Shown here in pieces: positions 1 to 64,000 of a stretch of DNA of 64,000 nucleotides. The DNA comes from Glutamicibacter creatinolyticus (GTDB lineage Bacteria; Actinomycetota; Actinomycetes; Actinomycetales; Micrococcaceae), in assembly GCF_006094275.1 (NCBI RefSeq), contig NZ_CP034412.1, forward strand, positions 310,001 to 374,000. The letters run 5' to 3'. The notes beneath the pieces are model-generated. The model saw only the letters and a list, made by a program, of their open reading frames with translations, did not search any database and was not told the origin of the DNA. The translations under genes and the position numbers were made by a program. Within the stretch, counting starts at the first letter, position 1; each line of letters begins with the position of its first letter.

Positions 1-50
1 TGCAATCGCTGGCAGGCGTCTAAGCGCGGGACCGCAGGAAGGACCATTCC

Positions 51-1037
51 ATGGCCAGCACCATTGTGGATCTCGCCGGCATTGACCAGATGCTTCTACA
101 GCGTTTCGAACAAGCTCTTGCCTACCGGAACATGCATCGCATCATCTTGCCGGAAGGACAAGATGAACGGATACAGCGCGCTGCGGATATCTTGAGCGGA
201 CTGGGTGCCCAACCAGTCTTGCTTCAGGCGCCCGCCGCAGCGGTCGGGAACTGTTCGATACGCGAACTGCGCACCTCATCGGTTGAGGAGCACCTGCGTT
301 CCTCGCTGGAACCACGCGGTGCAGAAGCGGTGGACCAGGCCTTGCAAGACCCGGTGGCGCTGGCCATGGCGAAAGTCGCATGTGGAGAAGGAGAAGCTGT
401 TGTGGCGGGGGCAACCCTGCCCACGGCAGACATCATGCGTTCCGCATTTCGTGTCGTCGGACCGGCAGAAAAAGGGGCGACCGTATCGTCCTGCTTTCTG
501 ATGCGCTTGACGTCTGGACAGTATCTTGCCTACGGCGATTGCGCGGTGGTACCCGACCCCGAGGTCGAACAACTGGCTCGGATCGCCATCGATACTGCCG
601 GTACGTTTCAAGCAATAACAGGCACAACACCTCGGGTTGCAATGCTTTCTTTCTCCACAGCCGGAAGCGCCGAGCATCCGAGTATTAGGACGGTACGTGA
701 AGCCACGAAATTGGTACGCCAATGGCGCCCCAGCCTATGCGTAGATGGTGAACTTCAGTTTGATGCGGCAGCGGATTCCGCTGTCGCAGCCGCTAAAGCA
801 CCGCAATCTGAAGTAGCCGGAAGAGCCAACGTGTTTATATTCCCGAACCTGGCGGCCGGGAACATCGGATATAAAATCACTCAGCGGTTAGCCGAAGCGC
901 AGGCCTATGGGCCGATCCTTCAGGGCCTGGCCGCACCGGTCAATGACTTGTCCCGTGGGGCGAGCGTCTCAGACATCGTAAATGTCTCCCTTATCAGCTT
1001 GGTGCAGTCTCTGCCTTCACCGCCCGCCGAGGCGTGA
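51..1037 (+). CDS. pta: Phosphate acetyltransferase
   Basis: This 328-residue protein has the length and motifs of the single-domain phosphate acetyltransferase (PTA_PTB) family, for example LPEGQDER near residue 34, and an FPNLAAGNIGYK-type C-terminal motif near residue 265. The family converts acetyl phosphate plus CoA to acetyl-CoA in the cytoplasm. The start is supported by a GGAAGGA Shine-Dalgarno just upstream. It lies 53 bp ahead of a permease on the same strand and about 6 kb from xsc, whose product is acetyl phosphate. A dedicated Pta next to xsc is typical of taurine/isethionate/sulfoacetate pathways, so I infer it completes sulfoacetaldehyde assimilation rather than serving general acetate metabolism. 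Confidence 0.93.
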   Translation: MASTIVDLAGIDQMLLQRFEQALAYRNMHRIILPEGQDERIQRAADILSGLGAQPVLLQAPAAAVGNCSIRELRTSSVEEHLRSSLEPRGAEAVDQALQDPVALAMAKVACGEGEAVVAGATLPTADIMRSAFRVVGPAEKGATVSSCFLMRLTSGQYLAYGDCAVVPDPEVEQLARIAIDTAGTFQAITGTTPRVAMLSFSTAGSAEHPSIRTVREATKLVRQWRPSLCVDGELQFDAAADSAVAAAKAPQSEVAGRANVFIFPNLAAGNIGYKITQRLAEAQAYGPILQGLAAPVNDLSRGASVSDIVNVSLISLVQSLPSPPAEA

Positions 1038-1090
1038 AGGAGTAAGAGTCAGTCCAAAGAAGTGCAGCACCACTTGAGATCGAGGTAAAA

Positions 1091-2644
1091 ATGAAGGCGA
1101 CTACTACAAGCAACACCAGCCAACCGGCGAGACCTTCCGGAATCGCTATGGAATCCGCGTCAGGGGGAGAACAGCCCGAACGCCTAGCCAAAACACTTAA
1201 GGCCCGGTGGGTCTGGGCAATTGCTCTGGGATCTGCCGTCGGATGGGGCGCGTTTATTTTGCCCACTGACTGGCTCGCGATCGGCGGACCCGTCGGAGCT
1301 TTGAGCGGCTTCATGATCGGTGGAGCGCTGATGATTCTTATCGCCGTCAGCTATGGCTTCCTGATCAAGTCCTTCCCGGTTTCCGGTGGTGAGCTAGCAT
1401 TCGCGCTTGTCGGTTTCGGACGTACACACGCGTTCTTCTGCGGCTGGTACCTGACCCTGGGGTATACCTGTATTGTGGCCCTGAACGCTTCAGCCATGGC
1501 CTTGCTTTTCCGCAAGCTCATGCCGGACGTAGTGCAGCAGGGATACCTCTACACCGTGGCCGGATGGGATGTGTACATCGTCGAGGTAGCCATCTCGTTG
1601 ACTGTGCTGATCGTCTTCGCCCTGCTCAACATTCGAGGCACAGCGCTGTCGGGCAGAATTCAATTCATCGCCTGCGTCATCATGCTGATAGCGGTGGCGT
1701 GCATCCTGGTCGGCGTCCTGGCCAGTCCACAGGCAGTACTGAGCAACGCTACCCCCGCGTTTCCCGCTGAAGTGAATCCAGTTGCCGCTATTGCCGCGAT
1801 CGTCGCCATCGCGCCTTGGGCATTTATCGGATTTGATAATGTGCCTCAGGCGGCCGAAGAGTTCGATTTTCCTCCGGCCAAAGCCATGCGACTGATCGTG
1901 CTGGCTCTGTTGGCTGCTGCATTGCTGTACTGTGCAATGATTGCGGCAGTTGCTTTCAGTGCACCTTGGGAGGCCTTGGCAAATGGGACTTCGGCCTGGG
2001 GTAGCGCCGATGCTTTGACCGCGGTCATGGGCGGTGTAGGAATGCTGTTGCTGACCATCGGCATCACCATGGGCGTCAGCACGGGGCTGAACGGTTTCTA
2101 CGTATCGGCCAGTCGCATCCTGCTGGGCATGGGGCGCGCGCAGATGATTCCGGCAGTGTTTGCCCGGCTTCACCCCAAGTACAAGACCCCCCACTACGGA
2201 GTTCTCTTTGTGGCAGCAGTTTGCTTGATCAGCCCGTGGTTTGGCCGCGCTGCGCTTACCTGGGTAGTAGACATGTCGGCTGTCGGGGTAACGGTCGCTT
2301 ACCTGTACACGTGTTTGTGCGCTTTCAAGCTTTTCCGCACGACAAATTCCAAACAGGGAATCAGCTCTCTAGGAGACGTCAACTCGACTTCAAAGAAGGT
2401 TCTCAGCCTGCTTGGGGCGATCACCTCGCTGACGTTTATGGCGTTGCTATTGATTCCTGGGTCACCTGGAGTGCTCGGAAAGGAATCGATGATCGCGCTG
2501 GCTGTGTGGACGCTGCTCGGAGTTCTGTTCTTCCTCATGCGTCGTAAGCACAATAAGACACTGAGCGATGAGCAAGTCGACATGCTAGTGCTCGGAGCAC
2601 CGCGGCCAGCAGGCACGGAGCTAGCGGTCAAAGTGAAAAGGTAG
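1091..2644 (+). CDS. APC-superfamily permease
   Basis: This is a 517-residue membrane protein with about 12 hydrophobic segments. The first begins near residue 40 with the WAIALGSAVGWGAF stretch typical of amino acid/polyamine/organocation permeases, and the FIGFDNVPQAAEEF segment near residue 248 matches the conserved APC helix-6 region. A GAGG ribosome site precedes the ATG. It follows pta by 53 bp, so the two are probably co-transcribed, and a strong terminator follows at 2662-2702. Context suggests import of the sulfonate substrate (a taurine-like zwitterion would suit an APC carrier) or of a breakdown product. Specificity cannot be read from the sequence. Confidence 0.88.
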   Translation: MKATTTSNTSQPARPSGIAMESASGGEQPERLAKTLKARWVWAIALGSAVGWGAFILPTDWLAIGGPVGALSGFMIGGALMILIAVSYGFLIKSFPVSGGELAFALVGFGRTHAFFCGWYLTLGYTCIVALNASAMALLFRKLMPDVVQQGYLYTVAGWDVYIVEVAISLTVLIVFALLNIRGTALSGRIQFIACVIMLIAVACILVGVLASPQAVLSNATPAFPAEVNPVAAIAAIVAIAPWAFIGFDNVPQAAEEFDFPPAKAMRLIVLALLAAALLYCAMIAAVAFSAPWEALANGTSAWGSADALTAVMGGVGMLLLTIGITMGVSTGLNGFYVSASRILLGMGRAQMIPAVFARLHPKYKTPHYGVLFVAAVCLISPWFGRAALTWVVDMSAVGVTVAYLYTCLCAFKLFRTTNSKQGISSLGDVNSTSKKVLSLLGAITSLTFMALLLIPGSPGVLGKESMIALAVWTLLGVLFFLMRRKHNKTLSDEQVDMLVLGAPRPAGTELAVKVKR

Positions 2645-2661
2645 GCAATCGAATAAAGGCT

Positions 2662-2702
2662 GACAAGGCCCGGGAAGCAACCTCGTCTTCCCGGGCCTTG
2701 TC
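2662..2702 (+). terminator. Rho-independent terminator after the APC permease
   Basis: There is a 16-bp perfect stem (2662-2677 with 2687-2702) with a 9-nt loop. It sits 17 bp after the permease stop and closes the pta-permease unit. Confidence 0.85.
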
Positions 2703-3252
2703 TTGTATTCAAGGGACAAAGGTGTCGGGACGCCCATCACCGGATGAGGTAAGCCTGGTGTGCTCTGTCGGTTAGCCAGTTATCTTTCCCACCTCCGCAT
2801 TGTCCTGCGCAGAGATCCCTCTCATGGAAATGGTTTGACGTGCTTCCAGTCTGCGAGCTTGTCGTGAGTGAGATTCAGGCAACGGAAGCCTTTTCTCTGG
2901 CGTGGTCACGCGAGCCTACGAATGTGCCATTGGGTTCGGCCCTCACCAAGTTGCCGAAGAACTATTTGGCCAGCCTCCGTTTTTGAATGTGGACGCCGTT
3001 CCTTTGACCGCATAAATTAACCTGGGAAACAGCGTGCCGAGGGTAAGCATTCTTCTCGGGCGGGCTCAATGGGCCGGGAGCGGCTGGCGTTTCAGACAAC
3101 GCAATTTCGCCCGCCTGAACGGCAGCATCTAGCGGACAGCCTGAATTGCGGTAACTTACGTTTCTTGGAAGACCCATTCTCCTATAGATGACGAGAGCGC
3201 AACAGTGTCTACTGGATCTCCAACGGGTACGAATGACAGCAGGAAGTTGAAT
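2703..3252. other. 550-bp region without a convincing gene
   Basis: This stretch lies between the convergent permease and cobT-like genes. Reading frames are short and stop-broken. The best open stretch is about 47 codons on the plus strand ending with TAA near 3016, without a start or ribosome site, and may be the decayed end of an older gene. Base composition is lower in GC than the 16-64 kb part of the window. No repeats or RNA genes were recognised. Confidence 0.5.
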
Positions 3253-4977
3253 TCAGCGGAGGGTGGGAAGCCTTGCCAAGAGCGACAAGAAGGCACGGAT
3301 CCCGCGGTCGCTGGAAAGCTCACAGTCTTCAATTACTACTGCCTGATCACCGAAATACGGGCTCATGTCTAATCCCAAACCTATTCCTGCGACACTTGTT
3401 CGGCTAGTATTTGCGTGCCTGATCACCTCAACCAGATCCTGGTGGAGGTAGGATGCACCGTTCGTTTGTGTCGTGGCGGTATCCGATGGACTTCCATCTG
3501 AAATGACGATAAGAACTCGACGTTCTGCGGCATTTTCGGATAGACGGTGTAGGGCCCATCTCACAGCTTCACCGTCTACGCCCTCCTTGTAGAGAGGCTG
3601 GTGCAACAATGCGCCGATGCTGTTCCGGCTCGTCCGCCAGCTTGAAGTGAAGTCTTTAAAGATAAGATGGTTTATCTCGTTCAGCCGTCCCGGCTGTTGG
3701 GGTGAGCCGGCACGACGCCATTCGCTTAGCGGGCGGCCGCCATTCCAAGCTCGCGTTGTGTAGCCGAGGACCTCTACGGGAACCTCACACTGATCCAGCG
3801 CTCTTATCGTCAGGTTCAGAAACGAAGCAATCGATTTCGCATGGTGCCGCATCGATCCCGAGCAATCGATGAGAAAGCTGATCGCTGCGAATGGATGCGA
3901 TGCTTCGTGTGTTTCTCGAAATACTCTATGGTCAGTGGGAGAGGCAATCAACGTAGCCAACCTGCCGCCGTCAATCAAGCCGCGTTCGGCACCCCCATAC
4001 CAGGCATCCGGTGTGGGATAGCAGAAGATCGCTCGCAGGGCCCGTGCGAGGAATCTGTGGTTTATTCCAGATTGAGACGCTAAATGCGCGATCTCCGCAC
4101 GGTAGCGTTCGAGTAGCCCAGCACGAATATGCTGGGTTGCCGGAACAACCTGATCATACTGTCGGGTAAAGGCACGGTAGCGGGAATCCTCGCGCCCGCT
4201 CTTGGATCCAGGGTCCAATGCTGCACGTGCGACGGCAGCAGCTTCACCAGCGACATCCAGATGTAGAGTGAATCGTGAATCATCCGCTCGACGTCGTGGT
4301 GCCGGCCGACTGCCGCGATTGGAGTGGTGCGCGGCGATACTGTCGTCTACCAGTCTGGCAATACGCAGTGAGATCTGCGCGAATCGGAGCTGGTCAAAAC
4401 GTGCCGGACGGAGACGGGCCGCTAACGCCCCGATGCCGGATGGGAAAGCTATGCGCGCAGCTTCGATGGAATCTTCCATCTCTGGAGCTAGCCCGGTGCC
4501 ATTGATTTTGGACCGGCAGACTTGGGCCAGTGCGAATAGCATCTGCCCTAGCTCCGTCTCTGCCAAAGCTGACGCCTGAAACTGTGTGGTCCAACTGTGA
4601 AATCCATTGTCGAGATTTGAGCGAACGCCAGGCAACCTGTTTAGCGACTCGCACCGGAATTGCTCGAGAAGCTCGAAGATGAAACGGCCGCCCGAAGATT
4701 TCGGAAGTAGCTCTTGATGCTGTCTCATATCTGAATGACGCACCCGAAGGGCCATTCCGTCGCTAGCGCCTCGATAGGCGTGCAAATCGGAATAGCCAAT
4801 TTGAGGGTAGAGATGGGCTGCGTTGATGGGAAGCATCCTGCCGGAGCTCCAGGCAGTGTTGCCACGTAACTCTAATCCGGCATCAGCACTCAGTGCCCGG
4901 AGGCAAGCGCTCTGGAGGCGTCTGATCTCCTGAGCGTGTTGGGATATGCGGGGCGGCTCCGTAGGCTGTTCAGTCAT
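3253..4977 (-). CDS. CobT-like VWA-domain metal-chelatase/chaperone subunit
   Basis: This 574-residue protein resembles CobT, the VWA subunit of aerobic cobaltochelatase. The C-terminal third has a metal-ion-dependent adhesion site: DCSGSM near residue 371, then GYTTRAWNGG and PGRLNEINHLIFK, both closely CobT-like, and ISDGSPSD near residue 495. The N-terminal half is the poorly conserved CobT arm. It starts 12 bp after the stop of the CobS-like gene. No cobN or other cobalamin gene is in view, so its role may be metal insertion into another enzyme, as known for other MoxR/VWA pairs (NorQD, CbbQO, CoxD). That role is inference. Confidence 0.85.
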   Translation of the reverse strand: MTEQPTEPPRISQHAQEIRRLQSACLRALSADAGLELRGNTAWSSGRMLPINAAHLYPQIGYSDLHAYRGASDGMALRVRHSDMRQHQELLPKSSGGRFIFELLEQFRCESLNRLPGVRSNLDNGFHSWTTQFQASALAETELGQMLFALAQVCRSKINGTGLAPEMEDSIEAARIAFPSGIGALAARLRPARFDQLRFAQISLRIARLVDDSIAAHHSNRGSRPAPRRRADDSRFTLHLDVAGEAAAVARAALDPGSKSGREDSRYRAFTRQYDQVVPATQHIRAGLLERYRAEIAHLASQSGINHRFLARALRAIFCYPTPDAWYGGAERGLIDGGRLATLIASPTDHRVFRETHEASHPFAAISFLIDCSGSMRHHAKSIASFLNLTIRALDQCEVPVEVLGYTTRAWNGGRPLSEWRRAGSPQQPGRLNEINHLIFKDFTSSWRTSRNSIGALLHQPLYKEGVDGEAVRWALHRLSENAAERRVLIVISDGSPSDTATTQTNGASYLHQDLVEVIRHANTSRTSVAGIGLGLDMSPYFGDQAVVIEDCELSSDRGIRAFLSLLARLPTLR

Positions 4978-4989
4978 CGCTGAAGCCTT

Positions 4990-5979
4990 CTAAAAATCAA
5001 TGGCCATAGACTCTGGCAGTTCTGTGTCAAAACAACGTTGGAAGTATTCCGCGATGAGAGAGTGTTCTGATTCATCGCACTTATTGAGGAAGGTGAGGCG
5101 AAATGCCAAAGCAGGATCGCGGAATATTTCGATGTTTTGGGCCCAGGTGATCACGGTGCGTGGCGACATGAGTGTAGAAACATCGCCGGCCGCAAACCCG
5201 TCACGCGTCAATGCAGCAACGGACACCATGGCACGAATTAGCTCCATGCCTTCCGGAGTGCGAGCCAGTTCCGGAACACGTCCCGCTACGATAGAGATCT
5301 CGTCCTCAGCCGGCAGGAAGTTGAGGCTGGCGACAACGTTCCAGCGGTCAATCTGCGCGTGATTTAAGCGTTGCACACCATGATAGAGACCGTTCAAGTT
5401 TCCCAATCCGACAGTATTAGACGTTGCGAACAACCGAAAATGCGGATGGGGCTGAATGACGCGATTCTGGTCGGGCAGCACGAGTGCCCCGTTCTGCTCT
5501 AGCAGGCGTTGGATTACAAACATGACATCTGGACGACCTGCATCGTACTCATCAAGAATGAGGGCCATTGGTTGGCTCATCGCCCAAGGAATGACACCTT
5601 CTTGGAACGATGTAGTCGGCTGCCCATCACGTATCACGACGCTATCCTTGCCGACCAAATCCATACGCCCTAACTGCCCGTCAAGGTTGACTCGCATCAC
5701 CGGCCAACGAAGACGCGCCGCGACCTGCTCAATATGGCTCGACTTGCCCGTGCCATGCATCCCCTGCACCAAGACTCGCGAATCGTGCATGAAACCCGCG
5801 AGTATGGCCAACGTGGTGGGCTTATTGAACCGATAGTTCGTGTCGATTGTTGGTACATGAGGCGAGTCACCAAGAAATCGAGTCACCGTTAGGTCAGTAT
5901 CAATATCGAAGAGTCTGCGCGCGCTCACGCTTTCGAATTCGTCAGTCGGTGCCGGGGCGAAGGTCGTCATCTTTACCAT
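4990..5979 (-). CDS. CobS-like MoxR-family AAA+ ATPase
   Basis: This 329-residue AAA+ protein has Walker A GMHGTGKSS near residue 73 and Walker B ALILDEYD near residue 138. CobS hallmarks include VPTIDTNYRF, which aligns with CobS 'VP..D..Y.F', and RLFATSNTVGLGN. In cobaltochelatase, CobS hexamers couple ATP hydrolysis to CobT and CobN. The ATG lies next to the stop of the upstream iclR gene (5973-5979 overlap), indicating translational coupling, so regulator, ATPase and VWA protein are made together. The lack of CobN makes it an orphan partner pair with the CobT-like gene downstream. Confidence 0.87.
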   Translation of the reverse strand: MVKMTTFAPAPTDEFESVSARRLFDIDTDLTVTRFLGDSPHVPTIDTNYRFNKPTTLAILAGFMHDSRVLVQGMHGTGKSSHIEQVAARLRWPVMRVNLDGQLGRMDLVGKDSVVIRDGQPTTSFQEGVIPWAMSQPMALILDEYDAGRPDVMFVIQRLLEQNGALVLPDQNRVIQPHPHFRLFATSNTVGLGNLNGLYHGVQRLNHAQIDRWNVVASLNFLPAEDEISIVAGRVPELARTPEGMELIRAMVSVAALTRDGFAAGDVSTLMSPRTVITWAQNIEIFRDPALAFRLTFLNKCDESEHSLIAEYFQRCFDTELPESMAIDF

Positions 5980-6800
5980 CCTGCAGCTAGTGGGCTGTCG
6001 TCTTCTTCCAAATCCTCAATTCGCGCGATATCTGCGGCTGCTTGCTGTACCAACGGCAGTAGCTGTTCCAGATCCGATGCAGATTTGCGCATTACCGGTG
6101 CTTGAATAGCAACGCACATATTCGAGCGTCCTGCCGCGTTCGGAACTAAGACCGCGAGACACACTAGGCCGTTCAAGAATTCTTGACGGTCGAGTGCATA
6201 GCCCTGCTGGCGAACGAGTGCCAGCTCGGATTCCAGTGCCTCAAAATCGGTCAGCGTTTGCTCCGTGTACCGAGGTAGGCGACCCGTGCCGAGTAGACGA
6301 CGGCGCTGCGCAGGGCCAAATTGAGCGATGATGAGCTTTCCACTCGCTGAACAGTGCGCCGGAACGCGAGAGCCCGGGCCGAGGTGTACGCGAATTGGTT
6401 CAGAAGTTTCGACGCGATCTAGATAGATCACCTCGTTGCCAGAGAGGGCGGTGATATTGCAGCTTTCGCCGATGCGGGACACTAGGTCCTGCAAGATCGC
6501 GTTACGCGCACCTTTGCGTGTGTCGTTAAGTAAAACGTCCTCGGCAAGACGCCGCATTCTTGCTCCCGTGGCGTAATGGCGTCCATCGCTGTGCCGAGTT
6601 AGCAGATCCGCGCTTTCCAGCTGCTGCAACATCCGGTGCAATGTCGGCTTAGGCAGACCGGTCTGATCGACAAGTGATTGCAGCGTAAATAGCTGATCTC
6701 GGCTCGTGATGAGTTCCAGTAAGGCGAACAAGCGTAGTGCCGGCGTCTCGCCCTGAACTGACCCCTGCGCCCCGAGCGAAGGCTCGGTGAGATTGTCCAT
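5973..6800 (-). CDS. IclR-family transcriptional regulator of the xsc locus
   Basis: The protein is 275 residues from the preferred ATG at 6800, which has GGGAGGAG eight bases upstream; an ATG at 6830 is also open but has no good ribosome site. The N-terminal winged helix (LFALLELITS through LPKPTLHRMLQQLESADLL) is followed by a GAF-like IclR effector domain with VSRIGESCNI and HCSASGKLI motifs. It is divergent from xsc and overlaps the cobS-like gene. The intergenic region holds two palindrome pairs that are good candidates for its operators. The likely ligand is sulfoacetaldehyde or the parent sulfonate, which is inference. Confidence 0.9.
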   Translation of the reverse strand: MDNLTEPSLGAQGSVQGETPALRLFALLELITSRDQLFTLQSLVDQTGLPKPTLHRMLQQLESADLLTRHSDGRHYATGARMRRLAEDVLLNDTRKGARNAILQDLVSRIGESCNITALSGNEVIYLDRVETSEPIRVHLGPGSRVPAHCSASGKLIIAQFGPAQRRRLLGTGRLPRYTEQTLTDFEALESELALVRQQGYALDRQEFLNGLVCLAVLVPNAAGRSNMCVAIQAPVMRKSASDLEQLLPLVQQAAADIARIEDLEEDDSPLAAGW

Positions 6801-6817
6801 GGTAGGACTCCTCCCGA

Positions 6818-6848
6818 TTCGAAGTTTCATTAAATACTAACATTCGAA
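6818..6848. promoter_or_regulatory. Paired TTCGAA palindromes upstream of iclR
   Basis: Two TTCGAA hexamers (6818-6823 and 6843-6848), each in an ATTCGAA context, lie 25 bp apart, about two and a half helical turns, immediately upstream of the preferred iclR start. This suits an autoregulatory site. No binding is proven. Confidence 0.4.
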
Positions 6849-6911
6849 ACAAAAAGCTGAACAGGTCTTGACGAATGTGACTCAGCTCGCATAGCTTTGG
6901 TGTCAATCCCA

Positions 6912-6951
6912 TTTTCTATGGGAAAACGCACCATTTTCTGAGATGCAGAAA
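6912..6951. promoter_or_regulatory. Twin operator-like palindromes upstream of xsc
   Basis: Two inverted repeats occur: TTTTC-N5-GAAAA at 6912-6926 and TTTCTG-N5-CAGAAA at 6935-6951. Their centres are 24 bp apart and both contain a TTTC/GAAA half-site. They end 24 bp before the preferred xsc ATG. This is the arrangement expected for an IclR dimer-of-dimers. An ATG at 6943 falls inside the second palindrome, which argues against it as the xsc start. Confidence 0.5.
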
Positions 6952-6975
6952 GTATGTTCCACTGAAGGGGGCAAC

Positions 6976-8835
6976 ATGTCCGAACAGATCATTGAATCCC
7001 AGCGGGTTGAGACGGACGACGCGAGCGCGCAGGCAGCGCCGGTCGCCAAGCGCGAAGCGGTCAAGGGAGTGCAAAAGATGACGCCGTCTGAGGCGTTCGT
7101 CGAAACTTTGGTAGCCAATGATGTCACCGATATCTTTGGAATCATGGGCTCAGCCTTCATGGACGCCATGGATATCTTTGCGCCCGCAGGGATTCGCCTG
7201 GTGCCGGTGGTTCACGAGCAAGGCGCTGCACACATGGCTGACGGCTACGCCCGTGCGTCCGGGCGGCACGGTGTAGTCATCGGGCAGAACGGCCCTGGCA
7301 TCTCAAACTGTGTCACCGGTATCGCCGCTGCATTCTGGGCCCATAGCCCGGTTGTTATTGTGACTCCAGAAGCGGGCACCAACACCATGGGACTGGGTGG
7401 TTTTCAGGAAGCCAACCAGTTGCCTATGTTCCAGGAGTTCACCAAGTACCAGGGACATGTCACCCATCCCAACCGCATGGCAGAATACACGGCACGTTGC
7501 TTCGATCGGGCCATGAGCGAAATCGGCCCGACACAGCTCAACATCCCTCGCGATTACTTTTATGGCGAGTCCACGACGGAGATCCCTGAGCCACGTCGTG
7601 TCGACCGTGGAGCGGGTGGAACGAAATCGCTCGACGAGGCGGTGGAACTGCTGGCCCAGGCCAAGTTCCCCGTGATTATTTCCGGTGGGGGCGTCGTTAT
7701 GGCTGACGGCGTCGAAGAGTGTAAAGCCCTCGCCGAACGGCTAGGCGCTCCGGTCGTGAACAGCTACCAGCACAATGACTCGTTCCCTGCCAGTCATCCT
7801 CTTTGGGCCGGTCCTCTGGGATACCAGGGCTCGAAGGCGGGGATGAAGCTGATTTCCCAAGCTGACGTCGTCCTCGCACTGGGCACGCGACTTGGACCAT
7901 TTGGCACCTTGCCGCAGTACGGCCAGGCTTACTGGCCAAACGATGCAAAAATCATTCAAGTCGACGCTGATCACAAGATGCTGGGCCTGGTTAAGAAGAT
8001 CTCCGTCGGTATCTGCGGGGACGCCAAGGCTGTCGCCACGGAACTGGTCGCGCGTCTGAAGAGCCGTGCGCTTGATTCGGATGCCACGAAGGCGGAACGT
8101 GCTTCAGCTATCCGGGCTGAAAAAGAAGCGTGGGAAGAAGAGCTCTCGGCTTGGACGCACGAAAAGGATGACTATTCGCTGGATGTGATTGAAGAAGCCA
8201 AGGACGAAGACGGCAATTGGCTGCATCCTCGTCAGGTCCTGCGCGAGCTGGAGAAGGCCATGCCGGAAGACGTTATGGTTTCAACCGACATCGGCAATAT
8301 CAACTCTGTGGCCCACAGCTACCTTCGTTTTGAGAAGCCACGCAGCTTCTTTGCGCCGATGTCCTTTGGCAACTGCGGCTACGCGCTGCCGACGATCATT
8401 GGAGCTAAGGCAGCCGCGCCTGAACGACCGGCGATTGCTTACGCAGGGGACGGCGCGTGGGCCATGAGTATGGGAGAAGTTCTGACGGCGGTTCGCCACG
8501 ATATCCCTGTCACTGCGGTTGTATTCCGGAATCGGCAGTGGGGTGCAGAGAAGAAGAATCAGGTGGAGTTCTACGGGCGCCGCTTTGTTGCAGGCGAACT
8601 CGACAACGGCGAGAGCTTTGCAGAGATGGCTCGCAGCATGGGCGCTGAAGGAGTCGTAGTCGACAAACTTGAGGATGTCGGACCCGCACTCCAAGCTGCC
8701 GTGGATGCACAAATGAACGACGGCAAGACCACTGTCATCGAAGTGATGTGCACCCGAGAATTGGGTGACCCGTTCCGCCGTGATGCGCTGTCGACTCCAG
8801 TGCGCCACCTCGAGAAGTACAAGGACTACGTATAA
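6976..8835 (+). CDS. xsc: Sulfoacetaldehyde acetyltransferase
   Basis: This 619-residue thiamine-diphosphate enzyme converts sulfoacetaldehyde plus phosphate to acetyl phosphate and sulfite. The PYR domain has the catalytic glutamate in VVHEQGAAHMADGYAR. The region IMGSAFMDAMDIF and the segment TPEAGTNTMGLGGFQEANQLP are Xsc-specific and separate it from acetolactate synthase. The PP domain has the ThDP/Mg motif GDGAWAMSMGE followed by RNRQWG. I chose the ATG at 6976, preceded by GAAGGGGGC, over the annotatable ATG at 6943. An Ala/Glu-rich extension of about 34 residues precedes the conserved MTPSEAFVE start. It sits divergent from iclR-cobS-cobT, with pta nearby. Confidence 0.95.
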   Translation: MSEQIIESQRVETDDASAQAAPVAKREAVKGVQKMTPSEAFVETLVANDVTDIFGIMGSAFMDAMDIFAPAGIRLVPVVHEQGAAHMADGYARASGRHGVVIGQNGPGISNCVTGIAAAFWAHSPVVIVTPEAGTNTMGLGGFQEANQLPMFQEFTKYQGHVTHPNRMAEYTARCFDRAMSEIGPTQLNIPRDYFYGESTTEIPEPRRVDRGAGGTKSLDEAVELLAQAKFPVIISGGGVVMADGVEECKALAERLGAPVVNSYQHNDSFPASHPLWAGPLGYQGSKAGMKLISQADVVLALGTRLGPFGTLPQYGQAYWPNDAKIIQVDADHKMLGLVKKISVGICGDAKAVATELVARLKSRALDSDATKAERASAIRAEKEAWEEELSAWTHEKDDYSLDVIEEAKDEDGNWLHPRQVLRELEKAMPEDVMVSTDIGNINSVAHSYLRFEKPRSFFAPMSFGNCGYALPTIIGAKAAAPERPAIAYAGDGAWAMSMGEVLTAVRHDIPVTAVVFRNRQWGAEKKNQVEFYGRRFVAGELDNGESFAEMARSMGAEGVVVDKLEDVGPALQAAVDAQMNDGKTTVIEVMCTRELGDPFRRDALSTPVRHLEKYKDYV

Positions 8836-8905
8836 AAGGAGACCGAATATAAGCAGCGAATAATCTGCAATAAACGGCCCGACTAGAGGGCTCTGTACAC
8901 CGGGT

Positions 8906-8954
8906 AATGGGTGTCCTGTCACTCTCCCATTAGGGGAGGGCCAGGACACCCATT
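8906..8954. terminator. Bidirectional terminator between xsc and the hydrolase
   Basis: A 13-bp perfect stem (8906-8918 with 8942-8954) encloses a second CTCCC/GGGAG hairpin. It lies between convergent genes. Confidence 0.8.
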
Positions 8955-8981
8955 GCCTTTACCCTCGGGCCCAAAAAATAG

Positions 8982-9644
8982 TTACAGCAGAAACTGGTCG
9001 ATGAAGTTGGAGGCAAGCGGAGCGAGCAGGGCTCCATCTTGCTCGACCGTACGCCCGGAGTATGCCGTCTTGAAGGAATGATCGCCGCCTTCGATCCAAT
9101 GCATTGTTGCCCTTGCGCCACGTTTTCCGACCACATCCTCGAGCAGCTGCGGTGTTGCAAAAGGGTCCTTGGTTCCCTGCAAGAACAACATTGGGGTGTC
9201 CAGACCGTACAGATGCTCATCGCGCAGTTTTTCGGTTTTCTTTGGTGCGTGCAGCGGATAGCCAAGGAAGATGAGGCCTGGAGTCTGCATCCCTTCGGCC
9301 ACCGCCGCCGACGCCATGCGCCCACCGAAGGATTTGCCAGCGGCGAATACGGGAAGGCCCGCGGCAAGATTTTCAGCGGCCCATTCCCTTACCTGTTTCC
9401 ACACTTCTACTGCTCGGGGAGCGCGGTCCGGAAACTTCTTGCCCGCATCCATGTATGGAAAGTTAAAGCGCAGCGTGCTGATCCCGAGCCCGGGCAACGC
9501 AGTGGCAAACCCGGACATAAACGGGTGGTCCTTGCCCGCGCCTGAGCCGTGAGCGACGATGAGAAGCGACTTTGGACCCGCGGCTGGATCCCAGAGCGCG
9601 CTCACGGTCTCGCTGTCGAATGGAATTCGTAGTTCTTCGCTCAT
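8982..9644 (-). CDS. Alpha/beta hydrolase of the KANL3/Tex30-like family
   Basis: This 220-residue protein (from the ATG at 9644; an upstream in-frame ATG at 9677 is possible) has the small dienelactone-hydrolase-like fold. VAHGSGAGKDHPFM forms the oxyanion strand, GKSFGGRMAS holds the nucleophilic Ser, QGTKDPF the Asp, and GGDHSF the His. No signal peptide is visible, so it is cytoplasmic. Family members are uncharacterised serine hydrolases and the substrate is unknown. It is separated from xsc by a terminator and stands alone. Confidence 0.82.
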   Translation of the reverse strand: MSEELRIPFDSETVSALWDPAAGPKSLLIVAHGSGAGKDHPFMSGFATALPGLGISTLRFNFPYMDAGKKFPDRAPRAVEVWKQVREWAAENLAAGLPVFAAGKSFGGRMASAAVAEGMQTPGLIFLGYPLHAPKKTEKLRDEHLYGLDTPMLFLQGTKDPFATPQLLEDVVGKRGARATMHWIEGGDHSFKTAYSGRTVEQDGALLAPLASNFIDQFLL

Positions 9645-9696
9645 GTGGTTAACCCTATGTGGAGGCATTGACGTCATAAGGTCGTGGAGCAGAGCA

Positions 9697-10626
9697 TTAC
9701 TGGCTCCATTGCTCGCGCGTTCCCGTGCTGGATTCCTTCCCGTTTTCAGTTTTTACAGTCAACTTCTCCACGGCCTCACTACTATGAGCCTTCTTGTTGA
9801 TTTTCAGAATCATGTTGCCGGAGACAAAATCAACACCGGGGATTCTTGCAGTGTCGTAGGTATTGTTTTGCCATTTTCCGTCCGCCAAGGTCACCAGGAG
9901 CTCTCCGCGTGCAGGCGCCTCAACGGATGCAATGTACGCGTGAGGATCGGTGGGAATGCAGGACCGATAATCCTCCAATTTCTTGATGCTCTTTCCGCAG
10001 AAGGACTCGTACGTATCATTCATGCTGTCGAGCCACTGCACGTATTTTTCTTCGGCCCAACTCTCCAGGTCGGCCGGATCCGCTCCGGTGCGCGCACGAG
10101 AGTAGGTGCCGCTTTTTGAGCGGTCCTCTGTCGTGAAAGTGACGGCTTCCAGCTCTGGAGAGGATTCTCCGATGCTCTCGAACATAACTAGTCCCATGAC
10201 GCGCAGCTCATCCTCAGCGGTTTGGTAGCTCTGGAACATGCCGTCCGAATTGAACCGATAGGAATTCTCTAGGTAGACAGTGATATTGCCCGGTTCGTTA
10301 ACTTTCCATGAGTTGATGAGGTTGCAGGGCGGAAGAAACCCCTTAACGGACTTGATCCCCGAATTCGCTACCCACATGGCCATCTTTTCGTCCGCCCACT
10401 GCTGGGTGGTAGCCGTCGTGGCAGGGGATGCGCCCGGACGTGACGATGCAGGATCCTCACTCTGAACGGAGGATACGTCTGGATTCGCTGTAGCGGCAGC
10501 AGTGGACGGTGCCGCCGACGAAGGCTGGGTGACCGCTTCAGCGCTCTTCTGCGGAACCGCTGCCGTGGAACAACCGGTGAGCAGCAGCCCGGCAACAACA
10601 AGAGACAAGGGGATAGCTGCGCGCAT
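9697..10626 (-). CDS. Secreted lipoprotein of unknown function
   Basis: This 309-residue protein starts at ATG 10626 (GGAAGG ribosome site), with a lipoprotein signal sequence ending in the lipobox LLTGC near residue 18. A Ser/Thr/Ala/Pro-rich linker of about 60 residues follows, then a soluble domain with regions such as NSWKVNEPGNITVYLENSYR and a repeated 'W..EK...W..S' pattern. I recognise no family. It is expected to be anchored on the outer face of the membrane. The reading frame remains open upstream to about 10776, but the lipobox places the true start here. Confidence 0.75.
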   Translation of the reverse strand: MRAAIPLSLVVAGLLLTGCSTAAVPQKSAEAVTQPSSAAPSTAAATANPDVSSVQSEDPASSRPGASPATTATTQQWADEKMAMWVANSGIKSVKGFLPPCNLINSWKVNEPGNITVYLENSYRFNSDGMFQSYQTAEDELRVMGLVMFESIGESSPELEAVTFTTEDRSKSGTYSRARTGADPADLESWAEEKYVQWLDSMNDTYESFCGKSIKKLEDYRSCIPTDPHAYIASVEAPARGELLVTLADGKWQNNTYDTARIPGVDFVSGNMILKINKKAHSSEAVEKLTVKTENGKESSTGTREQWSQ

Positions 10627-10752
10627 GAGGCCTTCCAGGTCGGGTGATTCCCGATCAGTGTAGACCGGGACCTGATAAGGAACGAAACCTGTTTGGCCAC
10701 CTTCTCGCCTCGTCTCGCCCCGCGGCTCTGTCCGCTGTTCCCGGCATAGCAA

Positions 10753-10802
10753 AACTGCCCCGCAGCCTTCGCACACAAGGTGAAAAAGACTGCGGGGCAG
10801 TT
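10753..10802 (-). terminator. Terminator downstream of the ClpC-type gene
   Basis: A 13-bp stem (AACTGCCCCGCAG at 10753-10765, complement at 10790-10802) is followed in the minus direction by TTTTGC. Confidence 0.75.
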
Positions 10803-10831
10803 ACAGCTAGCAGCTGGCTACCGCGTTCGGG

Positions 10832-13363
10832 TTAGACCCCGAAGTATTCGGCGGTGGTGGCGGCCGCCACCGGCTGGTCCTTGCCGACCGACAGTTTCCC
10901 GTCGACGACATCGACCAGAACGGTGTCGCCCTCGCCCAGTTCGTCAGCGACCAGCAGATCCGCGATCGCGTCGTGAACCCTGCGCTGCACCAGACGGCGC
11001 AATGGGCGGGCGCCGAACTCCGGATCGTAGCCCTCGGTTGCCAACCAGCTGGTGGCCGCATCGGTCACCTTCAGCTGCAGCTTCTGGTCGGACAGGTAAC
11101 TGCGGGTTTCCTCCAGCACCAGGGTCACGATCTGGGCGATCTCCTCCTCGCTGAGCTTGCTGAACAGCAGTACCTCATCCAGGCGGTTCAGGAACTCGGG
11201 GCGAACGAATTCGCGCACCTTGCCCATGACCTTTGCCCGGATGTCCGAGCGTTCGCTCTGCGCATTGGCGGAGGCGAAGCCCAGTGAACCGGTGCGGCTG
11301 GCCAGGTACTGGCTGCCCAGGTTGCTGGTCATCAGGATCAGCGTGTTCGAGAAGTCCACGGTCCGGCCCTGTGCGTCGGTCAGCCGTCCGTCATCGAGCA
11401 CCTGCAACAGGACGTTGAAGATGTCCGGGTGGGCCTTCTCGATCTCGTCGAGCAGGATCACCGAGTACGGGTTGCGCCGCACCTTTTCGGTCAGCTGGCC
11501 CGGCTCGTCGTGACCGATGTACCCCGGAGGGGCACCGATCAGCCGTGCCACGGTGTGCTTCTCACCGTATTCGCTCATGTCGATACGGATCAGCGCATCG
11601 GACTTGCCGAACAGGTTCGTCGCAAGCGCCTTGGCCAGCTCGGTCTTACCCACGCCGGTCGGGCCCAGGAACATGAACGAGGCAATCGGACGGTTGGCGT
11701 TGGCCATGCCGGTGCGTGAACGACGCACCGCACGAGCCACCGCGGAGACCGCATCGTGCTGGCCGATGACCGAGGAATGCAATTCCTCTTCCAGTTTGGC
11801 CAGGCGCGACTTGTCATCCGAGGTGATCCGGGCGGCCGGGATGCCGGTCGAGCGGGCAATGACCTCGGCGATCTGCTCCTCATCGACCACGCGGGTCACG
11901 CTCTTGCCACCGGCGGACTCCACCTGGCGGATCCGTTCGGTCAGCTCGGTGATGTGGTCGCGCCACGCACCGGCGTCCTCGAACCGTTCCTCCGCGATGG
12001 CCCGGGCCTTGTCCCGTTCGGAGTCAACCAGCTCGGAACGCAGCGCCTGGACATCCACGGTGCCGTCGGCGGCAATCGAGCGCCGGGCACCGGCAATATC
12101 CAGCAGGTCGATGGCCTTGTCCGGCAGCTGACGGTCGGTCAGGTAGCGGGCCGAGAGGCTCACCGCGGCCTGCAGGGCCGCGTCCGTGTACTGGACCTGG
12201 TGGTGGTCCTCGTAGGACTCCTTCAGGCCCTGCAGGATCTGCAGTGCATGCTCCTCGCTGGGCTCATTGACGGTGACCTTGCCGAAGCGGCGGGTCAGCG
12301 CGGCATCCTTCTCCACCTTGCGGAACTCGGAGAGGGTGGTGGCGCCGATCAGCCGCAACTCACCGCGGGCCAGCCGCGGCTTGAGGATGTTGGCCGCATC
12401 CATGCTGCCCGATTCCCCGGCCCCCGCGCCGACCAGCAGGTGCATCTCATCGATGAACACGATGGTCTGGCCCTCGGCGCTGGCGATTTCCTCCAGCAGG
12501 GAGGTCAGGCGCTGCTCGAAGTCACCGCGGTAGCGGGTACCGGCGAGCATACCCGGCAGGTCAATGGAGATCAGCCGGGTGCCCGAGATCTGCTCCGGCA
12601 CCTCGTCGGCGACGATGGAACGGGCCAGGCCCTCGGCGATGGCGGTCTTGCCGACACCGGCCTCACCGATCAGCACCGGGTTGTTCTTGGTGCGCCGGGC
12701 CAGGATCTCAATGACCTGCTCCAGTTCCTGGTCGCGACCGATCACCGGGTCGATCTGCCCATCGGCAGCCAGGGCGGTCAAGTCGGTGCCGAAGCGCTCC
12801 AGCATCGACTCGTCGGATTCCTGCTGCCCCTGGCCGGCGGCACGCTGTGCCTGTTCGGCAGCGGCCTGCTGCAGGGACTGGGCGGTCACACCGTGCTCGG
12901 CCAGCAAGATTCCCACCGGGGACTCCGGGGAGAAGACAAAGGCCAGGAACAGGTGCTCCGGATCAATGTAGGTGGAGCCGTAGTTGCGGGCCACCTGGTA
13001 GGCGTCAAACAGGGAACGCTGGGCAGCGGCCGAGAGCCGGTTGGTCTTCTCGTTGCTTTCCGAGCGCTTGGGAAGACGCTGGTTGGCGGCGGCGGCCAGG
13101 GCCTCGAGGTCCACTCCCATGAACTTCAAGTGCGAGGCAACCGGTTCGGTATGCAGCAATGCCAAAAGCAAGTGCAAGGCATCGATTTCGTCGTGGCCGT
13201 CCTCGCTGGCAATAGTGGCAGCCCGTGAAACCACTTCATGAGTGCGTTGCGAGAGCAGACGGGTGATGTCGATCGGACGGGCTGATTGGGCTCGCGAAGA
13301 GAGGAACCGCGAAAGGAATTCCTCAAACGAGCCATCGGCGGATGAACCGAAGAACGCTGGCAA
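10832..13363 (-). CDS. ClpC-type AAA+ unfoldase under HspR-type control
   Basis: This 843-residue Hsp100 protein has double Clp_N repeats (residues about 1-150), AAA1 with Walker [14 protein letters not shown], a short middle region of about 40 residues with a UVR-like segment, and AAA2 with [14 protein letters not shown] ClpP-docking-type LGF tripeptide lies in [10 protein letters not shown]. The short middle domain and LGF loop favour a ClpP-coupled ClpC over the disaggregase ClpB. The preferred start is TTG 13363 with AGGAGG five bases upstream; an upstream TTG at 13420 lacks such a site and its extension overlaps the operator. A HAIR element lies just upstream, so heat/proteotoxic induction through HspR is expected. 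Confidence 0.88.
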
Positions 13364-13378
13364 GTGAGCCTCCTGAAA

Positions 13379-13399
13379 CTTGAGTGTTACGTACTCATG
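13379..13399 (-). promoter_or_regulatory. HAIR element (HspR operator)
   Basis: CTTGAGT-N7-ACTCATG matches 13 of 14 bases of the HspR-associated inverted repeat consensus CTTGAGT-N7-ACTCAAG. It lies 5 bp upstream of the ribosome site of the ClpC-type gene. Confidence 0.8.
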
Positions 13400-13479
13400 T
13401 TCAACGCTACAGATCGTCAACTATTCCCGAACACCGAAAATTGGTTCGAAAGTTATGCGCTTCACACGCTGGGGCGGCT

Positions 13480-14172
13480 TTAACGGTGCGGGGGGTCGAT
13501 TTCTCGGGCGTTGAGATTCACCAGTTGGAGCTGGGTGGCCACGATCAGTGCCTGGACGCGGTCACGCACGCCAAGCTTGTGGAAGATTTTGGCCATATGC
13601 GATTTAACGGTCGTCTCGGCGACATCGAGGTACTTGCAGATTTCGGTGTTGTTCAGGCCTTGGGACAAGAGGGTGAGGATCTGCATCTCGCGGGCGGTGA
13701 GGCCTAGCTCGTCAGCGACACCTTCGGAGGAGGCGGGCGGGCTGTAGGCGCGCTGCACGGCTGCGATTAGGTCCGTGGACACCGAGGGGGAGATGGCGGC
13801 GGTGCCGGAATGCACCGACAATACTGCCTGAACGATTTCCGCCGGTTCGGTATCCTTCACGAGGTATCCCGAGGCGCCGGCTAGCAGGACGGGCACCAGG
13901 TAATCGTCGGAGGAGAAGGCGGTAATCGCCAGGATTGCTGTTTGCGGATTGTGGTGTTTGATCTGGCGGGTGGCCTCGACGCCGTCCATGATCGGCATCT
14001 GCAAATCCATGAGAACAACATCCACCTCGTGAGAGGAGCAGTAGTTTACTGCTTCCTGTCCATTTTGTACGGAATTTAATAACAAAATGGCATCGTCTGT
14101 TGCTAGGATTGTGCCCAAGGCACGCCGGATGAGCGGTTCGTCGTCCGCAATCAGAACTCTGACTTGCTCCAT
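13480..14172 (-). CDS. NarL/LuxR-type response regulator
   Basis: This 230-residue protein has a receiver domain with acidic pocket DDE at residues 10-12, phospho-acceptor Asp56 in VVLMDLQMP, and conserved Thr and Lys in AITAF and GYLVKD. A LuxR-type helix-turn-helix follows at residues about 155-215 (LTAREMQILTLLSQGLNNTEIC...VKSHMAKI). It is transcribed divergently from the peptide gene and kinase on the other side of an 83-bp promoter region. It is inferred to be the kinase's partner and to regulate that promoter. Confidence 0.92.
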   Translation of the reverse strand: MEQVRVLIADDEPLIRRALGTILATDDAILLLNSVQNGQEAVNYCSSHEVDVVLMDLQMPIMDGVEATRQIKHHNPQTAILAITAFSSDDYLVPVLLAGASGYLVKDTEPAEIVQAVLSVHSGTAAISPSVSTDLIAAVQRAYSPPASSEGVADELGLTAREMQILTLLSQGLNNTEICKYLDVAETTVKSHMAKIFHKLGVRDRVQALIVATQLQLVNLNAREIDPPHR

Positions 14173-14255
14173 GGGTAATTCAACTTCCTTTGCGGGAACC
14201 GAAAAAGTGGCTGCTTAGTGTCGAAGTATATAAGTTCTAGCGTTGGGGATGGATT
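14173..14255. promoter_or_regulatory. Divergent promoter of the peptide/two-component locus
   Basis: These 83 AT-enriched bases separate the response regulator from the peptide gene. A TATATAAG segment at 14227-14234 could be the -10 box toward the peptide and kinase. GGGGATGG at 14245-14252 is the peptide ribosome site. CTTA...TAAG arms flank the -10 region, a possible but weak operator. Confidence 0.45.
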
Positions 14256-14441
14256 ATGAAACTCGTATATGCAGCAGCTGCACTGGCCTTGGCTATCTCG
14301 CCATTTGCCGCCGTTCAGTCCGCCGCACCCGCCCAGGCCGCACCGGCCGTGGCACTGGCAGGACCTCCGGTGGCTTCGCCGGCCGGCCTTGGTACTGAAT
14401 TCTCGAAGTGGATGTGCAAGCGCTACGGAATCTCCTGCTAG
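14256..14441 (+). CDS. Small secreted peptide precursor, candidate signal peptide for the adjacent kinase
   Basis: This 61-codon gene encodes a basic start (MK), a hydrophobic core of Ala/Leu (residues 4-20) and an APAQA signal-peptidase I site near residue 28. The Pro/Ala/Gly-rich mature part of about 33 residues ends in WMCKRYGISC, with Cys54 and the terminal Cys61 spaced to form an 8-residue ring. It has its own ribosome site, faces away from the response regulator, and its stop is 41 bp from the kinase start, so the two are probably co-transcribed. I know no described family. The arrangement resembles pheromone-kinase-regulator loci such as agr or com. A cationic antimicrobial or a surface-sensor ligand are alternatives. 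Confidence 0.72.
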   Translation: MKLVYAAAALALAISPFAAVQSAAPAQAAPAVALAGPPVASPAGLGTEFSKWMCKRYGISC

Positions 14442-14482
14442 TCCAAAGTGCGGAGCATTTATAGCATCGCCCTGAACAGCCT

Positions 14483-15670
14483 ATGAAGGACCGAATTGGT
14501 CTGCGCCTAGGCAGGTTTTTAGGCGGCAGCAATGCCATCATCTGGCTCGGGGCGATTGCTATTGCCGCAATCACCGTTTCGGAGCTCGTGACGGTCCTGC
14601 AAAACGGTCTTGAGAATACAGAAGGTCGGGCAGCTCGTGGAGCAGTGCTTGGGCTTTTGATTCTGGTGATCCTCATCGTCGGATACCGCTTTGCAGGAGC
14701 TTCTCTGGGCGCGTATATCGCCGTGCTCTTGTTTGGGTTCGGAGACGCGGACCTCTTACTCCTTTTAATTGTTTCTGAAGCAGTTTTCTCAGCATTAGCA
14801 GCCAGCACTAGATCGTCGTTGCTTAGAACTATCTATTTAGCGATGCAGATAGCGTGGTTTGTTCAGTTCGGATTGCGGGCGCCTGACGACGTTATCACTC
14901 TTGTCATTCTGGCTCCGGTAGTTTTTATTACGTTCGGAGCAACGCGGAGCATCTTTGTATTGCTCGAAAAGAACCAGCAGAGTGCACAGCAGATGGAGCT
15001 ATTGAGGGAACGTACCGAAAGCGCGATCCGTGACGAGCGTAAGAATATTGCGCGGGACCTGCACGACATCGTCGCGCACGACATCACCATTGTTGCGATG
15101 CAATCCAAGGCGGCGAAATTTGCAAACAATGAGAGCACTTTCCGCGAGGCGGTTGAAGTGATCTCCAAATTGAGTTCCGAGACTTTGCACGATTTGCGGC
15201 TAATGCTCAACGTGCTCCGTAGTGACGGGACGATGAGTGACATAGGTGCAGATCTCGACGGGAAACCGTCGGCAACTACTATCCAAGCGCTCCAGGGTGT
15301 ATCGGTGTTTTCCCAGCGCCTCGCCGACGCTGGGTTCGACGTGCACACAGATGTCGACGAAGAAATCACTCAATTGCCACGATCGGCACATACTGCTCTC
15401 TATCGAGTGATGCAGGAAGCAACTACCAACATCATTAAGCACGCGGAGCCTGGCAGTCAGTGCTCAATTTCGCTCAAGCGCCGCGGAGACACTGCGGTGC
15501 TGCGCATGGTGAATCAAGTGATGACTAGCAAGAAGATCGCCACCAACGACGCGTTGTGGGGTGGCAGTGGTCTCATTGGCATGGAAGACCGCATGCGGGC
15601 TTTCGGAGGCCAATTTGAGGCCGGAAAGCATGCTCACCAGTGGATTTTGGTCGCTGAGATCCCCTTCTGA
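14483..15670 (+). CDS. Membrane sensor histidine kinase (HPK7/NarX-like)
   Basis: This 395-residue kinase has five to six hydrophobic segments in residues 15-160 with almost no extracellular loops. A short coiled linker follows, then a HisKA_3 domain with phospho-acceptor His194 in ARDLHDIVAHD, and a C-terminal ATPase domain (QEATTNIIKHA N-box near residue 310, GLIGMEDRM G-box region near residue 363). The multi-helix sensor without a large extracytoplasmic domain suits recognition of a small ligand at the membrane. It lies 41 bp behind the peptide gene and divergent from the NarL-type regulator. No good Shine-Dalgarno is visible, so it may depend on coupling with the peptide gene. Confidence 0.9.
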   Translation: MKDRIGLRLGRFLGGSNAIIWLGAIAIAAITVSELVTVLQNGLENTEGRAARGAVLGLLILVILIVGYRFAGASLGAYIAVLLFGFGDADLLLLLIVSEAVFSALAASTRSSLLRTIYLAMQIAWFVQFGLRAPDDVITLVILAPVVFITFGATRSIFVLLEKNQQSAQQMELLRERTESAIRDERKNIARDLHDIVAHDITIVAMQSKAAKFANNESTFREAVEVISKLSSETLHDLRLMLNVLRSDGTMSDIGADLDGKPSATTIQALQGVSVFSQRLADAGFDVHTDVDEEITQLPRSAHTALYRVMQEATTNIIKHAEPGSQCSISLKRRGDTAVLRMVNQVMTSKKIATNDALWGGSGLIGMEDRMRAFGGQFEAGKHAHQWILVAEIPF

Positions 15671-15807
15671 CCCACCCCCTCCTACTTAAGTACTATTTCG
15701 CTTCACAGAATGACGGGTTAAGTTAGATATGTATCGGTGAAGACCGATCACCGCGGAAGACGAATGACGGGGTTTTGCGAGTGGCTCCTGATTTTATCCG
15801 CAGTGAT

Positions 15808-15902
15808 TAAAAGGTACGTTGCGTGTACTACGGAGTGTAACTTTCTCGGTGATGTGCCCCCATCGCATGCCGTGTCCGAGAGTACATGCAACGTACCTTT
15901 TA
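15808..15902. repeat. 95-bp element with 22-bp terminal inverted repeats
   Basis: The left arm 15808-15829 and right arm 15881-15902 are inverted repeats with 21 of 22 matches (outer end TAAAAGGTACGTTGC). Inner CTCGG/CCGAG and GATG/CATC segments add further pairing, so the whole unit could fold into one cruciform or RNA hairpin. It sits in the 341-bp gap between the kinase and the nitroreductase gene. It could be a miniature inverted-repeat transposable element or a strong structured terminator. No coding frame spans it. Confidence 0.65.
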
Positions 15903-16011
15903 TAACGCCCAAACGCATTCTGCGTGTGCTTCCACTCACAATCGGTTGCACGGATCCCCAATAATGGCGAACTGTTGAGTTGTAAACGAATTCGCCCCTG
16001 AAGGAGACCCC

Positions 16012-16632
16012 GTGACCCAGCAGGCATATGCCACGGCCCACGACGCATACACCATCGATCCCGCAGCGATGGATCAGCTGTTTTTCGAAGCCCGCAGCGC
16101 TAATTCCTTCAGTGGCGAACCCGTATCCGATGAATCCCTCGAAGCCATTTACGATGCCATGAAGATGGGTCCGACGCTGATGAACAATCAGCCGCTGCGC
16201 ATCAGTTGGATCAAGAGCGATGAAGCGCGCAACGCCATCGCCGCTACCATGTCCGGCTCAAATGCTGCCAAGGCGCTGGCGGCCCCGGCCCTGGCGGTGT
16301 TGTCCTTCGATCCGGAATGGCATGAACAGTTCCCCAAGTTCTTCCCGCACGCCCCGGAACGCAAGGCAATGTTCGAGGACGCCGAGTCCCGTGCCGCCGT
16401 GGGCAGCAGCAATGCCTGGCTGCAGGCGGGCTACTTCCTGATGGCTGTGCGTGCAGTAGGCCTGGCCGCCGGACCGATGGGTGGATTTGACCATGCAGCT
16501 GTGGACGCGGCCATTAACGAAGAAACGGGCCACAAGTCCTTCATGATCGTCAACGTCGGCAAGCCGGGCGCCAATGCCTGGATGGAGCGCCTGCCGCGCC
16601 ATGAGGCGAAGTTCGCGGTGCGCAACCTCTAG
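16012..16632 (+). CDS. RutE-like nitroreductase (putative malonic semialdehyde reductase)
   Basis: This 206-residue FMN-dependent nitroreductase-fold protein is closely patterned on RutE/HadB: RSANSFSGEPVSDE at residues 29-42, MGPTLMNNQPLRI near 52, and AVRAVGLAAGPMGGFD near 143. In E. coli RutE reduces malonic semialdehyde in uracil breakdown. No other rut gene is nearby, so the substrate may be another aldehyde or quinone. The start is GTG with GAAGGAGA upstream. A 19-bp-stem terminator follows. Confidence 0.85.
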   Translation: MTQQAYATAHDAYTIDPAAMDQLFFEARSANSFSGEPVSDESLEAIYDAMKMGPTLMNNQPLRISWIKSDEARNAIAATMSGSNAAKALAAPALAVLSFDPEWHEQFPKFFPHAPERKAMFEDAESRAAVGSSNAWLQAGYFLMAVRAVGLAAGPMGGFDHAAVDAAINEETGHKSFMIVNVGKPGANAWMERLPRHEAKFAVRNL

Positions 16633-16640
16633 CAAGAAGT

Positions 16641-16684
16641 ACAGGTGGGGGCGCGGTCCATGTTCGGACCGCGCCCCCACCTGT
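16641..16684. terminator. Bidirectional terminator
   Basis: A perfect 19-bp stem (16641-16659 with 16666-16684) and 6-nt loop lie between convergent genes. Confidence 0.88.
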
Positions 16685-16713
16685 ATCAGACGTCCTGTTC
16701 GTGGGACTGTTTG

Positions 16714-17907
16714 CTAGTCCTGTTCTGGGGCCTCGGATTCGCCGCTGAGCAGCCGTTCGGATACCTTCTCCAGCGCGCGTTCCAGCGGGCCGCGAACGAC
16801 TTCTGGCACCTCGATGAACTCGTCGATGACCACCAGGCCCTCGCGTTCGAAGCAGCGCAGCACGCGCTCAACTTCGGGGATGGTCGATTCCAGCTTGGGA
16901 ATCAGGTGATGTTGTTCCTCGGGCAAGTCATCCTTGCCCGGTACTTGCAACGCGAACTCGGCACGCGGCTGGTTGGACGAGGCGGCATTGCTCAAGACGC
17001 CGGCCACCATCTCGGCCACCTCGCCTTGACCGGGAACCGCCAGAGCATTGGTGAGCACGTTGGAGAAGATAACTTCGGCGACGAGCTCCTTGATCAGCCG
17101 GGCGCCTGGGCCGGTGGCGGCGTTCAGGGCGTCCCGCAGGCTCTCGGTGGGCACTGCGTTGGGCGCATCGTAACGCAGCATGGCCGTTCCAATCAGGGCA
17201 TCCCAGTAGGCCGAAAGCCGTGGAATCTGGCCGAGGGAGGAAACTGCCGTTCCATCGGCCGGTTCCCAATCCTTTACTGGGTCCGTGGCGGCCCCATCAA
17301 TCCGCACGTCCATGCCCAAGGCCGCGGCGGCCTGCTGCAGCTGATCGCCGTGCAGCACGCCACTGGGGTCTGTCGGCTGACCCGCGCCAACCCACGCCAC
17401 CAGCTCCCGCGCGGCGAAGACCAGCGGCAACTGCTCCAGTGCGGCGTTGGCCTCGTCGTCCTCCATGAAGGGCACGACGATGGGGGAGTCTCCGGCCATG
17501 CGGGAAAGGAACTCGAAGCTGGCTTTGAAGTCCTCGACGCTGCCGCCGAAGTGGGCGCTTTGACCCAGGAAGACCAGGTACTGCTTCAGCAGCCCTGCGC
17601 TGGCCTTGAGCACTTCCTCGCCCAACGAGCGCAGGTGTCCGAGTTGCTCACCCAGGGCTGTGGAATCCAGGGTTGTCACATCGACTTCCTTGCGCAGCTG
17701 CGCGTGCACGGTTAGCAAGGTGGTCAGCCCCTCCAGCGCGGCGCGGGTTTCGGTGGCAGACTCGTGCTGGAAGTGGCGGTACAAGGCCTGTTTGAAGGGC
17801 TGCAGGGCCTGGCGGACCTCGGTTTCGAAGGGTACCGAGCTCGCGCCGGGGCGGCGCGCGGGGTGGCCCTGGGCGGTCTTCTTCTTGTGCGGTTTGCGTG
17901 ATGCCAT
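16714..17907 (-). CDS. Conserved hypothetical cytoplasmic protein
   Basis: This 397-residue protein has a very basic N-terminus (MASRKPHKKKTAQGHPARR), a mostly helical body rich in Leu/Glu, and an acidic tail. There is no signal peptide, membrane segment or nucleotide-binding motif. The basic tail suggests contact with nucleic acid or ribosomes, but nothing else supports this. It is a single gene between two terminators. I do not recognise the family. Confidence 0.7.
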   Translation of the reverse strand: MASRKPHKKKTAQGHPARRPGASSVPFETEVRQALQPFKQALYRHFQHESATETRAALEGLTTLLTVHAQLRKEVDVTTLDSTALGEQLGHLRSLGEEVLKASAGLLKQYLVFLGQSAHFGGSVEDFKASFEFLSRMAGDSPIVVPFMEDDEANAALEQLPLVFAARELVAWVGAGQPTDPSGVLHGDQLQQAAAALGMDVRIDGAATDPVKDWEPADGTAVSSLGQIPRLSAYWDALIGTAMLRYDAPNAVPTESLRDALNAATGPGARLIKELVAEVIFSNVLTNALAVPGQGEVAEMVAGVLSNAASSNQPRAEFALQVPGKDDLPEEQHHLIPKLESTIPEVERVLRCFEREGLVVIDEFIEVPEVVRGPLERALEKVSERLLSGESEAPEQD

Positions 17908-18075
17908 GACGGGCGCGCGGTCCTTTGCGTAGGTTGGCAGTAAGAATCTGATTCCAGTCTACGCAGGCGGTTCTGAGCTCCGGCCGGCTCCATCGCCGGG
18001 CTGGAATTCCAAAACGTGGAAAACCTCAGCAAAACACCAGTATTCGGAGCAGAGGCAGCGAAAGCCCGTTGAGCG

Positions 18076-18090
18076 CCGCAAATATTGCGG
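18076..18090. promoter_or_regulatory. 15-bp palindrome in the dadA-like upstream region
   Basis: CCGCAA-ATA-TTGCGG is a perfect inverted repeat in the 361-bp divergent region between the hypothetical gene and the dehydrogenase. It is a candidate operator, and no further evidence is visible. Confidence 0.25.
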
Positions 18091-18268
18091 TAGTTCCCAA
18101 GTTTTGCTCCAAAAAATTCAGTGTAGGACAAAATGTGGCCTGGATCACCGTTGAATCTCCAGTCCGCGTTGCAATCGAGGGGCAAAACCGAGACAGTGAG
18201 GGCAAAGTTATTCCCTTGTGTCTTCAGGGGAAGCAAAAGATTTTCGTTGGTTTCAAGGAGTGTGGATC

Positions 18269-19546
18269 ATGGCCAAGGGTGCTGCCCCGGATCATGTAGT
18301 TATCGTCGGCGCGGGTTTCGTCGGCCTGTCGACCGCCTGGTACCTCCAGGAGCAGGGTGTGAAGGTCACGGTCGTAGACCGCGGCGGTGTCGCCTCCGGT
18401 GCATCCTGGGGCAATGCCGGCTGGCTGACCCCGGCCCTGACCCTGCCGATTGCAGAGCCCTCGGTCTTCACCAACGGGCTGAAGATGATGTTTGACCCGG
18501 CCTCGCCGCTGTACATCCCGCTGAAGGCCGACGCCAAGCTGATCCGCTTCCTGCTCGGCTTCGCCTGGCACAGCACCCCGAAGAAGTGGGAGCAGGCCAT
18601 GCGGACCTTCTCCGAGATCGGCACCAGCGGCCTGGACGCCTTCGACGAGATTTCCGAATCCACCTCGGCCGGCCCGGGCGTGCAGGAAACCACCACTCCG
18701 GCCAATCCGTTCCTCACCGGCTTCCGCACCATGGCGGACCGCGACGGGCTGCTGCACGAATTCGAGATGATCCACAAGACCGGTGGCAGCGTGGAATACG
18801 ACCTGCTGACGGGCGATGAGCTGCGCGGCATCGAACCGACCCTGTCGGAGAACGTCGTGGCCGGCATTGCCATCAAGAACCAGCGCTTCCTGAACCCGCC
18901 GAAGTACATGGCTTCGCTGGCGGAGTCCGTTCAGGCCCGCGGCGGTGACATCATCGGCTCGTTCAACGTCACCGATGTGCGGGACAACGGCGGCTCGGTG
19001 ACCGTCATCGGTTCCGAGGGCCGCGCAATCACCGCGGATCACGTGGTCATGGCCACCGGCGCCTGGATGAACGACCTGACCAAGAAGTTCGGCGTGAACG
19101 TCGTCGTGCAGGCAGGCCGCGGCTACTCCTTCACGGTCAAGCCGGAGCACATGCCGACCCACCCGATTTACTTCCCGGCACAGCGCGTGGCCTGCACCCC
19201 GCTGGGGGACCGCTTCCGCATCGCCGGCACCATGGAGTTCCGCGACGCCAACCACAAGCTCGAGCCCAAGCGCATCGAGGCCATTGTGGCGGCCGCGAAG
19301 CCGGTCTACACCGGCATCAACTGGGAGAACCGCCAGGAGGAATGGGTTGGCGGGCGTCCCTGCACCGCCGATGGCCTGCCGCTGATCGGGCAGACCAACT
19401 CCTCGCGCGTCTCCGTTGGTGGCGGACATGGCATGTGGGGCGTGGCCCTGGGTCCGCTGACCGGCAAGATCCTGGCCTCGCAGATCACCGGCCAGTCGGT
19501 GCCCGCGGTGGCCCGTCACTTCAACCCGTTGCGCAAGGGCTTCTAA
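18269..19546 (+). CDS. D-amino-acid dehydrogenase-like FAD oxidoreductase
   Basis: This 425-residue DAO-family flavoprotein has the Rossmann motif VIVGAGFVGLSTAWYL near residue 10, ASWGNAGWLTP near 50 (DadA-like) and the C-terminal FAD-binding GGGHGMWGVALGP. DadA enzymes oxidise D-amino acids to 2-oxo acids at the membrane. The start is ATG 18269 with CAAGGAG ten bases upstream; the frame remains open to 18218. No racemase gene is adjacent, so exact substrate preference is unclear. Confidence 0.85.
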   Translation: MAKGAAPDHVVIVGAGFVGLSTAWYLQEQGVKVTVVDRGGVASGASWGNAGWLTPALTLPIAEPSVFTNGLKMMFDPASPLYIPLKADAKLIRFLLGFAWHSTPKKWEQAMRTFSEIGTSGLDAFDEISESTSAGPGVQETTTPANPFLTGFRTMADRDGLLHEFEMIHKTGGSVEYDLLTGDELRGIEPTLSENVVAGIAIKNQRFLNPPKYMASLAESVQARGGDIIGSFNVTDVRDNGGSVTVIGSEGRAITADHVVMATGAWMNDLTKKFGVNVVVQAGRGYSFTVKPEHMPTHPIYFPAQRVACTPLGDRFRIAGTMEFRDANHKLEPKRIEAIVAAAKPVYTGINWENRQEEWVGGRPCTADGLPLIGQTNSSRVSVGGGHGMWGVALGPLTGKILASQITGQSVPAVARHFNPLRKGF

Positions 19547-19580
19547 GACCAGTAATCGGTCGAAGACCAACACGCATTCT

Positions 19581-19624
19581 GCCTCGCGGCCGGAGCCTCA
19601 CCCTGGGGGATCCGGCCGCGAGGC
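19581..19624. terminator. Terminator between the DadA-like and YeeZ-like genes
   Basis: A 14-bp perfect stem (19581-19594 with 19611-19624) lies between convergent genes. Confidence 0.8.
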
Positions 19625-19698
19625 CGTTTAAGAGCCCGGCCCCGAGGCTCGGGCCGCCCCGGAGCGCCGGGGCCGGGAACCTTCAAGGTGTTGCGCGG

Positions 19699-20547
19699 TC
19701 AGTGGTGGCGGCGACCGGAGCCGCGCAGGATGGCCCGGTACCCTTCCCGGTAATTCGGGAAGGTCGGCTCCCAGCCGGTGGCGCGCAAGCGTGCGTTGCT
19801 CAGCCGCCGGTCGGCCCCACTGCCGGGGGCCTCCTCGCTGGCGGGTGGCAGCGTGGTGCCCAATAGGCCGGCCAGGTGCTCGTAGACTTCGGCCAGCTGC
19901 GCCGGCTCGTTGTCGGTGGCCAGGTAGAGCTCGTCAATATCGGAGCCAAAGTGCGCCAGATGCACCACGGCCTTGGCCAGATCGTCGCGGTGGACCCGGT
20001 TGGTCCACTGCGAGCTTCGCGGCAGGCGGGCCTTGCCCTCGCGCAGGGAGTCAATCAGCCGGGTGCGCCCCGGTCCGTAGATGCCCGAGGCGCGCAGGAT
20101 AGTGACCGGCAGGGCTGAATCCAGCAGGTAGTCCTCGGTGCGGGCCAGGACCTTGGCGGTTTCCCGCCGCGGCTCCTTGGGGTGTTGCTCGGTGACCCAC
20201 TGCCCGTCGTTGCCGGCGTTCACCGCCGTGGAGGAAATATAGAACAGCCTGCGCAGCGCGGGAGCCTGTTGCTGCAGGGCGGTGACCAGGTGCCGGGCCG
20301 CCTGCAGATAGCTGTGCTCGTAGCCTGCGGCGTCGCGGCTGGCCGGGACCGGGGTGAACAGCACGACCTCGGTGTCCGGGTCGATTGGCGGCAGCTGCCC
20401 GCTGGCCACATCCACCTGCTGCCCGTGAAAGGTTGGCGGCAGCTTCTGCGGATTGCGCCGCCAGGCGGTGACATGGGCTCCGCGGGCCTGGAAGCGGAAA
20501 CCGGCTTCCGTGCCCACGTCCCCGCAGCTGATCAGTAGTACCTTCAC
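19699..20547 (-). CDS. YeeZ-like NAD(P)-dependent epimerase/SDR protein
   Basis: This 282-residue atypical extended SDR starts with LLISCGDVGTEAGFRFQARG, where a GxxG-type motif replaces the usual TGxxGxxG. FYISSTAVNAG carries the active-site serine, and LRASGIYGPGR is conserved in nucleotide-sugar epimerases. The pattern fits the YeeZ-type family, whose substrate is unknown. It is a single gene divergent from umuD with no operon partner. Confidence 0.78.
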   Translation of the reverse strand: MKVLLISCGDVGTEAGFRFQARGAHVTAWRRNPQKLPPTFHGQQVDVASGQLPPIDPDTEVVLFTPVPASRDAAGYEHSYLQAARHLVTALQQQAPALRRLFYISSTAVNAGNDGQWVTEQHPKEPRRETAKVLARTEDYLLDSALPVTILRASGIYGPGRTRLIDSLREGKARLPRSSQWTNRVHRDDLAKAVVHLAHFGSDIDELYLATDNEPAQLAEVYEHLAGLLGTTLPPASEEAPGSGADRRLSNARLRATGWEPTFPNYREGYRAILRGSGRRHH

Positions 20548-20671
20548 GAATGCGGCTCTCTTCCCCCGGGTGCAATCTTGGCAGACGCGCCGACCGACGG
20601 CCGTGGTGCGCGAATCCTGCCTGCTTACAGCATAGACACTGCGGCGTGTTTCCTTGCTAGAATCACAGTAT

Positions 20672-20687
20672 TCGAATATGTGTACGA
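20672..20687 (+). promoter_or_regulatory. SOS box (LexA operator) of umuDC
   Basis: TCGAAT-N4-GTACGA matches 10 of 12 positions of the actinobacterial/Gram-positive SOS box TCGAAC-N4-GTTCGA. It lies 13 bp upstream of the umuD start, next to a TAGAAT -10-like hexamer at about 20658. Confidence 0.65.
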
Positions 20688-20700
20688 AAAGTGGTGGGCG

Positions 20701-21117
20701 ATGGCTGCGAAGGATCCGCTGGTCCCCGAGGCCAGCAGCAGCGGGCCGGTCGGCGCGGTGCAGGCCATGGGGTTCCCCTCACCGGCGCGCGACTACTTCG
20801 ACGGCGGGCTGGACCTGAACCGGCTGCTGATTACCGACCGCGTCTCCACATTCATCATGCGGGTCGCCGGAGGGGCGATGGTCTCCGCGGGGATCCATGA
20901 CGGGGATGAAATCATCGTGGACCGCTCCCGCTCGGTCCAGCACGGCAGCGTGGTGGTGCTGAGCCTCAATGAGCAGATGCTGGTGCGCCGCTGGCAGGTG
21001 GAGCGGGGCCGGGTCGGGCTGCTCAGCGACGAGTCGGCCCAGCCGCAGTGGCTGGGTGAGCATGACGAGGTCGAGGTGTTCGGCGTCGTGACCAGGTGCC
21101 TGCATTATGTCCGCTGA
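20701..21117 (+). CDS. umuD: UmuD-like S24 protein without catalytic residues
   Basis: This 138-residue homologue of UmuD ([10 protein letters not shown] matches E. coli CGFPSPAADY; DLNRLLI and the [11 protein letters not shown] region are clear). E. coli UmuD cleaves itself using Ser60 and Lys97. Here the GDSM motif reads GGAM (Ala59 in the Ser position) and VKK reads VRR (Arg96 in the Lys position), so self-cleavage should be impossible. The ATG at 20701 follows an SOS box; a longer frame from 20578 is unlikely. The gene overlaps umuC by 11 bp. It could be a regulator subunit that works uncleaved, or a decaying gene alongside the broken umuC. Confidence 0.85.
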
Positions 21118-22567
21118 CCCATCCGCACAGGCCGGCGAGCACATCGCCCTGGTGGACGTGAACAACTTCTACGTTTCCTGCGAACGGGTTTTTGACCCCA
21201 CCCTGCGCAACCGGCCGGTGGTGGTGCTGTCCAACAACGACGGGTGCGTGGTGGCCCGCTCCGCCGAGGCCAAGGCCCTGGGCATCACCACCGGCCAACC
21301 CTACTTCCAGGTCCGCGACCTGCAGCGCAGCTATTGGTAACCCGCGTTGTTCAAGACGGCGCTATTGCCTTAGTTGACGAATCGGCAATAGGTCAGCCGG
21401 CGCGGTGTACCTTTTCCGACAGGGAGGTTCCCGAGGATCCTGCATCTGCCGCAATACCGCCGAGAACACGGGCTGGCGGTGCGCTCGAGCAACTACGAAC
21501 TGTACGGGGACCTCTCGGCCCGGGTCATGGAGGTGCTGGCACGCTTCGGAACCTGGCAGGAGGTGTATTCCATCGACGAGTCCTTCCTGGGACTGACCGG
21601 GTCCCTGCAGCAGGTGCAGCGCACGGCCGCGCAGATTAGGGCGGCCCTGCAGCGTTCGGTGGGGGTGCCGGTCTGCGTGGGGGTGGCCGCCACCAAGACG
21701 CTGGCCAAGTTCGCCAACCATGTGGCGAAGAAGAACCCCGGACTGCAGGGGGTCTGCGTGGAGCAGCTGATGGACCCGGAGGTGGTGGCGCGGATCAAGT
21801 CCCTGGTTCCGGTCACCGAGGTGTGGGGTGTGGGACGCAAAACCGGCAGGAAACTGGCCGGGATGGGCATCGTGAGCATCGCCGACCTGGCGGGCGCGGA
21901 CCCGCAGCTGATCCGCAAGAGGTTCTCCGTGGTGCTGCAGCGCACCGTTTTTGAACTGGGCGGCACCCGCTGCATCGGCCCGGTGGAGGAGCGTGCCGAC
22001 AAGGGGCAGGTGATGTTCACCCGTTCCTTCGCCCACCCGGTGACCAGCCGGGAGCAGATGCGCGAGGTGATGAGCTTCTACGCCCAAAAGGCCGCAGCGC
22101 GCCTGGCGCGGGAGGGGCGCTACGCCGCACTGCTGACGGTGATGGCCGGAACCAGCCGCTTTGCCGCCGGCCCGGCCTCCTTCCCCTCCACCCAGGTGCG
22201 CCTGCCGCAGGCGACACGGGACCCGATCCTGATCACCCGGCTGGCGGTGCAGGCGATGGAGGGGCTGATGGAGCCCGGCACGGAGTATGTGCGTGGCGGG
22301 GTGATCCTCTCCGGGCTGAGCGACCAGCCCGAGGCCACCCAGCTGGACCTGCAGTGGCAGGACGCGGCACCGGCACCGCAGGGCGCCGGGGACAGCGGGG
22401 AAACACTGAGCCAGATGGTGCAACAGGTGACCGAGCGTTTTGGCAGCAAGGCGATCGGGCTGGGGCGCAGCGGGCTGGCCGGGGATCCGGACTGGGCGAT
22501 GCGCCGCGAGCACATGTCCCCGCGCTTCACCACGAACTGGGATGAGCTGCCCACGGTCCGGGCCTGA
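21107..22567 (+). pseudogene. umuC: UmuC-type Y-family polymerase split by an in-frame insertion
   Basis: The 5' part (to 21340) encodes the catalytic [12 protein letters not shown] and [11 protein letters not shown] regions and stops at TAA 21338-21340. The 3' part resumes with HGLAVRSSNYELYGD, the catalytic YSIDESF, the palm, HhH and little-finger regions, open to 22567. Aligned with E. coli UmuC (DLFRR..SSNYELY), bases 21329-21463 (135 bp, 45 codons, same frame) are extra and contain three in-frame stops. Expression as one polypeptide would need readthrough or precise removal. A GTG at 21479 could restart translation but would give a protein lacking the first catalytic aspartate. Confidence 0.85.
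21329..21463 (+). other. 135-bp insertion inside umuC
   Basis: This non-UmuC sequence has length divisible by three, is flanked by CGC on the left (21326-21328) and preceded by CGC inside its right edge (21458-21460), and contains an inner CTATTGCC/GGCAATAG inverted repeat (21362-21369, 21384-21391). TATTG-containing segments recur near both ends. A small mobile remnant is possible. Confidence 0.5.
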
Positions 22568-22616
22568 ATCCGGTTGCCGCGCGGCCGGGGCCCGGCGGGG
22601 GTGCCACAATGAGAGC

Positions 22617-23879
22617 ATGAGGTTTCCCTGGCGTGCACCACAGTCCCTGGCCCTGTCCTGCGTCCTGGCATTGGCGCTGAGCGGATGTTCCGGCGGGGCC
22701 CCGCAGCCCGACCCCGCCCCGGCCCCCGGCTCTTCCAGCCCCGCCCCCAGCGGCAGTGCCTCCGCACCGGCGTCCCCCACGGCGTCGCAGAGCCCCACCG
22801 CCTCCCCGACCACCACCGCCTCCCCGCAGGATCCGGAGGCGCAGCGGGCCAGTGAGCTGGTGCGGGACCTGGAGGTGCAGCAGCAGGCCGGACTGCTGGT
22901 GATGGCCGGGGTGCCGGCCACCGGTGCCACGCAGCAGGAACTGGACCAGCTGGCGGACGCGGGGATTGCCAGCGTGTTCCTGCGCGGGCGCTCGCAGTTG
23001 TCGCTGCAGCAGACCGCCGGTCAGGTGAAGCAGATCCGCAAGGCCGTGGCACCGAACGTGCCCGGCCAGCTGGAGCCGTGGATCGCCACCGACCAGGAGG
23101 GCGGTTCGGTGCGGGTGCTGCAGGGTTCGGGCTTCACCAACCTGCCCAGCGCGCAGACCCAGGGCGGATGGTCGGCCAAGCGCCTGGCCCAGTCCACCGG
23201 ACAACTGGGCCGGCAGCTCAGCGAGGCCGGGGTGAACGTGAACCTGGCGCCGGTGGCCGACACGGTCCCCAAATCGCTGGGGGCCGGCAACGCCCCCATC
23301 GGGCAGTGGCAGCGGAATTTCGGTTACGACCCGGACACCGTGTGGGATGCGGTGGGCGAAGTGAACCAGGCGCTGGATGATGCCGGGGTGCAGCCGGTGA
23401 TCAAGCACTTCCCGGGCCTGGGAAGGGTGAAGGGCAACACCGACACCACCGAACGCGTGGTGGACACCGTCACCGACGCCCAGGACCCGTACCTGCAGCC
23501 CTTCGTGCGCGGCATTGAACAGGATCTGGCCTGGGTGATGATCTCCAACGCCAGCTACTCCAAGCTCGACGCCAAGAACCCCGCCCCGTTCTCCCGGGCG
23601 ATCATCGATGAGCTGCTGCGCGACCAGCTGGGCTATGAGGGCCTGGTGATCTCCGATGACCTGTGCGACGCAGCGGCCGTGTCCGAGACCGCGCTGGGGC
23701 AGCGGGCGGTGAAGTTCATTGCCGCCGGGGGCACCTTGGCCCTGTGCGTGCAGGCCGATGAGGCGGTGCAGATGGTGCAGGCGATTGCCGCCCGCGCCGC
23801 CAAGGACGGGGCCTTCGCCGACACCGTGCGACAGGCGGCCACCCTGGTGGTCACCGAGCACCTGCGGGCGCAGGAGTAA
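22617..23879 (+). CDS. GH3-family lipoprotein, NagZ-like beta-N-acetylhexosaminidase
   Basis: This 420-residue protein starts at ATG 22617 with a lipoprotein signal (lipobox LALSGC) and a Ser/Pro/Thr-rich linker. The glycoside hydrolase family 3 barrel has TDQEGGSVRVLQG, KHFPGLGRVKGNTD (NagZ loop; usual FPGHG has Leu in place of His) and VISDDLCD with the nucleophile Asp. Gram-positive exported NagZ-like enzymes remove GlcNAc from peptidoglycan fragments. The substitution in FPGLG could affect the loop that carries the NagZ general acid. A terminator shared with the S8 protease follows. Confidence 0.85.
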   Translation: MRFPWRAPQSLALSCVLALALSGCSGGAPQPDPAPAPGSSSPAPSGSASAPASPTASQSPTASPTTTASPQDPEAQRASELVRDLEVQQQAGLLVMAGVPATGATQQELDQLADAGIASVFLRGRSQLSLQQTAGQVKQIRKAVAPNVPGQLEPWIATDQEGGSVRVLQGSGFTNLPSAQTQGGWSAKRLAQSTGQLGRQLSEAGVNVNLAPVADTVPKSLGAGNAPIGQWQRNFGYDPDTVWDAVGEVNQALDDAGVQPVIKHFPGLGRVKGNTDTTERVVDTVTDAQDPYLQPFVRGIEQDLAWVMISNASYSKLDAKNPAPFSRAIIDELLRDQLGYEGLVISDDLCDAAAVSETALGQRAVKFIAAGGTLALCVQADEAVQMVQAIAARAAKDGAFADTVRQAATLVVTEHLRAQE

Positions 23880-23885
23880 GTGCAA

Positions 23886-23933
23886 GAGCCCCGGTCGTGC
23901 CCCCAGCATCTGCTGGGAGCACGACCGGGGCTC
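23886..23933. terminator. Bidirectional terminator
   Basis: A 15-bp perfect stem (23886-23900 with 23919-23933) and an inner CCCAGCA/TGCTGGG hairpin lie between convergent genes. Confidence 0.88.
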
Positions 23934-23973
23934 GGTACCTCAGGACGGAACAAGTCCTGCCGGATCGTGCCGG

Positions 23974-26900
23974 CTAGTTCTTGCGGTGTCCCGACTTGTG
24001 TCCGTCGACCACGGTGAGCACCTCGGCGCGATCACCATCGTTCTGCGGCTTGTGCTTGTTCTTCTTCTCACCGAGCTTTCCGGTGCCGTTGTGCAGGTGC
24101 AGCAGCAGCGCCTTGGACTCCTTCTTCACGTTCTCGACGCTGACCGGGATGTGGTTGCCCTTCAGGTCGGTGAACAGGGTGCCGGTGGCGCCGAAGTCCA
24201 GCTGCGGGCTGGCGACGTTGAAGTCGATCCACTTCGTGGTGTCCACCGGAACCAGGGCGCCCTGGTCATCGGTGTGGTACCAGGAGTAGGACTGCACGCG
24301 GTAGGAGATCTTGCTGCTGGACTCATCCAGGCCCAGCGAGCTGAGGGCCACCGGCAGGATCGCCACATTCGTGTCGAAGGTGTTGGTGTCCACGTCTCCC
24401 AGCACGCCGTTCAGCGGCTGCAGGTCAACCTGGGCCCCGGTCTTCGAATCGAACGTCGCCACCAGGTCCAGGTCGATGTCATCGAGCTGGGTGGTGAACG
24501 AGACGTAGTCGGCCTTGCCGTCCCCGTTGGTGTCGAATTCGACGTCCAGTTCGGTGGCGCCGGCCAGGTTCGCCCAGTTGTCCCAGGTGGAGATGCCGAT
24601 GTTCAGCAGCCCATCGGCCACCCCGGTGCGCGGGGCAGTGGTGGAGGCGCCCACGTACTGCAGGTCCATGGCGCTGGCCACGGGGATCGACTCCAGGCGC
24701 TTGCCCTCACGCTTGCTGGTGGCGCCCAGTTCGAACGCGCCCAGCAGGCTGGTCACCTGGCCCTCACCCTTGCCCAGGGCCAGATCCTGGCCCTTGAGCT
24801 TGATGCTGGTCTGGTTCTGCCCCTTCTTCAGCTTCTTGACCTGCCCGCTCATCTCGGCAGTGGGCTTCGGCGCGGCCTGGACCGGCACCCGCAGGGTGGG
24901 GGCCTTGGAGCTGCTCAGTTCCACGCGCCCGGTCACGTCGCTGACCCAGGCCCGGGCCAGGCCGGACTGGGTGCGCTCCATGGTCGGGTCCATGGTCTTG
25001 GAGAACTTGCGCGGGTCGATGCGCAGGGTCACGTTGACCTTGGCGCTCTTGCCCGGGGCCACCCGCACCGAGGAACGGTCCAGGCTGTAGCTGGCACCCG
25101 GGATCTCGGTCGACGGCACGTACTTCAGCTTGTAGTCCACGCTCTTCTTGCTGGTGTTCTTCACCGTGATCGAACGGGTGGCGGAGAACTTCTTCTTCGC
25201 GTCCAGTTCGATGACCCCGAACACCACGGAGGTCAGGTCCGGGTTCTTGGTGTCGAAGGCGTAGGCCGGGGAGGAGATCGCAGCATCGGCCATCACCCGT
25301 CCGGCGCCCACGCGGTTCGGCCCGTAGGCCTTGCCGTTGGCGGCCAGCACGTCGGCGGCGGCGGTGTTCATGATCAGGCTCTTGGCCTGCTCCGGGCTGT
25401 AGTTGTTGCCTTCCAGCACCAGGGCGGCCACACCGGCGACCATTGGGGTGGCCATCGAGGTGCCGGACTTGACGGACGGACGGTTTCCGGTGCCTACGGC
25501 CACGGAGCCGATCTGCGTTCCGGGGGCCGCCACGTCCGGCTTCACCACGCCGTTGGAGCCGTGCACGCCGCGCGAGGAGGAGGAGTTCAAGGTGTCCTTC
25601 GCCCCGGATTCCCCGGAGGTGGCCCCGATCAAATCGGGGGACAGGGTGACCTTCAGGGTTCCGGCCTCGGCCGCCGGGCGCAGCTTCTTGGAGTTGTCCA
25701 GGGTCAGCTGGGCGCCGGGGATGGTGGCGTTGCCGGCGATCCCGGCATCAAACAGGTTCGTTTCCGAATCCAGCAGCACCCCGGTGGCGCCCCCGGCTTC
25801 GGCGTTGTTGAAGCGGGCGGCGGAGCCACAGGGGAACTGCCCGTCTTCGCTCCACTGCAGCCACACCCACTTGCCCTTGAGCGAATCGGCCGCAAAGGGC
25901 TCACAGCCAAAGGCGTTGGAGGACGGGGCCATGACCACTTCACCGCTGAGCTTGGCAGGATCGGCGGAGGTGTAGTTGAAGTTCGAGGAGTACTGTCCGG
26001 CGACGGTGCCGGCCACATCGGCCGGGGCATCGACCTGGATGCCGTCCAGGGAAACCTGCGAGCCCACGGTGTTGGCCACCGTCAGGGAGCTGCGTGAGTT
26101 GCCTGGCGAACCGCCGATGTCGGTGACGTCCCCGGCGTTGCCGCTGGCGACGACCGAGAGGATCCCGGCCTTGCTCAGCGCGTCAACGATGTCGTTTTCC
26201 GGGTCCTGCGTGGGGGAGCGGTCCGAACCCAGGGACATGTTCACCACGTCGGCGCGGTCGGAGAAGTCCCCGTCGCCGTTCGGGTCCAGCACGTAGTCCA
26301 GGGCCTGGCCCACCACGGCGGAGGAACCGGAGCAGCCAAAGACGCGGATGCCGATCAGCTGGGATTCCGGCGCCGTGCCCGGACCGACGCGCATCGTGGA
26401 GACCTCCTTGGCGGTGAGCTTGGAGTAGTCCCCGCTGAAGGTGGTGCCATCGGCGTTCACGCCGTAGCCCGAGGAGCTGCCGGCCACGTGGGAACCGTGC
26501 CCTGCGCTCTGGCAGTCCAGCGGGTTCGGGTCGGGGCGCGGCACCGGCTGGTAGTCCGCAGCCTTCGGGTCGGCATTGTAGTCATCGCCCACCAGGTCCC
26601 AGCCGCCAATGAACTTCTCGGGATCCAGCAGGCCGGAGTCGGCCGAAGGCAGTTCGTGGGAGGCCTGGGCCTGCTTGTATCCCTCCAAGGTCCCCGGACC
26701 GCCGAATCCGGCGTGGGTGTAGTCCACGCCGGTGTCCAGCACGGCGATCTTCACGCCCTCGCCGGTCTTGCCCAGCGCCTTCCAGCTTTCCAGCGCGCCG
26801 GTGTCAATGACGGCGCCGCGGTTGGTTGGATGCTTGGGAACGATGGCGCTGATCTTGGCAACGTCCGGGCTTTCAGCCAGTTCGCGCAGCTGTTCTGCAT

Positions 26901-27306
26901 CGCCCTTCAGTGCCACGCCGCGCAGCGTGTTTGCCGTGGTGTACAGGACTTCGGACTTTGATTCCTTGGCCAGCGCCTTGCCGCGCTTTTCGACCTCGGA
27001 ACGGATCTGCTTGACCCGCTTGGTGTTCTTCTTGCGGGTCTTGACCTCCACTTCCTCGAAGGCGCCGGCGCCTTCGAGCTGAACGTATACCGATACTTCA
27101 CCGCTGGCCTTGGCCAGCGGCCCGGAGACCTTCAGGTCCTCCAGGGTTGAATTGTGCTTGCCGCCAAGCGACTGTGCTGCCTCACCGTCGGCAGGTCGCG
27201 GCACCGGGGCCGCCATGGTGGGTGAGGATATGGTGACTGCCAACGCCAAGGCGGTGGCCGACGCCATGACCGTACGGGCAAGGCCCGATGGGCGCCGAGT
27301 GATCAT
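23974..27306 (-). CDS. Secreted subtilisin-family (S8) serine protease
   Basis: The protein is 1110 residues from ATG 27306 (AGGAG site). A Sec signal peptide with TMAAP-type cleavage is followed by an I9-like propeptide region (about 60-150). The S8 catalytic domain carries Asp in AVLDTGVDYTHAGF, His in GHGSHVAGSSSGYG and Ser in SGTSMATPMVAGVAAL. A PA-type insert of about 120 residues lies before the Ser, with Fn3/CARDB-like beta regions behind. It is a large extracellular or cell-wall protease, likely for protein scavenging. There is no LPxTG anchor; the tail is basic (HKSGHRKN). Confidence 0.93.
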   Translation of the reverse strand: MITRRPSGLARTVMASATALALAVTISSPTMAAPVPRPADGEAAQSLGGKHNSTLEDLKVSGPLAKASGEVSVYVQLEGAGAFEEVEVKTRKKNTKRVKQIRSEVEKRGKALAKESKSEVLYTTANTLRGVALKGDAEQLRELAESPDVAKISAIVPKHPTNRGAVIDTGALESWKALGKTGEGVKIAVLDTGVDYTHAGFGGPGTLEGYKQAQASHELPSADSGLLDPEKFIGGWDLVGDDYNADPKAADYQPVPRPDPNPLDCQSAGHGSHVAGSSSGYGVNADGTTFSGDYSKLTAKEVSTMRVGPGTAPESQLIGIRVFGCSGSSAVVGQALDYVLDPNGDGDFSDRADVVNMSLGSDRSPTQDPENDIVDALSKAGILSVVASGNAGDVTDIGGSPGNSRSSLTVANTVGSQVSLDGIQVDAPADVAGTVAGQYSSNFNYTSADPAKLSGEVVMAPSSNAFGCEPFAADSLKGKWVWLQWSEDGQFPCGSAARFNNAEAGGATGVLLDSETNLFDAGIAGNATIPGAQLTLDNSKKLRPAAEAGTLKVTLSPDLIGATSGESGAKDTLNSSSSRGVHGSNGVVKPDVAAPGTQIGSVAVGTGNRPSVKSGTSMATPMVAGVAALVLEGNNYSPEQAKSLIMNTAAADVLAANGKAYGPNRVGAGRVMADAAISSPAYAFDTKNPDLTSVVFGVIELDAKKKFSATRSITVKNTSKKSVDYKLKYVPSTEIPGASYSLDRSSVRVAPGKSAKVNVTLRIDPRKFSKTMDPTMERTQSGLARAWVSDVTGRVELSSSKAPTLRVPVQAAPKPTAEMSGQVKKLKKGQNQTSIKLKGQDLALGKGEGQVTSLLGAFELGATSKREGKRLESIPVASAMDLQYVGASTTAPRTGVADGLLNIGISTWDNWANLAGATELDVEFDTNGDGKADYVSFTTQLDDIDLDLVATFDSKTGAQVDLQPLNGVLGDVDTNTFDTNVAILPVALSSLGLDESSSKISYRVQSYSWYHTDDQGALVPVDTTKWIDFNVASPQLDFGATGTLFTDLKGNHIPVSVENVKKESKALLLHLHNGTGKLGEKKNKHKPQNDGDRAEVLTVVDGHKSGHRKN

Positions 27307-27677
27307 GATTCTCCTAGCTGGGCTGGAAAGCGGAATCATCCTGCGCGAGTATCGGCTCCCGGCAGAAGCACCCCATTGCCCCAAGATCAGTCGCCGCTAG
27401 GCTTTCTTGACGTCCGCTCGTGCGTCAAGATCCCACCGTTATCTTATGTGACCATGACCACATTTCAAGCGTTTATTGAATAGTAATCTTCGGAGCTTCG
27501 CATTTTCGCTACCCAGCGGGCGATAGCGGGAGGAAAAATGCCGCGAGATTCCCGGCCCGGAGGCGGTTCGCAGCTCGCGCGGCGTTCATAGAAGTATGAC
27601 GCCATCTGACGTCCGCCCCCCGGCCGGGGGGCGGAGATCAGCTGGCGTTGTTGGTGCTGTGGGGTGCGGGCGCCGGG
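27307..27677. other. Intergenic region with a 24-bp palindrome
   Basis: The 371-bp gap holds the protease promoter region and, at 27612-27635, a perfect GC-rich palindrome without loop (TCCGCCCCCC core), probably the terminator of the FBP-domain gene. Nothing else was recognised. Confidence 0.6.
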
Positions 27678-28166
27678 CTACACCCGGTTGATCAGTGCCT
27701 GCAGCCGTTCGCCCATTTCAATGATGCGTTCGGCCACGACCGCCGCGGGGTCCGGGTTGATTGCGTTCTTCGGCGGCAGTACACGGATGTTCTGCGGGCA
27801 TTGGAAGTCCGAGCAAATCAGCGTGCCCAGGCTGTTGCCGTTGCGTCCGCTGGCGCCCGAACGCCGGGCGTTCCACATGGTGACGGGGTTGGTGGCATTG
27901 ACGTCCCGGCAAATCTCGCACATGATCGCGCGCTTGACCTTCGGGGTGGTGTCCGGCGCGCGCAGCAGCAGTGCGCGGGTCGTGCCGTCCGGGCCCGTGG
28001 CGACCAGGTAGGCGCGCTGCGGCATTTTAGGATCGCGCCAGCCCAGGAAATCATGTTGCTCCCACTGCAGGGTGGGGAAGCCTTCCGGAAGGGTGAGTTT
28101 GCGGGCCTCGGAGCGGGAGGCGTTGATGAAGCTGGAGCGGATGGTGGATTCGGTAATGGGCTGCAT
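27678..28166 (-). CDS. FBP-domain zinc-finger protein (EF-G-binding/FusB-like type)
   Basis: This 162-residue protein has an N-terminal domain ending in LGWRDPKMPQRAYLV and a C-terminal treble-clef zinc finger with CEIC and CSDFQC pairs, ending IIEMGERLQALINRV. This layout matches the FBP domain family, whose Staphylococcus members (FusB/FusC) bind EF-G and release it from fusidic-acid-stalled ribosomes. Actinobacterial members are uncharacterised. The preferred start is ATG 28166, and the frame is open to 28205. It is a single gene. Confidence 0.75.
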   Translation of the reverse strand: MQPITESTIRSSFINASRSEARKLTLPEGFPTLQWEQHDFLGWRDPKMPQRAYLVATGPDGTTRALLLRAPDTTPKVKRAIMCEICRDVNATNPVTMWNARRSGASGRNGNSLGTLICSDFQCPQNIRVLPPKNAINPDPAAVVAERIIEMGERLQALINRV

Positions 28167-28575
28167 GAGGATGTCCTGGCGTAGGTGGGTGCGGACAAGG
28201 CGCACCGGCGGGTAGGGAGGCTAGGCCCTGCAGCGAACATCGGGGACGCGAAACGGCGGCAGCGCGCGCGGCGCACTGCCTGAGGTGGCGTTAACCCCGT
28301 CCGCCGGCAGGGGCGAACGGGCGGGGAATCCTCAAGCCCATGTGGGCCACACCCCTTTCCCGTGCCAGGCACGTATCGCAGTCAGCAGACAAGTCATCGG
28401 CGGCTCCGGCAAGGGCGGAACCAGAATGAGCCCCGCGGCGCCAGCAGCGGCACACGACTCACTTTTTAGGGTAACAGCCAACGAACGCCGAGGATCTCAC
28501 ATTCCCGGGGGAGATGCGCCACAAGGGGGCAGTATCGCAATACTGCCCCCTTGTGGAATCCTGCGTGGCAGGAGT
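28167..28575. other. Intergenic region with terminator
   Basis: The gap between pdxK and the FBP gene has a 17-bp perfect hairpin at 28519-28556 just after pdxK (minus direction), a likely terminator. The rest (28167-28518) shows no gene or recognised RNA. Confidence 0.6.
28519..28556 (-). terminator. Terminator of pdxK
   Basis: A 17-bp perfect stem (28519-28535 with 28540-28556) with a CGCA tetraloop lies immediately downstream of the pdxK stop. Confidence 0.85.
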
Positions 28576-29400
28576 CTAGCGACGTCCGCCCTGCCAGAGG
28601 GCATCGAACGGGGTGGCGCCCGAGACGCGGTGGCGGATGCCCTCGGTCACGAACTCCTTGGCGGTGCGGGCCGCCTCCAGTGGGGAGGCGCCCTTGGCCA
28701 GCTCAGCGGTCACGGCGGCAGCCAGCGAGCAGCCGGCGCCGGAGACGGCAACATCACCAATCTTCTTGGCGCGCAGCACCTCCAGGGTGGTGCCGTCGTA
28801 GAAAACGTCGATCGCGTCCTCACCGGCAATGCGGACCCCGCCCTTGGCCAGCACCGCGGCGCCGGAGGCCTCGTGGATCTTCTTGGCGGCGGCGATCAGG
28901 TCTTCCTCCGAGGAGATCGAGATCCCGGACAGCTGCTCGGCCTCGAAGTGGTTCGGGGTGACGAAGGTGGCCAGCGGCAGGAGGTTCGCCTTCAGGGCCT
29001 GGTCGGTGTCCAAGGCGTGGCCCGGTTCCTGGCCCTTGCAGATCAGCACCGGGTCGAGCACGACGTTCTTCCACGTCTGCTTCTTCAGGGCGTTGGCCAC
29101 GGTGTCGATCGTGGTCGGCGAACCCATCATGCCCAGCTTGACGGTGTCCAGGCTCTCGGCGTAGCAGGCCTGCACGGCCTCGAGCTGGTCGGCGATCACC
29201 TGGGCATCGACCGGCACGAAGCGGTGGTTCCAGTTGTCCTTCGGGTCAAAGGAGACGATGCAGGTCAGCGCGATGATGCCGTAGGTGTTCAGTTCCTGAA
29301 AGGTCTTCAGGTCGGCCTGCGCCCCGGCGCCGCCGGTCGCTTCGGAACCGGCGATGGTCAGGGTGATGGCAGGGCGTTCAGCAGTGCTCGTAGAAGTCAT
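28576..29400 (-). CDS. pdxK: ThiD-like pyridoxine/pyridoxal kinase
   Basis: This 274-residue ribokinase-fold kinase begins GSEATGGAGAQADLKTFQELNTYG. The segment SFDPKDNWNHRFVPVD aligns better with Bacillus PdxK (TMDPNNSWNHQ) than with true ThiD, and GAGCSLAAAVTAEL holds the catalytic Cys. It should phosphorylate vitamin B6 vitamers, with HMP kinase activity as a possible side role. No thi genes are adjacent. It is a single gene with its own terminator. Confidence 0.8.
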   Translation of the reverse strand: MTSTSTAERPAITLTIAGSEATGGAGAQADLKTFQELNTYGIIALTCIVSFDPKDNWNHRFVPVDAQVIADQLEAVQACYAESLDTVKLGMMGSPTTIDTVANALKKQTWKNVVLDPVLICKGQEPGHALDTDQALKANLLPLATFVTPNHFEAEQLSGISISSEEDLIAAAKKIHEASGAAVLAKGGVRIAGEDAIDVFYDGTTLEVLRAKKIGDVAVSGAGCSLAAAVTAELAKGASPLEAARTAKEFVTEGIRHRVSGATPFDALWQGGRR

Positions 29401-29430
29401 AGTTCAAGTGTAGGGAATCGGCGGGGATGC

Positions 29431-30051
29431 TCAGTTCGATTCACGGGACATGACACTGATCTGTGTGGCCTTGGACCAGCCGGGCGCCAGCGGGTTGGCG
29501 TGCTGCTCCTCGGCGACCAGCAGCATCCAGCTCATCCCGTGCTGAAATGCCGAGCCGGCGAAGTTGGCCAGTACGGCCCTTCGGGCCAGGTCCGGCTGGG
29601 AGGGCGAGTACAGGTCCGGGTCGGAGAGCAGCGCGAAGTTCGAACCCAGGTGCATCCGCCCGCGGGCGACGGGGCGGTCAAAGTCGGTGACCTCCACGAC
29701 GTCGTAGTTATCCATCGGTGCTTCAAAAATGGTGGAGGTATCGGGCAGTTGGACGACCTGCTCGACATCTTCGGGCTTCCCGGCCAGCAGGACGAGCGTG
29801 GCGGTGTGCTGCCAACCCTGCTGCGAAAGTTCGGTCGCGGCCTGGTCATTGCGGGCGCCGAGCAGCATCAGCCGGGTCGCGTCGGAAGGGGCCTTCCAGG
29901 AGCCCTGGGGCCAGTAGCGCAGCAGCTCCACATCATTGCCGTCCTCGGAGACCGAGCGGACTTCCTCCGGGGAGGGCACCGAGGGAATGCGGTCCCGCAG
30001 CAGGGCATAGCTGTTCGTCCATTCCGGAAGCTGTCGGGCTGCGGCGTTCAT
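29431..30051 (-). CDS. Hypothetical protein with acetyltransferase-like second half
   Basis: This 206-residue cytoplasmic protein starts with a GAGGAG ribosome site. The C-terminal half (GRMHLGSNFALLSDPDLY...AVLANFAGSAFQHGMSWMLLVAEE) has the strand-helix pattern of a GNAT fold but no clear acetyl-CoA loop. Function is unknown. It lies 30 bp upstream of pdxK on the same strand and may share its transcript. Confidence 0.7.
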   Translation of the reverse strand: MNAAARQLPEWTNSYALLRDRIPSVPSPEEVRSVSEDGNDVELLRYWPQGSWKAPSDATRLMLLGARNDQAATELSQQGWQHTATLVLLAGKPEDVEQVVQLPDTSTIFEAPMDNYDVVEVTDFDRPVARGRMHLGSNFALLSDPDLYSPSQPDLARRAVLANFAGSAFQHGMSWMLLVAEEQHANPLAPGWSKATQISVMSRESN

Positions 30052-30160
30052 GCGGGACTCCTCTGGTGGTCAGGGCCTGGGATTCGTACTTTCGACTTTA
30101 CGCCCATTTGCCGCCCCGTCCAGATCAGTGTGACCAAACCCGGGCCGGGAACCCGGTGCG

Positions 30161-30871
30161 TCAGGAGGCCAGGTTTCCGGCGGCAGGACGCCCGGGGTGG
30201 GTGCCCTGGGGTTCCTCGGCGTCCCGGGCTGCGGAATCATCCAGCAGCCCCAGCAGGTCATCGAACAGGGAGCGCACCACCGGCAGCCGGGAGAGAACCG
30301 CGAACTTCGCGGCAAGGGGCGCCGCATTGCGCATTAACCGGCGGGAGCGGCGTTGGTTTGCAGTGCTGTCATAGGCCCACAGGAAGAACAGCATCCGGGA
30401 GAGCAGCAGCAAGAAACGCGGCAGGTCCCGGCGGATTCCCAGCGGCGGCAGGGGTCGGGCCTGCTCGACCACCTGCTGCCACATCTTCAGCTCGGTCTCC
30501 CGGCCCGGCGCGCCGGTGGGCTCCGCCTCGCCGAGCAGCACCTTTAGAAAAGTGGGGCCAAAGCCGTGGTACGGCTGCAGTACGCCGACCGAGATATCCA
30601 GTGCGCTGCGGATATTGCTTTCCAACGTGTTGCCCTCGGTCAGGACCTGCTGGCAACGCTCGAACTGTTCCTGGCGCAGGCGCAGCAGCAGCTGCCCGAC
30701 AATCTGTTCCTTGGACTCGAAGTAGTAGTACGCGTGCGACAGCGACACACCGGCCCGCTGGGCGATGACGCGCATGCTCGCCTCCCGGTAGCCGAGCTCG
30801 GCAAAGGCCTCCAGGGCGGTCTGCAACAGTTCGGCCCTGGTGTTGCGGCCCTTGCGGGTGGCTGGCTGCAC
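30161..30871 (-). CDS. TetR-family regulator
   Basis: This 236-residue protein has an N-terminal TetR helix-turn-helix (RAELLQTALEAFAELGYREASMRVIAQRAGVSLSHAYYYFESKEQI) and a variable ligand domain. The start is GTG, with AGGAG upstream. A perfect 18-bp palindrome lies 58 bp upstream and is likely its operator. The target may be itself alone; the nearest divergent gene is the queuosine-precursor transporter about 500 bp away. Confidence 0.88.
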   Translation of the reverse strand: MQPATRKGRNTRAELLQTALEAFAELGYREASMRVIAQRAGVSLSHAYYYFESKEQIVGQLLLRLRQEQFERCQQVLTEGNTLESNIRSALDISVGVLQPYHGFGPTFLKVLLGEAEPTGAPGRETELKMWQQVVEQARPLPPLGIRRDLPRFLLLLSRMLFFLWAYDSTANQRRSRRLMRNAAPLAAKFAVLSRLPVVRSLFDDLLGLLDDSAARDAEEPQGTHPGRPAAGNLAS

Positions 30872-30928
30872 GGCGGCGATTCTCCTTCAAGGCCCGGCGA
30901 TCACGGTCCCTGGCTCCATTCTACGGAC

Positions 30929-30946
30929 TTTTGAACGCGTTCAAAA
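30929..30946. promoter_or_regulatory. TetR operator palindrome
   Basis: A perfect 18-bp palindrome TTTTGAACG/CGTTCAAAA lies 58 bp upstream of the tetR start codon, typical in size and place for autoregulation. Confidence 0.6.
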
Positions 30947-31212
30947 ATAACGGTTCGGAAACGACGGATCCAGGCCTGAATCAACTGAAGCCCCCTGTTC
31001 CTACCGGATGTTGATCGAAGAACACCAGATGGAAATGGGTTTGGGAGCCTACCCGTATCCACTGTGACGCAGCTGACTTTTGTCCCGACAGGCTGCAGGC
31101 GGCCCAAAGTGCTGTGGTTCTTCGAATGGGGCTGGCTGACCGGCGGGAACCGGAAGGGGCAACAAGCGCCGGGCAGGCCGCTGGGCCCCGCGCCATCCAA
31201 GGGGCCGAAGCG

Positions 31213-31378
31213 TGGGATAATGGTGGGGCAAGTGCTAATACAGCGGGGTCCGGTCGGCCCCACTTCCGGGGCAGATCGCCCCACCCCTCCAGACGGAAAC
31301 CGCAGCCGGTTTCCCGCGGGCGGCGAAGTGGGAAGGCAGGCAGGACCCTGGCGAACCACTTCTAATGAGGAAAATTTC
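31213..31378 (+). promoter_or_regulatory. Structured 5' leader of the queuosine-precursor transporter, riboswitch-like
   Basis: A GATAAT -10-like box (31215-31220) is followed by about 150 bases with several hairpins, including GGAAACCG-loop-CGGTTTCC at 31294-31313. GAAGTGG(G) at 31325-31332 can pair either upstream with CCCACTTC (31259-31266) or downstream with CCACTTC (31356-31362), which sits next to the Shine-Dalgarno GAGG. Two exclusive pairings beside the ribosome site suggest a switch. It does not match the preQ1-I, -II or -III consensus that I know. Confidence 0.45.
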
Positions 31379-32095
31379 ATGGGCGCATCAAACGCCAACT
31401 CCCTGACCGAACATCGCTCCAAGGCCATTTTCGCGGCCACCGGCAGCCCCTATTTCTCCACCGTCCTGGCCCTGATGGCCACCGTGGTCATCCTTTCGAA
31501 CATCGGCGCCTCCAAGGGCGTGGCGTTCGGGCCGATCATCACCGACGGCGGGTTCTTCCTGTTCCCCATCGCCTACATCCTGGGCGATGTGATCTCGGAG
31601 GTGTACGGGTTCAAGGCCGCACGCCGCTCCATCCTGGTCACCTTCGCCCTGGCCATCTTCGCGGTCGTGTGCTTCTGGATCATGATTGCCCTGCCGTCGG
31701 CCGACTTCTACGACGGACAGCAGGCCCTGGAGCGCACCCTGGGTCCGGTGTGGCAGATCGTGCTCGCCTCCGTGCTGGGCTTCCTGACCGGGCAGATGGC
31801 CAATGCCTGGGTGCTGGTCAAGCTGAAGGAACGCTTTGGCGAACGTGGACTGATCGGCCGCCTGATTGGATCCAGCGGGGTTGGTGAATTCCTGGACACC
31901 CTGATCTTCTGCTCCATCGCCGCCTCGGTGATCGGCATCGCCGATGCCGCCAGCTTCATCAACTACGTGGTGGTCGGCTTCGTGTACAAGACCGGGGTGG
32001 AGATCATCTTCGTTCCCCTCACTTCCCTGGTGATCCGCTGGTTCAAGCGACGCGAGCCCGGGTACCGGGACGCTGGCCTGCAGGGCCAGGGCTAG
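31379..32095 (+). CDS. Queuosine precursor transporter (YhhQ family)
   Basis: This 238-residue integral membrane protein has about six helices. FPIAYILGDVISEVYGFKAARR near residue 62 and SSGVGEFLDTLIFCSIA near 166 are signature segments of the COG1738/YhhQ vitamin/precursor uptake family. Known members import preQ0 or preQ1 for queuosine synthesis. ATG 31379 is chosen for its GAGG site; the frame extends upstream but lacks membrane-protein character. It lies 2.3 kb from tgt, which uses the imported base. Confidence 0.88.
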   Translation: MGASNANSLTEHRSKAIFAATGSPYFSTVLALMATVVILSNIGASKGVAFGPIITDGGFFLFPIAYILGDVISEVYGFKAARRSILVTFALAIFAVVCFWIMIALPSADFYDGQQALERTLGPVWQIVLASVLGFLTGQMANAWVLVKLKERFGERGLIGRLIGSSGVGEFLDTLIFCSIAASVIGIADAASFINYVVVGFVYKTGVEIIFVPLTSLVIRWFKRREPGYRDAGLQGQG

Positions 32096-32153
32096 GGCGA
32101 AATCCTCCACGCGGAGGATGCCTCTGCCACCGCGGGGCCGATAGCCTCGGAAG

Positions 32154-32840
32154 ATGAGCGAAGCGGCCCCCACCATCGGCATTCAGGGCCTGGTCGCCGG
32201 TTACGGCGCCCAGGCCCTGTGCGCACCCCTGGACCTGCAGCTGCACCCCGGGCAGGGGGTTGGCATCATCGGGGTCAACGGCAGCGGGAAGTCCACGGTG
32301 CTGCGCGCCATCTTTGACCTGCAGGCGCCGCTGGAGGGCAGCGTGCGTTTCGTGGACGAACCGATGAACGCGGCCGCGCTGGACTACCGGCGCAAACTGG
32401 CCCTGCTGGTGGAAGACGCCGCCTTCCTTGACGAGCTGAGCGTGGCCGAACACCTGGACCTGGTCGCGCGCGGACACCAGGTCCGGGACCCGGAACAGGC
32501 CGTGGCCCGGGAGCTGGACTTCTTCGGCCTGCAACCGGTGGCCGCACACCTGCCCCACGAGCTCTCCTCCGGTCAGCGGCGCAAGCTGATGCTCGCCGCC
32601 GCCCTGATCCGGCCGGCGGACTACCTGGTGCTTGATGAACCCGAACAGCGCCTGGATCCCCAGTCCAAGGCCCGGCTGGCCGAGCGGCTCAGGCGCCGCC
32701 GCGAGCAGGGGGCCGGGCTGGTGCTCGTCAGCCACGATGCCGGCTTCATCGGGCAGTGCACCGCTCGCGTGCTGCTGCTGGACCAGGGGCAGTGGAGGGA
32801 ACTGACAAGCGCGCAGGCGGTGAACTGGCTTGCCCGCTAG
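32154..32840 (+). CDS. ABC transporter ATP-binding protein
   Basis: This 228-residue ABC ATPase has Walker A GVNGSGKST, signature LSSGQRRKL, Walker B YLVLDEPEQRLDP and the switch His in LVSHD. The start of the membrane-protein gene abuts its stop, so the pair forms one transporter unit. Its substrate is unknown; an export-type role is likely, as no binding protein is present. Confidence 0.9.
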   Translation: MSEAAPTIGIQGLVAGYGAQALCAPLDLQLHPGQGVGIIGVNGSGKSTVLRAIFDLQAPLEGSVRFVDEPMNAAALDYRRKLALLVEDAAFLDELSVAEHLDLVARGHQVRDPEQAVARELDFFGLQPVAAHLPHELSSGQRRKLMLAAALIRPADYLVLDEPEQRLDPQSKARLAERLRRRREQGAGLVLVSHDAGFIGQCTARVLLLDQGQWRELTSAQAVNWLAR

Positions 32841-32841
32841 C

Positions 32842-34410
32842 ATGCGCTATCCGCAACCGGCCGCCAACGCACCGGGCCTGGATCCGCGCGCGGTACTGCG
32901 CCAGGCGCGGCGGGCGCGCAGCCGGGCAGAGAAGTTCGACGCCTTTTCCGACACCTACATGTGGATCCTGCTGGTGGGTTTCGCCTTGGCCTATGCCTTT
33001 GGTTTCCTGCGGGCCTGGCTGGGGGCGCTGCTGGGCGAGTTCGCCGCGCCGGTGCCGTTGCCGAGCGCGGTGCTGCCCCTGGGACCGGTGCTGCTGGTCG
33101 GGGTCCTGGTGATCCCGGCCCTGGTGGCGCGCCTGCTGCTGCATCTGGGGCCGGCCGCGGTCAGTGCCGCCCAGGCGGTGTGGTGGCTTTCGCTGCCCAT
33201 TGACCTTCGGGGGCTGCACGCCGCGGCGTTGCGCCGCGCCCGCTGGATTGGGGCGCTGGGCAGTGTGGCCGCCGGGGTGCTGTGGTTCGCCCTGTGCTGT
33301 GCGGTGCTGCCGGCCCCCACCCTGGTGCTGGCCGCTGCCGCGCTGGGAGCTGCGGTCCTGGCCGGGGTGCTGGTGGCGAACCTGGCGGTCATCGCCCAGG
33401 CCCGCGGCGCCACCAACCGGTTGCGCCGGGCCGGCACGATGCTGTTGTGGTCGGTGGTGCTGGCGTCACTGGCCGGGTGGGGGCTGGCGGTGGCCGGGAT
33501 CCTGCCGGATGTGGAGGGCTGGATGCGGGACTGGGCCTGGCAGGGGTTGAGCTTCCTCGTGCTCGTCCTGGTTCTGCTGGTGCTGGTGCTGCTCACCCAC
33601 GGCCCGGCCGGGCGTGCGGTGCGCGGCATTCCGCCACGGGTGCTGCGCGCTGCCGGGCAGCGGCAGCAGGTGGTGTCCGCGGCGCTGGGCGTGATGAATC
33701 CGGGGGCCGCGTTCGTGCAGGCCCCGGCCATTCGCGGGCCGCGTCCGCGGCGCCAGAAACGGGGCGCGCGGCTGCCGGTGCTGCAGCAGGTGCTGCTGAC
33801 CCGGGTGTGGCGCCGAGGCCTAGCCGTGCCGCCACTGGGGATGGGTTTGGCGCTGGCGGCGGTGCTGCTGCTGGTGCGTTCGGCGGCGAACCCGATGACG
33901 CTGGCAGTTGGGTTGCTGCCCTTGCTGGTGCTGCTGATGCTGGCCGCGGCCAGCGCGGTGGAACCGCTCCTGGCCTCGGCGGCGCTGCGCCGGATGCTGG
34001 CGGCGGACCGCACCCAGGTGGTGCGCGCGGCGGCGTGGCTGATCCTGCCCGCGGCCCTGCTGGCGACCTGCCTGGCGGTGGGCGTTGCCGCCTGGTTGTT
34101 CGTGCTGCCCTCCTGGACGGCGGCACTGGCCGGGGTGCTGCTGGCCAGCGGCGGGGTGTTCGCCGGAGCGGTGCAGCGGGCCGGGCGCGGGCACCAGGAC
34201 TTCTCAGGCCAGCTGCTGGCGGCCGGCACCAGTACCGAGGGGTTCGCGGCGGTGGGGTATTCCCTGTCCGGGGTGCTTCCGGTGTTGGCCGGGGCCGCAC
34301 CGCTGCTGGCGGTGCTGCTGGGCACCACCGACCTGCCCTGGGTGCTGTGGGCCGTGGGCGCACTGGCCTGCGGGGGCGTCCTGGCGGCGCTGCGCGGGAA
34401 GGCAGCCTGA
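32842..34410 (+). CDS. DUF6297-like ABC permease partner
   Basis: This 522-residue protein has about ten hydrophobic segments and a basic N-terminal cytoplasmic tail. The ATG is one base past the stop of the ABC ATPase gene. Sequence features match the actinobacterial DUF6297 membrane proteins that accompany such ATPases. A TTG at 32830 could extend it by four residues. It presumably forms the channel of an exporter; nothing indicates the cargo. Confidence 0.78.
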   Translation: MRYPQPAANAPGLDPRAVLRQARRARSRAEKFDAFSDTYMWILLVGFALAYAFGFLRAWLGALLGEFAAPVPLPSAVLPLGPVLLVGVLVIPALVARLLLHLGPAAVSAAQAVWWLSLPIDLRGLHAAALRRARWIGALGSVAAGVLWFALCCAVLPAPTLVLAAAALGAAVLAGVLVANLAVIAQARGATNRLRRAGTMLLWSVVLASLAGWGLAVAGILPDVEGWMRDWAWQGLSFLVLVLVLLVLVLLTHGPAGRAVRGIPPRVLRAAGQRQQVVSAALGVMNPGAAFVQAPAIRGPRPRRQKRGARLPVLQQVLLTRVWRRGLAVPPLGMGLALAAVLLLVRSAANPMTLAVGLLPLLVLLMLAAASAVEPLLASAALRRMLAADRTQVVRAAAWLILPAALLATCLAVGVAAWLFVLPSWTAALAGVLLASGGVFAGAVQRAGRGHQDFSGQLLAAGTSTEGFAAVGYSLSGVLPVLAGAAPLLAVLLGTTDLPWVLWAVGALACGGVLAALRGKAA

Positions 34411-34424
34411 GCTTCCTCCGGCCG

Positions 34425-35717
34425 TTAGGCCGGCTGGCCCTGCGGGTCGGGTTTGCCGGCGTAGTACTTGGCCATGACCTCGTCCTTGAACTCGAAGAAC
34501 GTGCCCTGCTCGATCGCCTGGCGGGCGGATTCGACCAGGTTCACGGTGAAGTGCTCATTGTGGATCGAGATCAGCGTGTGGCTGAGCAGCTCCTTGGCCT
34601 TGTACAGGTGGTGGATGTAGGCCCGGGTGAAGTGCTGGCAGGCGTAGCAGGTGCAGCCGTCGACCAGCGGGGTGAAGTCGCGCTTGTAGCGGGCCCCGGA
34701 GAGGTTGAAGCGGCCGTGCGGCGTGTAGAACGCCGAGTTGCGCGCCACCCGGGTGGGGGAAACGCAGTCGAAGGTGTCGGCCCCGTTTTCGATGGCGGTG
34801 AAGATGTCATCCGGTTCGGAGATTCCCAGCAGGTGCCGCGGCTTGTCCTCGGGCAGTTCCTGCGCGCACCATCCCACGATGGTGCCCAGGTTTTCCTTCT
34901 CCAGGGCCCCGCCGATGCCGAACCCGTCAAAGGCCATTGCCCCCAGATCCCGGCAGGCCTTGCGGCGCAGGTCTTCGTACTGGGCGCCCTGGATGACCCC
35001 GAACAGGGCCTGGTAGGGCTTGGTGCTGCGCTCGTCGGTGAGCCGGAAATGTTCGGCGATGCAGCGTTCGGCCCAGCGCCGGGTGCGCTCCAGCGACTCG
35101 ACCTGGTAGCCGCGCGAGTTCTGCAAGGTGGTCAGCTCGTCAAAGGCGAACATGATGTCCGCCCCGATCTGGTGCTGCACGCCCATGGAGATTTCCGGGG
35201 AGAAGCGGTGCATGGTCCCGTCCAGGTGGGATTTGAACCAGACCCCGTCCTCGTCCACGTTGGCCATGCGTTCCTTGCCGGGGGCGACCGCATCATCCGG
35301 GCCGGACTGGTCCACCGACTTCATGTCGATGACCTTCTTGAACCCCGACCCCAGGCTCATCACCTGGAAGCCCCCGGAGTCGGTGAAGGTCGGGCCCTGC
35401 CAGCCCATGAACGAGCCCAGTCCGCCGGCGGCGTCCAGGATGTCCGCCCCGGGCTGCAGGTACAAATGGTAGGCGTTGGCCAGCACCGCCTGGGCGCCCA
35501 GCTCCTGGACCTGCACCGGGGTCAGTGCCTTGACCGTGGCCTTGGTGCCCACCGCGATGAACGCGGGGGTCTTGATCTGCCCGTGCGGGGTGGTGATGGT
35601 TCCGGTGCGCCCGGGCAGGGTGTTGCCCTCGCCGTCCGTCAGCCGGGTGCCGACCTGGAAGGAGAACTCGGCTTGCTGGGGGTGGGCGGCGGCGGGATCA
35701 AAAGTTGTTTCTGGCAC
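34425..35717 (-). CDS. tgt: tRNA-guanine transglycosylase
   Basis: This 430-residue TIM-barrel enzyme exchanges guanine-34 in GUN-anticodon tRNAs for preQ1. It shows the substrate motif FTDSGGFQVMSLG, the catalytic Asp region IMFAFDELT, GIGGALEKEN, DTFDCVSPTRVARN with the nucleophile Asp, and the zinc site CTCYAC with a distal His. It is longer at the N-terminus than E. coli Tgt. With the YhhQ-type importer nearby it suggests salvage of queuosine precursors; no preQ0 synthesis gene is in view. Confidence 0.95.
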   Translation of the reverse strand: MPETTFDPAAAHPQQAEFSFQVGTRLTDGEGNTLPGRTGTITTPHGQIKTPAFIAVGTKATVKALTPVQVQELGAQAVLANAYHLYLQPGADILDAAGGLGSFMGWQGPTFTDSGGFQVMSLGSGFKKVIDMKSVDQSGPDDAVAPGKERMANVDEDGVWFKSHLDGTMHRFSPEISMGVQHQIGADIMFAFDELTTLQNSRGYQVESLERTRRWAERCIAEHFRLTDERSTKPYQALFGVIQGAQYEDLRRKACRDLGAMAFDGFGIGGALEKENLGTIVGWCAQELPEDKPRHLLGISEPDDIFTAIENGADTFDCVSPTRVARNSAFYTPHGRFNLSGARYKRDFTPLVDGCTCYACQHFTRAYIHHLYKAKELLSHTLISIHNEHFTVNLVESARQAIEQGTFFEFKDEVMAKYYAGKPDPQGQPA

Positions 35718-35786
35718 CTATCTAGTGTGCCGCATGCGCGCACCCGTGAGGAAAACGACAGGTGGCGGCGTGGAACAAACTAGGCA

Positions 35787-36974
35787 ATGCGCGGTGCAGC
35801 GGACAAGAATGGACAGCGGAAGGCCGCGGGCCGCCGGAAAGCGGTGGGGCCGTGGGCGCAGGTGGTGTCGTTGGGCAAGGGAGGCAGCGTGGGTTTGGAG
35901 CAGCCGGGACTGCGTGGAGCATTGAAGTCGCTGGTGACGCTGGGCCCTGCCCGCAATGACCACTGGATCGGGCTGCGCACCGCGCTGGGAATCTTCCTGC
36001 CGCTGCTGGTGCTGATGCTCGTGGACCGGCTGGATCTGATGGTGTTCGTGGTCTTCGGCGCGTTCACCGGCGTCTACGGCCGGGTGGACGGGTACTGGAA
36101 CCGGCTGCGCATGCAGGTGCGCTCGGGGCTGCTGTTCTTCGCGGTCATCACCCTGGCGCTGGCGGCGTCCACCTGGTGGGTGGCCCATGATGACCCGGAA
36201 CTGAAGTCCTGGCAGATCGTGGGGGCGACCACGCTGGTGGCCGGGATCTGCTCGGTGCTCGCCGGGCTGCTGCGGTTGCGTCCGGCCGGTTCCCTGTTCC
36301 ACATCTTCGCGTTTGCCGCGATTGCCTCCATCCCGCATCCGGTGCCGTTCGCCGACGCGCTGATCGCCACCGGGGCCACCATGGCCCTGGCCGTGGGGAT
36401 CGGGGCGGCCGGGGCGGTGGGCCAGTGGGCGAACGTCTGGCAGCGCACGAAGCTGCCGCCGTTGTCGGACAACGTGAAGAAGGCGATCTGGTGGGAGGGG
36501 CTCTTCCACATCCTGACCGCCGGTGCGGCCGGGGCGCTGGCCAACATCGTGGGCAGCCAGCTGGCGGCCGGGCACAACTACTGGGCGATGGTCGCCGCGG
36601 TGGTGCCGTTGGCCGGGCACACCACCCGGCTGCGGGTGCGCCGCGGCATCCACCGTGTGCTGGGCACCTTGGTGGGCATGATCCTGATGGCCGCGCTGAT
36701 TCTGATCAACCCGCCGCTGTGGGTGCTGGTCGGCTGCATTGGTCTGTTCCAGTTCATGACCGAGGTGCTGGTGATGCGCAACTACTTCTTCGCGCAGATC
36801 TTCGTCACCCCGCTGGCCCTGGTGGGGGTCACGCTGGTGACCGGGTTGTCCACGGCCGTGATGTATGACCGGATTGTGGAGACCGTGATCGGCTCGCTGG
36901 TGGGCATCATTGGCGTGCTCGCCGGCAGCGCCTTCGGGCGGATGCTGCTGCGTCGCCGCGCTGAGCAGGCATAG
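35787..36974 (+). CDS. FUSC-family membrane protein
   Basis: This 395-residue protein has two clusters of hydrophobic helices (residues about 60-215 and 265-385). The second begins at HNYWAMVAAVVPLAGHTTRLRVRRGIHRVLGTLVG, the typical FUSC repeat. Relatives act as aromatic-acid efflux components or membrane-stress proteins. A GC-rich hairpin at 36998-37027 lies beyond its stop, before the convergent NUDIX-like gene. Confidence 0.85.
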   Translation: MRGAADKNGQRKAAGRRKAVGPWAQVVSLGKGGSVGLEQPGLRGALKSLVTLGPARNDHWIGLRTALGIFLPLLVLMLVDRLDLMVFVVFGAFTGVYGRVDGYWNRLRMQVRSGLLFFAVITLALAASTWWVAHDDPELKSWQIVGATTLVAGICSVLAGLLRLRPAGSLFHIFAFAAIASIPHPVPFADALIATGATMALAVGIGAAGAVGQWANVWQRTKLPPLSDNVKKAIWWEGLFHILTAGAAGALANIVGSQLAAGHNYWAMVAAVVPLAGHTTRLRVRRGIHRVLGTLVGMILMAALILINPPLWVLVGCIGLFQFMTEVLVMRNYFFAQIFVTPLALVGVTLVTGLSTAVMYDRIVETVIGSLVGIIGVLAGSAFGRMLLRRRAEQA

Positions 36975-36997
36975 CCGCCGGCGCTTCGGTGCCGGCA

Positions 36998-37027
36998 CCG
37001 CCGCCGGACGGAGGTCCGGTGCGGCGG
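36998..37027. terminator. Hairpin between FUSC and NUDIX-like genes
   Basis: Arms 36998-37009 and 37014-37027 pair with a small bulge and 4-nt loop, between convergent genes. Confidence 0.55.
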
Positions 37028-37052
37028 CGCGGGCGGTGGATTGGCGGTCGGG

Positions 37053-37592
37053 TTAGACGTTGATGCCCACGTGGGCCATGGCCTGGCGCAGGATGTTTTC
37101 CCGTCCGCCCACGAACTCGGACTGGATCTGGCTGCTCAGCGCCTCGGCGGGTGACAGCCAGCTCAGTTCCAGGGCGTCCTTGCGCGGGGTTGACTCCCCG
37201 CGCACCGGCACGATGTAGCACATGGCCACCGCGTGCTGGCGGTCATCGGTCAACCCGGTCTCGCTGGGGGCCGGGAAGTATTCGGCGACCGTGAACGGCA
37301 CCGGGCTGGCCGGCAGCTGCGGCAGCACCAGGGTGCCCAGGTCCTTCTCAATGTGGCGGATCAGCGCGGCCCGGATGGTCTCGCGGTACATGACCCGCCC
37401 GGAGACGAAGGTGCGGCGCATGCGCCCGTCCCCGTCCCCGGTGAGCATCAGGCCCACCTCGTTGACGTAGCCCAGCGGGTCCAGCCGGACGGGGATCGCC
37501 TCCACGTACAGCATGGGCAGGCGTTGGCGGGCCTCGTAAAGATCCTCTTCACTCAGCCATCCCGGATAGGGGTCAGGTGTGCGCACGTTCAT
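37053..37592 (-). CDS. NUDIX-like protein (DUF4916 type) with degenerate Nudix box
   Basis: This 179-residue protein begins NVRTPDPYPGWLSEEDLYEARQRLPMLYVEAIPV and carries a Nudix-box-like segment G-x5-E-x7-RHIEKDLG. The metal-binding REUxEE core is altered to RHIEKD, so hydrolase activity is doubtful. Similar actinobacterial proteins are grouped as DUF4916. The start at 37592 is preferred; the frame opens at 37652. Its promoter region is shared with the divergent DHA2 transporter. Confidence 0.7.
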   Translation of the reverse strand: MNVRTPDPYPGWLSEEDLYEARQRLPMLYVEAIPVRLDPLGYVNEVGLMLTGDGDGRMRRTFVSGRVMYRETIRAALIRHIEKDLGTLVLPQLPASPVPFTVAEYFPAPSETGLTDDRQHAVAMCYIVPVRGESTPRKDALELSWLSPAEALSSQIQSEFVGGRENILRQAMAHVGINV

Positions 37593-37791
37593 ACTTCCCA
37601 TCTTCTCCCACAGCCGGGCGAATGGAACAGAAGCTGACCCGGTGTTGCGCAACTCACTGGCGAAGGTACCCTCCGGGGGTAGTCAGCAGCCGCGCAGGAC
37701 GGTAAACTTGTTGGGATTCTTCAATCACTTGCGGCGCGATGTCGGGCCCGCCCTTTCAACCACGCGACCATCCACTCGAGCGGGGACCAAG

Positions 37792-39237
37792 ATGACCAAT
37801 GCCACCGAGCGCCTGAGCGCCAAAAACTTCACCACCATTGCGGTGCTGATCGTCTCGACTTTCGTGGTCATCCTCAACGAGACGATCATGAACGTTGCCC
37901 TTCCCGTGCTGATGGGTGAATTCCAGGTCACCGCCGACACGATCCAATGGCTGACCACCATCTTCATGCTCACCATGGCGGTGGTCATCCCCACCACCGG
38001 GTTCCTGCTGCAAAAGCTGAGCACCCGGCAGGCCTTCGTGCTGGCCATGGGCCTGTTCACCCTGGGCACCGCGCTGGCGGCGCTGGCCCCGGGCTTCTCG
38101 GTGCTGCTGGGGGCCCGCATCATCCAGGCCTCCGGCACCGCGATCATGATGCCGCTGCTGATGACCACCATCCTGGACCTGGTGCCCCCGGAGCGCCGCG
38201 GCGTGCTGATGGGCAACGTGTCCATCGTGATCTCGGTGGCCCCGGCGGTCGGGCCGACCCTGTCCGGGCTGATCCTGCAGTACCTGTCCTGGCGGTTCAT
38301 GTTCATCGTCATCATCCCGGTGGCGGTGCTGGCCCTGCTGATCGGCACCCCACGGCTGGATGCCACCGCCCAGAGCTCGCAGACCCCGCTGTCGGTGCCC
38401 TCCCTGCTGTTGGCCTTGCCGGGCTTCGGCGGCCTGGTGTACGGGCTGAGCCGGCTCTCGGCCGCGGGGCTGAGCGCCGTGAACGCCACCGTGCTGGTGG
38501 TGGCGGTGCTCTGCCTGGTGGCCTTCACCCTGCTGCAGGCCCGCCTGCAGCAACGCGATGCGGCGCTGCTGGACCTGCGTTCGTTCACCTACCGGCCCTT
38601 CACGCTTTCGCTGCTGCTGATGGTCTTTGCCATGGTGGCCCTGTTCGGGGTCATCATCCTGCTGCCGATGTTCTTCACCTCGGTGCTGGGCCTGGACACG
38701 CTGGCCACCGGCTTGATCATGCTGCCCGGCGGGCTGTTGATGGGTCTGCTGGCCCCGTTCGTGGGCCGACTGTTCGACAAGGTCGGTGCCCGGCCGCTGC
38801 TGGTGCCCGGCGGGGTGATCCTGACCGCGGTGCTGCTGGGCTACGCGCTGGTGCTTGATGCACAGACCCCGGTCTGGCTGCTGGTGGTGATGCACCTGGT
38901 GATGAGCCTGGGCATGGCGCTGATCTTCACCCCGGCGTTCACCACCGCGCTGAACCCGCTGCCGCACCACCTGCATTCGCATGGTTCGGCGGTGCTCTCC
39001 ACGCTGCAGCAGCTGGGTGGGGCCATGGGCACCGCCCTGGTGGTGGGCGTGGTCGCCGCCACCACCGGTGCGCGCGCCGCCGCCGGCGTGGATGAGCTGG
39101 ATGCGACCATCCAGGGCTTCTCCGCCGGTTTCAGCGTCGGGGTGGTCTGCGGCATCGGCGTCATCGTCATCGGGTTCCTGCTGGGCGGCAGGCAGCAGGC
39201 GCCGGTTGCCGAGGAGGGCGCCCTGTCCACCCACTAG
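37792..39237 (+). CDS. DHA2-family MFS multidrug transporter
   Basis: This 481-residue protein has about 14 hydrophobic helices. VVILNETIMNVALPVL near residue 24 corresponds to motif D1, and GRIIQASG-like GARIIQASGTAIMMPLL plus SIVISVAPAVGPTLSGLI form motif C, which marks drug/H+ antiporters. The ATG at 37792 has a GGGGACC site upstream. It is probably an exporter of lipophilic cations or dyes. A strong terminator follows. Confidence 0.9.
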   Translation: MTNATERLSAKNFTTIAVLIVSTFVVILNETIMNVALPVLMGEFQVTADTIQWLTTIFMLTMAVVIPTTGFLLQKLSTRQAFVLAMGLFTLGTALAALAPGFSVLLGARIIQASGTAIMMPLLMTTILDLVPPERRGVLMGNVSIVISVAPAVGPTLSGLILQYLSWRFMFIVIIPVAVLALLIGTPRLDATAQSSQTPLSVPSLLLALPGFGGLVYGLSRLSAAGLSAVNATVLVVAVLCLVAFTLLQARLQQRDAALLDLRSFTYRPFTLSLLLMVFAMVALFGVIILLPMFFTSVLGLDTLATGLIMLPGGLLMGLLAPFVGRLFDKVGARPLLVPGGVILTAVLLGYALVLDAQTPVWLLVVMHLVMSLGMALIFTPAFTTALNPLPHHLHSHGSAVLSTLQQLGGAMGTALVVGVVAATTGARAAAGVDELDATIQGFSAGFSVGVVCGIGVIVIGFLLGGRQQAPVAEEGALSTH

Positions 39238-39261
39238 CCAAGCGGGTGGATCCTACTGAGC

Positions 39262-39294
39262 AGGCCGCATCCGGGATTTGCCCGGATGCGGCCT
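39262..39294 (+). terminator. Terminator of the DHA2 transporter gene
   Basis: A 14-bp perfect stem (39262-39275 with 39281-39294), ATTTG loop and T-rich tail. Confidence 0.88.
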
Positions 39295-39397
39295 CTTCAA
39301 TTTCCGCGCGGGCCGAACTAGGCTGAAGTCGAAACCACATCAGTAAGTGAGCATTAACCGAATGTCGGTGGTGGCCACGACGGCGGAGGGGTAGCGG

Positions 39398-40174
39398 ATG
39401 CAAATCAAGAATGCGGTGGCACTGGTCAGCGGCGGCCTGTCGGGATTGGGGCGGGCCACCGCCCAGACCCTGGCCGAGGCCGGGGCCAAGGTCGTGGTGC
39501 TGGACCTGCCGCGGGAGGACGGGGATGAGCTTGCCGCGCAGATCGGGGCGGGGGTCAGCTACTGCGCGGCCGACGTGACCAGCGCCGAGCAGGTGCAGGC
39601 GGCCGTGCAGGCCGCCGCCGCGCGCGGGCCGCTGCGCATCGTGGTCAACTGCGCCGGGGTGGCCACCCCGGGCAAGGTGCTGGGCCGCGAGGGGGTGCTG
39701 CCGCTGGAAAAGTTCGCCAAGGTCCTGGAAATCAACACCATCGGCACCTTCAACGTCATCCGGCTGGCGGCCGAGGCCATCAGCCAAACCGATGCGCTGC
39801 AGGACGAGCAGGGCACCAGCGAACGCGGGGTCATCGTCAACACCGCCTCGGTGGCCGCATTCGACGGGCAGATCGGCCAGCCGGCCTACGCGGCGTCCAA
39901 GGGGGCGGTGGCGGCCATGACCCTGCCGCTGGCCCGTGAGCTGGCCCGCCACCAGATTCGGGTGATGACCATCGCCCCGGGGATTTTCGAAACCCCGATG
40001 ATGTCCGGGCTGCCGCAGGCCGCCCAGGATTCGCTCGGCGCCCAGGTGCCGCACCCTTCCCGGCTGGGCAAGCCGCAGGAATATGCCGCGCTGGTGAGCC
40101 ACATCGTGGCCAACCCGATGCTGAACGGGGAAACCATCCGGCTGGACGGCGCGATTCGGATGGCGCCGAAGTAG
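39398..40174 (+). CDS. SDR-family 3-hydroxyacyl-CoA dehydrogenase-like protein
   Basis: This 258-residue short-chain dehydrogenase has [13 protein letters not shown] (cofactor loop), NCAGVA, active-site Ser in [14 protein letters not shown] and YAASK. The pattern closely follows the HSD17B10/type II 3-hydroxyacyl-CoA dehydrogenase group ([12 protein letters not shown]). It probably works in beta-oxidation of branched or short acyl-CoAs. Its neighbours are unrelated. Confidence 0.87.
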
Positions 40175-40183
40175 GGGGCGGTT

Positions 40184-41068
40184 CTACCCCGAGGAATCTT
40201 CCGGCGAGGTGCTCCCGGGGTCGGCGGGGTGGGAAGCGTGGTGCCGGGCGGCCCGGTGCTCGGCGTGCGTGACCTGGTGACGTCGGGTCTCGGCGGCGAT
40301 CAGCACGATCACTGCGCCCAGGGCGGTGCTAACGGGCAACCACCATGGAAGCCCGGGGTCCCGCCACTGGCCAAGGGCCACCGGCAGCATCCCGGCAAGG
40401 AAGCCCACGGCCACCGAATGCCGCCCCCGTTCACCGTGGGCGGCGGCCGCGCCCAGCACGGCCAGCACCAGGACCGCCACCAGCCCCGCCCACGCCTGCT
40501 CGTCCCATTGCGTGGCGGAGAAGAACAGCTCGGTGGTGAAGACCAGCCCGTAACCGGTCAGCAGCCCCAGCGGCACATCGGTGCCCAGCCGCTCGGTGAG
40601 GTTGCCGGCGGTGTGCCGATTCAGCTCCCGCAATCCCAGGGCCGCGGCCCCCGTGGCCGCCACTGCCGCCACCACCGCCGTCCACGGCAGGAACGCGGCC
40701 GCCAACACCTGGCTGCAGCCGAACAGCGCTGCCGTGCAGGCCAGCAGCGGGCCGGCCGCCCGCTGCCGACGGGCGCTGCGCTGGGTGGGCAGCAGCGCAA
40801 AGAGCCCGGCCCCGAATACCGCGAACGCCAGGACCGGCCAAACCGCCACCTGGCTGGCACCGGTGCTCCACAGGGCGGTCGCGGTGCGTGCCACGCCGGC
40901 GGCGCCCAGCGTCAGGCCGCTGAGCGTAAACAACACGGTGGCCAGCAGCTGCACCCCCAAGCGGTAGTGATCCAGCGCCTCCACCGGCGGGGCGCTGCGC
41001 AGGTCCGGGGCCGTGTAGGGCAACGGAACCGCGCTGCCGCCGGCGGGACTGGCTGCGTCGCTGCTCAT
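40184..41068 (-). CDS. Hypothetical multi-pass membrane protein
   Basis: The 294-residue protein from ATG 41068 (GAGG site) has an N-terminal cytoplasmic tail, about eight hydrophobic helices and a His-rich tail after the last helix. No family was recognised. Its gene ends close to the convergent SDR gene (9 bp apart). Confidence 0.65.
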   Translation of the reverse strand: MSSDAASPAGGSAVPLPYTAPDLRSAPPVEALDHYRLGVQLLATVLFTLSGLTLGAAGVARTATALWSTGASQVAVWPVLAFAVFGAGLFALLPTQRSARRQRAAGPLLACTAALFGCSQVLAAAFLPWTAVVAAVAATGAAALGLRELNRHTAGNLTERLGTDVPLGLLTGYGLVFTTELFFSATQWDEQAWAGLVAVLVLAVLGAAAAHGERGRHSVAVGFLAGMLPVALGQWRDPGLPWWLPVSTALGAVIVLIAAETRRHQVTHAEHRAARHHASHPADPGSTSPEDSSG

Positions 41069-41173
41069 GACGGACCTCGCTTCCCGGGCGGGCGGAGCCG
41101 CCCACGGCTGTGCCACCCAGCCTAGGAGGAATGCCCGGCCCTGACCAGCGCCCGGCGGGAAGCGCCCGGCGGC

Positions 41174-42193
41174 TCACGCTGCCGGTGGGGCCTCCAGCAG
41201 CTGCTGTTGGGAGGTGAAACTGCGCGCCTGGCCGCTGAGCGGGTCGGTGAACGCAATGGACTTGGCCAGCAGCTGCAGCGGACGGTCGTAGTCATCCGGG
41301 GCCAGGTCCCACAGCCTGGGGTAGAACGCGTCATTGATGATGCCCAGGCCCAGCGAGGCCAGGTGGACCCGCAGCTGATGGGTCTTGCCGGTCAGTGGAT
41401 CCAGGTCCAGCAGCGCCACCGGAAGGCCGCTGAAGTGCCCGGCACTGCGCCCCAGGGCGGCCAGGCTGATTCGGGTGCGGGCATTGGGCTCGCCGTCCTG
41501 CACGATGGAGCGCAGCTGGCCCTTGACCTTGGTCATCCGGTTGGCGAAGTCCAGGGGCAGGCTCTCGATGAGTTCGCGCAGCTGGGCGGGGCTGCGTTCG
41601 GCGATGATGTCCCCGGCCTGCAGCACCTTCCCGGTTTCCAGTCCGGCCCCGGGGGCCAGCGGAACCACCGCCTGGTAGCCCTTGCGGATTTCGCGGCGTT
41701 CAAACAGGCTCTGGTAGGCGCCGCGGGTCTGCGGGTTGACCGCAAAGAGGATCACCCCCGCGGTGGCCCGGTCCAACCGGTGCATCGGCACCAGCTCATC
41801 GATCCCCGTCTGGTTGCGCAGGCGCACCAGCGCGGACTGCTGGATGAACCGTCCGCCCGGGGTGGTGGGCAGGAAATGCGGCTTGTCCACCGCGATCAGG
41901 TGCTCGTCCTGGTGCAGGATCCGCGCCTGGAACGGGATCGGCTCCTCTTCCGGCAGGGAGCGGTAATACCAGATGAAGTCGTGACGCCCCAGCGGTGTGC
42001 CGGCATCCAGCGGCTGCCCGCCCAGCCCCACGATCTCCCCGTCATGGAAACGGCGCAGGATCCCCGCCGGGTCAACATGCCCGAAGCGTTCGAGCAGGTA
42101 ATCGGCCACGGTGGGCCACGGGCCGGAGCCGGGCAGGCGCAGCCGGGTGGCGTTCACGCCGTTGCGCACCGGTAGCGGGGAGAGCATTGCCAT
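41174..42193 (-). CDS. RluA-family pseudouridine synthase
   Basis: This 339-residue protein has the RluA catalytic motif HRLDRATAGV (Asp nucleophile) near residue 135 and the KTHQLRVH segment near 275. It modifies uridines in rRNA or tRNA; target positions cannot be assigned. The ATG is 5 bases after the nei2 stop, so it is the last gene of the lhr-nei2-rluA unit. Confidence 0.9.
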   Translation of the reverse strand: MAMLSPLPVRNGVNATRLRLPGSGPWPTVADYLLERFGHVDPAGILRRFHDGEIVGLGGQPLDAGTPLGRHDFIWYYRSLPEEEPIPFQARILHQDEHLIAVDKPHFLPTTPGGRFIQQSALVRLRNQTGIDELVPMHRLDRATAGVILFAVNPQTRGAYQSLFERREIRKGYQAVVPLAPGAGLETGKVLQAGDIIAERSPAQLRELIESLPLDFANRMTKVKGQLRSIVQDGEPNARTRISLAALGRSAGHFSGLPVALLDLDPLTGKTHQLRVHLASLGLGIINDAFYPRLWDLAPDDYDRPLQLLAKSIAFTDPLSGQARSFTSQQQLLEAPPAA

Positions 42194-42198
42194 GGGTT

Positions 42199-43011
42199 CT
42201 ATTGTTCCAGCTGTTGGCAGTGCGGGCAGTAATAGCAGTCTCGTTCGTGCTGCCCGGATTCCTCGGCCAGCTTCAGCAGCCGGATCCCGGTGCCGCAGCG
42301 CAGGCACGGTTTGCCGGCCCGCCCGTAGACCCAGAACGGGTCCCGGGTGCGGGCGGTGCCGGTGGTGACCCGCCGCCCGCGGTCCTTGTTCGCCTGAATC
42401 AGCCGGTGGGACATGGCCACCACCTGATCCAGCTGCGCCACCTGCCCGCACGGGGTCAACGGGTGCAGCCGGGTCAAAAACAGCACCTCACAGCGGTAGA
42501 TGTTGCCCAGACCGGCCAGCAGGCGCTGGTCCAGCAGCGCGGTGCCGATGGTGCGCCGCGGATCGCAGCGCAGGTTCTCCGCCGCCAGCCCGGGATCCCA
42601 GTCCGGGCCCAGCAGATCTGGTCCCAGGTGGCCCACCAGCTCGGATTCCTGGTCGGTGGGCACCAGGCGCAGCTGCTGGATGTCGTAGCCGACCACGTCC
42701 GCCGACTCGGTGCGAAGGATCACCCGGGCGGTATGGGCCGGGCGCTTGAAGCGCTCGCCGGGAACGTAGAAGTCCCAGCGCCCCTCCATCATCAGGTGTG
42801 AATGCAGGCTCAGCGTCGGCTGCTCACTGTCCGGGTTGTGCAGGCGCAGCAGCAGGTGCTTGCCGCGCGGAACCACCTCGGTCACCCGGTACCCGGCCAG
42901 GTTGGTGGTGGCCAGCTGCGGCACCCGGAATTCGGTGGAGCGCAGCACCTGCCCTTCAAGGGCCGTGCGCATGCGCCGCGCCAGGCGGTAGACCGAATCT
43001 CCTTCGGGCAT
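42199..43011 (-). CDS. nei2: Endonuclease VIII-like DNA glycosylase (Nei2 type)
   Basis: This 270-residue Fpg/Nei enzyme has the N-terminal PEGD motif with catalytic Pro and Glu after Met removal, a helix-two-turn-helix region (LLAGLGNIYRCEVLF) and a C-terminal zinc finger (CLRC ... CPHC). It removes oxidised pyrimidines. The MPEGDSV start is typical of actinobacterial Nei2. It lies between lhr and rluA; mycobacteria show the same lhr-nei neighbourhood. Confidence 0.9.
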   Translation of the reverse strand: MPEGDSVYRLARRMRTALEGQVLRSTEFRVPQLATTNLAGYRVTEVVPRGKHLLLRLHNPDSEQPTLSLHSHLMMEGRWDFYVPGERFKRPAHTARVILRTESADVVGYDIQQLRLVPTDQESELVGHLGPDLLGPDWDPGLAAENLRCDPRRTIGTALLDQRLLAGLGNIYRCEVLFLTRLHPLTPCGQVAQLDQVVAMSHRLIQANKDRGRRVTTGTARTRDPFWVYGRAGKPCLRCGTGIRLLKLAEESGQHERDCYYCPHCQQLEQ

Positions 43012-43082
43012 TGTTGCTCTTCCTCCTGCATCGGGAAGCGCCGGCCGGGTCGCGTCGGGTCCCGGCCGGCGCCGTGGTCGGG

Positions 43083-46000
43083 TTAGCGCCGGAAACGGAT
43101 TCCCTGCGGGGTGCTGTAGAAACCGGCCTGCAGCAGCGCCTGGGCCAGCGGGTCCTCAAGCACGGGGAGCCCGTTGACGGTGGCGATGGCAATCTTTTCC
43201 ACCGCCGCGGTGCGCAAGGTGGCCACCAGCCTGGCGCCCAGGGCCGCCAGGTGCTCGGCCGGCCAGGAGCCGAAGCTGAGCACGGTGCGTCCACCGCGTT
43301 CCAGGTAGAAGGCCAGCTCCCCGTCGATCAGCCCCACCAGCGCCCCGGCCTTGCGCCCGGGCCGGTGCCCGGTCTCGGTGGCCGGCCAGGGCAGGGCGGC
43401 CCCGTACGGGTTGGCCGGGTCGGTGGCCGCCAGCACCAGGATGCGCGGTTGGCGCCGCGGGGTCTGGGTTTCCAGTTGGAAGGAACGCAGCCGGTCGATG
43501 GTGTTGGCGGAGGCGAACTGGGCGGCGCCGAGCTTCTCGATGAAGTAGCCGCGCCGCGTATGCCCGGCCTCCTCCAGCTTGCCCAGCACCCGGTACAGGG
43601 TGCCGAAGCCGCCGGGCACCTGTTCGGCGGCGACCGAGCCGCGGGTCACCACCCCGTAGCGTTCCAGCAGCACCTCCGCGGCGGCATGGGAGCGGATGGT
43701 CGGATCGGCCACCGGCTCGGGCAGCCGGCTCCAGCGGGCCCCGCCCGAACGCGCCGGGGCGTGCGGCGCGGCCGGGCTGCCGGCCAGCCGGGTGAGTCCG
43801 GAGAGCCGGTTCAGCCGTGCCGCGCGGGCCCGCGGCGGGGGCTTGGCGATCTTGTGCGCGGTGCTGCCCCCGGCCAGATAGCCGCGCACCGGGGACAGGG
43901 TGTCCGGGCTGATGAAGCCGGCCCAGAACAGCTGCCAGCACGCGTCACCGACCTGGGACAGGGACGGGGGCGCGTTGTCCTCCTCGGTCATCCAGGCGGC
44001 CAGCTCCTCCACAAAGTAGGCGCCGGTGCTCTCGAACCGCTCCAGCAGGCGCAGCGCGAACGCGTCCAGTTCGCTGCGGTCCCCCGGCGGCAGGGTCAAG
44101 CTGGCGTGCTCGGCCGTGTGCAGCGCCAGCCAGCCGTCCTTGCCGCCGGCGGCCCCCGCCCCGGCAATCAGCACATCACCGGAACTGGTCAGCTCATCCA
44201 GCGCGGCGCCGGTGTAGTTTTTCACCCGTGCCGGCAGCACCAGGGATTCCAGGGCGCTGGCCGGCACCTGGGCGCCGGTGAGCTGGCCGATGGCCTCATA
44301 GAGCCCGTCGGCGCCCTCCAGCTGGGAGCCCACCTGCTGCCAGACCGGCAGGAACCGGGCGAAGGTGGGCTGGTCCACCGGCTCAACCTCGGCGCGCAGC
44401 GCAGCCAGCGAACGGGTCCGGATGGTGCGCAGCACCTGGATGTCGCAGTACTCATCGCCGCTGACCCCCTCGGGCACAATCTCCAGGGGGCGGAACGCCC
44501 CGGTGGCCAGGCGCCCGGCGGCCACCAGCGCGTCGAGCACCGCCCGCACCACCGCCACGCCCAGGCCCAGTGCGCTGCCCGCCTCGGCCGGGGTGAACGG
44601 CCCGTGGGTGCGGGCGTAGCGGGAGACCAGGTCCTCCACCGGGTTGCTGGCCGGCTCCAGGAACGCCTGCGGGATCCCCGGCGGCAGCGGGGTGCCCAGC
44701 GCGTCGCGCAGCTTGCCGGCGTCCTCGATGGCCGCATACGCGTTCTGCCCGCCGCGGCGCAGCGGGAACACGCGGCGGGCGGCGAGCAGCGACTCGGCGT
44801 GCATCCCGGCGGCCGCCGCCTGCAGCGGCTCCCGCTCATCACGGGGGTCCGCCAGGCGCCGGGCCAGCTGCTCGGCGGTGAGCGGGCCGAGCAGGCGCAG
44901 CAGGTCCGCGGCCCCCTCCATGCCGCGCAGCCGGCGCTGCGGGGCCAGGTGCTGCAGCTGCGCCTCGTACTGGCGGATCACCTCCGCGTCCAGCACCTCG
45001 CGCACGTCGTTGCGGCCCAGCAGTTCACCGAGCAGCACCGGGTCCAGGCTCAGCGCCGCGGCGCGGCGTTCGGCCAGCGGGGCGTCGGACTCGTAGAGGA
45101 ACTGGGCCACGTAGCCGAACAGCAGCGACTGGGCGAACGGGGAGGGGGTGGGGGTCTGCACCTCCACCATCCGGATGCCGCGGCTGCCCAGATCCTTGAG
45201 CACCTGCACCAGCGCCGGCAGGTTGTACACGTCATTGAGGCATTCGCGCACGGTTTCCAGGATGATCGGGAAATCCGGGTACTTGCGCGCCACATCCAGC
45301 AGCTGGCTGGCCCGCTGGCGCTGTTGCCACAGCGGGGTGCGCTTGGCCGGGTTGATCCGCGGCAGCAGCAGGGCCCGGGCCGCGCACTCCCGGAAGCGGG
45401 CGGCAAACAGCGCCGAGTTGGCCACCTGGGAGGTGACCGCGTCCACGATCTCATCATCGGCGAAGGTGAACAGCTCGGCGCCCGGCGGTTCGTCATCCAT
45501 GGCCGGGATGCGCAGCACGATCCCGTCATCGGCGGCCATCGCCGAGGCGTCCAGGCCCCAGCGTTCGCGGATCCGCGCCCCGATCGCCAGCGCCCAGGGG
45601 GCGTGCACGCTCAGCCCCAGCGGGGAATGCAGCATCACCCGCCAGTCCCCGAGCTCGTCGACAAAACGCTCGATGACAAAGGTGGTGTGGCTCGGCACGG
45701 TGCCGGTGGCCTGCTTCTGCTCCTGCAGGTAGCTGAGCAGGTTGTTCGCCGCGTACTCGTCCAGGCCCTGCCCGCGCAGCCGGGCCAGGGCCGCGGGCTC
45801 CTCGGCGGCCAGCAGCCCGGTGGTGAAGCGCCCCAGCTCCCGGCCCAGCTCGATGGGCCGGCCCTGCCCGTCCCCGTGCCAGAAGGGCAGCTTGCCCGGC
45901 TGGCCGAACGCCGGGGAGACCAGCACCCGGTCATGGGTGATGTCCTCGATCCGCCAGCTGGTGGCCCCCAGCGCGAACACGTCGCCCACCCGGGACTCGT

Positions 46001-47744
46001 AGACCATCTCCTCATCCAGTTCACCCACCCGCTTCGGGGCCTTGGAGTCCTCGGCCCCGGCCAGGAACACCCCGAACAGCCCGCGGTCCGGGATGGTGCC
46101 CCCGGAGATGACCGCCAGGCGCTGGGCCCCGGGACGGGCGGAGAGGGTCCCGGCATCCCGGTCCCAGATGATCCGGGGCTTGAGGGTGGCGAACTCATCG
46201 GAGGGGTACTTGCCCGAGAGCATGTCCAGGGTGGCCAGGTAGGCGCTGCGCGGCAGCTGGGCATAGGGGGCGGAGCGGCGCACCGTGTCAAACCAGGACT
46301 CCACGCGCAAATCCGCCAGGGCGACCGCGGCCAGGGTCTGCTGGGCCAGCACGTCCAGCGGGTTGGCCAGCACCGTCATCTTCTCGATCTGCCCGGTGCG
46401 CATCCGGGTAACCACCAGCGCGGTGGACAGCAGGTCCGCCCGGTGCTTGGGGTAGAACACGCCGCGGGAGACGGAGCCGACCTGGTGCCCGGCACGGCCC
46501 ACCCGCTGCAGCCCGGAGGAAACCGAGTTCGGCGACTCCACCTGGATCACCAGGTCCACCAGCCCCATGTCGATGCCCAGCTCCAGGGAGCTGGTGGCCA
46601 CTACGGCGCGCAGCCGCCCCAGCTTCAGATCCTCCTCGATCACCGCGCGGGTGTCCTTGGACACCGAACCGTGGTGGGCGCGGGCCAGGATGGGGGCGGC
46701 CGGGTCGCTGCCGGCACTGGAACCGGCCTGGGCCATCAGCACCGCCGGGGTGCCGGCCGGTTGCGCCGGGTCCGGGGTGAAGCCCTCGCGTTCGGCGTAG
46801 AGCTCGTTGAGCCGGCCGGTCAGCCGCTCGGCCAGGCGGCGCGAGTTGGCGAAAATGATCGTGGACTGGTTGGCCAGCACCAAATCCACCAGCTGGTTCT
46901 CCACGTGCGGCCAGATGCTGGCCCCGGCGGTGGGGGAGGAGCCGGGCCCCAGGTCGTGGGCGGCGGCCGCGGCCGGCAGGTCGGTCATGTCCTGCACCGG
47001 CACCCGCACCGACAGCTCCCACTGCTTGGCCGCCGGCGGGCGCACAATGTTCACCGGCCGGGTGCCGCCCAGGAAGCGGGCCACCTCCTCGGGTGGTTCC
47101 ACGGTCGCCGACAGCCCGATGCGCTGGGCCGGGGTGCCCAGCAGCACATCCAGCCGCTCCAGGGACAGGGCCAGGTGGGTGCCGCGCTTGGTCGCGGCCA
47201 GGGCGTGGACCTCGTCAATGATCACCGTCTGCACGGTGGCCAGCGTGCTGCGGGCCTGGCTGGTGAGCATCAGGTACAGCGATTCGGGGGTGGTGATCAG
47301 GATGTCCGGCGGGTTCTTCACCAGCTGGCGGCGCTCGGCGGCCGGGGTGTCCCCGGAACGGATGCCCACGCTCACCGCCGGCTGGCTGATGCCCAGATCG
47401 TGCGCGGTGGCCCTGATCCCGGCCAACGGGGAACGCAGGTTGCGTTCCACATCCACGCCCAGGGCCTTCAGCGGGGAAATGTAGAGCACACGGGTGCCGC
47501 CGCCGCTGGGCGGCTGCGGCAGCCCGGGCAGCGCCGGGGCGCCGGCGGCGGTGTTCAGCAGCGAGTCCAGGGCCCACAGGAACGCGGCCAGCGTCTTGCC
47601 CGAGCCGGTCGGGGCGATCACCAGCGTGTGGTTGCCCCGGGAGATCGAGTCCCAGGCGCCGTTTTGGGCCGCGGTGGGTTCCCGGAAGACATCGGTGAAC
47701 CATTTGCGGGTCGGGGCGCCAAAACGCGAAAGGATTTCGCTCAT
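43083..47744 (-). CDS. lhr: Lhr-family ATP-dependent helicase
   Basis: This 1553-residue superfamily 2 helicase is full length for bacterial Lhr. Motif I is APTGSGKTLAAFLWALD near residue 40, motif II IIDEVHALAATKRG near 175, and motif VI QRVGRAGHQVGSVSRG near 435. A winged-helix/Lhr core and a long C-terminal domain of about 700 residues follow. Lhr unwinds RNA:DNA hybrids 3' to 5' and belongs to a DNA-damage-response set. Downstream are nei2 and rluA. Confidence 0.94.
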   Translation of the reverse strand: MSEILSRFGAPTRKWFTDVFREPTAAQNGAWDSISRGNHTLVIAPTGSGKTLAAFLWALDSLLNTAAGAPALPGLPQPPSGGGTRVLYISPLKALGVDVERNLRSPLAGIRATAHDLGISQPAVSVGIRSGDTPAAERRQLVKNPPDILITTPESLYLMLTSQARSTLATVQTVIIDEVHALAATKRGTHLALSLERLDVLLGTPAQRIGLSATVEPPEEVARFLGGTRPVNIVRPPAAKQWELSVRVPVQDMTDLPAAAAAHDLGPGSSPTAGASIWPHVENQLVDLVLANQSTIIFANSRRLAERLTGRLNELYAEREGFTPDPAQPAGTPAVLMAQAGSSAGSDPAAPILARAHHGSVSKDTRAVIEEDLKLGRLRAVVATSSLELGIDMGLVDLVIQVESPNSVSSGLQRVGRAGHQVGSVSRGVFYPKHRADLLSTALVVTRMRTGQIEKMTVLANPLDVLAQQTLAAVALADLRVESWFDTVRRSAPYAQLPRSAYLATLDMLSGKYPSDEFATLKPRIIWDRDAGTLSARPGAQRLAVISGGTIPDRGLFGVFLAGAEDSKAPKRVGELDEEMVYESRVGDVFALGATSWRIEDITHDRVLVSPAFGQPGKLPFWHGDGQGRPIELGRELGRFTTGLLAAEEPAALARLRGQGLDEYAANNLLSYLQEQKQATGTVPSHTTFVIERFVDELGDWRVMLHSPLGLSVHAPWALAIGARIRERWGLDASAMAADDGIVLRIPAMDDEPPGAELFTFADDEIVDAVTSQVANSALFAARFRECAARALLLPRINPAKRTPLWQQRQRASQLLDVARKYPDFPIILETVRECLNDVYNLPALVQVLKDLGSRGIRMVEVQTPTPSPFAQSLLFGYVAQFLYESDAPLAERRAAALSLDPVLLGELLGRNDVREVLDAEVIRQYEAQLQHLAPQRRLRGMEGAADLLRLLGPLTAEQLARRLADPRDEREPLQAAAAGMHAESLLAARRVFPLRRGGQNAYAAIEDAGKLRDALGTPLPPGIPQAFLEPASNPVEDLVSRYARTHGPFTPAEAGSALGLGVAVVRAVLDALVAAGRLATGAFRPLEIVPEGVSGDEYCDIQVLRTIRTRSLAALRAEVEPVDQPTFARFLPVWQQVGSQLEGADGLYEAIGQLTGAQVPASALESLVLPARVKNYTGAALDELTSSGDVLIAGAGAAGGKDGWLALHTAEHASLTLPPGDRSELDAFALRLLERFESTGAYFVEELAAWMTEEDNAPPSLSQVGDACWQLFWAGFISPDTLSPVRGYLAGGSTAHKIAKPPPRARAARLNRLSGLTRLAGSPAAPHAPARSGGARWSRLPEPVADPTIRSHAAAEVLLERYGVVTRGSVAAEQVPGGFGTLYRVLGKLEEAGHTRRGYFIEKLGAAQFASANTIDRLRSFQLETQTPRRQPRILVLAATDPANPYGAALPWPATETGHRPGRKAGALVGLIDGELAFYLERGGRTVLSFGSWPAEHLAALGARLVATLRTAAVEKIAIATVNGLPVLEDPLAQALLQAGFYSTPQGIRFRR

Positions 47745-47802
47745 GGTTCGATCTTAGGACCTGGGACCGACGGGTTAGGCGGGAGCCGGAGCCGGGGCGC
47801 GG

Positions 47803-48108
47803 TCACCGGGTGGTCCCGGTGATTTCGCGCAGCGCCGCCAGGTGCCCCACATAGGCGGCGCGTCCGGCGGCGCTGAGGCTCAGGCGCGTGCGGCTGCGCC
47901 CGGCGCGGCTGAAACGCTCGGCCCGGAGGTAGCCGGCGGCGTCCAGCTGCCGCAGGTGCTTGCTCAATACCGAATCGGTGATGCCCAGCAGGTCGCGCAG
48001 CTGGGCGAATTCGGCCCACTGGACCGGGGCCAGGCTCGCGCAGATGCGCAGCCGTATCGGGGCGTGGATCAGCGCATCGAATCCTTGTGGTTCAGTGGGC
48101 GTGCTCAT
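47803..48108 (-). CDS. Winged-helix (MarR/ArsR-like) regulator
   Basis: This 101-residue DNA-binding protein (HAPIRLRICASLAPVQWAEFAQLRDLLGITDSVLSKHLRQLDAAGYL) matches the small PadR/MarR-type 'DUF/winged helix' group that senses without a large ligand domain. Its ATG (48108) overlaps the end of the membrane-protein gene by 17 bp, so the two are translated together. Two tandem palindromes upstream of the pair are its likely operators. Confidence 0.85.
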   Translation of the reverse strand: MSTPTEPQGFDALIHAPIRLRICASLAPVQWAEFAQLRDLLGITDSVLSKHLRQLDAAGYLRAERFSRAGRSRTRLSLSAAGRAAYVGHLAALREITGTTR

Positions 48109-48562
48109 GCGCGTCCTTCTGCCGGGCCAGCGCCAGCGCCCGGCGCATGCGCTGCTGGCAGAACCAGAACACCGCGAAGGCGCTGAGCCACTTCGCCGTG
48201 ATCGCGATGGGGCCCAGGGCTTCCCAGAACTGCAGCACAGCCAGCGCCAGCAGGCCGAACAGGAAATAGCCGGCGTAGGCGCCGTCATTCTCCACCAGCC
48301 GGCGGGGCCGCGGGCGGCGGCGGTAGTGGAGCAGGCACCACAGGGCCAGGGGCAGCAGCAGGCTGGCCAACACGATCAGCAGCCCCAGCGGGGCGACATG
48401 CCGCAGGCTGAGCAGGGTTGCCACCCAGGCCCCCAGCAGCGCCAGCAGGCCCCGGGGGGCAGCGCTGGTGCGCACCATGTTCGCCGCGGCGTCATCGGCC
48501 AGTGCCAACAGCTCGGCCGCGGACTGCGCCGGAGCTCGGCCGGAGCCCGTGGATCCATGCAT
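48092..48562 (-). CDS. Four-helix membrane protein paired with a winged-helix regulator
   Basis: The 156-residue protein from ATG 48562 has two clusters of two hydrophobic helices (residues about 35-80 and 95-140) and a His-containing C-terminus. Family unknown. Co-occurrence with a downstream winged-helix regulator is common for small actinobacterial membrane proteins of unknown role. It presumably acts in envelope stress or drug response, an inference only. Confidence 0.75.
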   Translation of the reverse strand: MHGSTGSGRAPAQSAAELLALADDAAANMVRTSAAPRGLLALLGAWVATLLSLRHVAPLGLLIVLASLLLPLALWCLLHYRRRPRPRRLVENDGAYAGYFLFGLLALAVLQFWEALGPIAITAKWLSAFAVFWFCQQRMRRALALARQKDAHEHAH

Positions 48563-48572
48563 GAGCCGCTCT

Positions 48573-48612
48573 CTTTCCGTTGTGGAAAGTCTTGTCTTTC
48601 CGGTATGGAAAG
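48573..48612. promoter_or_regulatory. Tandem operator-like palindromes
   Basis: CTTTCC-N5-GGAAAG occurs twice, at 48573-48589 and 48596-48612, 23 bp centre to centre. Both lie directly upstream of the membrane-protein/regulator pair, consistent with dimer binding on one DNA face. Confidence 0.65.
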
Positions 48613-48656
48613 TCAACCGGGTGCCATCGCCAGGGGCACTGATGGGGGCCGGAAGT

Positions 48657-49115
48657 CTAGACGTGGTGGTACTTGCCGCCGGCCAGGATGTCCTGGGCCC
48701 GGTAGAGCTGTTCGGTGAGGATCAGCCGGACCAGCTGGTGGGGAAAGACCAGCTTGGACAGCGACCAGGTGAAATCCGCGCGGTCGTGGACCGTGGAGTC
48801 CACCCCGTAGGCCCCGCCGATGACCACCACCACATTGCGGCCGGCGTCGATCGGGGCGCGCAGCGTGTTGGCCAGGGCCGGCGAATCGACGTTGCGCCCA
48901 CGCTCATCAAGCAGCACCACGAAGTCGCCGGGCGCCACCTTGGCCAGGATGCGCGTCGATTCCTCGGCGCGCGCCGCCTCGTTGTCGCGGGCGGAATGGC
49001 TCAGCAGCTGCCAGGACAGGTTGAAGGGCTTCTTCAGCCGCTTCTCATAGCGCCCGATGCCCTCGGTGACCCAGGACTCATGCTTTTTCCCAACTGCCAG
49101 CACCTTGATTGTCAT
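48657..49115 (-). CDS. rlmH: 23S rRNA (pseudouridine1915-N3)-methyltransferase
   Basis: This 152-residue SPOUT methyltransferase begins MTIKVLAVGKKHESW, carries VVLLDERGRNVDSPALA and the SAM-binding knot VVVVIGGAYGVD, and ends GGKYHHV, as in RlmH. It methylates pseudouridine 1915 in helix 69 of the large subunit. The start at 49115 has a GGAG site; upstream frame is not conserved. Confidence 0.95.
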   Translation of the reverse strand: MTIKVLAVGKKHESWVTEGIGRYEKRLKKPFNLSWQLLSHSARDNEAARAEESTRILAKVAPGDFVVLLDERGRNVDSPALANTLRAPIDAGRNVVVVIGGAYGVDSTVHDRADFTWSLSKLVFPHQLVRLILTEQLYRAQDILAGGKYHHV

Positions 49116-49197
49116 GACGCCATTCTCCCGCATCCCCGGCGGTGACCCGGTGACTTCTGCCGCGGGGCACGCACCGGGGCGGGGGGCGAAGACTACG

Positions 49198-49896
49198 ATG
49201 GAAGCCATGCGATCCTCGTGGTATTTCCGGCCCGGCCAGCGCACCGGCGCAGCCCGGGCGCTGTGGGTGGTGCTGGGCCTGATCGTCGCCATGTTCTACT
49301 TCACCCGCCGTGTGGTGGTTTCCCTTGGCGCGGGTGGCTGGGTGCAGGATTTTGACGCCCCGGTGCAGCAGTGGGTGCTGGAGCACCAGGACCCGGTGCT
49401 GGCGGCCCTGGCCCATGGGTTGTATTGGTGGGGGTCCACACCGGGGATGACCGCCACCATGGTGTTGGTGACCGCGCTGTTGTGCTGGTTTACGCGCAGC
49501 TTCTGGCCGCTGGCCACCGTGGGCTTCACCGCGCTGGTTTCCGTCCTGCTCACCACGATCCTCAAGGGACGGCACGAAGTGATCAGGCCCGACGGGATCC
49601 CCGGGGGCCCGGAACCCCCCGGTTCCTTTTCCTTTCCCAGCGGCCACACGCTGAACGCCGCCGCGCTGATCGGCATCGCCGCCTACCTGGCCATCGTCTA
49701 CGGGCTGCGCCGCTACGCCTACCTGATTGCCTCGCTGGCCGCGCTCTTCGTGTTGGCGATGGGCTTCTCCCGGATCTACCTGGGCCACCACTGGCTCTCC
49801 GATGTCGTGGTCGGCTTCGTGATCGGGGCCGGCTGGGCTGCGGTGGTGGCCATCCTGCACTACTACTTTGTTCCCTCGAAGCGCATTCGCCGATAA
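49198..49896 (+). CDS. PAP2-family membrane phosphatase
   Basis: This 232-residue protein has six hydrophobic helices and the three phosphatase motifs: KGRHEVIRP, PSGHT and SRIYLGHHWLSD. It probably dephosphorylates lipid phosphates such as undecaprenyl pyrophosphate or phosphatidate. The start could be ATG 49198 or ATG 49207. It is divergent from rlmH. Confidence 0.9.
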   Translation: MEAMRSSWYFRPGQRTGAARALWVVLGLIVAMFYFTRRVVVSLGAGGWVQDFDAPVQQWVLEHQDPVLAALAHGLYWWGSTPGMTATMVLVTALLCWFTRSFWPLATVGFTALVSVLLTTILKGRHEVIRPDGIPGGPEPPGSFSFPSGHTLNAAALIGIAAYLAIVYGLRRYAYLIASLAALFVLAMGFSRIYLGHHWLSDVVVGFVIGAGWAAVVAILHYYFVPSKRIRR

Positions 49897-50318
49897 TTCC
49901 GGTGTGCCAACGATCATTTCGAGATGTGAGAAATGTATCAAAGAACCGACGGCTTGTTGAGACTCGCGGCACATTAAAGCGACGAGCGAGATCGTCGGAT
50001 TTTCCGCCGCGGATGTTGCCGCGGCCACGCGGCGGGGCCTGTTCCGTCACATAAAAACGTTGGATTCGCGCCGATCAGGAACCCATGGGCCGCGCTGCGG
50101 CCCGTGCGTGCGGTGTCCTTTGGGGACACGGTTAAGCCAGCTCACTCTTTTCCAGCTCCCGGGAATTTTCCCTGCGGCATTCTCATGCGGTGAGAATTTC
50201 GACTTGCCCCACCGCCGCGGTGGAAAGAACAATGGGTGACTGCGCCTGATTCCACCTGCCTTGAATCGGGTGGTGAACAGATCGTGGCCCGCAGCCCAGG
50301 GCCCCCGGCAAAGGTGTT
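49897..50318. other. 422-bp intergenic region before iclR
   Basis: This region has no open frame of interest. It contains GC-rich hairpins near 50017-50040 (GCCGCGG core), probably a terminator for the phosphatase gene, and a TTCCACC/GGTGG-type imperfect repeat near 50250-50275. The promoter of the iclR-hutG-gltS operon should lie here. Confidence 0.5.
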
Positions 50319-51053
50319 ATGTACGTAAGAAAAGTGTCCGATTCGCAGACCGCTCGGGTCCTGTGGATCCTCGCGGCGTTGGCCAAGGTCCCCCAGGCGA
50401 CCGTTAAGGAGCTGTCCGAGGCGTCCCAGATTCCGGTCAGCTCGGTCTACCGGCTGCTGGATGACCTGGTGACCTCCGGCTTCGTGCACAAGACCTCCTC
50501 GCGGCACTACGGGGCCGGCCCGGTGGCCGTGCAGCTGGCCGAACGCTACCGCGACACCACCATGATGACCGGGACAATCACCCCCTACCTGCGCCAGCTC
50601 AGCCAGGACACCGGGGAGCTGGCCGCGTTCATGGTCGCCCACGGCGCCGAGGCGGTCTGCGTGGAATCGGTGGAGGCGGCCCGGGCGCTGCGCTGCAGCT
50701 ACACGGTGGGCGCCTCCCAGCCGCTGACCTTCGGCGCCAGCGCCACCGCACTGCTGGCCCAGCTTCCGCCCGCATCCCGGGCGGAGATCTTTGACTTCCA
50801 TGCCCTGGCCGAGACCGACCGCGAGCGCATCGACGCCGCCTGCGCGGCCGCCCAGGCCGCCGGCTACGCCCAAAGCGCCGGGGAACTGGACGAAGGTATC
50901 TGGGGAGTCAGCGCCCCGGTGCTTGACGGCGCCGGGGAACTGCAGGGTGTGGTCACCCTGATGGCTCCCATCCAGCGCAGCCAGCAGCGCCGCGCCCACC
51001 TGATCGAGCAAACCCGCCGCACTGCGATGAACCTGAGTGGAGGAATTAAATGA
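50319..51053 (+). CDS. IclR-family regulator of the hutG-gltS operon
   Basis: This 244-residue protein has a winged helix (ATVKELSEASQIPVSSVYRLLDDLVTSGFV) and a GAF-like ligand domain. It overlaps hutG by four bases (ATGA), so it is co-translated with hutG. It probably regulates histidine/glutamate catabolism in response to urocanate, formiminoglutamate or glutamate (inference). Confidence 0.88.
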   Translation: MYVRKVSDSQTARVLWILAALAKVPQATVKELSEASQIPVSSVYRLLDDLVTSGFVHKTSSRHYGAGPVAVQLAERYRDTTMMTGTITPYLRQLSQDTGELAAFMVAHGAEAVCVESVEAARALRCSYTVGASQPLTFGASATALLAQLPPASRAEIFDFHALAETDRERIDAACAAAQAAGYAQSAGELDEGIWGVSAPVLDGAGELQGVVTLMAPIQRSQQRRAHLIEQTRRTAMNLSGGIK

Positions 51054-51988
51054 CTTGGAAACAGCCCCAGGGCTGGTCCGGACGCGATGACGGGCCCGGA
51101 CCCCAGAACGCCCGATGGCACAACACCATCACCCCGTGGCAACCCGGTGCCGACGTGGGCACCGCGTTGCTCGGCTTTGCCAGCGACGAGGGCGTGCGGC
51201 GCAACAAGGGCCGCACCGGGGCCCGCACGGGTGCCGCCTCGCTGCGCACCGCCCTGTCCTCGCTGGCCCTGCACGAACCGCTAAGGCTCTACGACGCCGG
51301 AGACATTGAAGTCCAGGGCCAGGAGCTGGAGGCCGGGCAGGAGGCCTTCGCCGCCGCGTTGGCCACCCTGCTCAGCGAGGGACACTTCACCGTGGGCCTG
51401 GGCGGTGGACATGAAATCACGTTCGCCAGCTACCGCGGGCTGGCCCGGGCCCTGGGCGATGAGACGCCCTGGAGCCTGGGCATCGTGAACATCGACGCCC
51501 ACTTTGACCTGCGCGAAGAACCGCTGGCCAGCTCCGGCACCGGGTTCGCCCAGATCGCCCGGGCACAGCAGGACGCCGGCCGGGAATTCCGCTACGCCGC
51601 GGTGGGCATCAGCGAGGCCTCCAATACCCGCAAGCTCTTCGACTACGCCCGCAGTCTGGGCGTTGAGGTGCTGCTGGACACCGAATGCCACCTGGGGAAC
51701 CTGGATGGGGTGCGCGGCTTTGTCACCGACTTCGCCGACTCGGTGGACCACCTGTACCTGACCATCGACCTGGACGCGCTGCCGGCCAGCATCGCCCCGG
51801 GAGTCAGCGCCCCGGCCGGATTCGGCATCGGGCTGGAGGTGGTGCGCGAGGTGGTGCTCGCCGCGGCCGGCAGCAACAAGCTCATGCACGCGGACATTGC
51901 GGAGCTGAACCCGCTCTTTGACATTGACCAGCGCACCGCCCGCACGGGCGCCCGGCTGCTCAACGACCTGATCCTGAACCGAGGGTAG
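51050..51988 (+). CDS. hutG: Formimidoylglutamase
   Basis: This 312-residue ureohydrolase-family protein splits N-formimidoyl-L-glutamate into glutamate and formamide in the last step of one histidine pathway. Metal motifs are GGGHE near residue 117, NIDAHFDLR near 148 and LTIDLDALP near 237, matching HutG/arginase. It lacks hutH, hutU or hutI neighbours here. The gltS gene follows by 6 bp. Confidence 0.92.
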   Translation: MTWKQPQGWSGRDDGPGPQNARWHNTITPWQPGADVGTALLGFASDEGVRRNKGRTGARTGAASLRTALSSLALHEPLRLYDAGDIEVQGQELEAGQEAFAAALATLLSEGHFTVGLGGGHEITFASYRGLARALGDETPWSLGIVNIDAHFDLREEPLASSGTGFAQIARAQQDAGREFRYAAVGISEASNTRKLFDYARSLGVEVLLDTECHLGNLDGVRGFVTDFADSVDHLYLTIDLDALPASIAPGVSAPAGFGIGLEVVREVVLAAAGSNKLMHADIAELNPLFDIDQRTARTGARLLNDLILNRG

Positions 51989-51994
51989 ACATCT

Positions 51995-53278
51995 ATGGAA
52001 TTGCAATTATCACTGGTCCAGACCTCGGCGCTGGCCATGGTCCTGCTGGCCTTCGGCGAGTTCGCCCGGCGCCGGGTGGGATTCTTGGAGAAGTTCTGCA
52101 TTCCCGCCCCGGTGGTGGGCGGCTTCCTCTTCGCACTGCTGGTGCTGGTGCTGCGCCAGACCGGCGCTGCCGAAATCAGCCTGGACACCTCGCTGCAGAC
52201 CCCGGCCATGATCGCGTTCTTCTCCACCATCGGCCTGGCCGGTTCGCTGGCCACCATTAAAAAGGGCGGCAAGCTGCTGCTGGTGTACCTGGTGGCCTGT
52301 TGGTCCCTGGCGATCGCGCAGAACCTGATCGGCATGGGCATGGCCAAGGTGCTGGGGGTCGATCCGATGCTGGGCATCATGGCCGGCGCGGTCAGCCTGG
52401 AAGGCGGGCACGGCGGCGCGGCCGCGTTCGGCCCGACCGCCGAGGAAATGGGCGTGCAGGGCGCAACCACCGTGGCGATCGCCTCGGCGACCTTCGGCCT
52501 GGTGGCCGGCAGCCTGCTGGGCGGCATGCTGGCCAGCTTCCTGATGCACTGGCACAAGCTCAAGGCCCCGCAGAAGGCCGGGGTGCGTGAGGCAAAGCAG
52601 CCGGTGGGCGCGGGCATGCGCAAGCTGGCCGGTGGCGGCGGCTCGGCCGGCGGCCCGGCGGTGGGTGAGGACCTGGACGAGGCGATCAAGCAGCCCGGGG
52701 ATGAAATCAGCAACTACTCCTCGCTGTTGTCCACGGCCACGGTCATCGGCATCATCATGGTGGTCGGCATGCTGCTGGGCGACTGGATCGCCGAGATCAC
52801 CGGCTTCTCCCTGCCGGCCTACGTCGGTGCGATGATCATCGCGGTGATCTTCCGCAACCTGAACGACAAGCTGAAGCTGATCAAGATCAACGACGACTCG
52901 GTCAACCTGATCTCCCAGATGACCCTCGGCTTCTTCCTGACCCTGGCGATGATGAGCCTGAAGATCTGGGAGCTGGCGAACCTGGCCGGCCCGCTGTCGG
53001 TCATCCTGCTGGTGCAGCTGGTGTTCATCGTCCTGTTCTCCGCGTTCGTGGTGTTCCGGATGATGGGCAAGGACTACGACGCGGCGACCATGGTCGCCGG
53101 CTTTCTGGGCCACGGCCTGGGCGCCACCCCGAATGCGCTGGCGAACATGGACGCGTTCAACGCCAAGTTCGGGATCCGCTCCGAGAAGGCCTTCCTGATT
53201 GTGCCGCTGGCCGGTGCGGTGCTGATCGACCTGGTGGCGCTGCCCTGGATTGTGTGGTGCATGAACCTGGTCGCCTAG
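51995..53278 (+). CDS. gltS: GltS-family sodium/glutamate symporter
   Basis: This 427-residue protein has about 12 helices in two inverted halves. Characteristic motifs include SLEGGHGGAAAFG (residues near 130) and a second-half GLGATPNALANMD. The family transports glutamate with Na+. Being 6 bp behind hutG it could either import substrate or export surplus glutamate formed from histidine. A strong terminator follows. Confidence 0.92.
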   Translation: MELQLSLVQTSALAMVLLAFGEFARRRVGFLEKFCIPAPVVGGFLFALLVLVLRQTGAAEISLDTSLQTPAMIAFFSTIGLAGSLATIKKGGKLLLVYLVACWSLAIAQNLIGMGMAKVLGVDPMLGIMAGAVSLEGGHGGAAAFGPTAEEMGVQGATTVAIASATFGLVAGSLLGGMLASFLMHWHKLKAPQKAGVREAKQPVGAGMRKLAGGGGSAGGPAVGEDLDEAIKQPGDEISNYSSLLSTATVIGIIMVVGMLLGDWIAEITGFSLPAYVGAMIIAVIFRNLNDKLKLIKINDDSVNLISQMTLGFFLTLAMMSLKIWELANLAGPLSVILLVQLVFIVLFSAFVVFRMMGKDYDAATMVAGFLGHGLGATPNALANMDAFNAKFGIRSEKAFLIVPLAGAVLIDLVALPWIVWCMNLVA

Positions 53279-53300
53279 CCGCGCCACGGTCTTCACCCCG

Positions 53301-53340
53301 CGGTGCCCCACCCCCTGCTGTTGCCGGGGGTGGGGCACCG
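53301..53340 (+). terminator. Terminator of the iclR-hutG-gltS operon
   Basis: A 15-bp perfect stem (53301-53315 with 53326-53340), followed by TTGGTTT. Confidence 0.85.
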
Positions 53341-53400
53341 TTGGTTTCCCCGGTCCGCTGACCGTCGCGCTAAGCTGGGGCGAAACCCCGGGGAGGAACA

Positions 53401-54570
53401 ATGGGCGCCGAGATGGACATGCAGGCCGCGCTGCTGGCCGGACGCCGCGGACGGCGGCTGCTGTACGAGCTGGTTGCGGCCAGCCAGCTGGAGCAGGACA
53501 CGGAGGGTGGCGGGCCGGCACCGGTGCTCGGTGCGTTCCACGACGCCGCCTACCTGGTGGCCAAGGAGCGCGGGGATGCGGTGGCCCGGTTCGTGGCTGT
53601 CCCCGAAGGCGCGCCGGTGACCACCGCGGACCTGGAACCGGTGATGCCCACCGACGCCGAACTGGCGGCGCTGCTTGGCCAGGTGGCGCTGCCGGAACCG
53701 AGCCTGCCCACGGTGCGCCGGGCCCTGGCCGCCTCGGTGGACGCCGCAATGTACTGGCAGCCACCCGATGGCGAGGACACGCTGCTGGGCCGGGCGGACA
53801 TCATCCCGGCCCTGCGCCGGCTGGCGGGTGCGCTCGGCCCCTCACGCCCGGTCACCAGGTGGACGGATGCGTGCGCCCGGGCGGATCAATGGAGCATCAC
53901 CTGGGATGATGTGCAGGGCCTTGGCGGGCCCGGGCCGGAGCAACCGGTGCCATCGGCGGCCGAATGCCTGGCCCGCTGGAAGGAACAGGTTGTGCGGGAG
54001 AACGGGCGGCGGCGCCGGGAGCTGCGCCGGCCGCTGCGCAAGCTGGGCAGCGGGCCGTGGTGGTCCACCCCGCCCTTTGGCACGGTCCGCTCCACCGGGC
54101 GTTTTGCCGACGGCACCCCGGTGGGGCTGTGGTGCGCCGAAGACGGGATGGGTTGGCGCGGGGCGCAGCTGCGCCGGCTGAGCGTGCCGGCCGATGCCCC
54201 CGTCTATGAGATCACCGGGCCCAACAGCTGGGCCCGGCTGTGCCGCCAGTACCCGCTGGAGGTCACCGCGCTGCGCCGCCGCGACTGGTTTGATACCACC
54301 GGGCGCGACGGGCGCTGGGTGATCCCGGACTTCTCGGCGGTGGCCCGGGACTACGCGGGCGTGCACCTGAGCATTGCCGGGTACCTGGCCACCGCCGGGG
54401 AAGTGGTCCCGGTGGACGAGCACACCGCCTCGCTCATCGCCGGCTGGGACCCCGATGCCACCTACTGGCTGCGGGACGAAACGGCGCTGGTCGGGCAGGC
54501 GCAGCGCTGGGTGCTGGACGATGCCGGTCCGGGCCCGGATGACTGGGTCCGGGTCCGGTCCTCGGCCTGA
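53401..54570 (+). CDS. Hypothetical Trp-rich cytoplasmic protein
   Basis: This 389-residue protein has no signal peptide or membrane helix. It has an even spread of Trp (YWQPPDGED, WWSTPPFGT, WAR, WVIPDF) and a patch of basic residues near 205-217. Domains are not recognised. It is preceded by a good GGGGAGG ribosome site and followed by the convergent pca block. Confidence 0.7.
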   Translation: MGAEMDMQAALLAGRRGRRLLYELVAASQLEQDTEGGGPAPVLGAFHDAAYLVAKERGDAVARFVAVPEGAPVTTADLEPVMPTDAELAALLGQVALPEPSLPTVRRALAASVDAAMYWQPPDGEDTLLGRADIIPALRRLAGALGPSRPVTRWTDACARADQWSITWDDVQGLGGPGPEQPVPSAAECLARWKEQVVRENGRRRRELRRPLRKLGSGPWWSTPPFGTVRSTGRFADGTPVGLWCAEDGMGWRGAQLRRLSVPADAPVYEITGPNSWARLCRQYPLEVTALRRRDWFDTTGRDGRWVIPDFSAVARDYAGVHLSIAGYLATAGEVVPVDEHTASLIAGWDPDATYWLRDETALVGQAQRWVLDDAGPGPDDWVRVRSSA

Positions 54571-54581
54571 GGACCGCTGGG

Positions 54582-54983
54582 CTACTGCTGGTACTCGGCC
54601 AGGACCTTATTGCCGATCTTGAAGGCCACGTTCGCCGCCGGGACCGAGCAGTAGATGGCGCTTTGCAGGAACACTTCCTTGATCTGCTCGGGCGTCATCC
54701 CGTTGCGCAGGGCCGCGTGCACGTGCATCTCCAGCTCCTCCCAGTAGCCGCCGGCAATCATGGCCGTCAGGGTGATGGCGCTGCGGGTGGTGCGCGGCAG
54801 GCCCTCGCGGGTCCAGATCGTGCCCCAGGCGTAGCGGGTGATCATTTCCTGGAATTCATCGGTGAACTCGTTCGAGGTGCTGCTGGCCCGGTCCACGTGC
54901 TCGTGGCCGAGCACCTCACGGCGGACCGCCATCCCGGCATCATAGGTGTCCCCGGGCAGGCGCTGTGAATCTGTCATGGTCAA
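54582..54983 (-). CDS. pcaC: 4-Carboxymuconolactone decarboxylase
   Basis: This 133-residue CMD/AhpD-like protein decarboxylates 4-carboxymuconolactone to 3-oxoadipate enol-lactone. Catalytic-pocket residues are in EMHVHAALRNGMTPEQIKEVFLQSAIYCSVPAAN. It is the last gene of the pca operon, 7 bp after pcaD, and is a separate polypeptide here, whereas in some actinobacteria it is fused to PcaD. Confidence 0.93.
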   Translation of the reverse strand: MTMTDSQRLPGDTYDAGMAVRREVLGHEHVDRASSTSNEFTDEFQEMITRYAWGTIWTREGLPRTTRSAITLTAMIAGGYWEELEMHVHAALRNGMTPEQIKEVFLQSAIYCSVPAANVAFKIGNKVLAEYQQ

Positions 54984-54990
54984 ACCTTTG

Positions 54991-55788
54991 CTAGTTGGCG
55001 GTGAAGAAGGCGCTCAGCTGGCGCGCGGTGGCCTGCGGGTCCTCGGCCGGGGCCAGGTGGGCGACGCTCTCAATGATGGCGCAGCGGCCCCGCGGGGCGT
55101 GCTCGGCAATGAACTGGGCATCGGAGGGCGGACAGACCTGGTCATGGGCGCCGTTCAGGGCCAGCAGCGGGTCGGTGAGCCCGGCCAGCTCTTCGCGCAG
55201 GTCGAACCCGGCCAGCGCCCGGCAGACGTGGGCGTAGGAGAAGCGGTCGGCGTCCTGCAGGTTGTGCAGCAGATTGGTGGAGGTGACCGGGTCCTTCTCG
55301 ATGAACCCCGGGGCAAACCAGCGCTGGGCGGAGCCGACCACCATGGTCGGGGTTCCGGCGGCGGCGACCAGGTCGGCCCGTTCGTTCCAGGCCTGCTCCG
55401 TCCCGATCTTGGCCGCCGAGCACACCACCGAGAGCGCCTGGAACGCGCCGGGATGGTCGTGGGCCAGCTGCAGGGCGATGGCCCCGCCCACGGACACCCC
55501 CGCATAGTAGGGCCCGGCCCCCTGGTCGATGACCCCATCCACGCGCAGCGCCTGGATCATGTCCATGACCGCCTGGGCCAGCTCGGTCATGGTGAACGGC
55601 TGCGTGGCCGGCTGGCTCGCACCGTGGCCGGGCAGGTCCCAGGCGATGAGCTGGAAGCCGTCCTTCAGGTGGGGGACGGCCGGGCCCCACAGGTGTAGCG
55701 CGCCGGTACCCAACGACGGGCCCAGGATCAGCGTCGGCAGCGAGGCGTCGAGGTGGAGCAGCGAGGGGGTTAGTTGTGGGACAGCCAT
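54991..55788 (-). CDS. pcaD: 3-Oxoadipate enol-lactonase
   Basis: This 265-residue alpha/beta hydrolase has the nucleophile Ser in GVSVGGAIAL, Asp in LNGAHDQVCPP and His in SVAHLAPAED. It hydrolyses the enol-lactone to 3-oxoadipate. The ATG at 55788 with a GGAAGG site is preferred over the GTG at 55800. Its start overlaps the end of pcaB by 19 bp. Confidence 0.92.
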   Translation of the reverse strand: MAVPQLTPSLLHLDASLPTLILGPSLGTGALHLWGPAVPHLKDGFQLIAWDLPGHGASQPATQPFTMTELAQAVMDMIQALRVDGVIDQGAGPYYAGVSVGGAIALQLAHDHPGAFQALSVVCSAAKIGTEQAWNERADLVAAAGTPTMVVGSAQRWFAPGFIEKDPVTSTNLLHNLQDADRFSYAHVCRALAGFDLREELAGLTDPLLALNGAHDQVCPPSDAQFIAEHAPRGRCAIIESVAHLAPAEDPQATARQLSAFFTAN

Positions 55789-57176
55789 GATTCCTTCCAC
55801 AGGGCGTAATCGGCAAGAACGGTGTCGGTGAAGCGTGCGGCGCTGCCCAGGTAGCCGGCCGGGTCCAGCAGCTCATCAAGCTGCGCGTCGGACAGGTCCG
55901 TGTGGGAGACCTCCAGGCGCAGCAGCTCGCGCAGGCTCACCTGGTCGGTGAGCGAACGGCGCACCAGATCCTGGACGGCGGGCTTGCCGCCCGCAATGAC
56001 CGGGGCCAGCACGGTGGCCAGGCGTTCGGAGAGCACCGCGTCCCCGCCCAGGGCCAGGTTGCGGGCCAGCGCCGATTCGTTGACGCGCAGCCCGTTGGCC
56101 AGCACGTCGGCGTGCTCGGCGCTGCCCACCGCCAGGCGCAGCAGTTCGCGCAGTGCCGGCCATTCGGCGTGCCAGGCGCCATCCGGGCGTTCGTCGGCCG
56201 CGGTGCCGGCGGCGGTGAACAGCGTTCCCACCAGGGCCGGGGCGCTGAGCGCCGCGGTGCGCAGCAGCAGCGAATGCACCGGGTTCTGCTTCTGCGGCAT
56301 GGCCGAGGACCCGCCCTTGCCGGCCTCGCGTGGCTCGGAGAGCTCCCCAATTTCCGGGCGGGAGGCGGTGAGCACATCGGTGCCGAAGGTGCCCAGCGCC
56401 GCGATCACCGTCCCCAGTGCGGAGCCAGCCTGCAGCAGCGGCACACGGTTGGTGTGCCACGGGACCTGCCGGTCCACCAGCTGCAGTTCGGCCGCCATAC
56501 GGCGGACCAGTTCGGCGCTGTCTGGGTGGGTCCTGGGCTGGTCGGCAAGGAACTGGTCCAGGGAGGCCAGCGTGCCCACCGCGCCGCCCCACTGCAGCGC
56601 CAGCGTGTTGGACAGCTCCTGCAGCGCCCGGCCGGCCGAACCCAGCGCGGAAAGCCACGCGGCGGCCCTGTAGCCGAAGGTGGTGGGCAGCGCATGCTGG
56701 GTCAGCGACCTGGCAATGCACGGGGTCCGGGCATAGGTGCGCGCCAGTGCGGCCAGGCCCTCACCCGCCGCATGCAGGTGGGTGGACACCACCTTGATGC
56801 CGCGGGCCAGCAGCAGCATCAGCGCGGAATCGATGATGTCCTGGCTGGTGGCCCCGCGGTGCAGCACCGTGCCGGTGCCCCCAGGCGCGCCGTCCCGGGC
56901 CAGCAACTCGCGCATCATGCCCAGCAGCGGGATCAGCGCGTTCGCTCCGTCCGGGGTCCGCCGCGCCACTTCGGCCAGGTCGTAGCGTTCGGCGCGGGCC
57001 ACGGCGTCCACCGCCGCGGCCTGCTGCGCGGTGCACAGTCCGGCCCCGGCCTGCACCCGCACCCAGGCGGCCTCAACATCAAGCATCGCCTGGACGAAGG
57101 CGGTGTCATCGGCCAGCCGGGCCGCGGCGCCGCCGGCCCACGCCGGGCTGAGCACCCCGTAATCGGCATTAGTCAT
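55770..57176 (-). CDS. pcaB: 3-Carboxy-cis,cis-muconate cycloisomerase
   Basis: This 468-residue fumarase/aspartase-superfamily member has the signature GSSAMPQKQNP near residue 290 and TSQDIIDSALML near 130. It converts 3-carboxymuconate to 4-carboxymuconolactone. It is placed between pcaG and pcaD in the usual order. Confidence 0.93.
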   Translation of the reverse strand: MTNADYGVLSPAWAGGAAARLADDTAFVQAMLDVEAAWVRVQAGAGLCTAQQAAAVDAVARAERYDLAEVARRTPDGANALIPLLGMMRELLARDGAPGGTGTVLHRGATSQDIIDSALMLLLARGIKVVSTHLHAAGEGLAALARTYARTPCIARSLTQHALPTTFGYRAAAWLSALGSAGRALQELSNTLALQWGGAVGTLASLDQFLADQPRTHPDSAELVRRMAAELQLVDRQVPWHTNRVPLLQAGSALGTVIAALGTFGTDVLTASRPEIGELSEPREAGKGGSSAMPQKQNPVHSLLLRTAALSAPALVGTLFTAAGTAADERPDGAWHAEWPALRELLRLAVGSAEHADVLANGLRVNESALARNLALGGDAVLSERLATVLAPVIAGGKPAVQDLVRRSLTDQVSLRELLRLEVSHTDLSDAQLDELLDPAGYLGSAARFTDTVLADYALWKESWLSHN

Positions 57177-57282
57177 CGGTCAACCTCACTTCGGCAATAC
57201 GTTCAACGCCCCGCCGGGGCGGAAGGCCGCGGTGCTTGGGCACCTGCAGCTTCCACCCTAGCGGGGCAGCTTCTCCTGCTTC

Positions 57283-57861
57283 CTAGCTTTCGCGCGGGTA
57301 GGTCAGGAACACGGTCTCGTCCTCACCCTGCAGCCGAATGTCAAAGCGCAGTGATCCGTCCTGTTCCCGGGTGGCGATCAGGGTCTTGCGCCGCTCCTCG
57401 GGCAGCGCCGACAGCAGCGGGTCATTGGCCAGCGCCTCGGTGTCCTCCGGCAGGTAGATGCGGGTGAACAGGCGGTTGAGCAGCCCGCGCGCGAACACGG
57501 TGAGCATGATGAACGGGGCCTTGCCCGCCTCGGTCGCGCCCGGGTTCACGGTGGTGAAGGTGTAGCGGCCCACGTTGTCCACCGCCACCCGGCCCCAGCC
57601 GGTGAACGTGTAGCCGTCGCGCAGCAGCGAACCGTCCTGGGTGGGCACCCGTCCCTGATGGTCCGCCTGCCAGATCTCCAGCATCGAATCCGGGATGGGG
57701 GTGCCCTGCCCATCGGTGATCACCCCGTGCAAGCGCACCGCGTTTGGGTTGGACGGGTGGATCAGTTCGTGGCCCTTGTCGTAGGGCAGTGCGTAGCCGT
57801 AGAACGGGCCGATGGTCTGTCCCGGGGTCGGGACGAGCTTCAGCTCTGGTGCCGGTGCCAT
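57283..57861 (-). CDS. pcaG: Protocatechuate 3,4-dioxygenase alpha subunit
   Basis: This 192-residue intradiol dioxygenase alpha chain carries TPGQTIGPFYGYALPY near the start and the GRYTFTTVNPG core, and lacks the full set of iron ligands, as in PcaG. Its ATG abuts the pcaH stop. It forms heterodimers with PcaH. Confidence 0.93.
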   Translation of the reverse strand: MAPAPELKLVPTPGQTIGPFYGYALPYDKGHELIHPSNPNAVRLHGVITDGQGTPIPDSMLEIWQADHQGRVPTQDGSLLRDGYTFTGWGRVAVDNVGRYTFTTVNPGATEAGKAPFIMLTVFARGLLNRLFTRIYLPEDTEALANDPLLSALPEERRKTLIATREQDGSLRFDIRLQGEDETVFLTYPRES

Positions 57862-58701
57862 TTAGTGGTCCCCCTCTTCGTCTTCCATCCAGGTGCGGTT
57901 GCTGCCGGTGAGCACAATGTCCCAGTTGTAGCCGGTGGCCCACTCATGCGAGGTGATCGAGTGGTCGTAGGTGGCGACCAGCCGGTCGCGGGCCTTCTGG
58001 TCGGTGATCGACTGGTAGATCGGGTCCAGGGAGAACAGCGGGTCACCGGGGAAGTACATCTGGGTGATCATCCGCTGGGTGAAGTCCGTGCCAAACAGCG
58101 AGAAGTGGATGTGCGCCGGACGCCAGGCGTTGTGGTGGTTCTTCCACGGGTACGGTGCCGGCTTGATGGTGGTGAACGTGTACTCGCCATTCGGCCCGGT
58201 GATCGCCCGGCCCACCCCGGTGAAGTTCGGGTCAATCGGGGCCGGGTGCTGGTCGCGCTTGTGGATGTAGCGTCCGGCCGCGTTGGCCTGCCAGACCTCA
58301 ATCAGCTGCCCCGCCACCGGACGGCCGTCCCCGTCCAGTACCCGGCCGGAGACCACGATGCGCTCGCCGATGGGGTCCCCGTTGTGCTGGATGGTCAGGT
58401 CCGATTCCAGGATGTGCACGTCCCGGTCCCCGAAGGCGGGGGAGTGCAGCTCAATGGTTTCCGGATCCGTGTGGTGCAGGTCCTTGGTGGGGTGGCGCAG
58501 CAGGGAGGAACGGTAGGGGGCGAAGTCGATCCGCGGCTGGGTTTCCTCCTTCTTCCCGGCCAGCACCTCCTGCCGGTAGGCCTCATGGATGTCCTGGATT
58601 TCGCTGGTGATGGTTTCCTGCGAGTCGGCGGTGGCGGCAGGATCCAGGACGCGCGGGTTCTCGAACGTCTCATCGGTGGTGTGGTTCGTATCGGTGCTCA
58701 C
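57862..58701 (-). CDS. pcaH: Protocatechuate 3,4-dioxygenase beta subunit
   Basis: This 279-residue catalytic chain holds non-heme Fe(III) ligands: Tyr in AAGRYIHKRDQHP and in APYPWKN, and His in WRPAHIHFS. It cleaves protocatechuate between its hydroxyls. It is the second gene of the operon after pobA. A long N-terminal segment of about 60 residues precedes the conserved region. Confidence 0.95.
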   Translation of the reverse strand: MSTDTNHTTDETFENPRVLDPAATADSQETITSEIQDIHEAYRQEVLAGKKEETQPRIDFAPYRSSLLRHPTKDLHHTDPETIELHSPAFGDRDVHILESDLTIQHNGDPIGERIVVSGRVLDGDGRPVAGQLIEVWQANAAGRYIHKRDQHPAPIDPNFTGVGRAITGPNGEYTFTTIKPAPYPWKNHHNAWRPAHIHFSLFGTDFTQRMITQMYFPGDPLFSLDPIYQSITDQKARDRLVATYDHSITSHEWATGYNWDIVLTGSNRTWMEDEEGDH

Positions 58702-58751
58702 TGCGTGCTCCTTTCAGTGGTCAATGGGCGGGAAGGTGGTGGTTGGGCGGG

Positions 58752-59948
58752 TCAGGCGTGCGGCCAGCCGGTGTAGGACTCGGCCAGGTATTGCTGGCCG
58801 AAGCGCGAAGAGGTCACGGTTTCCAGCTCTCCCAGGGCGCGGCGGGTCATGAACGGGTCGGCGCCCACGGGGGTGTGGAGCATGGAGGTCATCCAGTACG
58901 AAAAGTTCTGGGCCTTCCAGACCCGCTTCAGCGCCAGGTCCGAGTAGCCGGCCAGGAGCCGGTCACTGCCGGTGGTGTAAAACGAGTCGATGGCCTCGAA
59001 CAAGACCTTCACATCCGCGAAGGCCAGGTTCAGGCCCTTCGCCCCGGTGGGCGGGACCGTGTGCCCGGCATCTCCGGCCAGGAACAGCCGGCCGTGGGAG
59101 AGCGGTTCGCGGACAAAGGAGCGGAACCCCAGCACGGTTTTGTCGAAGATTGGCCCGGTCGCCAGCTGGAAGCCATCCGGTCCATCCACCCGCCGCTGCA
59201 GCTCGCTCCAGATCCGGTCCTCGCTCCAGTCATCAACGTTTTCGTTCGGATCGCACTGGAAGTACATGCGCTGCACCGTCTCGGAGCGCTGGGAGATGAG
59301 CGCGAATCCGTGGGGGGAGTTCGCATAGATCAGTTCCGGAGAGGACTTTGGGGCCTGGGTGAGGATGCCGAACCAGGCGAAGGGGTATTCGACCTTGAAG
59401 TCATTGCGCTGGGCTGCCGGCATCTGGCGGCGGGTAAAGGAACGCGACCCGTCGGCGCCCACGATCACGTCAGCGTGCACCTCGAACAGGGTGCCCGCGG
59501 CGTCGGTGAAGCGGAACTTCGGGGTGTCGGTTTCGATGCCCAGGATCTCGGTGACTTCGGCCTCGTAGCGCACGTCCCCACCATCGCGCTTGCGTGCCGC
59601 GGCCAGGTCGATGAAGACCTCGTTTTGGGCGTACAGGGTGACCGTGGCGTCCACCAGGTCGCGGAAATCCAGCGGATGGGACTCGCCGTTGAAGCGCAGG
59701 TCGATGCCGGCGTGCTCGTCGCCCTCGGTCAATACCCGGCCGTTGACCCCGCTGTCGGTCAGCATGGCCACGGCCTGGGCCTCAAGGATGCCAGCGCGGT
59801 GGGTATTGCGGATCGTTTCGTGATCCCGTTTTTCCACCACGATGTTCTCGATGCCTGCCTGGGCCAGCAGATGCGAGAGCATGAGCCCGGCCGGACCGCC
59901 GCCGATGATGCCCACCTGGGTGCGGATGATCCGGGGAGTCTGCGTCAT
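58752..59948 (-). CDS. pobA: 4-Hydroxybenzoate 3-monooxygenase
   Basis: This 398-residue FAD monooxygenase has the Rossmann motif GGGPAGLMLSHLL, DG fingerprint VGADGSRSFTRR and GDAGHTVPPTGAKGLN. It hydroxylates 4-hydroxybenzoate to protocatechuate using NAD(P)H. It heads the pob-pca operon, which suggests coordinated induction by the whole pathway. Confidence 0.94.
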   Translation of the reverse strand: MTQTPRIIRTQVGIIGGGPAGLMLSHLLAQAGIENIVVEKRDHETIRNTHRAGILEAQAVAMLTDSGVNGRVLTEGDEHAGIDLRFNGESHPLDFRDLVDATVTLYAQNEVFIDLAAARKRDGGDVRYEAEVTEILGIETDTPKFRFTDAAGTLFEVHADVIVGADGSRSFTRRQMPAAQRNDFKVEYPFAWFGILTQAPKSSPELIYANSPHGFALISQRSETVQRMYFQCDPNENVDDWSEDRIWSELQRRVDGPDGFQLATGPIFDKTVLGFRSFVREPLSHGRLFLAGDAGHTVPPTGAKGLNLAFADVKVLFEAIDSFYTTGSDRLLAGYSDLALKRVWKAQNFSYWMTSMLHTPVGADPFMTRRALGELETVTSSRFGQQYLAESYTGWPHA

Positions 59949-60083
59949 TGAAGCCTGCCTCAGCGTTCGGGGCCGTGTCTGCCGCTACGCCGATTCTCGG
60001 CGGGCAGGGCGACATGGGTGGGGACAAGAGATTGACTTCAAGAATGCAGTGACGTGGGGAAAAAACACATCATGCTTCTCATT

Positions 60084-60099
60084 GAATAAGAATATTTAT
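60084..60099 (-). promoter_or_regulatory. Possible operator of the pob-pca operon
   Basis: The imperfect palindrome TGAATA-N4-TATTTA lies 136 bp upstream of pobA in an AT-rich patch. IclR-type PobR/PcaU sites are of similar size. Support is weak. Confidence 0.25.
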
Positions 60100-60121
60100 G
60101 GGCAGTGCGTTGGGAAGCCTG

Positions 60122-60169
60122 AAATGCGGCGCCCGCCCCGGGCCGGTCACCCGGGTGGCCGCCGCATTT
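60122..60169 (-). terminator. Terminator of the MFS transporter gene
   Basis: A 10-bp stem (AAATGCGGCG at 60122-60131 with 60160-60169) around a second CCCGGG hairpin, downstream of the MFS stop. Confidence 0.65.
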
Positions 60170-60205
60170 TCAGCATCGGGAAGGTGCGGGACGAATGCTT
60201 CCGTC

Positions 60206-61435
60206 CTAGATGCCCTCGCGCCGGCCGCGCATCAACAGCAGGAGGGTGACGCCCAGCAGCAGCAACATGAAGGCGCCAAAGCCGAGCACCGATGGCGCCA
60301 GCGCAATGAACTGCATCAGTGCGCCAAGCAGCAGGACCGGCACTGACATTCCCAGGTAGCCGGCCAGGAAAATGCCGGCCAGGGCTTCGCCGCGCTGGGC
60401 CGGGGAGGCAATGGAAATGGCGGTGCCGATTCCTGCCTTGAACGACATCCCCGAGCCTGCACCGGCCACCAGTCCGCCAATGACCAGCAGCGCCAGGGAC
60501 GCCACCAGGATGCTGGCGGTCACCAGGAGCAGGCCGATACCCAGGCAGGCCAGACCCGCCGTGGTCTGCCGGTGCAGGCTCCAGCGCGAGGAAACCACCT
60601 GCATCGCGGCAGCCGCGGCAAAGACCACGAAGGCCACGGCGCCGGAGACCACATGGGAGGAGATGGCCAGCTCGCCGGCAATCAAAGCCGGGGCCAGGGA
60701 GGTGAACAGCCCAAACATGGCAAATCCGACAAATGCCATCATCGCCGCGGCCGCAAAGCGCGAATGGGCCTCCGGGGGCACCGAAACCCTTTGTGGCCGA
60801 TATTTCCAGTTGCGATCCACCTGCACGGTTTCCGGGACACGGACCAGTGACAGCAGGCCGAGCAGCAGCAGCGCGGCAAAGACAATGTAGGTGGTGTAGA
60901 GCGGAGCCGGGGCAAACTCCGCCAGCATTCCAGAGACCAAAGGCCCCAGACCCAGCCCGCCGATGTTGGCGGCGGTGGCGATGACCTCGGCCCGGCGCAA
61001 GCCCGTCCCCGGGCGGGAAGTGGCGTGCAGTTCGGTCATGCAGGCGGTCGCGGTCGCGGTCAACATGCCCACCCCAAGGCCCGAGACGAAACGCGCGGTG
61101 AGCAGCCCGGGCAGGTCCTGCCAGAAGATGAAGACGAGTGTGGAGATGAAAACCAGGGCCACGGCGGGCACCAGGATGCGGCGCCGGCCGACACGGTCGG
61201 AGATATGTCCGGCCAGAAACAGGCTCACCACCACGCCGAGGGCGTAGGCGGCAAAGATGAGGGTGACGGTAAAGGAGCTGAACCCTGACCGCTGTTGATA
61301 CAGGACGTAGAGCGGGGCCGGGGCGGAGGCAAAGGCCATCGAGGTCAGGAACGCGAAGGCGACAATCCAAAAGCCGCGGCCGTGCTGCACGGCGGGTGCG
61401 GAGCGGGTTGCCGCGGGGGAAGATGAAACGGGCAT
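60206..61435 (-). CDS. MFS transporter upstream of pobA
   Basis: This 409-residue, 12-helix protein is of the drug/sugar-type MFS (GHISDRVGRRRILVPAV is motif A; GLGVGMLTATATACMTELH follows). The frame can be read from TTG 61471 but ATG 61435 gives a more usual N-terminus. It is divergent from a LysR gene, which probably controls it. Role in aromatic acid export or import is possible from position only. Confidence 0.85.
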   Translation of the reverse strand: MPVSSSPAATRSAPAVQHGRGFWIVAFAFLTSMAFASAPAPLYVLYQQRSGFSSFTVTLIFAAYALGVVVSLFLAGHISDRVGRRRILVPAVALVFISTLVFIFWQDLPGLLTARFVSGLGVGMLTATATACMTELHATSRPGTGLRRAEVIATAANIGGLGLGPLVSGMLAEFAPAPLYTTYIVFAALLLLGLLSLVRVPETVQVDRNWKYRPQRVSVPPEAHSRFAAAAMMAFVGFAMFGLFTSLAPALIAGELAISSHVVSGAVAFVVFAAAAAMQVVSSRWSLHRQTTAGLACLGIGLLLVTASILVASLALLVIGGLVAGAGSGMSFKAGIGTAISIASPAQRGEALAGIFLAGYLGMSVPVLLLGALMQFIALAPSVLGFGAFMLLLLGVTLLLLMRGRREGI

Positions 61436-61515
61436 GAATCCATCATCCGTGGCGGTGTTGATCGCGTCCAACGATAAATGTTGATTGCTTGCATCTTGCT
61501 TGGTGATACTGAAGC

Positions 61516-62406
61516 ATGCAGTTATCCCAGATCCAGTACTTCCTGGCCGTCGCCGAACAGCTGAGCTTCACCCGTGGGGCACAGGAGTTGAACGTGGTCC
61601 AGTCGGCCGTCTCGGCGGGAATCAAGCAGCTTGAACGCGAACTGGGAACCCAGCTTTTCGTCCGTCAGGGGCGCAGCGTTCGCCTGGCTCCCGCGGGGGA
61701 GGCGCTGCTGCCCCGGGCACGGGCCATCCTGGCGGAAGTGGATGGCGCGCGGGATGCAGTCGATGCCGTGGGAGGAATGGTGCGCGGCACGGTGTCGCTG
61801 GGCACCCTGTCCTACCTGGGGGCCTTGGATATGGGGAAGGTGCTGCTGGAGATTCATCGACGGTATCCGGAAGTCGTAGTCAAGCTGCGGCTGACCGTGG
61901 AGGGGACGCGCACCAGTCTGGCTGCTGTGCAGGAGGGAACGCTGAACCTGGCACTGCTCTCGGTCAGTAATCCCCAGGTCGCGGGGATAGCGCTGCATGA
62001 GATCCATGCCGAGCCAATGGTCCTGGTCATCCCGGCGGGGCATCGACTCGCCGGGCGTCAGCAGGTCGACCTTTCGGAAATTGCCGGGGAACAGTACGTG
62101 GACTTCCCCGAAGGTTGGGGAAACCGAACCACCATTGACTCCGCGTTCTCCGCGCAGGGACTGCACCGTAGCGTGCGCACGGAGGTCGTCTCACTGGATT
62201 TCGCGCTGGAGCTTGTCCGGCAGGAGCTGGGTGTCGCCTTTTTGCCGCAGTCCACCGTCGAGCGCTCGGGGACCCAGGGAATCTGGGCGGTGCCGGTGCC
62301 CCTGAAGTGGCGAATTCAGCTGGCCCGCGCCACGAATCGGCAGCCGACCGCCGCCGAAGACGTGGTCATGCGGGCCATCCTTGCCGAAGCACGCAATGCC
62401 AAATAG
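61516..62406 (+). CDS. LysR-family regulator
   Basis: This 296-residue regulator has the LysR helix-turn-helix (SFTRGAQELNVVQSAVSAGIKQLERELGTQLF) and a type 2 periplasmic-binding-like co-inducer domain. It is divergent from the MFS transporter with an 80-bp shared promoter region, and probably activates it. Confidence 0.9.
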   Translation: MQLSQIQYFLAVAEQLSFTRGAQELNVVQSAVSAGIKQLERELGTQLFVRQGRSVRLAPAGEALLPRARAILAEVDGARDAVDAVGGMVRGTVSLGTLSYLGALDMGKVLLEIHRRYPEVVVKLRLTVEGTRTSLAAVQEGTLNLALLSVSNPQVAGIALHEIHAEPMVLVIPAGHRLAGRQQVDLSEIAGEQYVDFPEGWGNRTTIDSAFSAQGLHRSVRTEVVSLDFALELVRQELGVAFLPQSTVERSGTQGIWAVPVPLKWRIQLARATNRQPTAAEDVVMRAILAEARNAK

Positions 62407-62465
62407 ACCGACCAGCCTAGGCAGCATCAAGCCCGTGCGCGCTGTGGGGGAGCCGGCGGCCCGGG

Positions 62466-63215
62466 TTAACCGTCGGCGGCGTAGCCCAGGGCCCGCGAGA
62501 TGCCTCGTGCCGCAGTGCGCAGAGCCATGGCCGCGGCGGGCAGCGTTGCAGAGCCCCGGGGAACCACCACAGCCAACACGGCCGCCGCGTACCCCTGACC
62601 GTCAAGAATCGGGGCCGCCGCCCCGGTGGTCTCGGGATCGATAAAGCCATCGAAGGTGGCGTAGCCGCGGCGTCGGATCTCAGCCAGCTCATGACGCAGC
62701 CGGGGATGGTAGTCGAGGACGGCTTCCTCGTGTCGGCTCAGGTAGTCCTCCAGTACCGGGGCCGGGGAGTAGGCCAGTAGCGCCATGCCCATGGAGGTGC
62801 GGTGGATCGGCATGCGCCCGGCAACGCTGGCCTGATTGACCACCGACCCGGGACGGGAGAGACGCTCAATGACCAGGACGTCATCCTGATGCAGCATCGC
62901 CAGCTGGGTGTTCTGGCCCAGAAGCTGATTGATGTCCTCCATAAAGGGCAGCGCTGCGGTGCGTAGGTCCTGGGTAGCGGCACTGCGGTTGGCCAGCTCC
63001 CACAGCCGCAGCCCCAGTGAAATTTGTCCTTCGTGATCACGCGCCAGCAAACCGTGGCCGACCAGATCCTCAATCAAGCGGTACATGGTGGCGCGGGGAA
63101 TCTGGGCGCGCCGAGCCAGGGCGGCGACCGAAAGCTTCGGGGTCTTGGGGTCAAAGGAATCCAGGATCCGCACAATGCGGTCCAGCATGGAATCCCCACT
63201 GGGCGAGTTGGCCAT
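62466..63215 (-). CDS. IclR-family regulator (PcaR/PobR-like)
   Basis: This 249-residue protein has a winged helix (LSVAALARRAQIPRATMYRLIEDLVGHGLL) and an IclR effector domain (HRTSMGMALLAYSPAP). Its place between the pca block and a PcaK-like permease suggests that it responds to 4-hydroxybenzoate, protocatechuate or 3-oxoadipate. A palindrome overlies the start region. Confidence 0.85.
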   Translation of the reverse strand: MANSPSGDSMLDRIVRILDSFDPKTPKLSVAALARRAQIPRATMYRLIEDLVGHGLLARDHEGQISLGLRLWELANRSAATQDLRTAALPFMEDINQLLGQNTQLAMLHQDDVLVIERLSRPGSVVNQASVAGRMPIHRTSMGMALLAYSPAPVLEDYLSRHEEAVLDYHPRLRHELAEIRRRGYATFDGFIDPETTGAAAPILDGQGYAAAVLAVVVPRGSATLPAAAMALRTAARGISRALGYAADG

Positions 63216-63218
63216 GAA

Positions 63219-63236
63219 TCAACTTTAGTCTGTTGA
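63219..63236. promoter_or_regulatory. Palindrome at the iclR start
   Basis: TCAAC-N8-GTTGA lies 4 bp upstream of the IclR ATG and could serve autorepression. Confidence 0.35.
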
Positions 63237-63327
63237 CGGCAGAGGGAATATTGGCGAACGAGTGGGAGGGGCTGGGAGATGCGCTGGGCATGGTGGGGGA
63301 ACCCGGCAGGTCTCCTAGGGGACGGAA

Positions 63328-63378
63328 TGAGTAAGAGTGTGCCGGGGCCATCCTGTGGCACCGGCACACTCTTACTCA
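63328..63378 (-). terminator. Terminator of the aromatic-acid MFS gene
   Basis: An 18-bp perfect stem (63328-63345 with 63361-63378) lies 32 bp beyond the MFS stop in the minus direction. Confidence 0.88.
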
Positions 63379-63409
63379 ATTGTTGGCCCCGGGATTCGTC
63401 CGTTTGCCG

Positions 63410-64000
63410 CTAGGAGGACTTCGGCTTGGGGATCTGCGCGATGACCAGGACCGCGATCAATGCAGCACCCCCGTAGAGGAAGAACGCCCCAGGATATGCG
63501 GTCCCCGCGGCCACCATGAGACCGGTGACGTAGGGGCCGATAATCGCGCCGAAACGCCCGATCCCCGAAGCCAAACCGATGCCGGTGGCCACCATGTCAC
63601 GAGGATAGACGTGCCCGGCATAGACGTACATCAGGCATTGGGCGCTGAAAACAAAGACGCCGGTGATGAAGAGGACCACCGTGAGCAATGCCTGGCTTCC
63701 GAAGGGCAGGGCCAGAAGAACCAGGAAGACAGCCGAGGCGGCGAACCAGAGCAGGGAAACCAGTTTGATTCCCTTCGCATCGGCGGCATAGGCGCTGATG
63801 ATGAGCCCGGCGATCGCACCTAGGTTCAGGACAAAGAGCATCGTCAGGGAGTCGGCCACCGGGTAGCCGGCGGCGCCCATGATCTTGGGCAACCAGGCGT
63901 TCAATCCATAGACCAGGACCAGACCCATAAACGCCGCAATCCACAAGCCGATCGAGCTGCGCAAGTACTTGGGCTTGAGCACATCTGCCAGCGAGCTGCG
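63410..64000 (-). CDS. Aromatic acid:H+ symporter-type MFS (PcaK-like), 5' end beyond the window
   Basis: The visible C-terminal ~196 residues cover helices 7-12 (LRSSIGLWIAAFMGLVLVYGLNAWLPKIM and GLASGIGRFGAIIGPYVTG). The GLNAWLPKIM helix and the GxxxGRxGAIIGP segment are typical of the aromatic acid:H+ symporter family that contains PcaK. The frame stays open to base 64000, so the gene continues beyond the edge. A GTG at 63982 is not taken as a start. Confidence 0.8.
   Translation of the reverse strand, partial: RSSLADVLKPKYLRSSIGLWIAAFMGLVLVYGLNAWLPKIMGAAGYPVADSLTMLFVLNLGAIAGLIISAYAADAKGIKLVSLLWFAASAVFLVLLALPFGSQALLTVVLFITGVFVFSAQCLMYVYAGHVYPRDMVATGIGLASGIGRFGAIIGPYVTGLMVAAGTAYPGAFFLYGGAALIAVLVIAQIPKPKSS

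What the first reader, a model, noticed from the sequence alone, without database searches (positions are those of the whole stretch)
13480..15670. Candidate peptide-pheromone locus: secreted C-X6-C peptide plus kinase plus NarL-type regulator
A 61-residue Sec-type precursor with a ribosome site lies exactly in the divergent promoter of a two-component pair and 41 bp before a multi-helix kinase that lacks a large sensor domain. The mature peptide ends in CKRYGISC with the last residue Cys, suiting an 8-residue disulfide ring (or thiolactone-like closure). This is the layout of pheromone-sensing loci, but with a HPK7/NarL pair rather than agr/com-type kinases, and with a plain signal peptide instead of a dedicated processing enzyme.
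Basis: partly seen in the sequence, partly recalled or inferred. Interest (0 to 1): 0.88.

Follow-up and report, generated by a model that had tools for sequence, protein, structure and literature searches.

The report
Peptide-pheromone locus with regulatory RNA
A soil bacterium carries a conserved gene cluster that seems to make a small ring-shaped signal peptide together with a sensor and a switch that could detect it, followed by a folded RNA that may carry out the response, much like the unrelated agr system of staphylococci.

Summary
A 61-codon Sec-type precursor ending in C-X6-C lies between a NarL-type regulator and a HisKA_3 (HPK7) kinase. It is not a chance ORF: 18 of 18 Glutamicibacter genomes have it at the same place, and 25 of 28 fetched loci from other genera carry peptide, kinase and divergent regulator together in changing surroundings. 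The precursor has a constrained signal, a near-neutral spacer and a constrained core with an invariant Cys pair and variable ring (31 rings in 43 loci). Varied residues after the second Cys favour a disulfide over a thiolactone.

Hairpin-rich RNA candidates stand there in the four other genera too, each behind a 24-bp box 18-20 bp before a TANNNT (25 of 25 loci).

Best reading: an autoinducing disulfide peptide, a six-helix kinase, a NarL regulator and an effector RNA, working like agr/RNAIII but built from unrelated parts. Ligand, phosphotransfer, regulator binding and RNA function are inferred. The box is not seen in the window's own genus, and peptide-kinase co-variation is weak and mixed.

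The parts
13480..14172 (-). NarL-type response regulator, 230 aa, divergent to the peptide gene
   Evidence: Response_reg and GerE over their cut-offs; divergent in 43 of 43 loci
14224..14235 (+). 12-mer AAGTATATAAGT at the peptide promoter (-10 element or operator; role inferred)
   Evidence: occurs once per genome in 15 of 18 Glutamicibacter genomes, each time 20-24 bp before the peptide ATG; reversed-pattern control 5 hits in 4 of 18 genomes; one-mismatch form at the same place in a 16th genome
14256..14441 (+). precursor peptide, 61 aa
   Evidence: 18 of 18 genomes of the genus; pN/pS 0.36
14256..14339 (+). Sec-type signal peptide, residues 1-28 (cleavage site inferred)
   Evidence: sequence; pN/pS 0.21
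14370..14438 (+). conserved core, residues 39-61; candidate mature pheromone (trimming inferred)
   Evidence: alignments; core pN/pS 0.32 against 0.86 for the spacer
14415..14438 (+). C-X6-C ring CKRYGISC (disulfide inferred)
   Evidence: both Cys in 43 of 43 loci, 31 different rings
14483..15670 (+). HisKA_3 histidine kinase, 395 aa, with six N-terminal helices and no extracellular domain
   Evidence: model (pLDDT 73, pTM 0.43)
15677..15730 (+). conserved promoter-like stretch of the RNA, with TTAGATAT at 15723-15730 (-10-like, inferred)
   Evidence: alignments; the box of the other genera is not found here
15726..15904 (+). structured non-coding RNA candidate
   Evidence: 57 pairs, 98.0% of cells paired, 16 pairs compensated, 0 of 500 shuffles; z -5.6 (for 15730-15907); one sense hit per genome in 18 of 18 genomes
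15808..15902 (+). long terminal hairpin of the RNA, arms 15808-15829 and 15881-15902
15857..15865 (+). exposed C-rich loop GCCCCCAUC
   Evidence: invariant in 18 of 18

Best explanation
An autoinducing-peptide locus. The precursor is exported by Sec (inferred), cut by signal peptidase (inferred), trimmed to its conserved core (inferred from the near-neutral spacer) and closed by a disulfide into an 8-residue ring (inferred; the Cys pair is shown). The ring is sensed by the six-helix membrane part of the adjacent HisKA_3 kinase (inferred), which phosphorylates the divergent NarL-type regulator (inferred from linkage and family). The regulator's most conserved output is the promoter of a structured RNA directly behind the kinase (RNA shown; box and -10 shown in four genera; binding inferred). 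The RNA acts post-transcriptionally, in Glutamicibacter and genus g44 plausibly through exposed C-rich loops on ribosome sites (inferred by analogy with RNAIII). In effect this is the agr plan built from unrelated parts in Actinobacteria.
For: Peptide in 18 of 18 genomes of the genus. Peptide, kinase and divergent regulator together in 25 of 28 fetched loci of other genera and in G511 of another family, while neighbours differ between genera. Constrained core with variable ring, neutral spacer. VKOR homologue in the genome. Partial Mantel: g44 core follows the kinase N-part (r 0.52, p 0.001) and not the C-part (-0.04); Glutamicibacter ring follows the N-part (0.25, p 0.0015; reverse -0.06). 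RNA. 24-bp box 18-20 bp before TANNNT in 25 of 25 loci, with matrices from other genera only, p 0.01 or less each. The same box at the peptide promoter in both g48 loci.
Against: No experiment. Co-variation is mixed: over all 43 loci the core does not follow the kinase N-part given the C-part (r 0.05, p 0.22; reverse 0.48); in Glutamicibacter the signal and spacer follow the N-part too (0.33, p 0.003); in g44 the ring alone gives p 0.09; outer and inner halves of the sensor part do not differ. The box is not found at that spacing in any of 18 Glutamicibacter RNA promoters and at the peptide promoter reaches p<0.05 in only 5 of 43 loci, 2 of them g48. The RNA candidates of g15, g4 and g48 are not found by the Glutamicibacter model, and g15/g4 show a G-rich, not a C-rich, loop. 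No RNA target was identified.
Confidence: 0.6

Rival explanations
1. The peptide is an output and not the ligand: a small secreted effector (bacteriocin-like or wall-active) made under control of an envelope-sensing kinase pair, with the RNA as a second output.
For: The kinase also matches NCBIfam models of envelope or nutrient sensors such as LiaS, far below their cut-offs; nearest solved chains are DesK. Two of 20 peptides match lactococcin_972 weakly (best E 0.0015). The box is missing or unclear at most peptide promoters, so autoinduction is not shown.
Against: No immunity, export or modification gene inside the cassette; the peptide and the kinase stay together through changes of neighbourhood. 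Ring and core partly follow the kinase N-part. Ring positions vary freely while the frame is fixed.
Confidence: 0.2
2. The secreted peptide is a negative or accessory partner of the kinase (a sensor cofactor that senses, for example, redox state through its Cys pair) rather than a cell-to-cell signal.
For: Invariant Cys pair; strict linkage to the kinase; a redox reading needs no variation in ring sequence beyond drift.
Against: 31 rings in 43 loci, with strong variation at ring positions 2, 3, 6 and 7, and a second cut suggested by the neutral spacer, fit a released signal better. This does not exclude it.
Confidence: 0.12
3. The structured stretch behind the kinase is only a 3' end (terminator) of the kinase transcript or a leader of the next gene, not a separate regulatory RNA.
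For: It begins close behind the kinase stop and ends in a long hairpin followed by UUUU. One of 14 other kinases that could be tested also has a strongly folded 3' flank (z -4.15).
Against: Promoter-like box plus TANNNT precede it in 25 of 25 non-Glutamicibacter loci (the TANNNT was part of the search pattern). The next gene differs between genera, and in 5 of 12 named loci no nitroreductase was found within the held 3 kb although those genomes have the RNA. Several conserved hairpins and loops exceed a terminator.
Confidence: 0.2

Closest known systems
agr with RNAIII (Staphylococcus)
   Same: Plan of ring peptide, membrane kinase, regulator and adjacent RNA with conserved C-rich loops (RNAIII loops: passages of PMC2837412)
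   Different: HisKA_3 kinase and GerE regulator instead of the agr types (agr types recalled); plain Sec signal and inferred disulfide instead of AgrB-made thiolactone; RNA without Rfam match
ComQXPA (Bacillus)
   Same: Pheromone receptor of class HPK7 with a NarL-type regulator (passages of PMC8895600); a Trp near the peptide's end in 37 of 43 loci
   Different: No ComQ-like gene in the cassette or among the neighbours examined; Cys ring; Sec signal (ComX lacks one, recalled); Trp absent in 6 of 43
RgaS-RgaR of Clostridioides difficile
   Same: A two-component pair that activates both a peptide-signal operon and a small RNA (abstract of PMC10602386)
   Different: There the peptide does not activate the pair and the genes are not one cassette (abstract); protein families differ (recalled)
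DesK and VraS/LiaS-type kinases
   Same: HisKA_3 kinases; nearest solved chains by profile; compact helical membrane part
   Different: No peptide or RNA gene linked to them as far as I recall; their NCBIfam models are far below cut-off here (LiaS)

Membership tests
agr/RNAIII | AgrB processing protease next to the peptide gene | tested here: not met
   no further gene inside the cassette; none among the neighbours scanned with Pfam; genome-wide search for AgrB not done
agr/RNAIII | HPK10-type kinase and LytTR regulator (recalled) | tested here: not met
   HisKA_3 and GerE
agr/RNAIII | thiolactone ring to the C-terminal residue | tested here: not met
   number and kind of residues after Cys2 vary; chemistry itself not testable here
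agr/RNAIII | adjacent structured RNA with exposed conserved C-rich loops | tested here: met
   Glutamicibacter and g44; not C-rich in g15/g4. A resemblance in function only
agr/RNAIII | RNAIII family by sequence and structure | tested here: not met
   no Rfam match at E 0.1 (window stretch) or 0.5 (six loci)
ComQXPA | HPK7/HisKA_3 kinase with NarL-type regulator | tested here: met
   class of ComP from PMC8895600
ComQXPA | ComQ prenyl transferase linked to the peptide gene | tested here: not met
   cassette and examined neighbours; not searched genome-wide
ComQXPA | prenylated Trp in the peptide | not testable with these tools
   Trp present in 37 of 43
peptide-pheromone two-component systems (general) | conserved secreted peptide linked to its kinase, with variable specificity positions | tested here: met
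peptide-pheromone two-component systems (general) | peptide activates or inhibits the kinase from outside | not testable with these tools
   needs experiment; co-variation mixed
peptide-pheromone two-component systems (general) | autoregulation of the peptide gene | tested here: inconclusive
   shared box clear in g48 only
lactococcin 972 bacteriocins | match to the NCBIfam model over its cut-off | tested here: not met
   window peptide none; 2 of 20 members weak, best E 0.0015

The most novel reading that the evidence does not exclude
Actinobacteria have independently evolved an agr-like quorum-sensing circuit: a Sec-exported disulfide-ring pheromone with many lineage-specific ring types, an HPK7 receptor, a NarL regulator and a dedicated effector RNA, in one cassette of about 2.4 kb that keeps together while its genomic site changes.
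Probability: 0.5. Interest if true: 0.93.

Novelty: new variant of a known kind. Interest (0 to 1): 0.85.

Why it matters
Quorum sensing in Actinobacteria is described as under-explored, with experimental evidence for nine genera (start of the abstract of PMC4748050, listing). This locus gives a small, complete and testable unit in bacteria that I recall as easily grown, with 31 natural ring variants for receptor-specificity work. If right, it is a second, unrelated case of the agr plan, in which a pheromone circuit ends in a regulatory RNA, and would ask why that output recurs.

Tried and rejected
Thiolactone closure: rejected, because residues after the second Cys vary in kind and number. 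ComX-like Trp modification as the universal chemistry: Trp is missing in 6 of 43. Wider distribution: the order search of 396 genomes gave 54 with matches at E<=0.1; of its 30 loci, the three best are known members and one further, G511, proved real. A second order search (119 genomes, 4 with matches at E<=0.01) and a class search (118 genomes, 5) gave the window's genome and weak hits, whose eight loci show no C-X6-C end. G511's family (24 genomes) gave 4 with matches, of which only G511 has the motif. These short-motif searches score only part of the candidates, so absence is not shown. Regulon search with the 12-mer and one mismatch: 52 hits against 95 for the reversed pattern. Of recurrent second sites looked at, one lies in a conserved stretch without a long frame that I take from memory for RNase P RNA, the other just before a mca-like gene (name recalled); dropped. 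Outer versus inner half of the sensor part: no difference. Shared 18-mers between peptide and RNA promoters: 3 of 43 loci with no shuffle as good (two g48, G130), none in Glutamicibacter. Plasmid copies of the window peptide: none. z-scores behind other kinases: 14 of 26 non-system kinases could be framed, values 1.05 to -4.15; in that fixed 240-nt window the four system members gave -5.6, -3.7, -2.3 and -1.6, so this control separates only the Glutamicibacter copies.

Full report
What is there. The window lies in a 3.31-Mb one-contig genome whose genus-mates include named Glutamicibacter species and some records still named Arthrobacter sp.. The precursor reads MKLVYAAAALALAISPFAAVQSAAPAQA / APAVALAGPP / VASPAGLGTEFSKWMCKRYGISC; both cuts are inferred.

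Conservation. The peptide is found in 18 of 18 genomes of the genus, just before the orthologous kinase. A family search with a 20-row alignment gave matches in 228 of 295 genomes at E<=1; most are weak and cover mainly the signal part. I fetched 28 regions outside the genus from that list: 25 carry peptide, kinase and divergent regulator, in genera g4 (2), g15 (7), g44 (14) and g48 (2); three weak hits (L127-L129) have no motif and no kinase or regulator hit. G511, from another family, has the same three genes, peptide ending GRWACKRLGLFC. Control: of 38 HisKA_3 matches in four genomes, 30 had loci; the four orthologues have such a peptide, and two others gave unrelated regex hits.

Anatomy of the peptide. 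Over 43 loci (18 + 25) both Cys are present in all, Gly at ring position 5 in 42, Trp two before the first Cys in 37, and Y, F, W or L at ring position 4 in 43; 42 of 43 precursors have exactly two Cys; there are 31 different rings; after the second Cys come no residue (3 loci), one (30), two (9) or four (1). pN/pS in Glutamicibacter: signal 0.21, spacer 0.86, core 0.32. This fits an export signal, a dispensable spacer and a constrained product with free specificity positions. A VKOR homologue, an oxidative-folding family by recall, is in the genome.

Kinase and regulator. AlphaFold gives six N-terminal helices compatible with membrane spans and short loops (pTM 0.43, so only the topology is used). 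Among the 17 relatives the N-part is 56% identical, the C-part 72% and the regulator 78%; against the window's own proteins 38, 60 and 66%. Partial Mantel tests: in g44 (14 loci) the core follows the kinase N-part given the C-part (r 0.52, p 0.001), not the reverse (-0.04), but the ring alone gives 0.25, p 0.09; in Glutamicibacter the ring follows the N-part (0.25, p 0.0015; reverse -0.06), but so do signal and spacer (0.33, p 0.003); over all 43 the core does not (0.05, p 0.22; reverse 0.48) though the ring does (0.16, p 0.0005; reverse 0.18). Outer and inner halves of the sensor part do not differ. I count this as weak, mixed support.

Linkage. In the 12 named loci the cassette has a Clp ATPase gene on the regulator side in 12 and a nitroreductase gene within the held 3 kb on the kinase side in 7; 13 of 14 g44 loci share the nitroreductase gene. 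Pfam on chosen neighbours gave glycine-cleavage genes (two g15 loci), a UmuC-like polymerase gene (both g4 loci), a luciferase-like gene (one g48 locus) and a formate/nitrite transporter gene (G511). The three genes stay together while their surroundings change.

The RNA. Aligning what follows the kinase stop showed unexpected conservation. In 18 of 18 Glutamicibacter genomes RNAalifold gives 57 pairs, 16 with two-sided changes; on the trimmed alignment that structure keeps 98.0% of cells paired and exceeds all 500 shuffles on five of five measures and every slid version (the structure was derived from these sequences). The window copy folds at -74.6 kcal/mol, z -5.6. A covariance model built from the 18 finds one sense-strand hit in each of them, behind the kinase, weaker antisense hits at the same place (12 listed), and none in the other 277 family genomes under strict filters. 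On fetched loci it hits the same place in 10 of 14 g44 loci (E 0.00048 to 0.35), six of them through one hairpin only, and not in g15, g4 or g48. The g44 RNA has 72 pairs, 43 with two-sided changes, z -7.8 for one member, and two or three CCCC(C)AAG runs in 14 of 14 loci, mostly in loops. The g15/g4 RNA has 32 pairs, 17 with two-sided changes, and a G-rich loop; single members fold with z -3.4 and -4.0, and the two g48 members with z -3.6 and -4.0. Behind the G511 kinase lie strong hairpins with G-rich loops on the kinase strand (z -6.0); their complements resemble the g44 loops, so the strand there is open. No Rfam match at E 0.1 in the window stretch; in six loci at E 0.5 only two SAM riboswitches, elsewhere.

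Promoters. In the 25 loci of g4, g15, g44 and g48 I placed a -10 before the RNA with patterns that required TANNNT. A 24-bp box, about AAGTATGGCCAAAGGTCTAATGTG, stands 18-20 bp upstream of it in 25 of 25, found in a 110-bp stretch with matrices built from the other genera only (p 0.01 or less each against 200 shuffles). Glutamicibacter shows this box at that spacing in 0 of 18 but has its own conserved stretch there. At the peptide promoter the box reaches p<0.05 in 2 of 2 g48 and 3 of 18 Glutamicibacter loci (the latter 2-9 bp before the ATG, so doubtful), p 0.065-0.18 in three g44 loci, and not in the rest. In both g48 loci the shared box lies 22 bp before GACAAT (peptide) and 22 bp before TANNNT (RNA), by my reading. 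Glutamicibacter has instead a 12-mer found once per genome in 15 of 18 genomes at the peptide promoter. I infer that the regulator's most conserved target is the RNA promoter.

Mechanism. See Best explanation. Shown: gene set, linkage, RNA structure, box in four genera. Inferred: export, trimming, disulfide, binding, phosphotransfer, regulator binding, RNA targets. In RNAIII two conserved C-rich loops bind target mRNA, one at the ribosome site (passages of PMC2837412); the likeness here is functional only.

Novelty. Nine full-text searches of an open-licence library listed no paper that appears to describe it; subscription papers and preprints are not covered. Seen: passages of PMC8895600, PMC4748050 and PMC2837412; the abstract of PMC10602386; otherwise search listings only.

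Noticed in passing
window 15677-15904: A structured RNA candidate outside the finding's coordinates, directly behind the kinase; it became part of the main result.
   Followed up: yes
L160 1190-1520 (-): Behind the kinase of G511 lie long hairpins with G-rich loops on the kinase strand (z -6.0); the complementary strand would show CCCCC loops as in g44. Which strand is transcribed is open.
   Followed up: partly
L104 2935-3025 and 7229-7319 (-): Two SAM riboswitches (RF00162) within 4.5 kb, on either side of the peptide locus of this g48 genome.
   Followed up: no
L106, L109, L111-L113, L115-L118, L120-L123 (g44 peptide starts): A TTGACT-like hexamer and an AT-rich -10-like hexamer lie so close before the peptide ATG that the transcript may be leaderless; judged by eye.
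   Followed up: no
window 16717-17907 (-): A 397-aa protein without Pfam match, kept near the cassette in 12 of 12 named loci (65-71% identity) and found in 12 of 14 g44 loci (41-45%).
   Followed up: no
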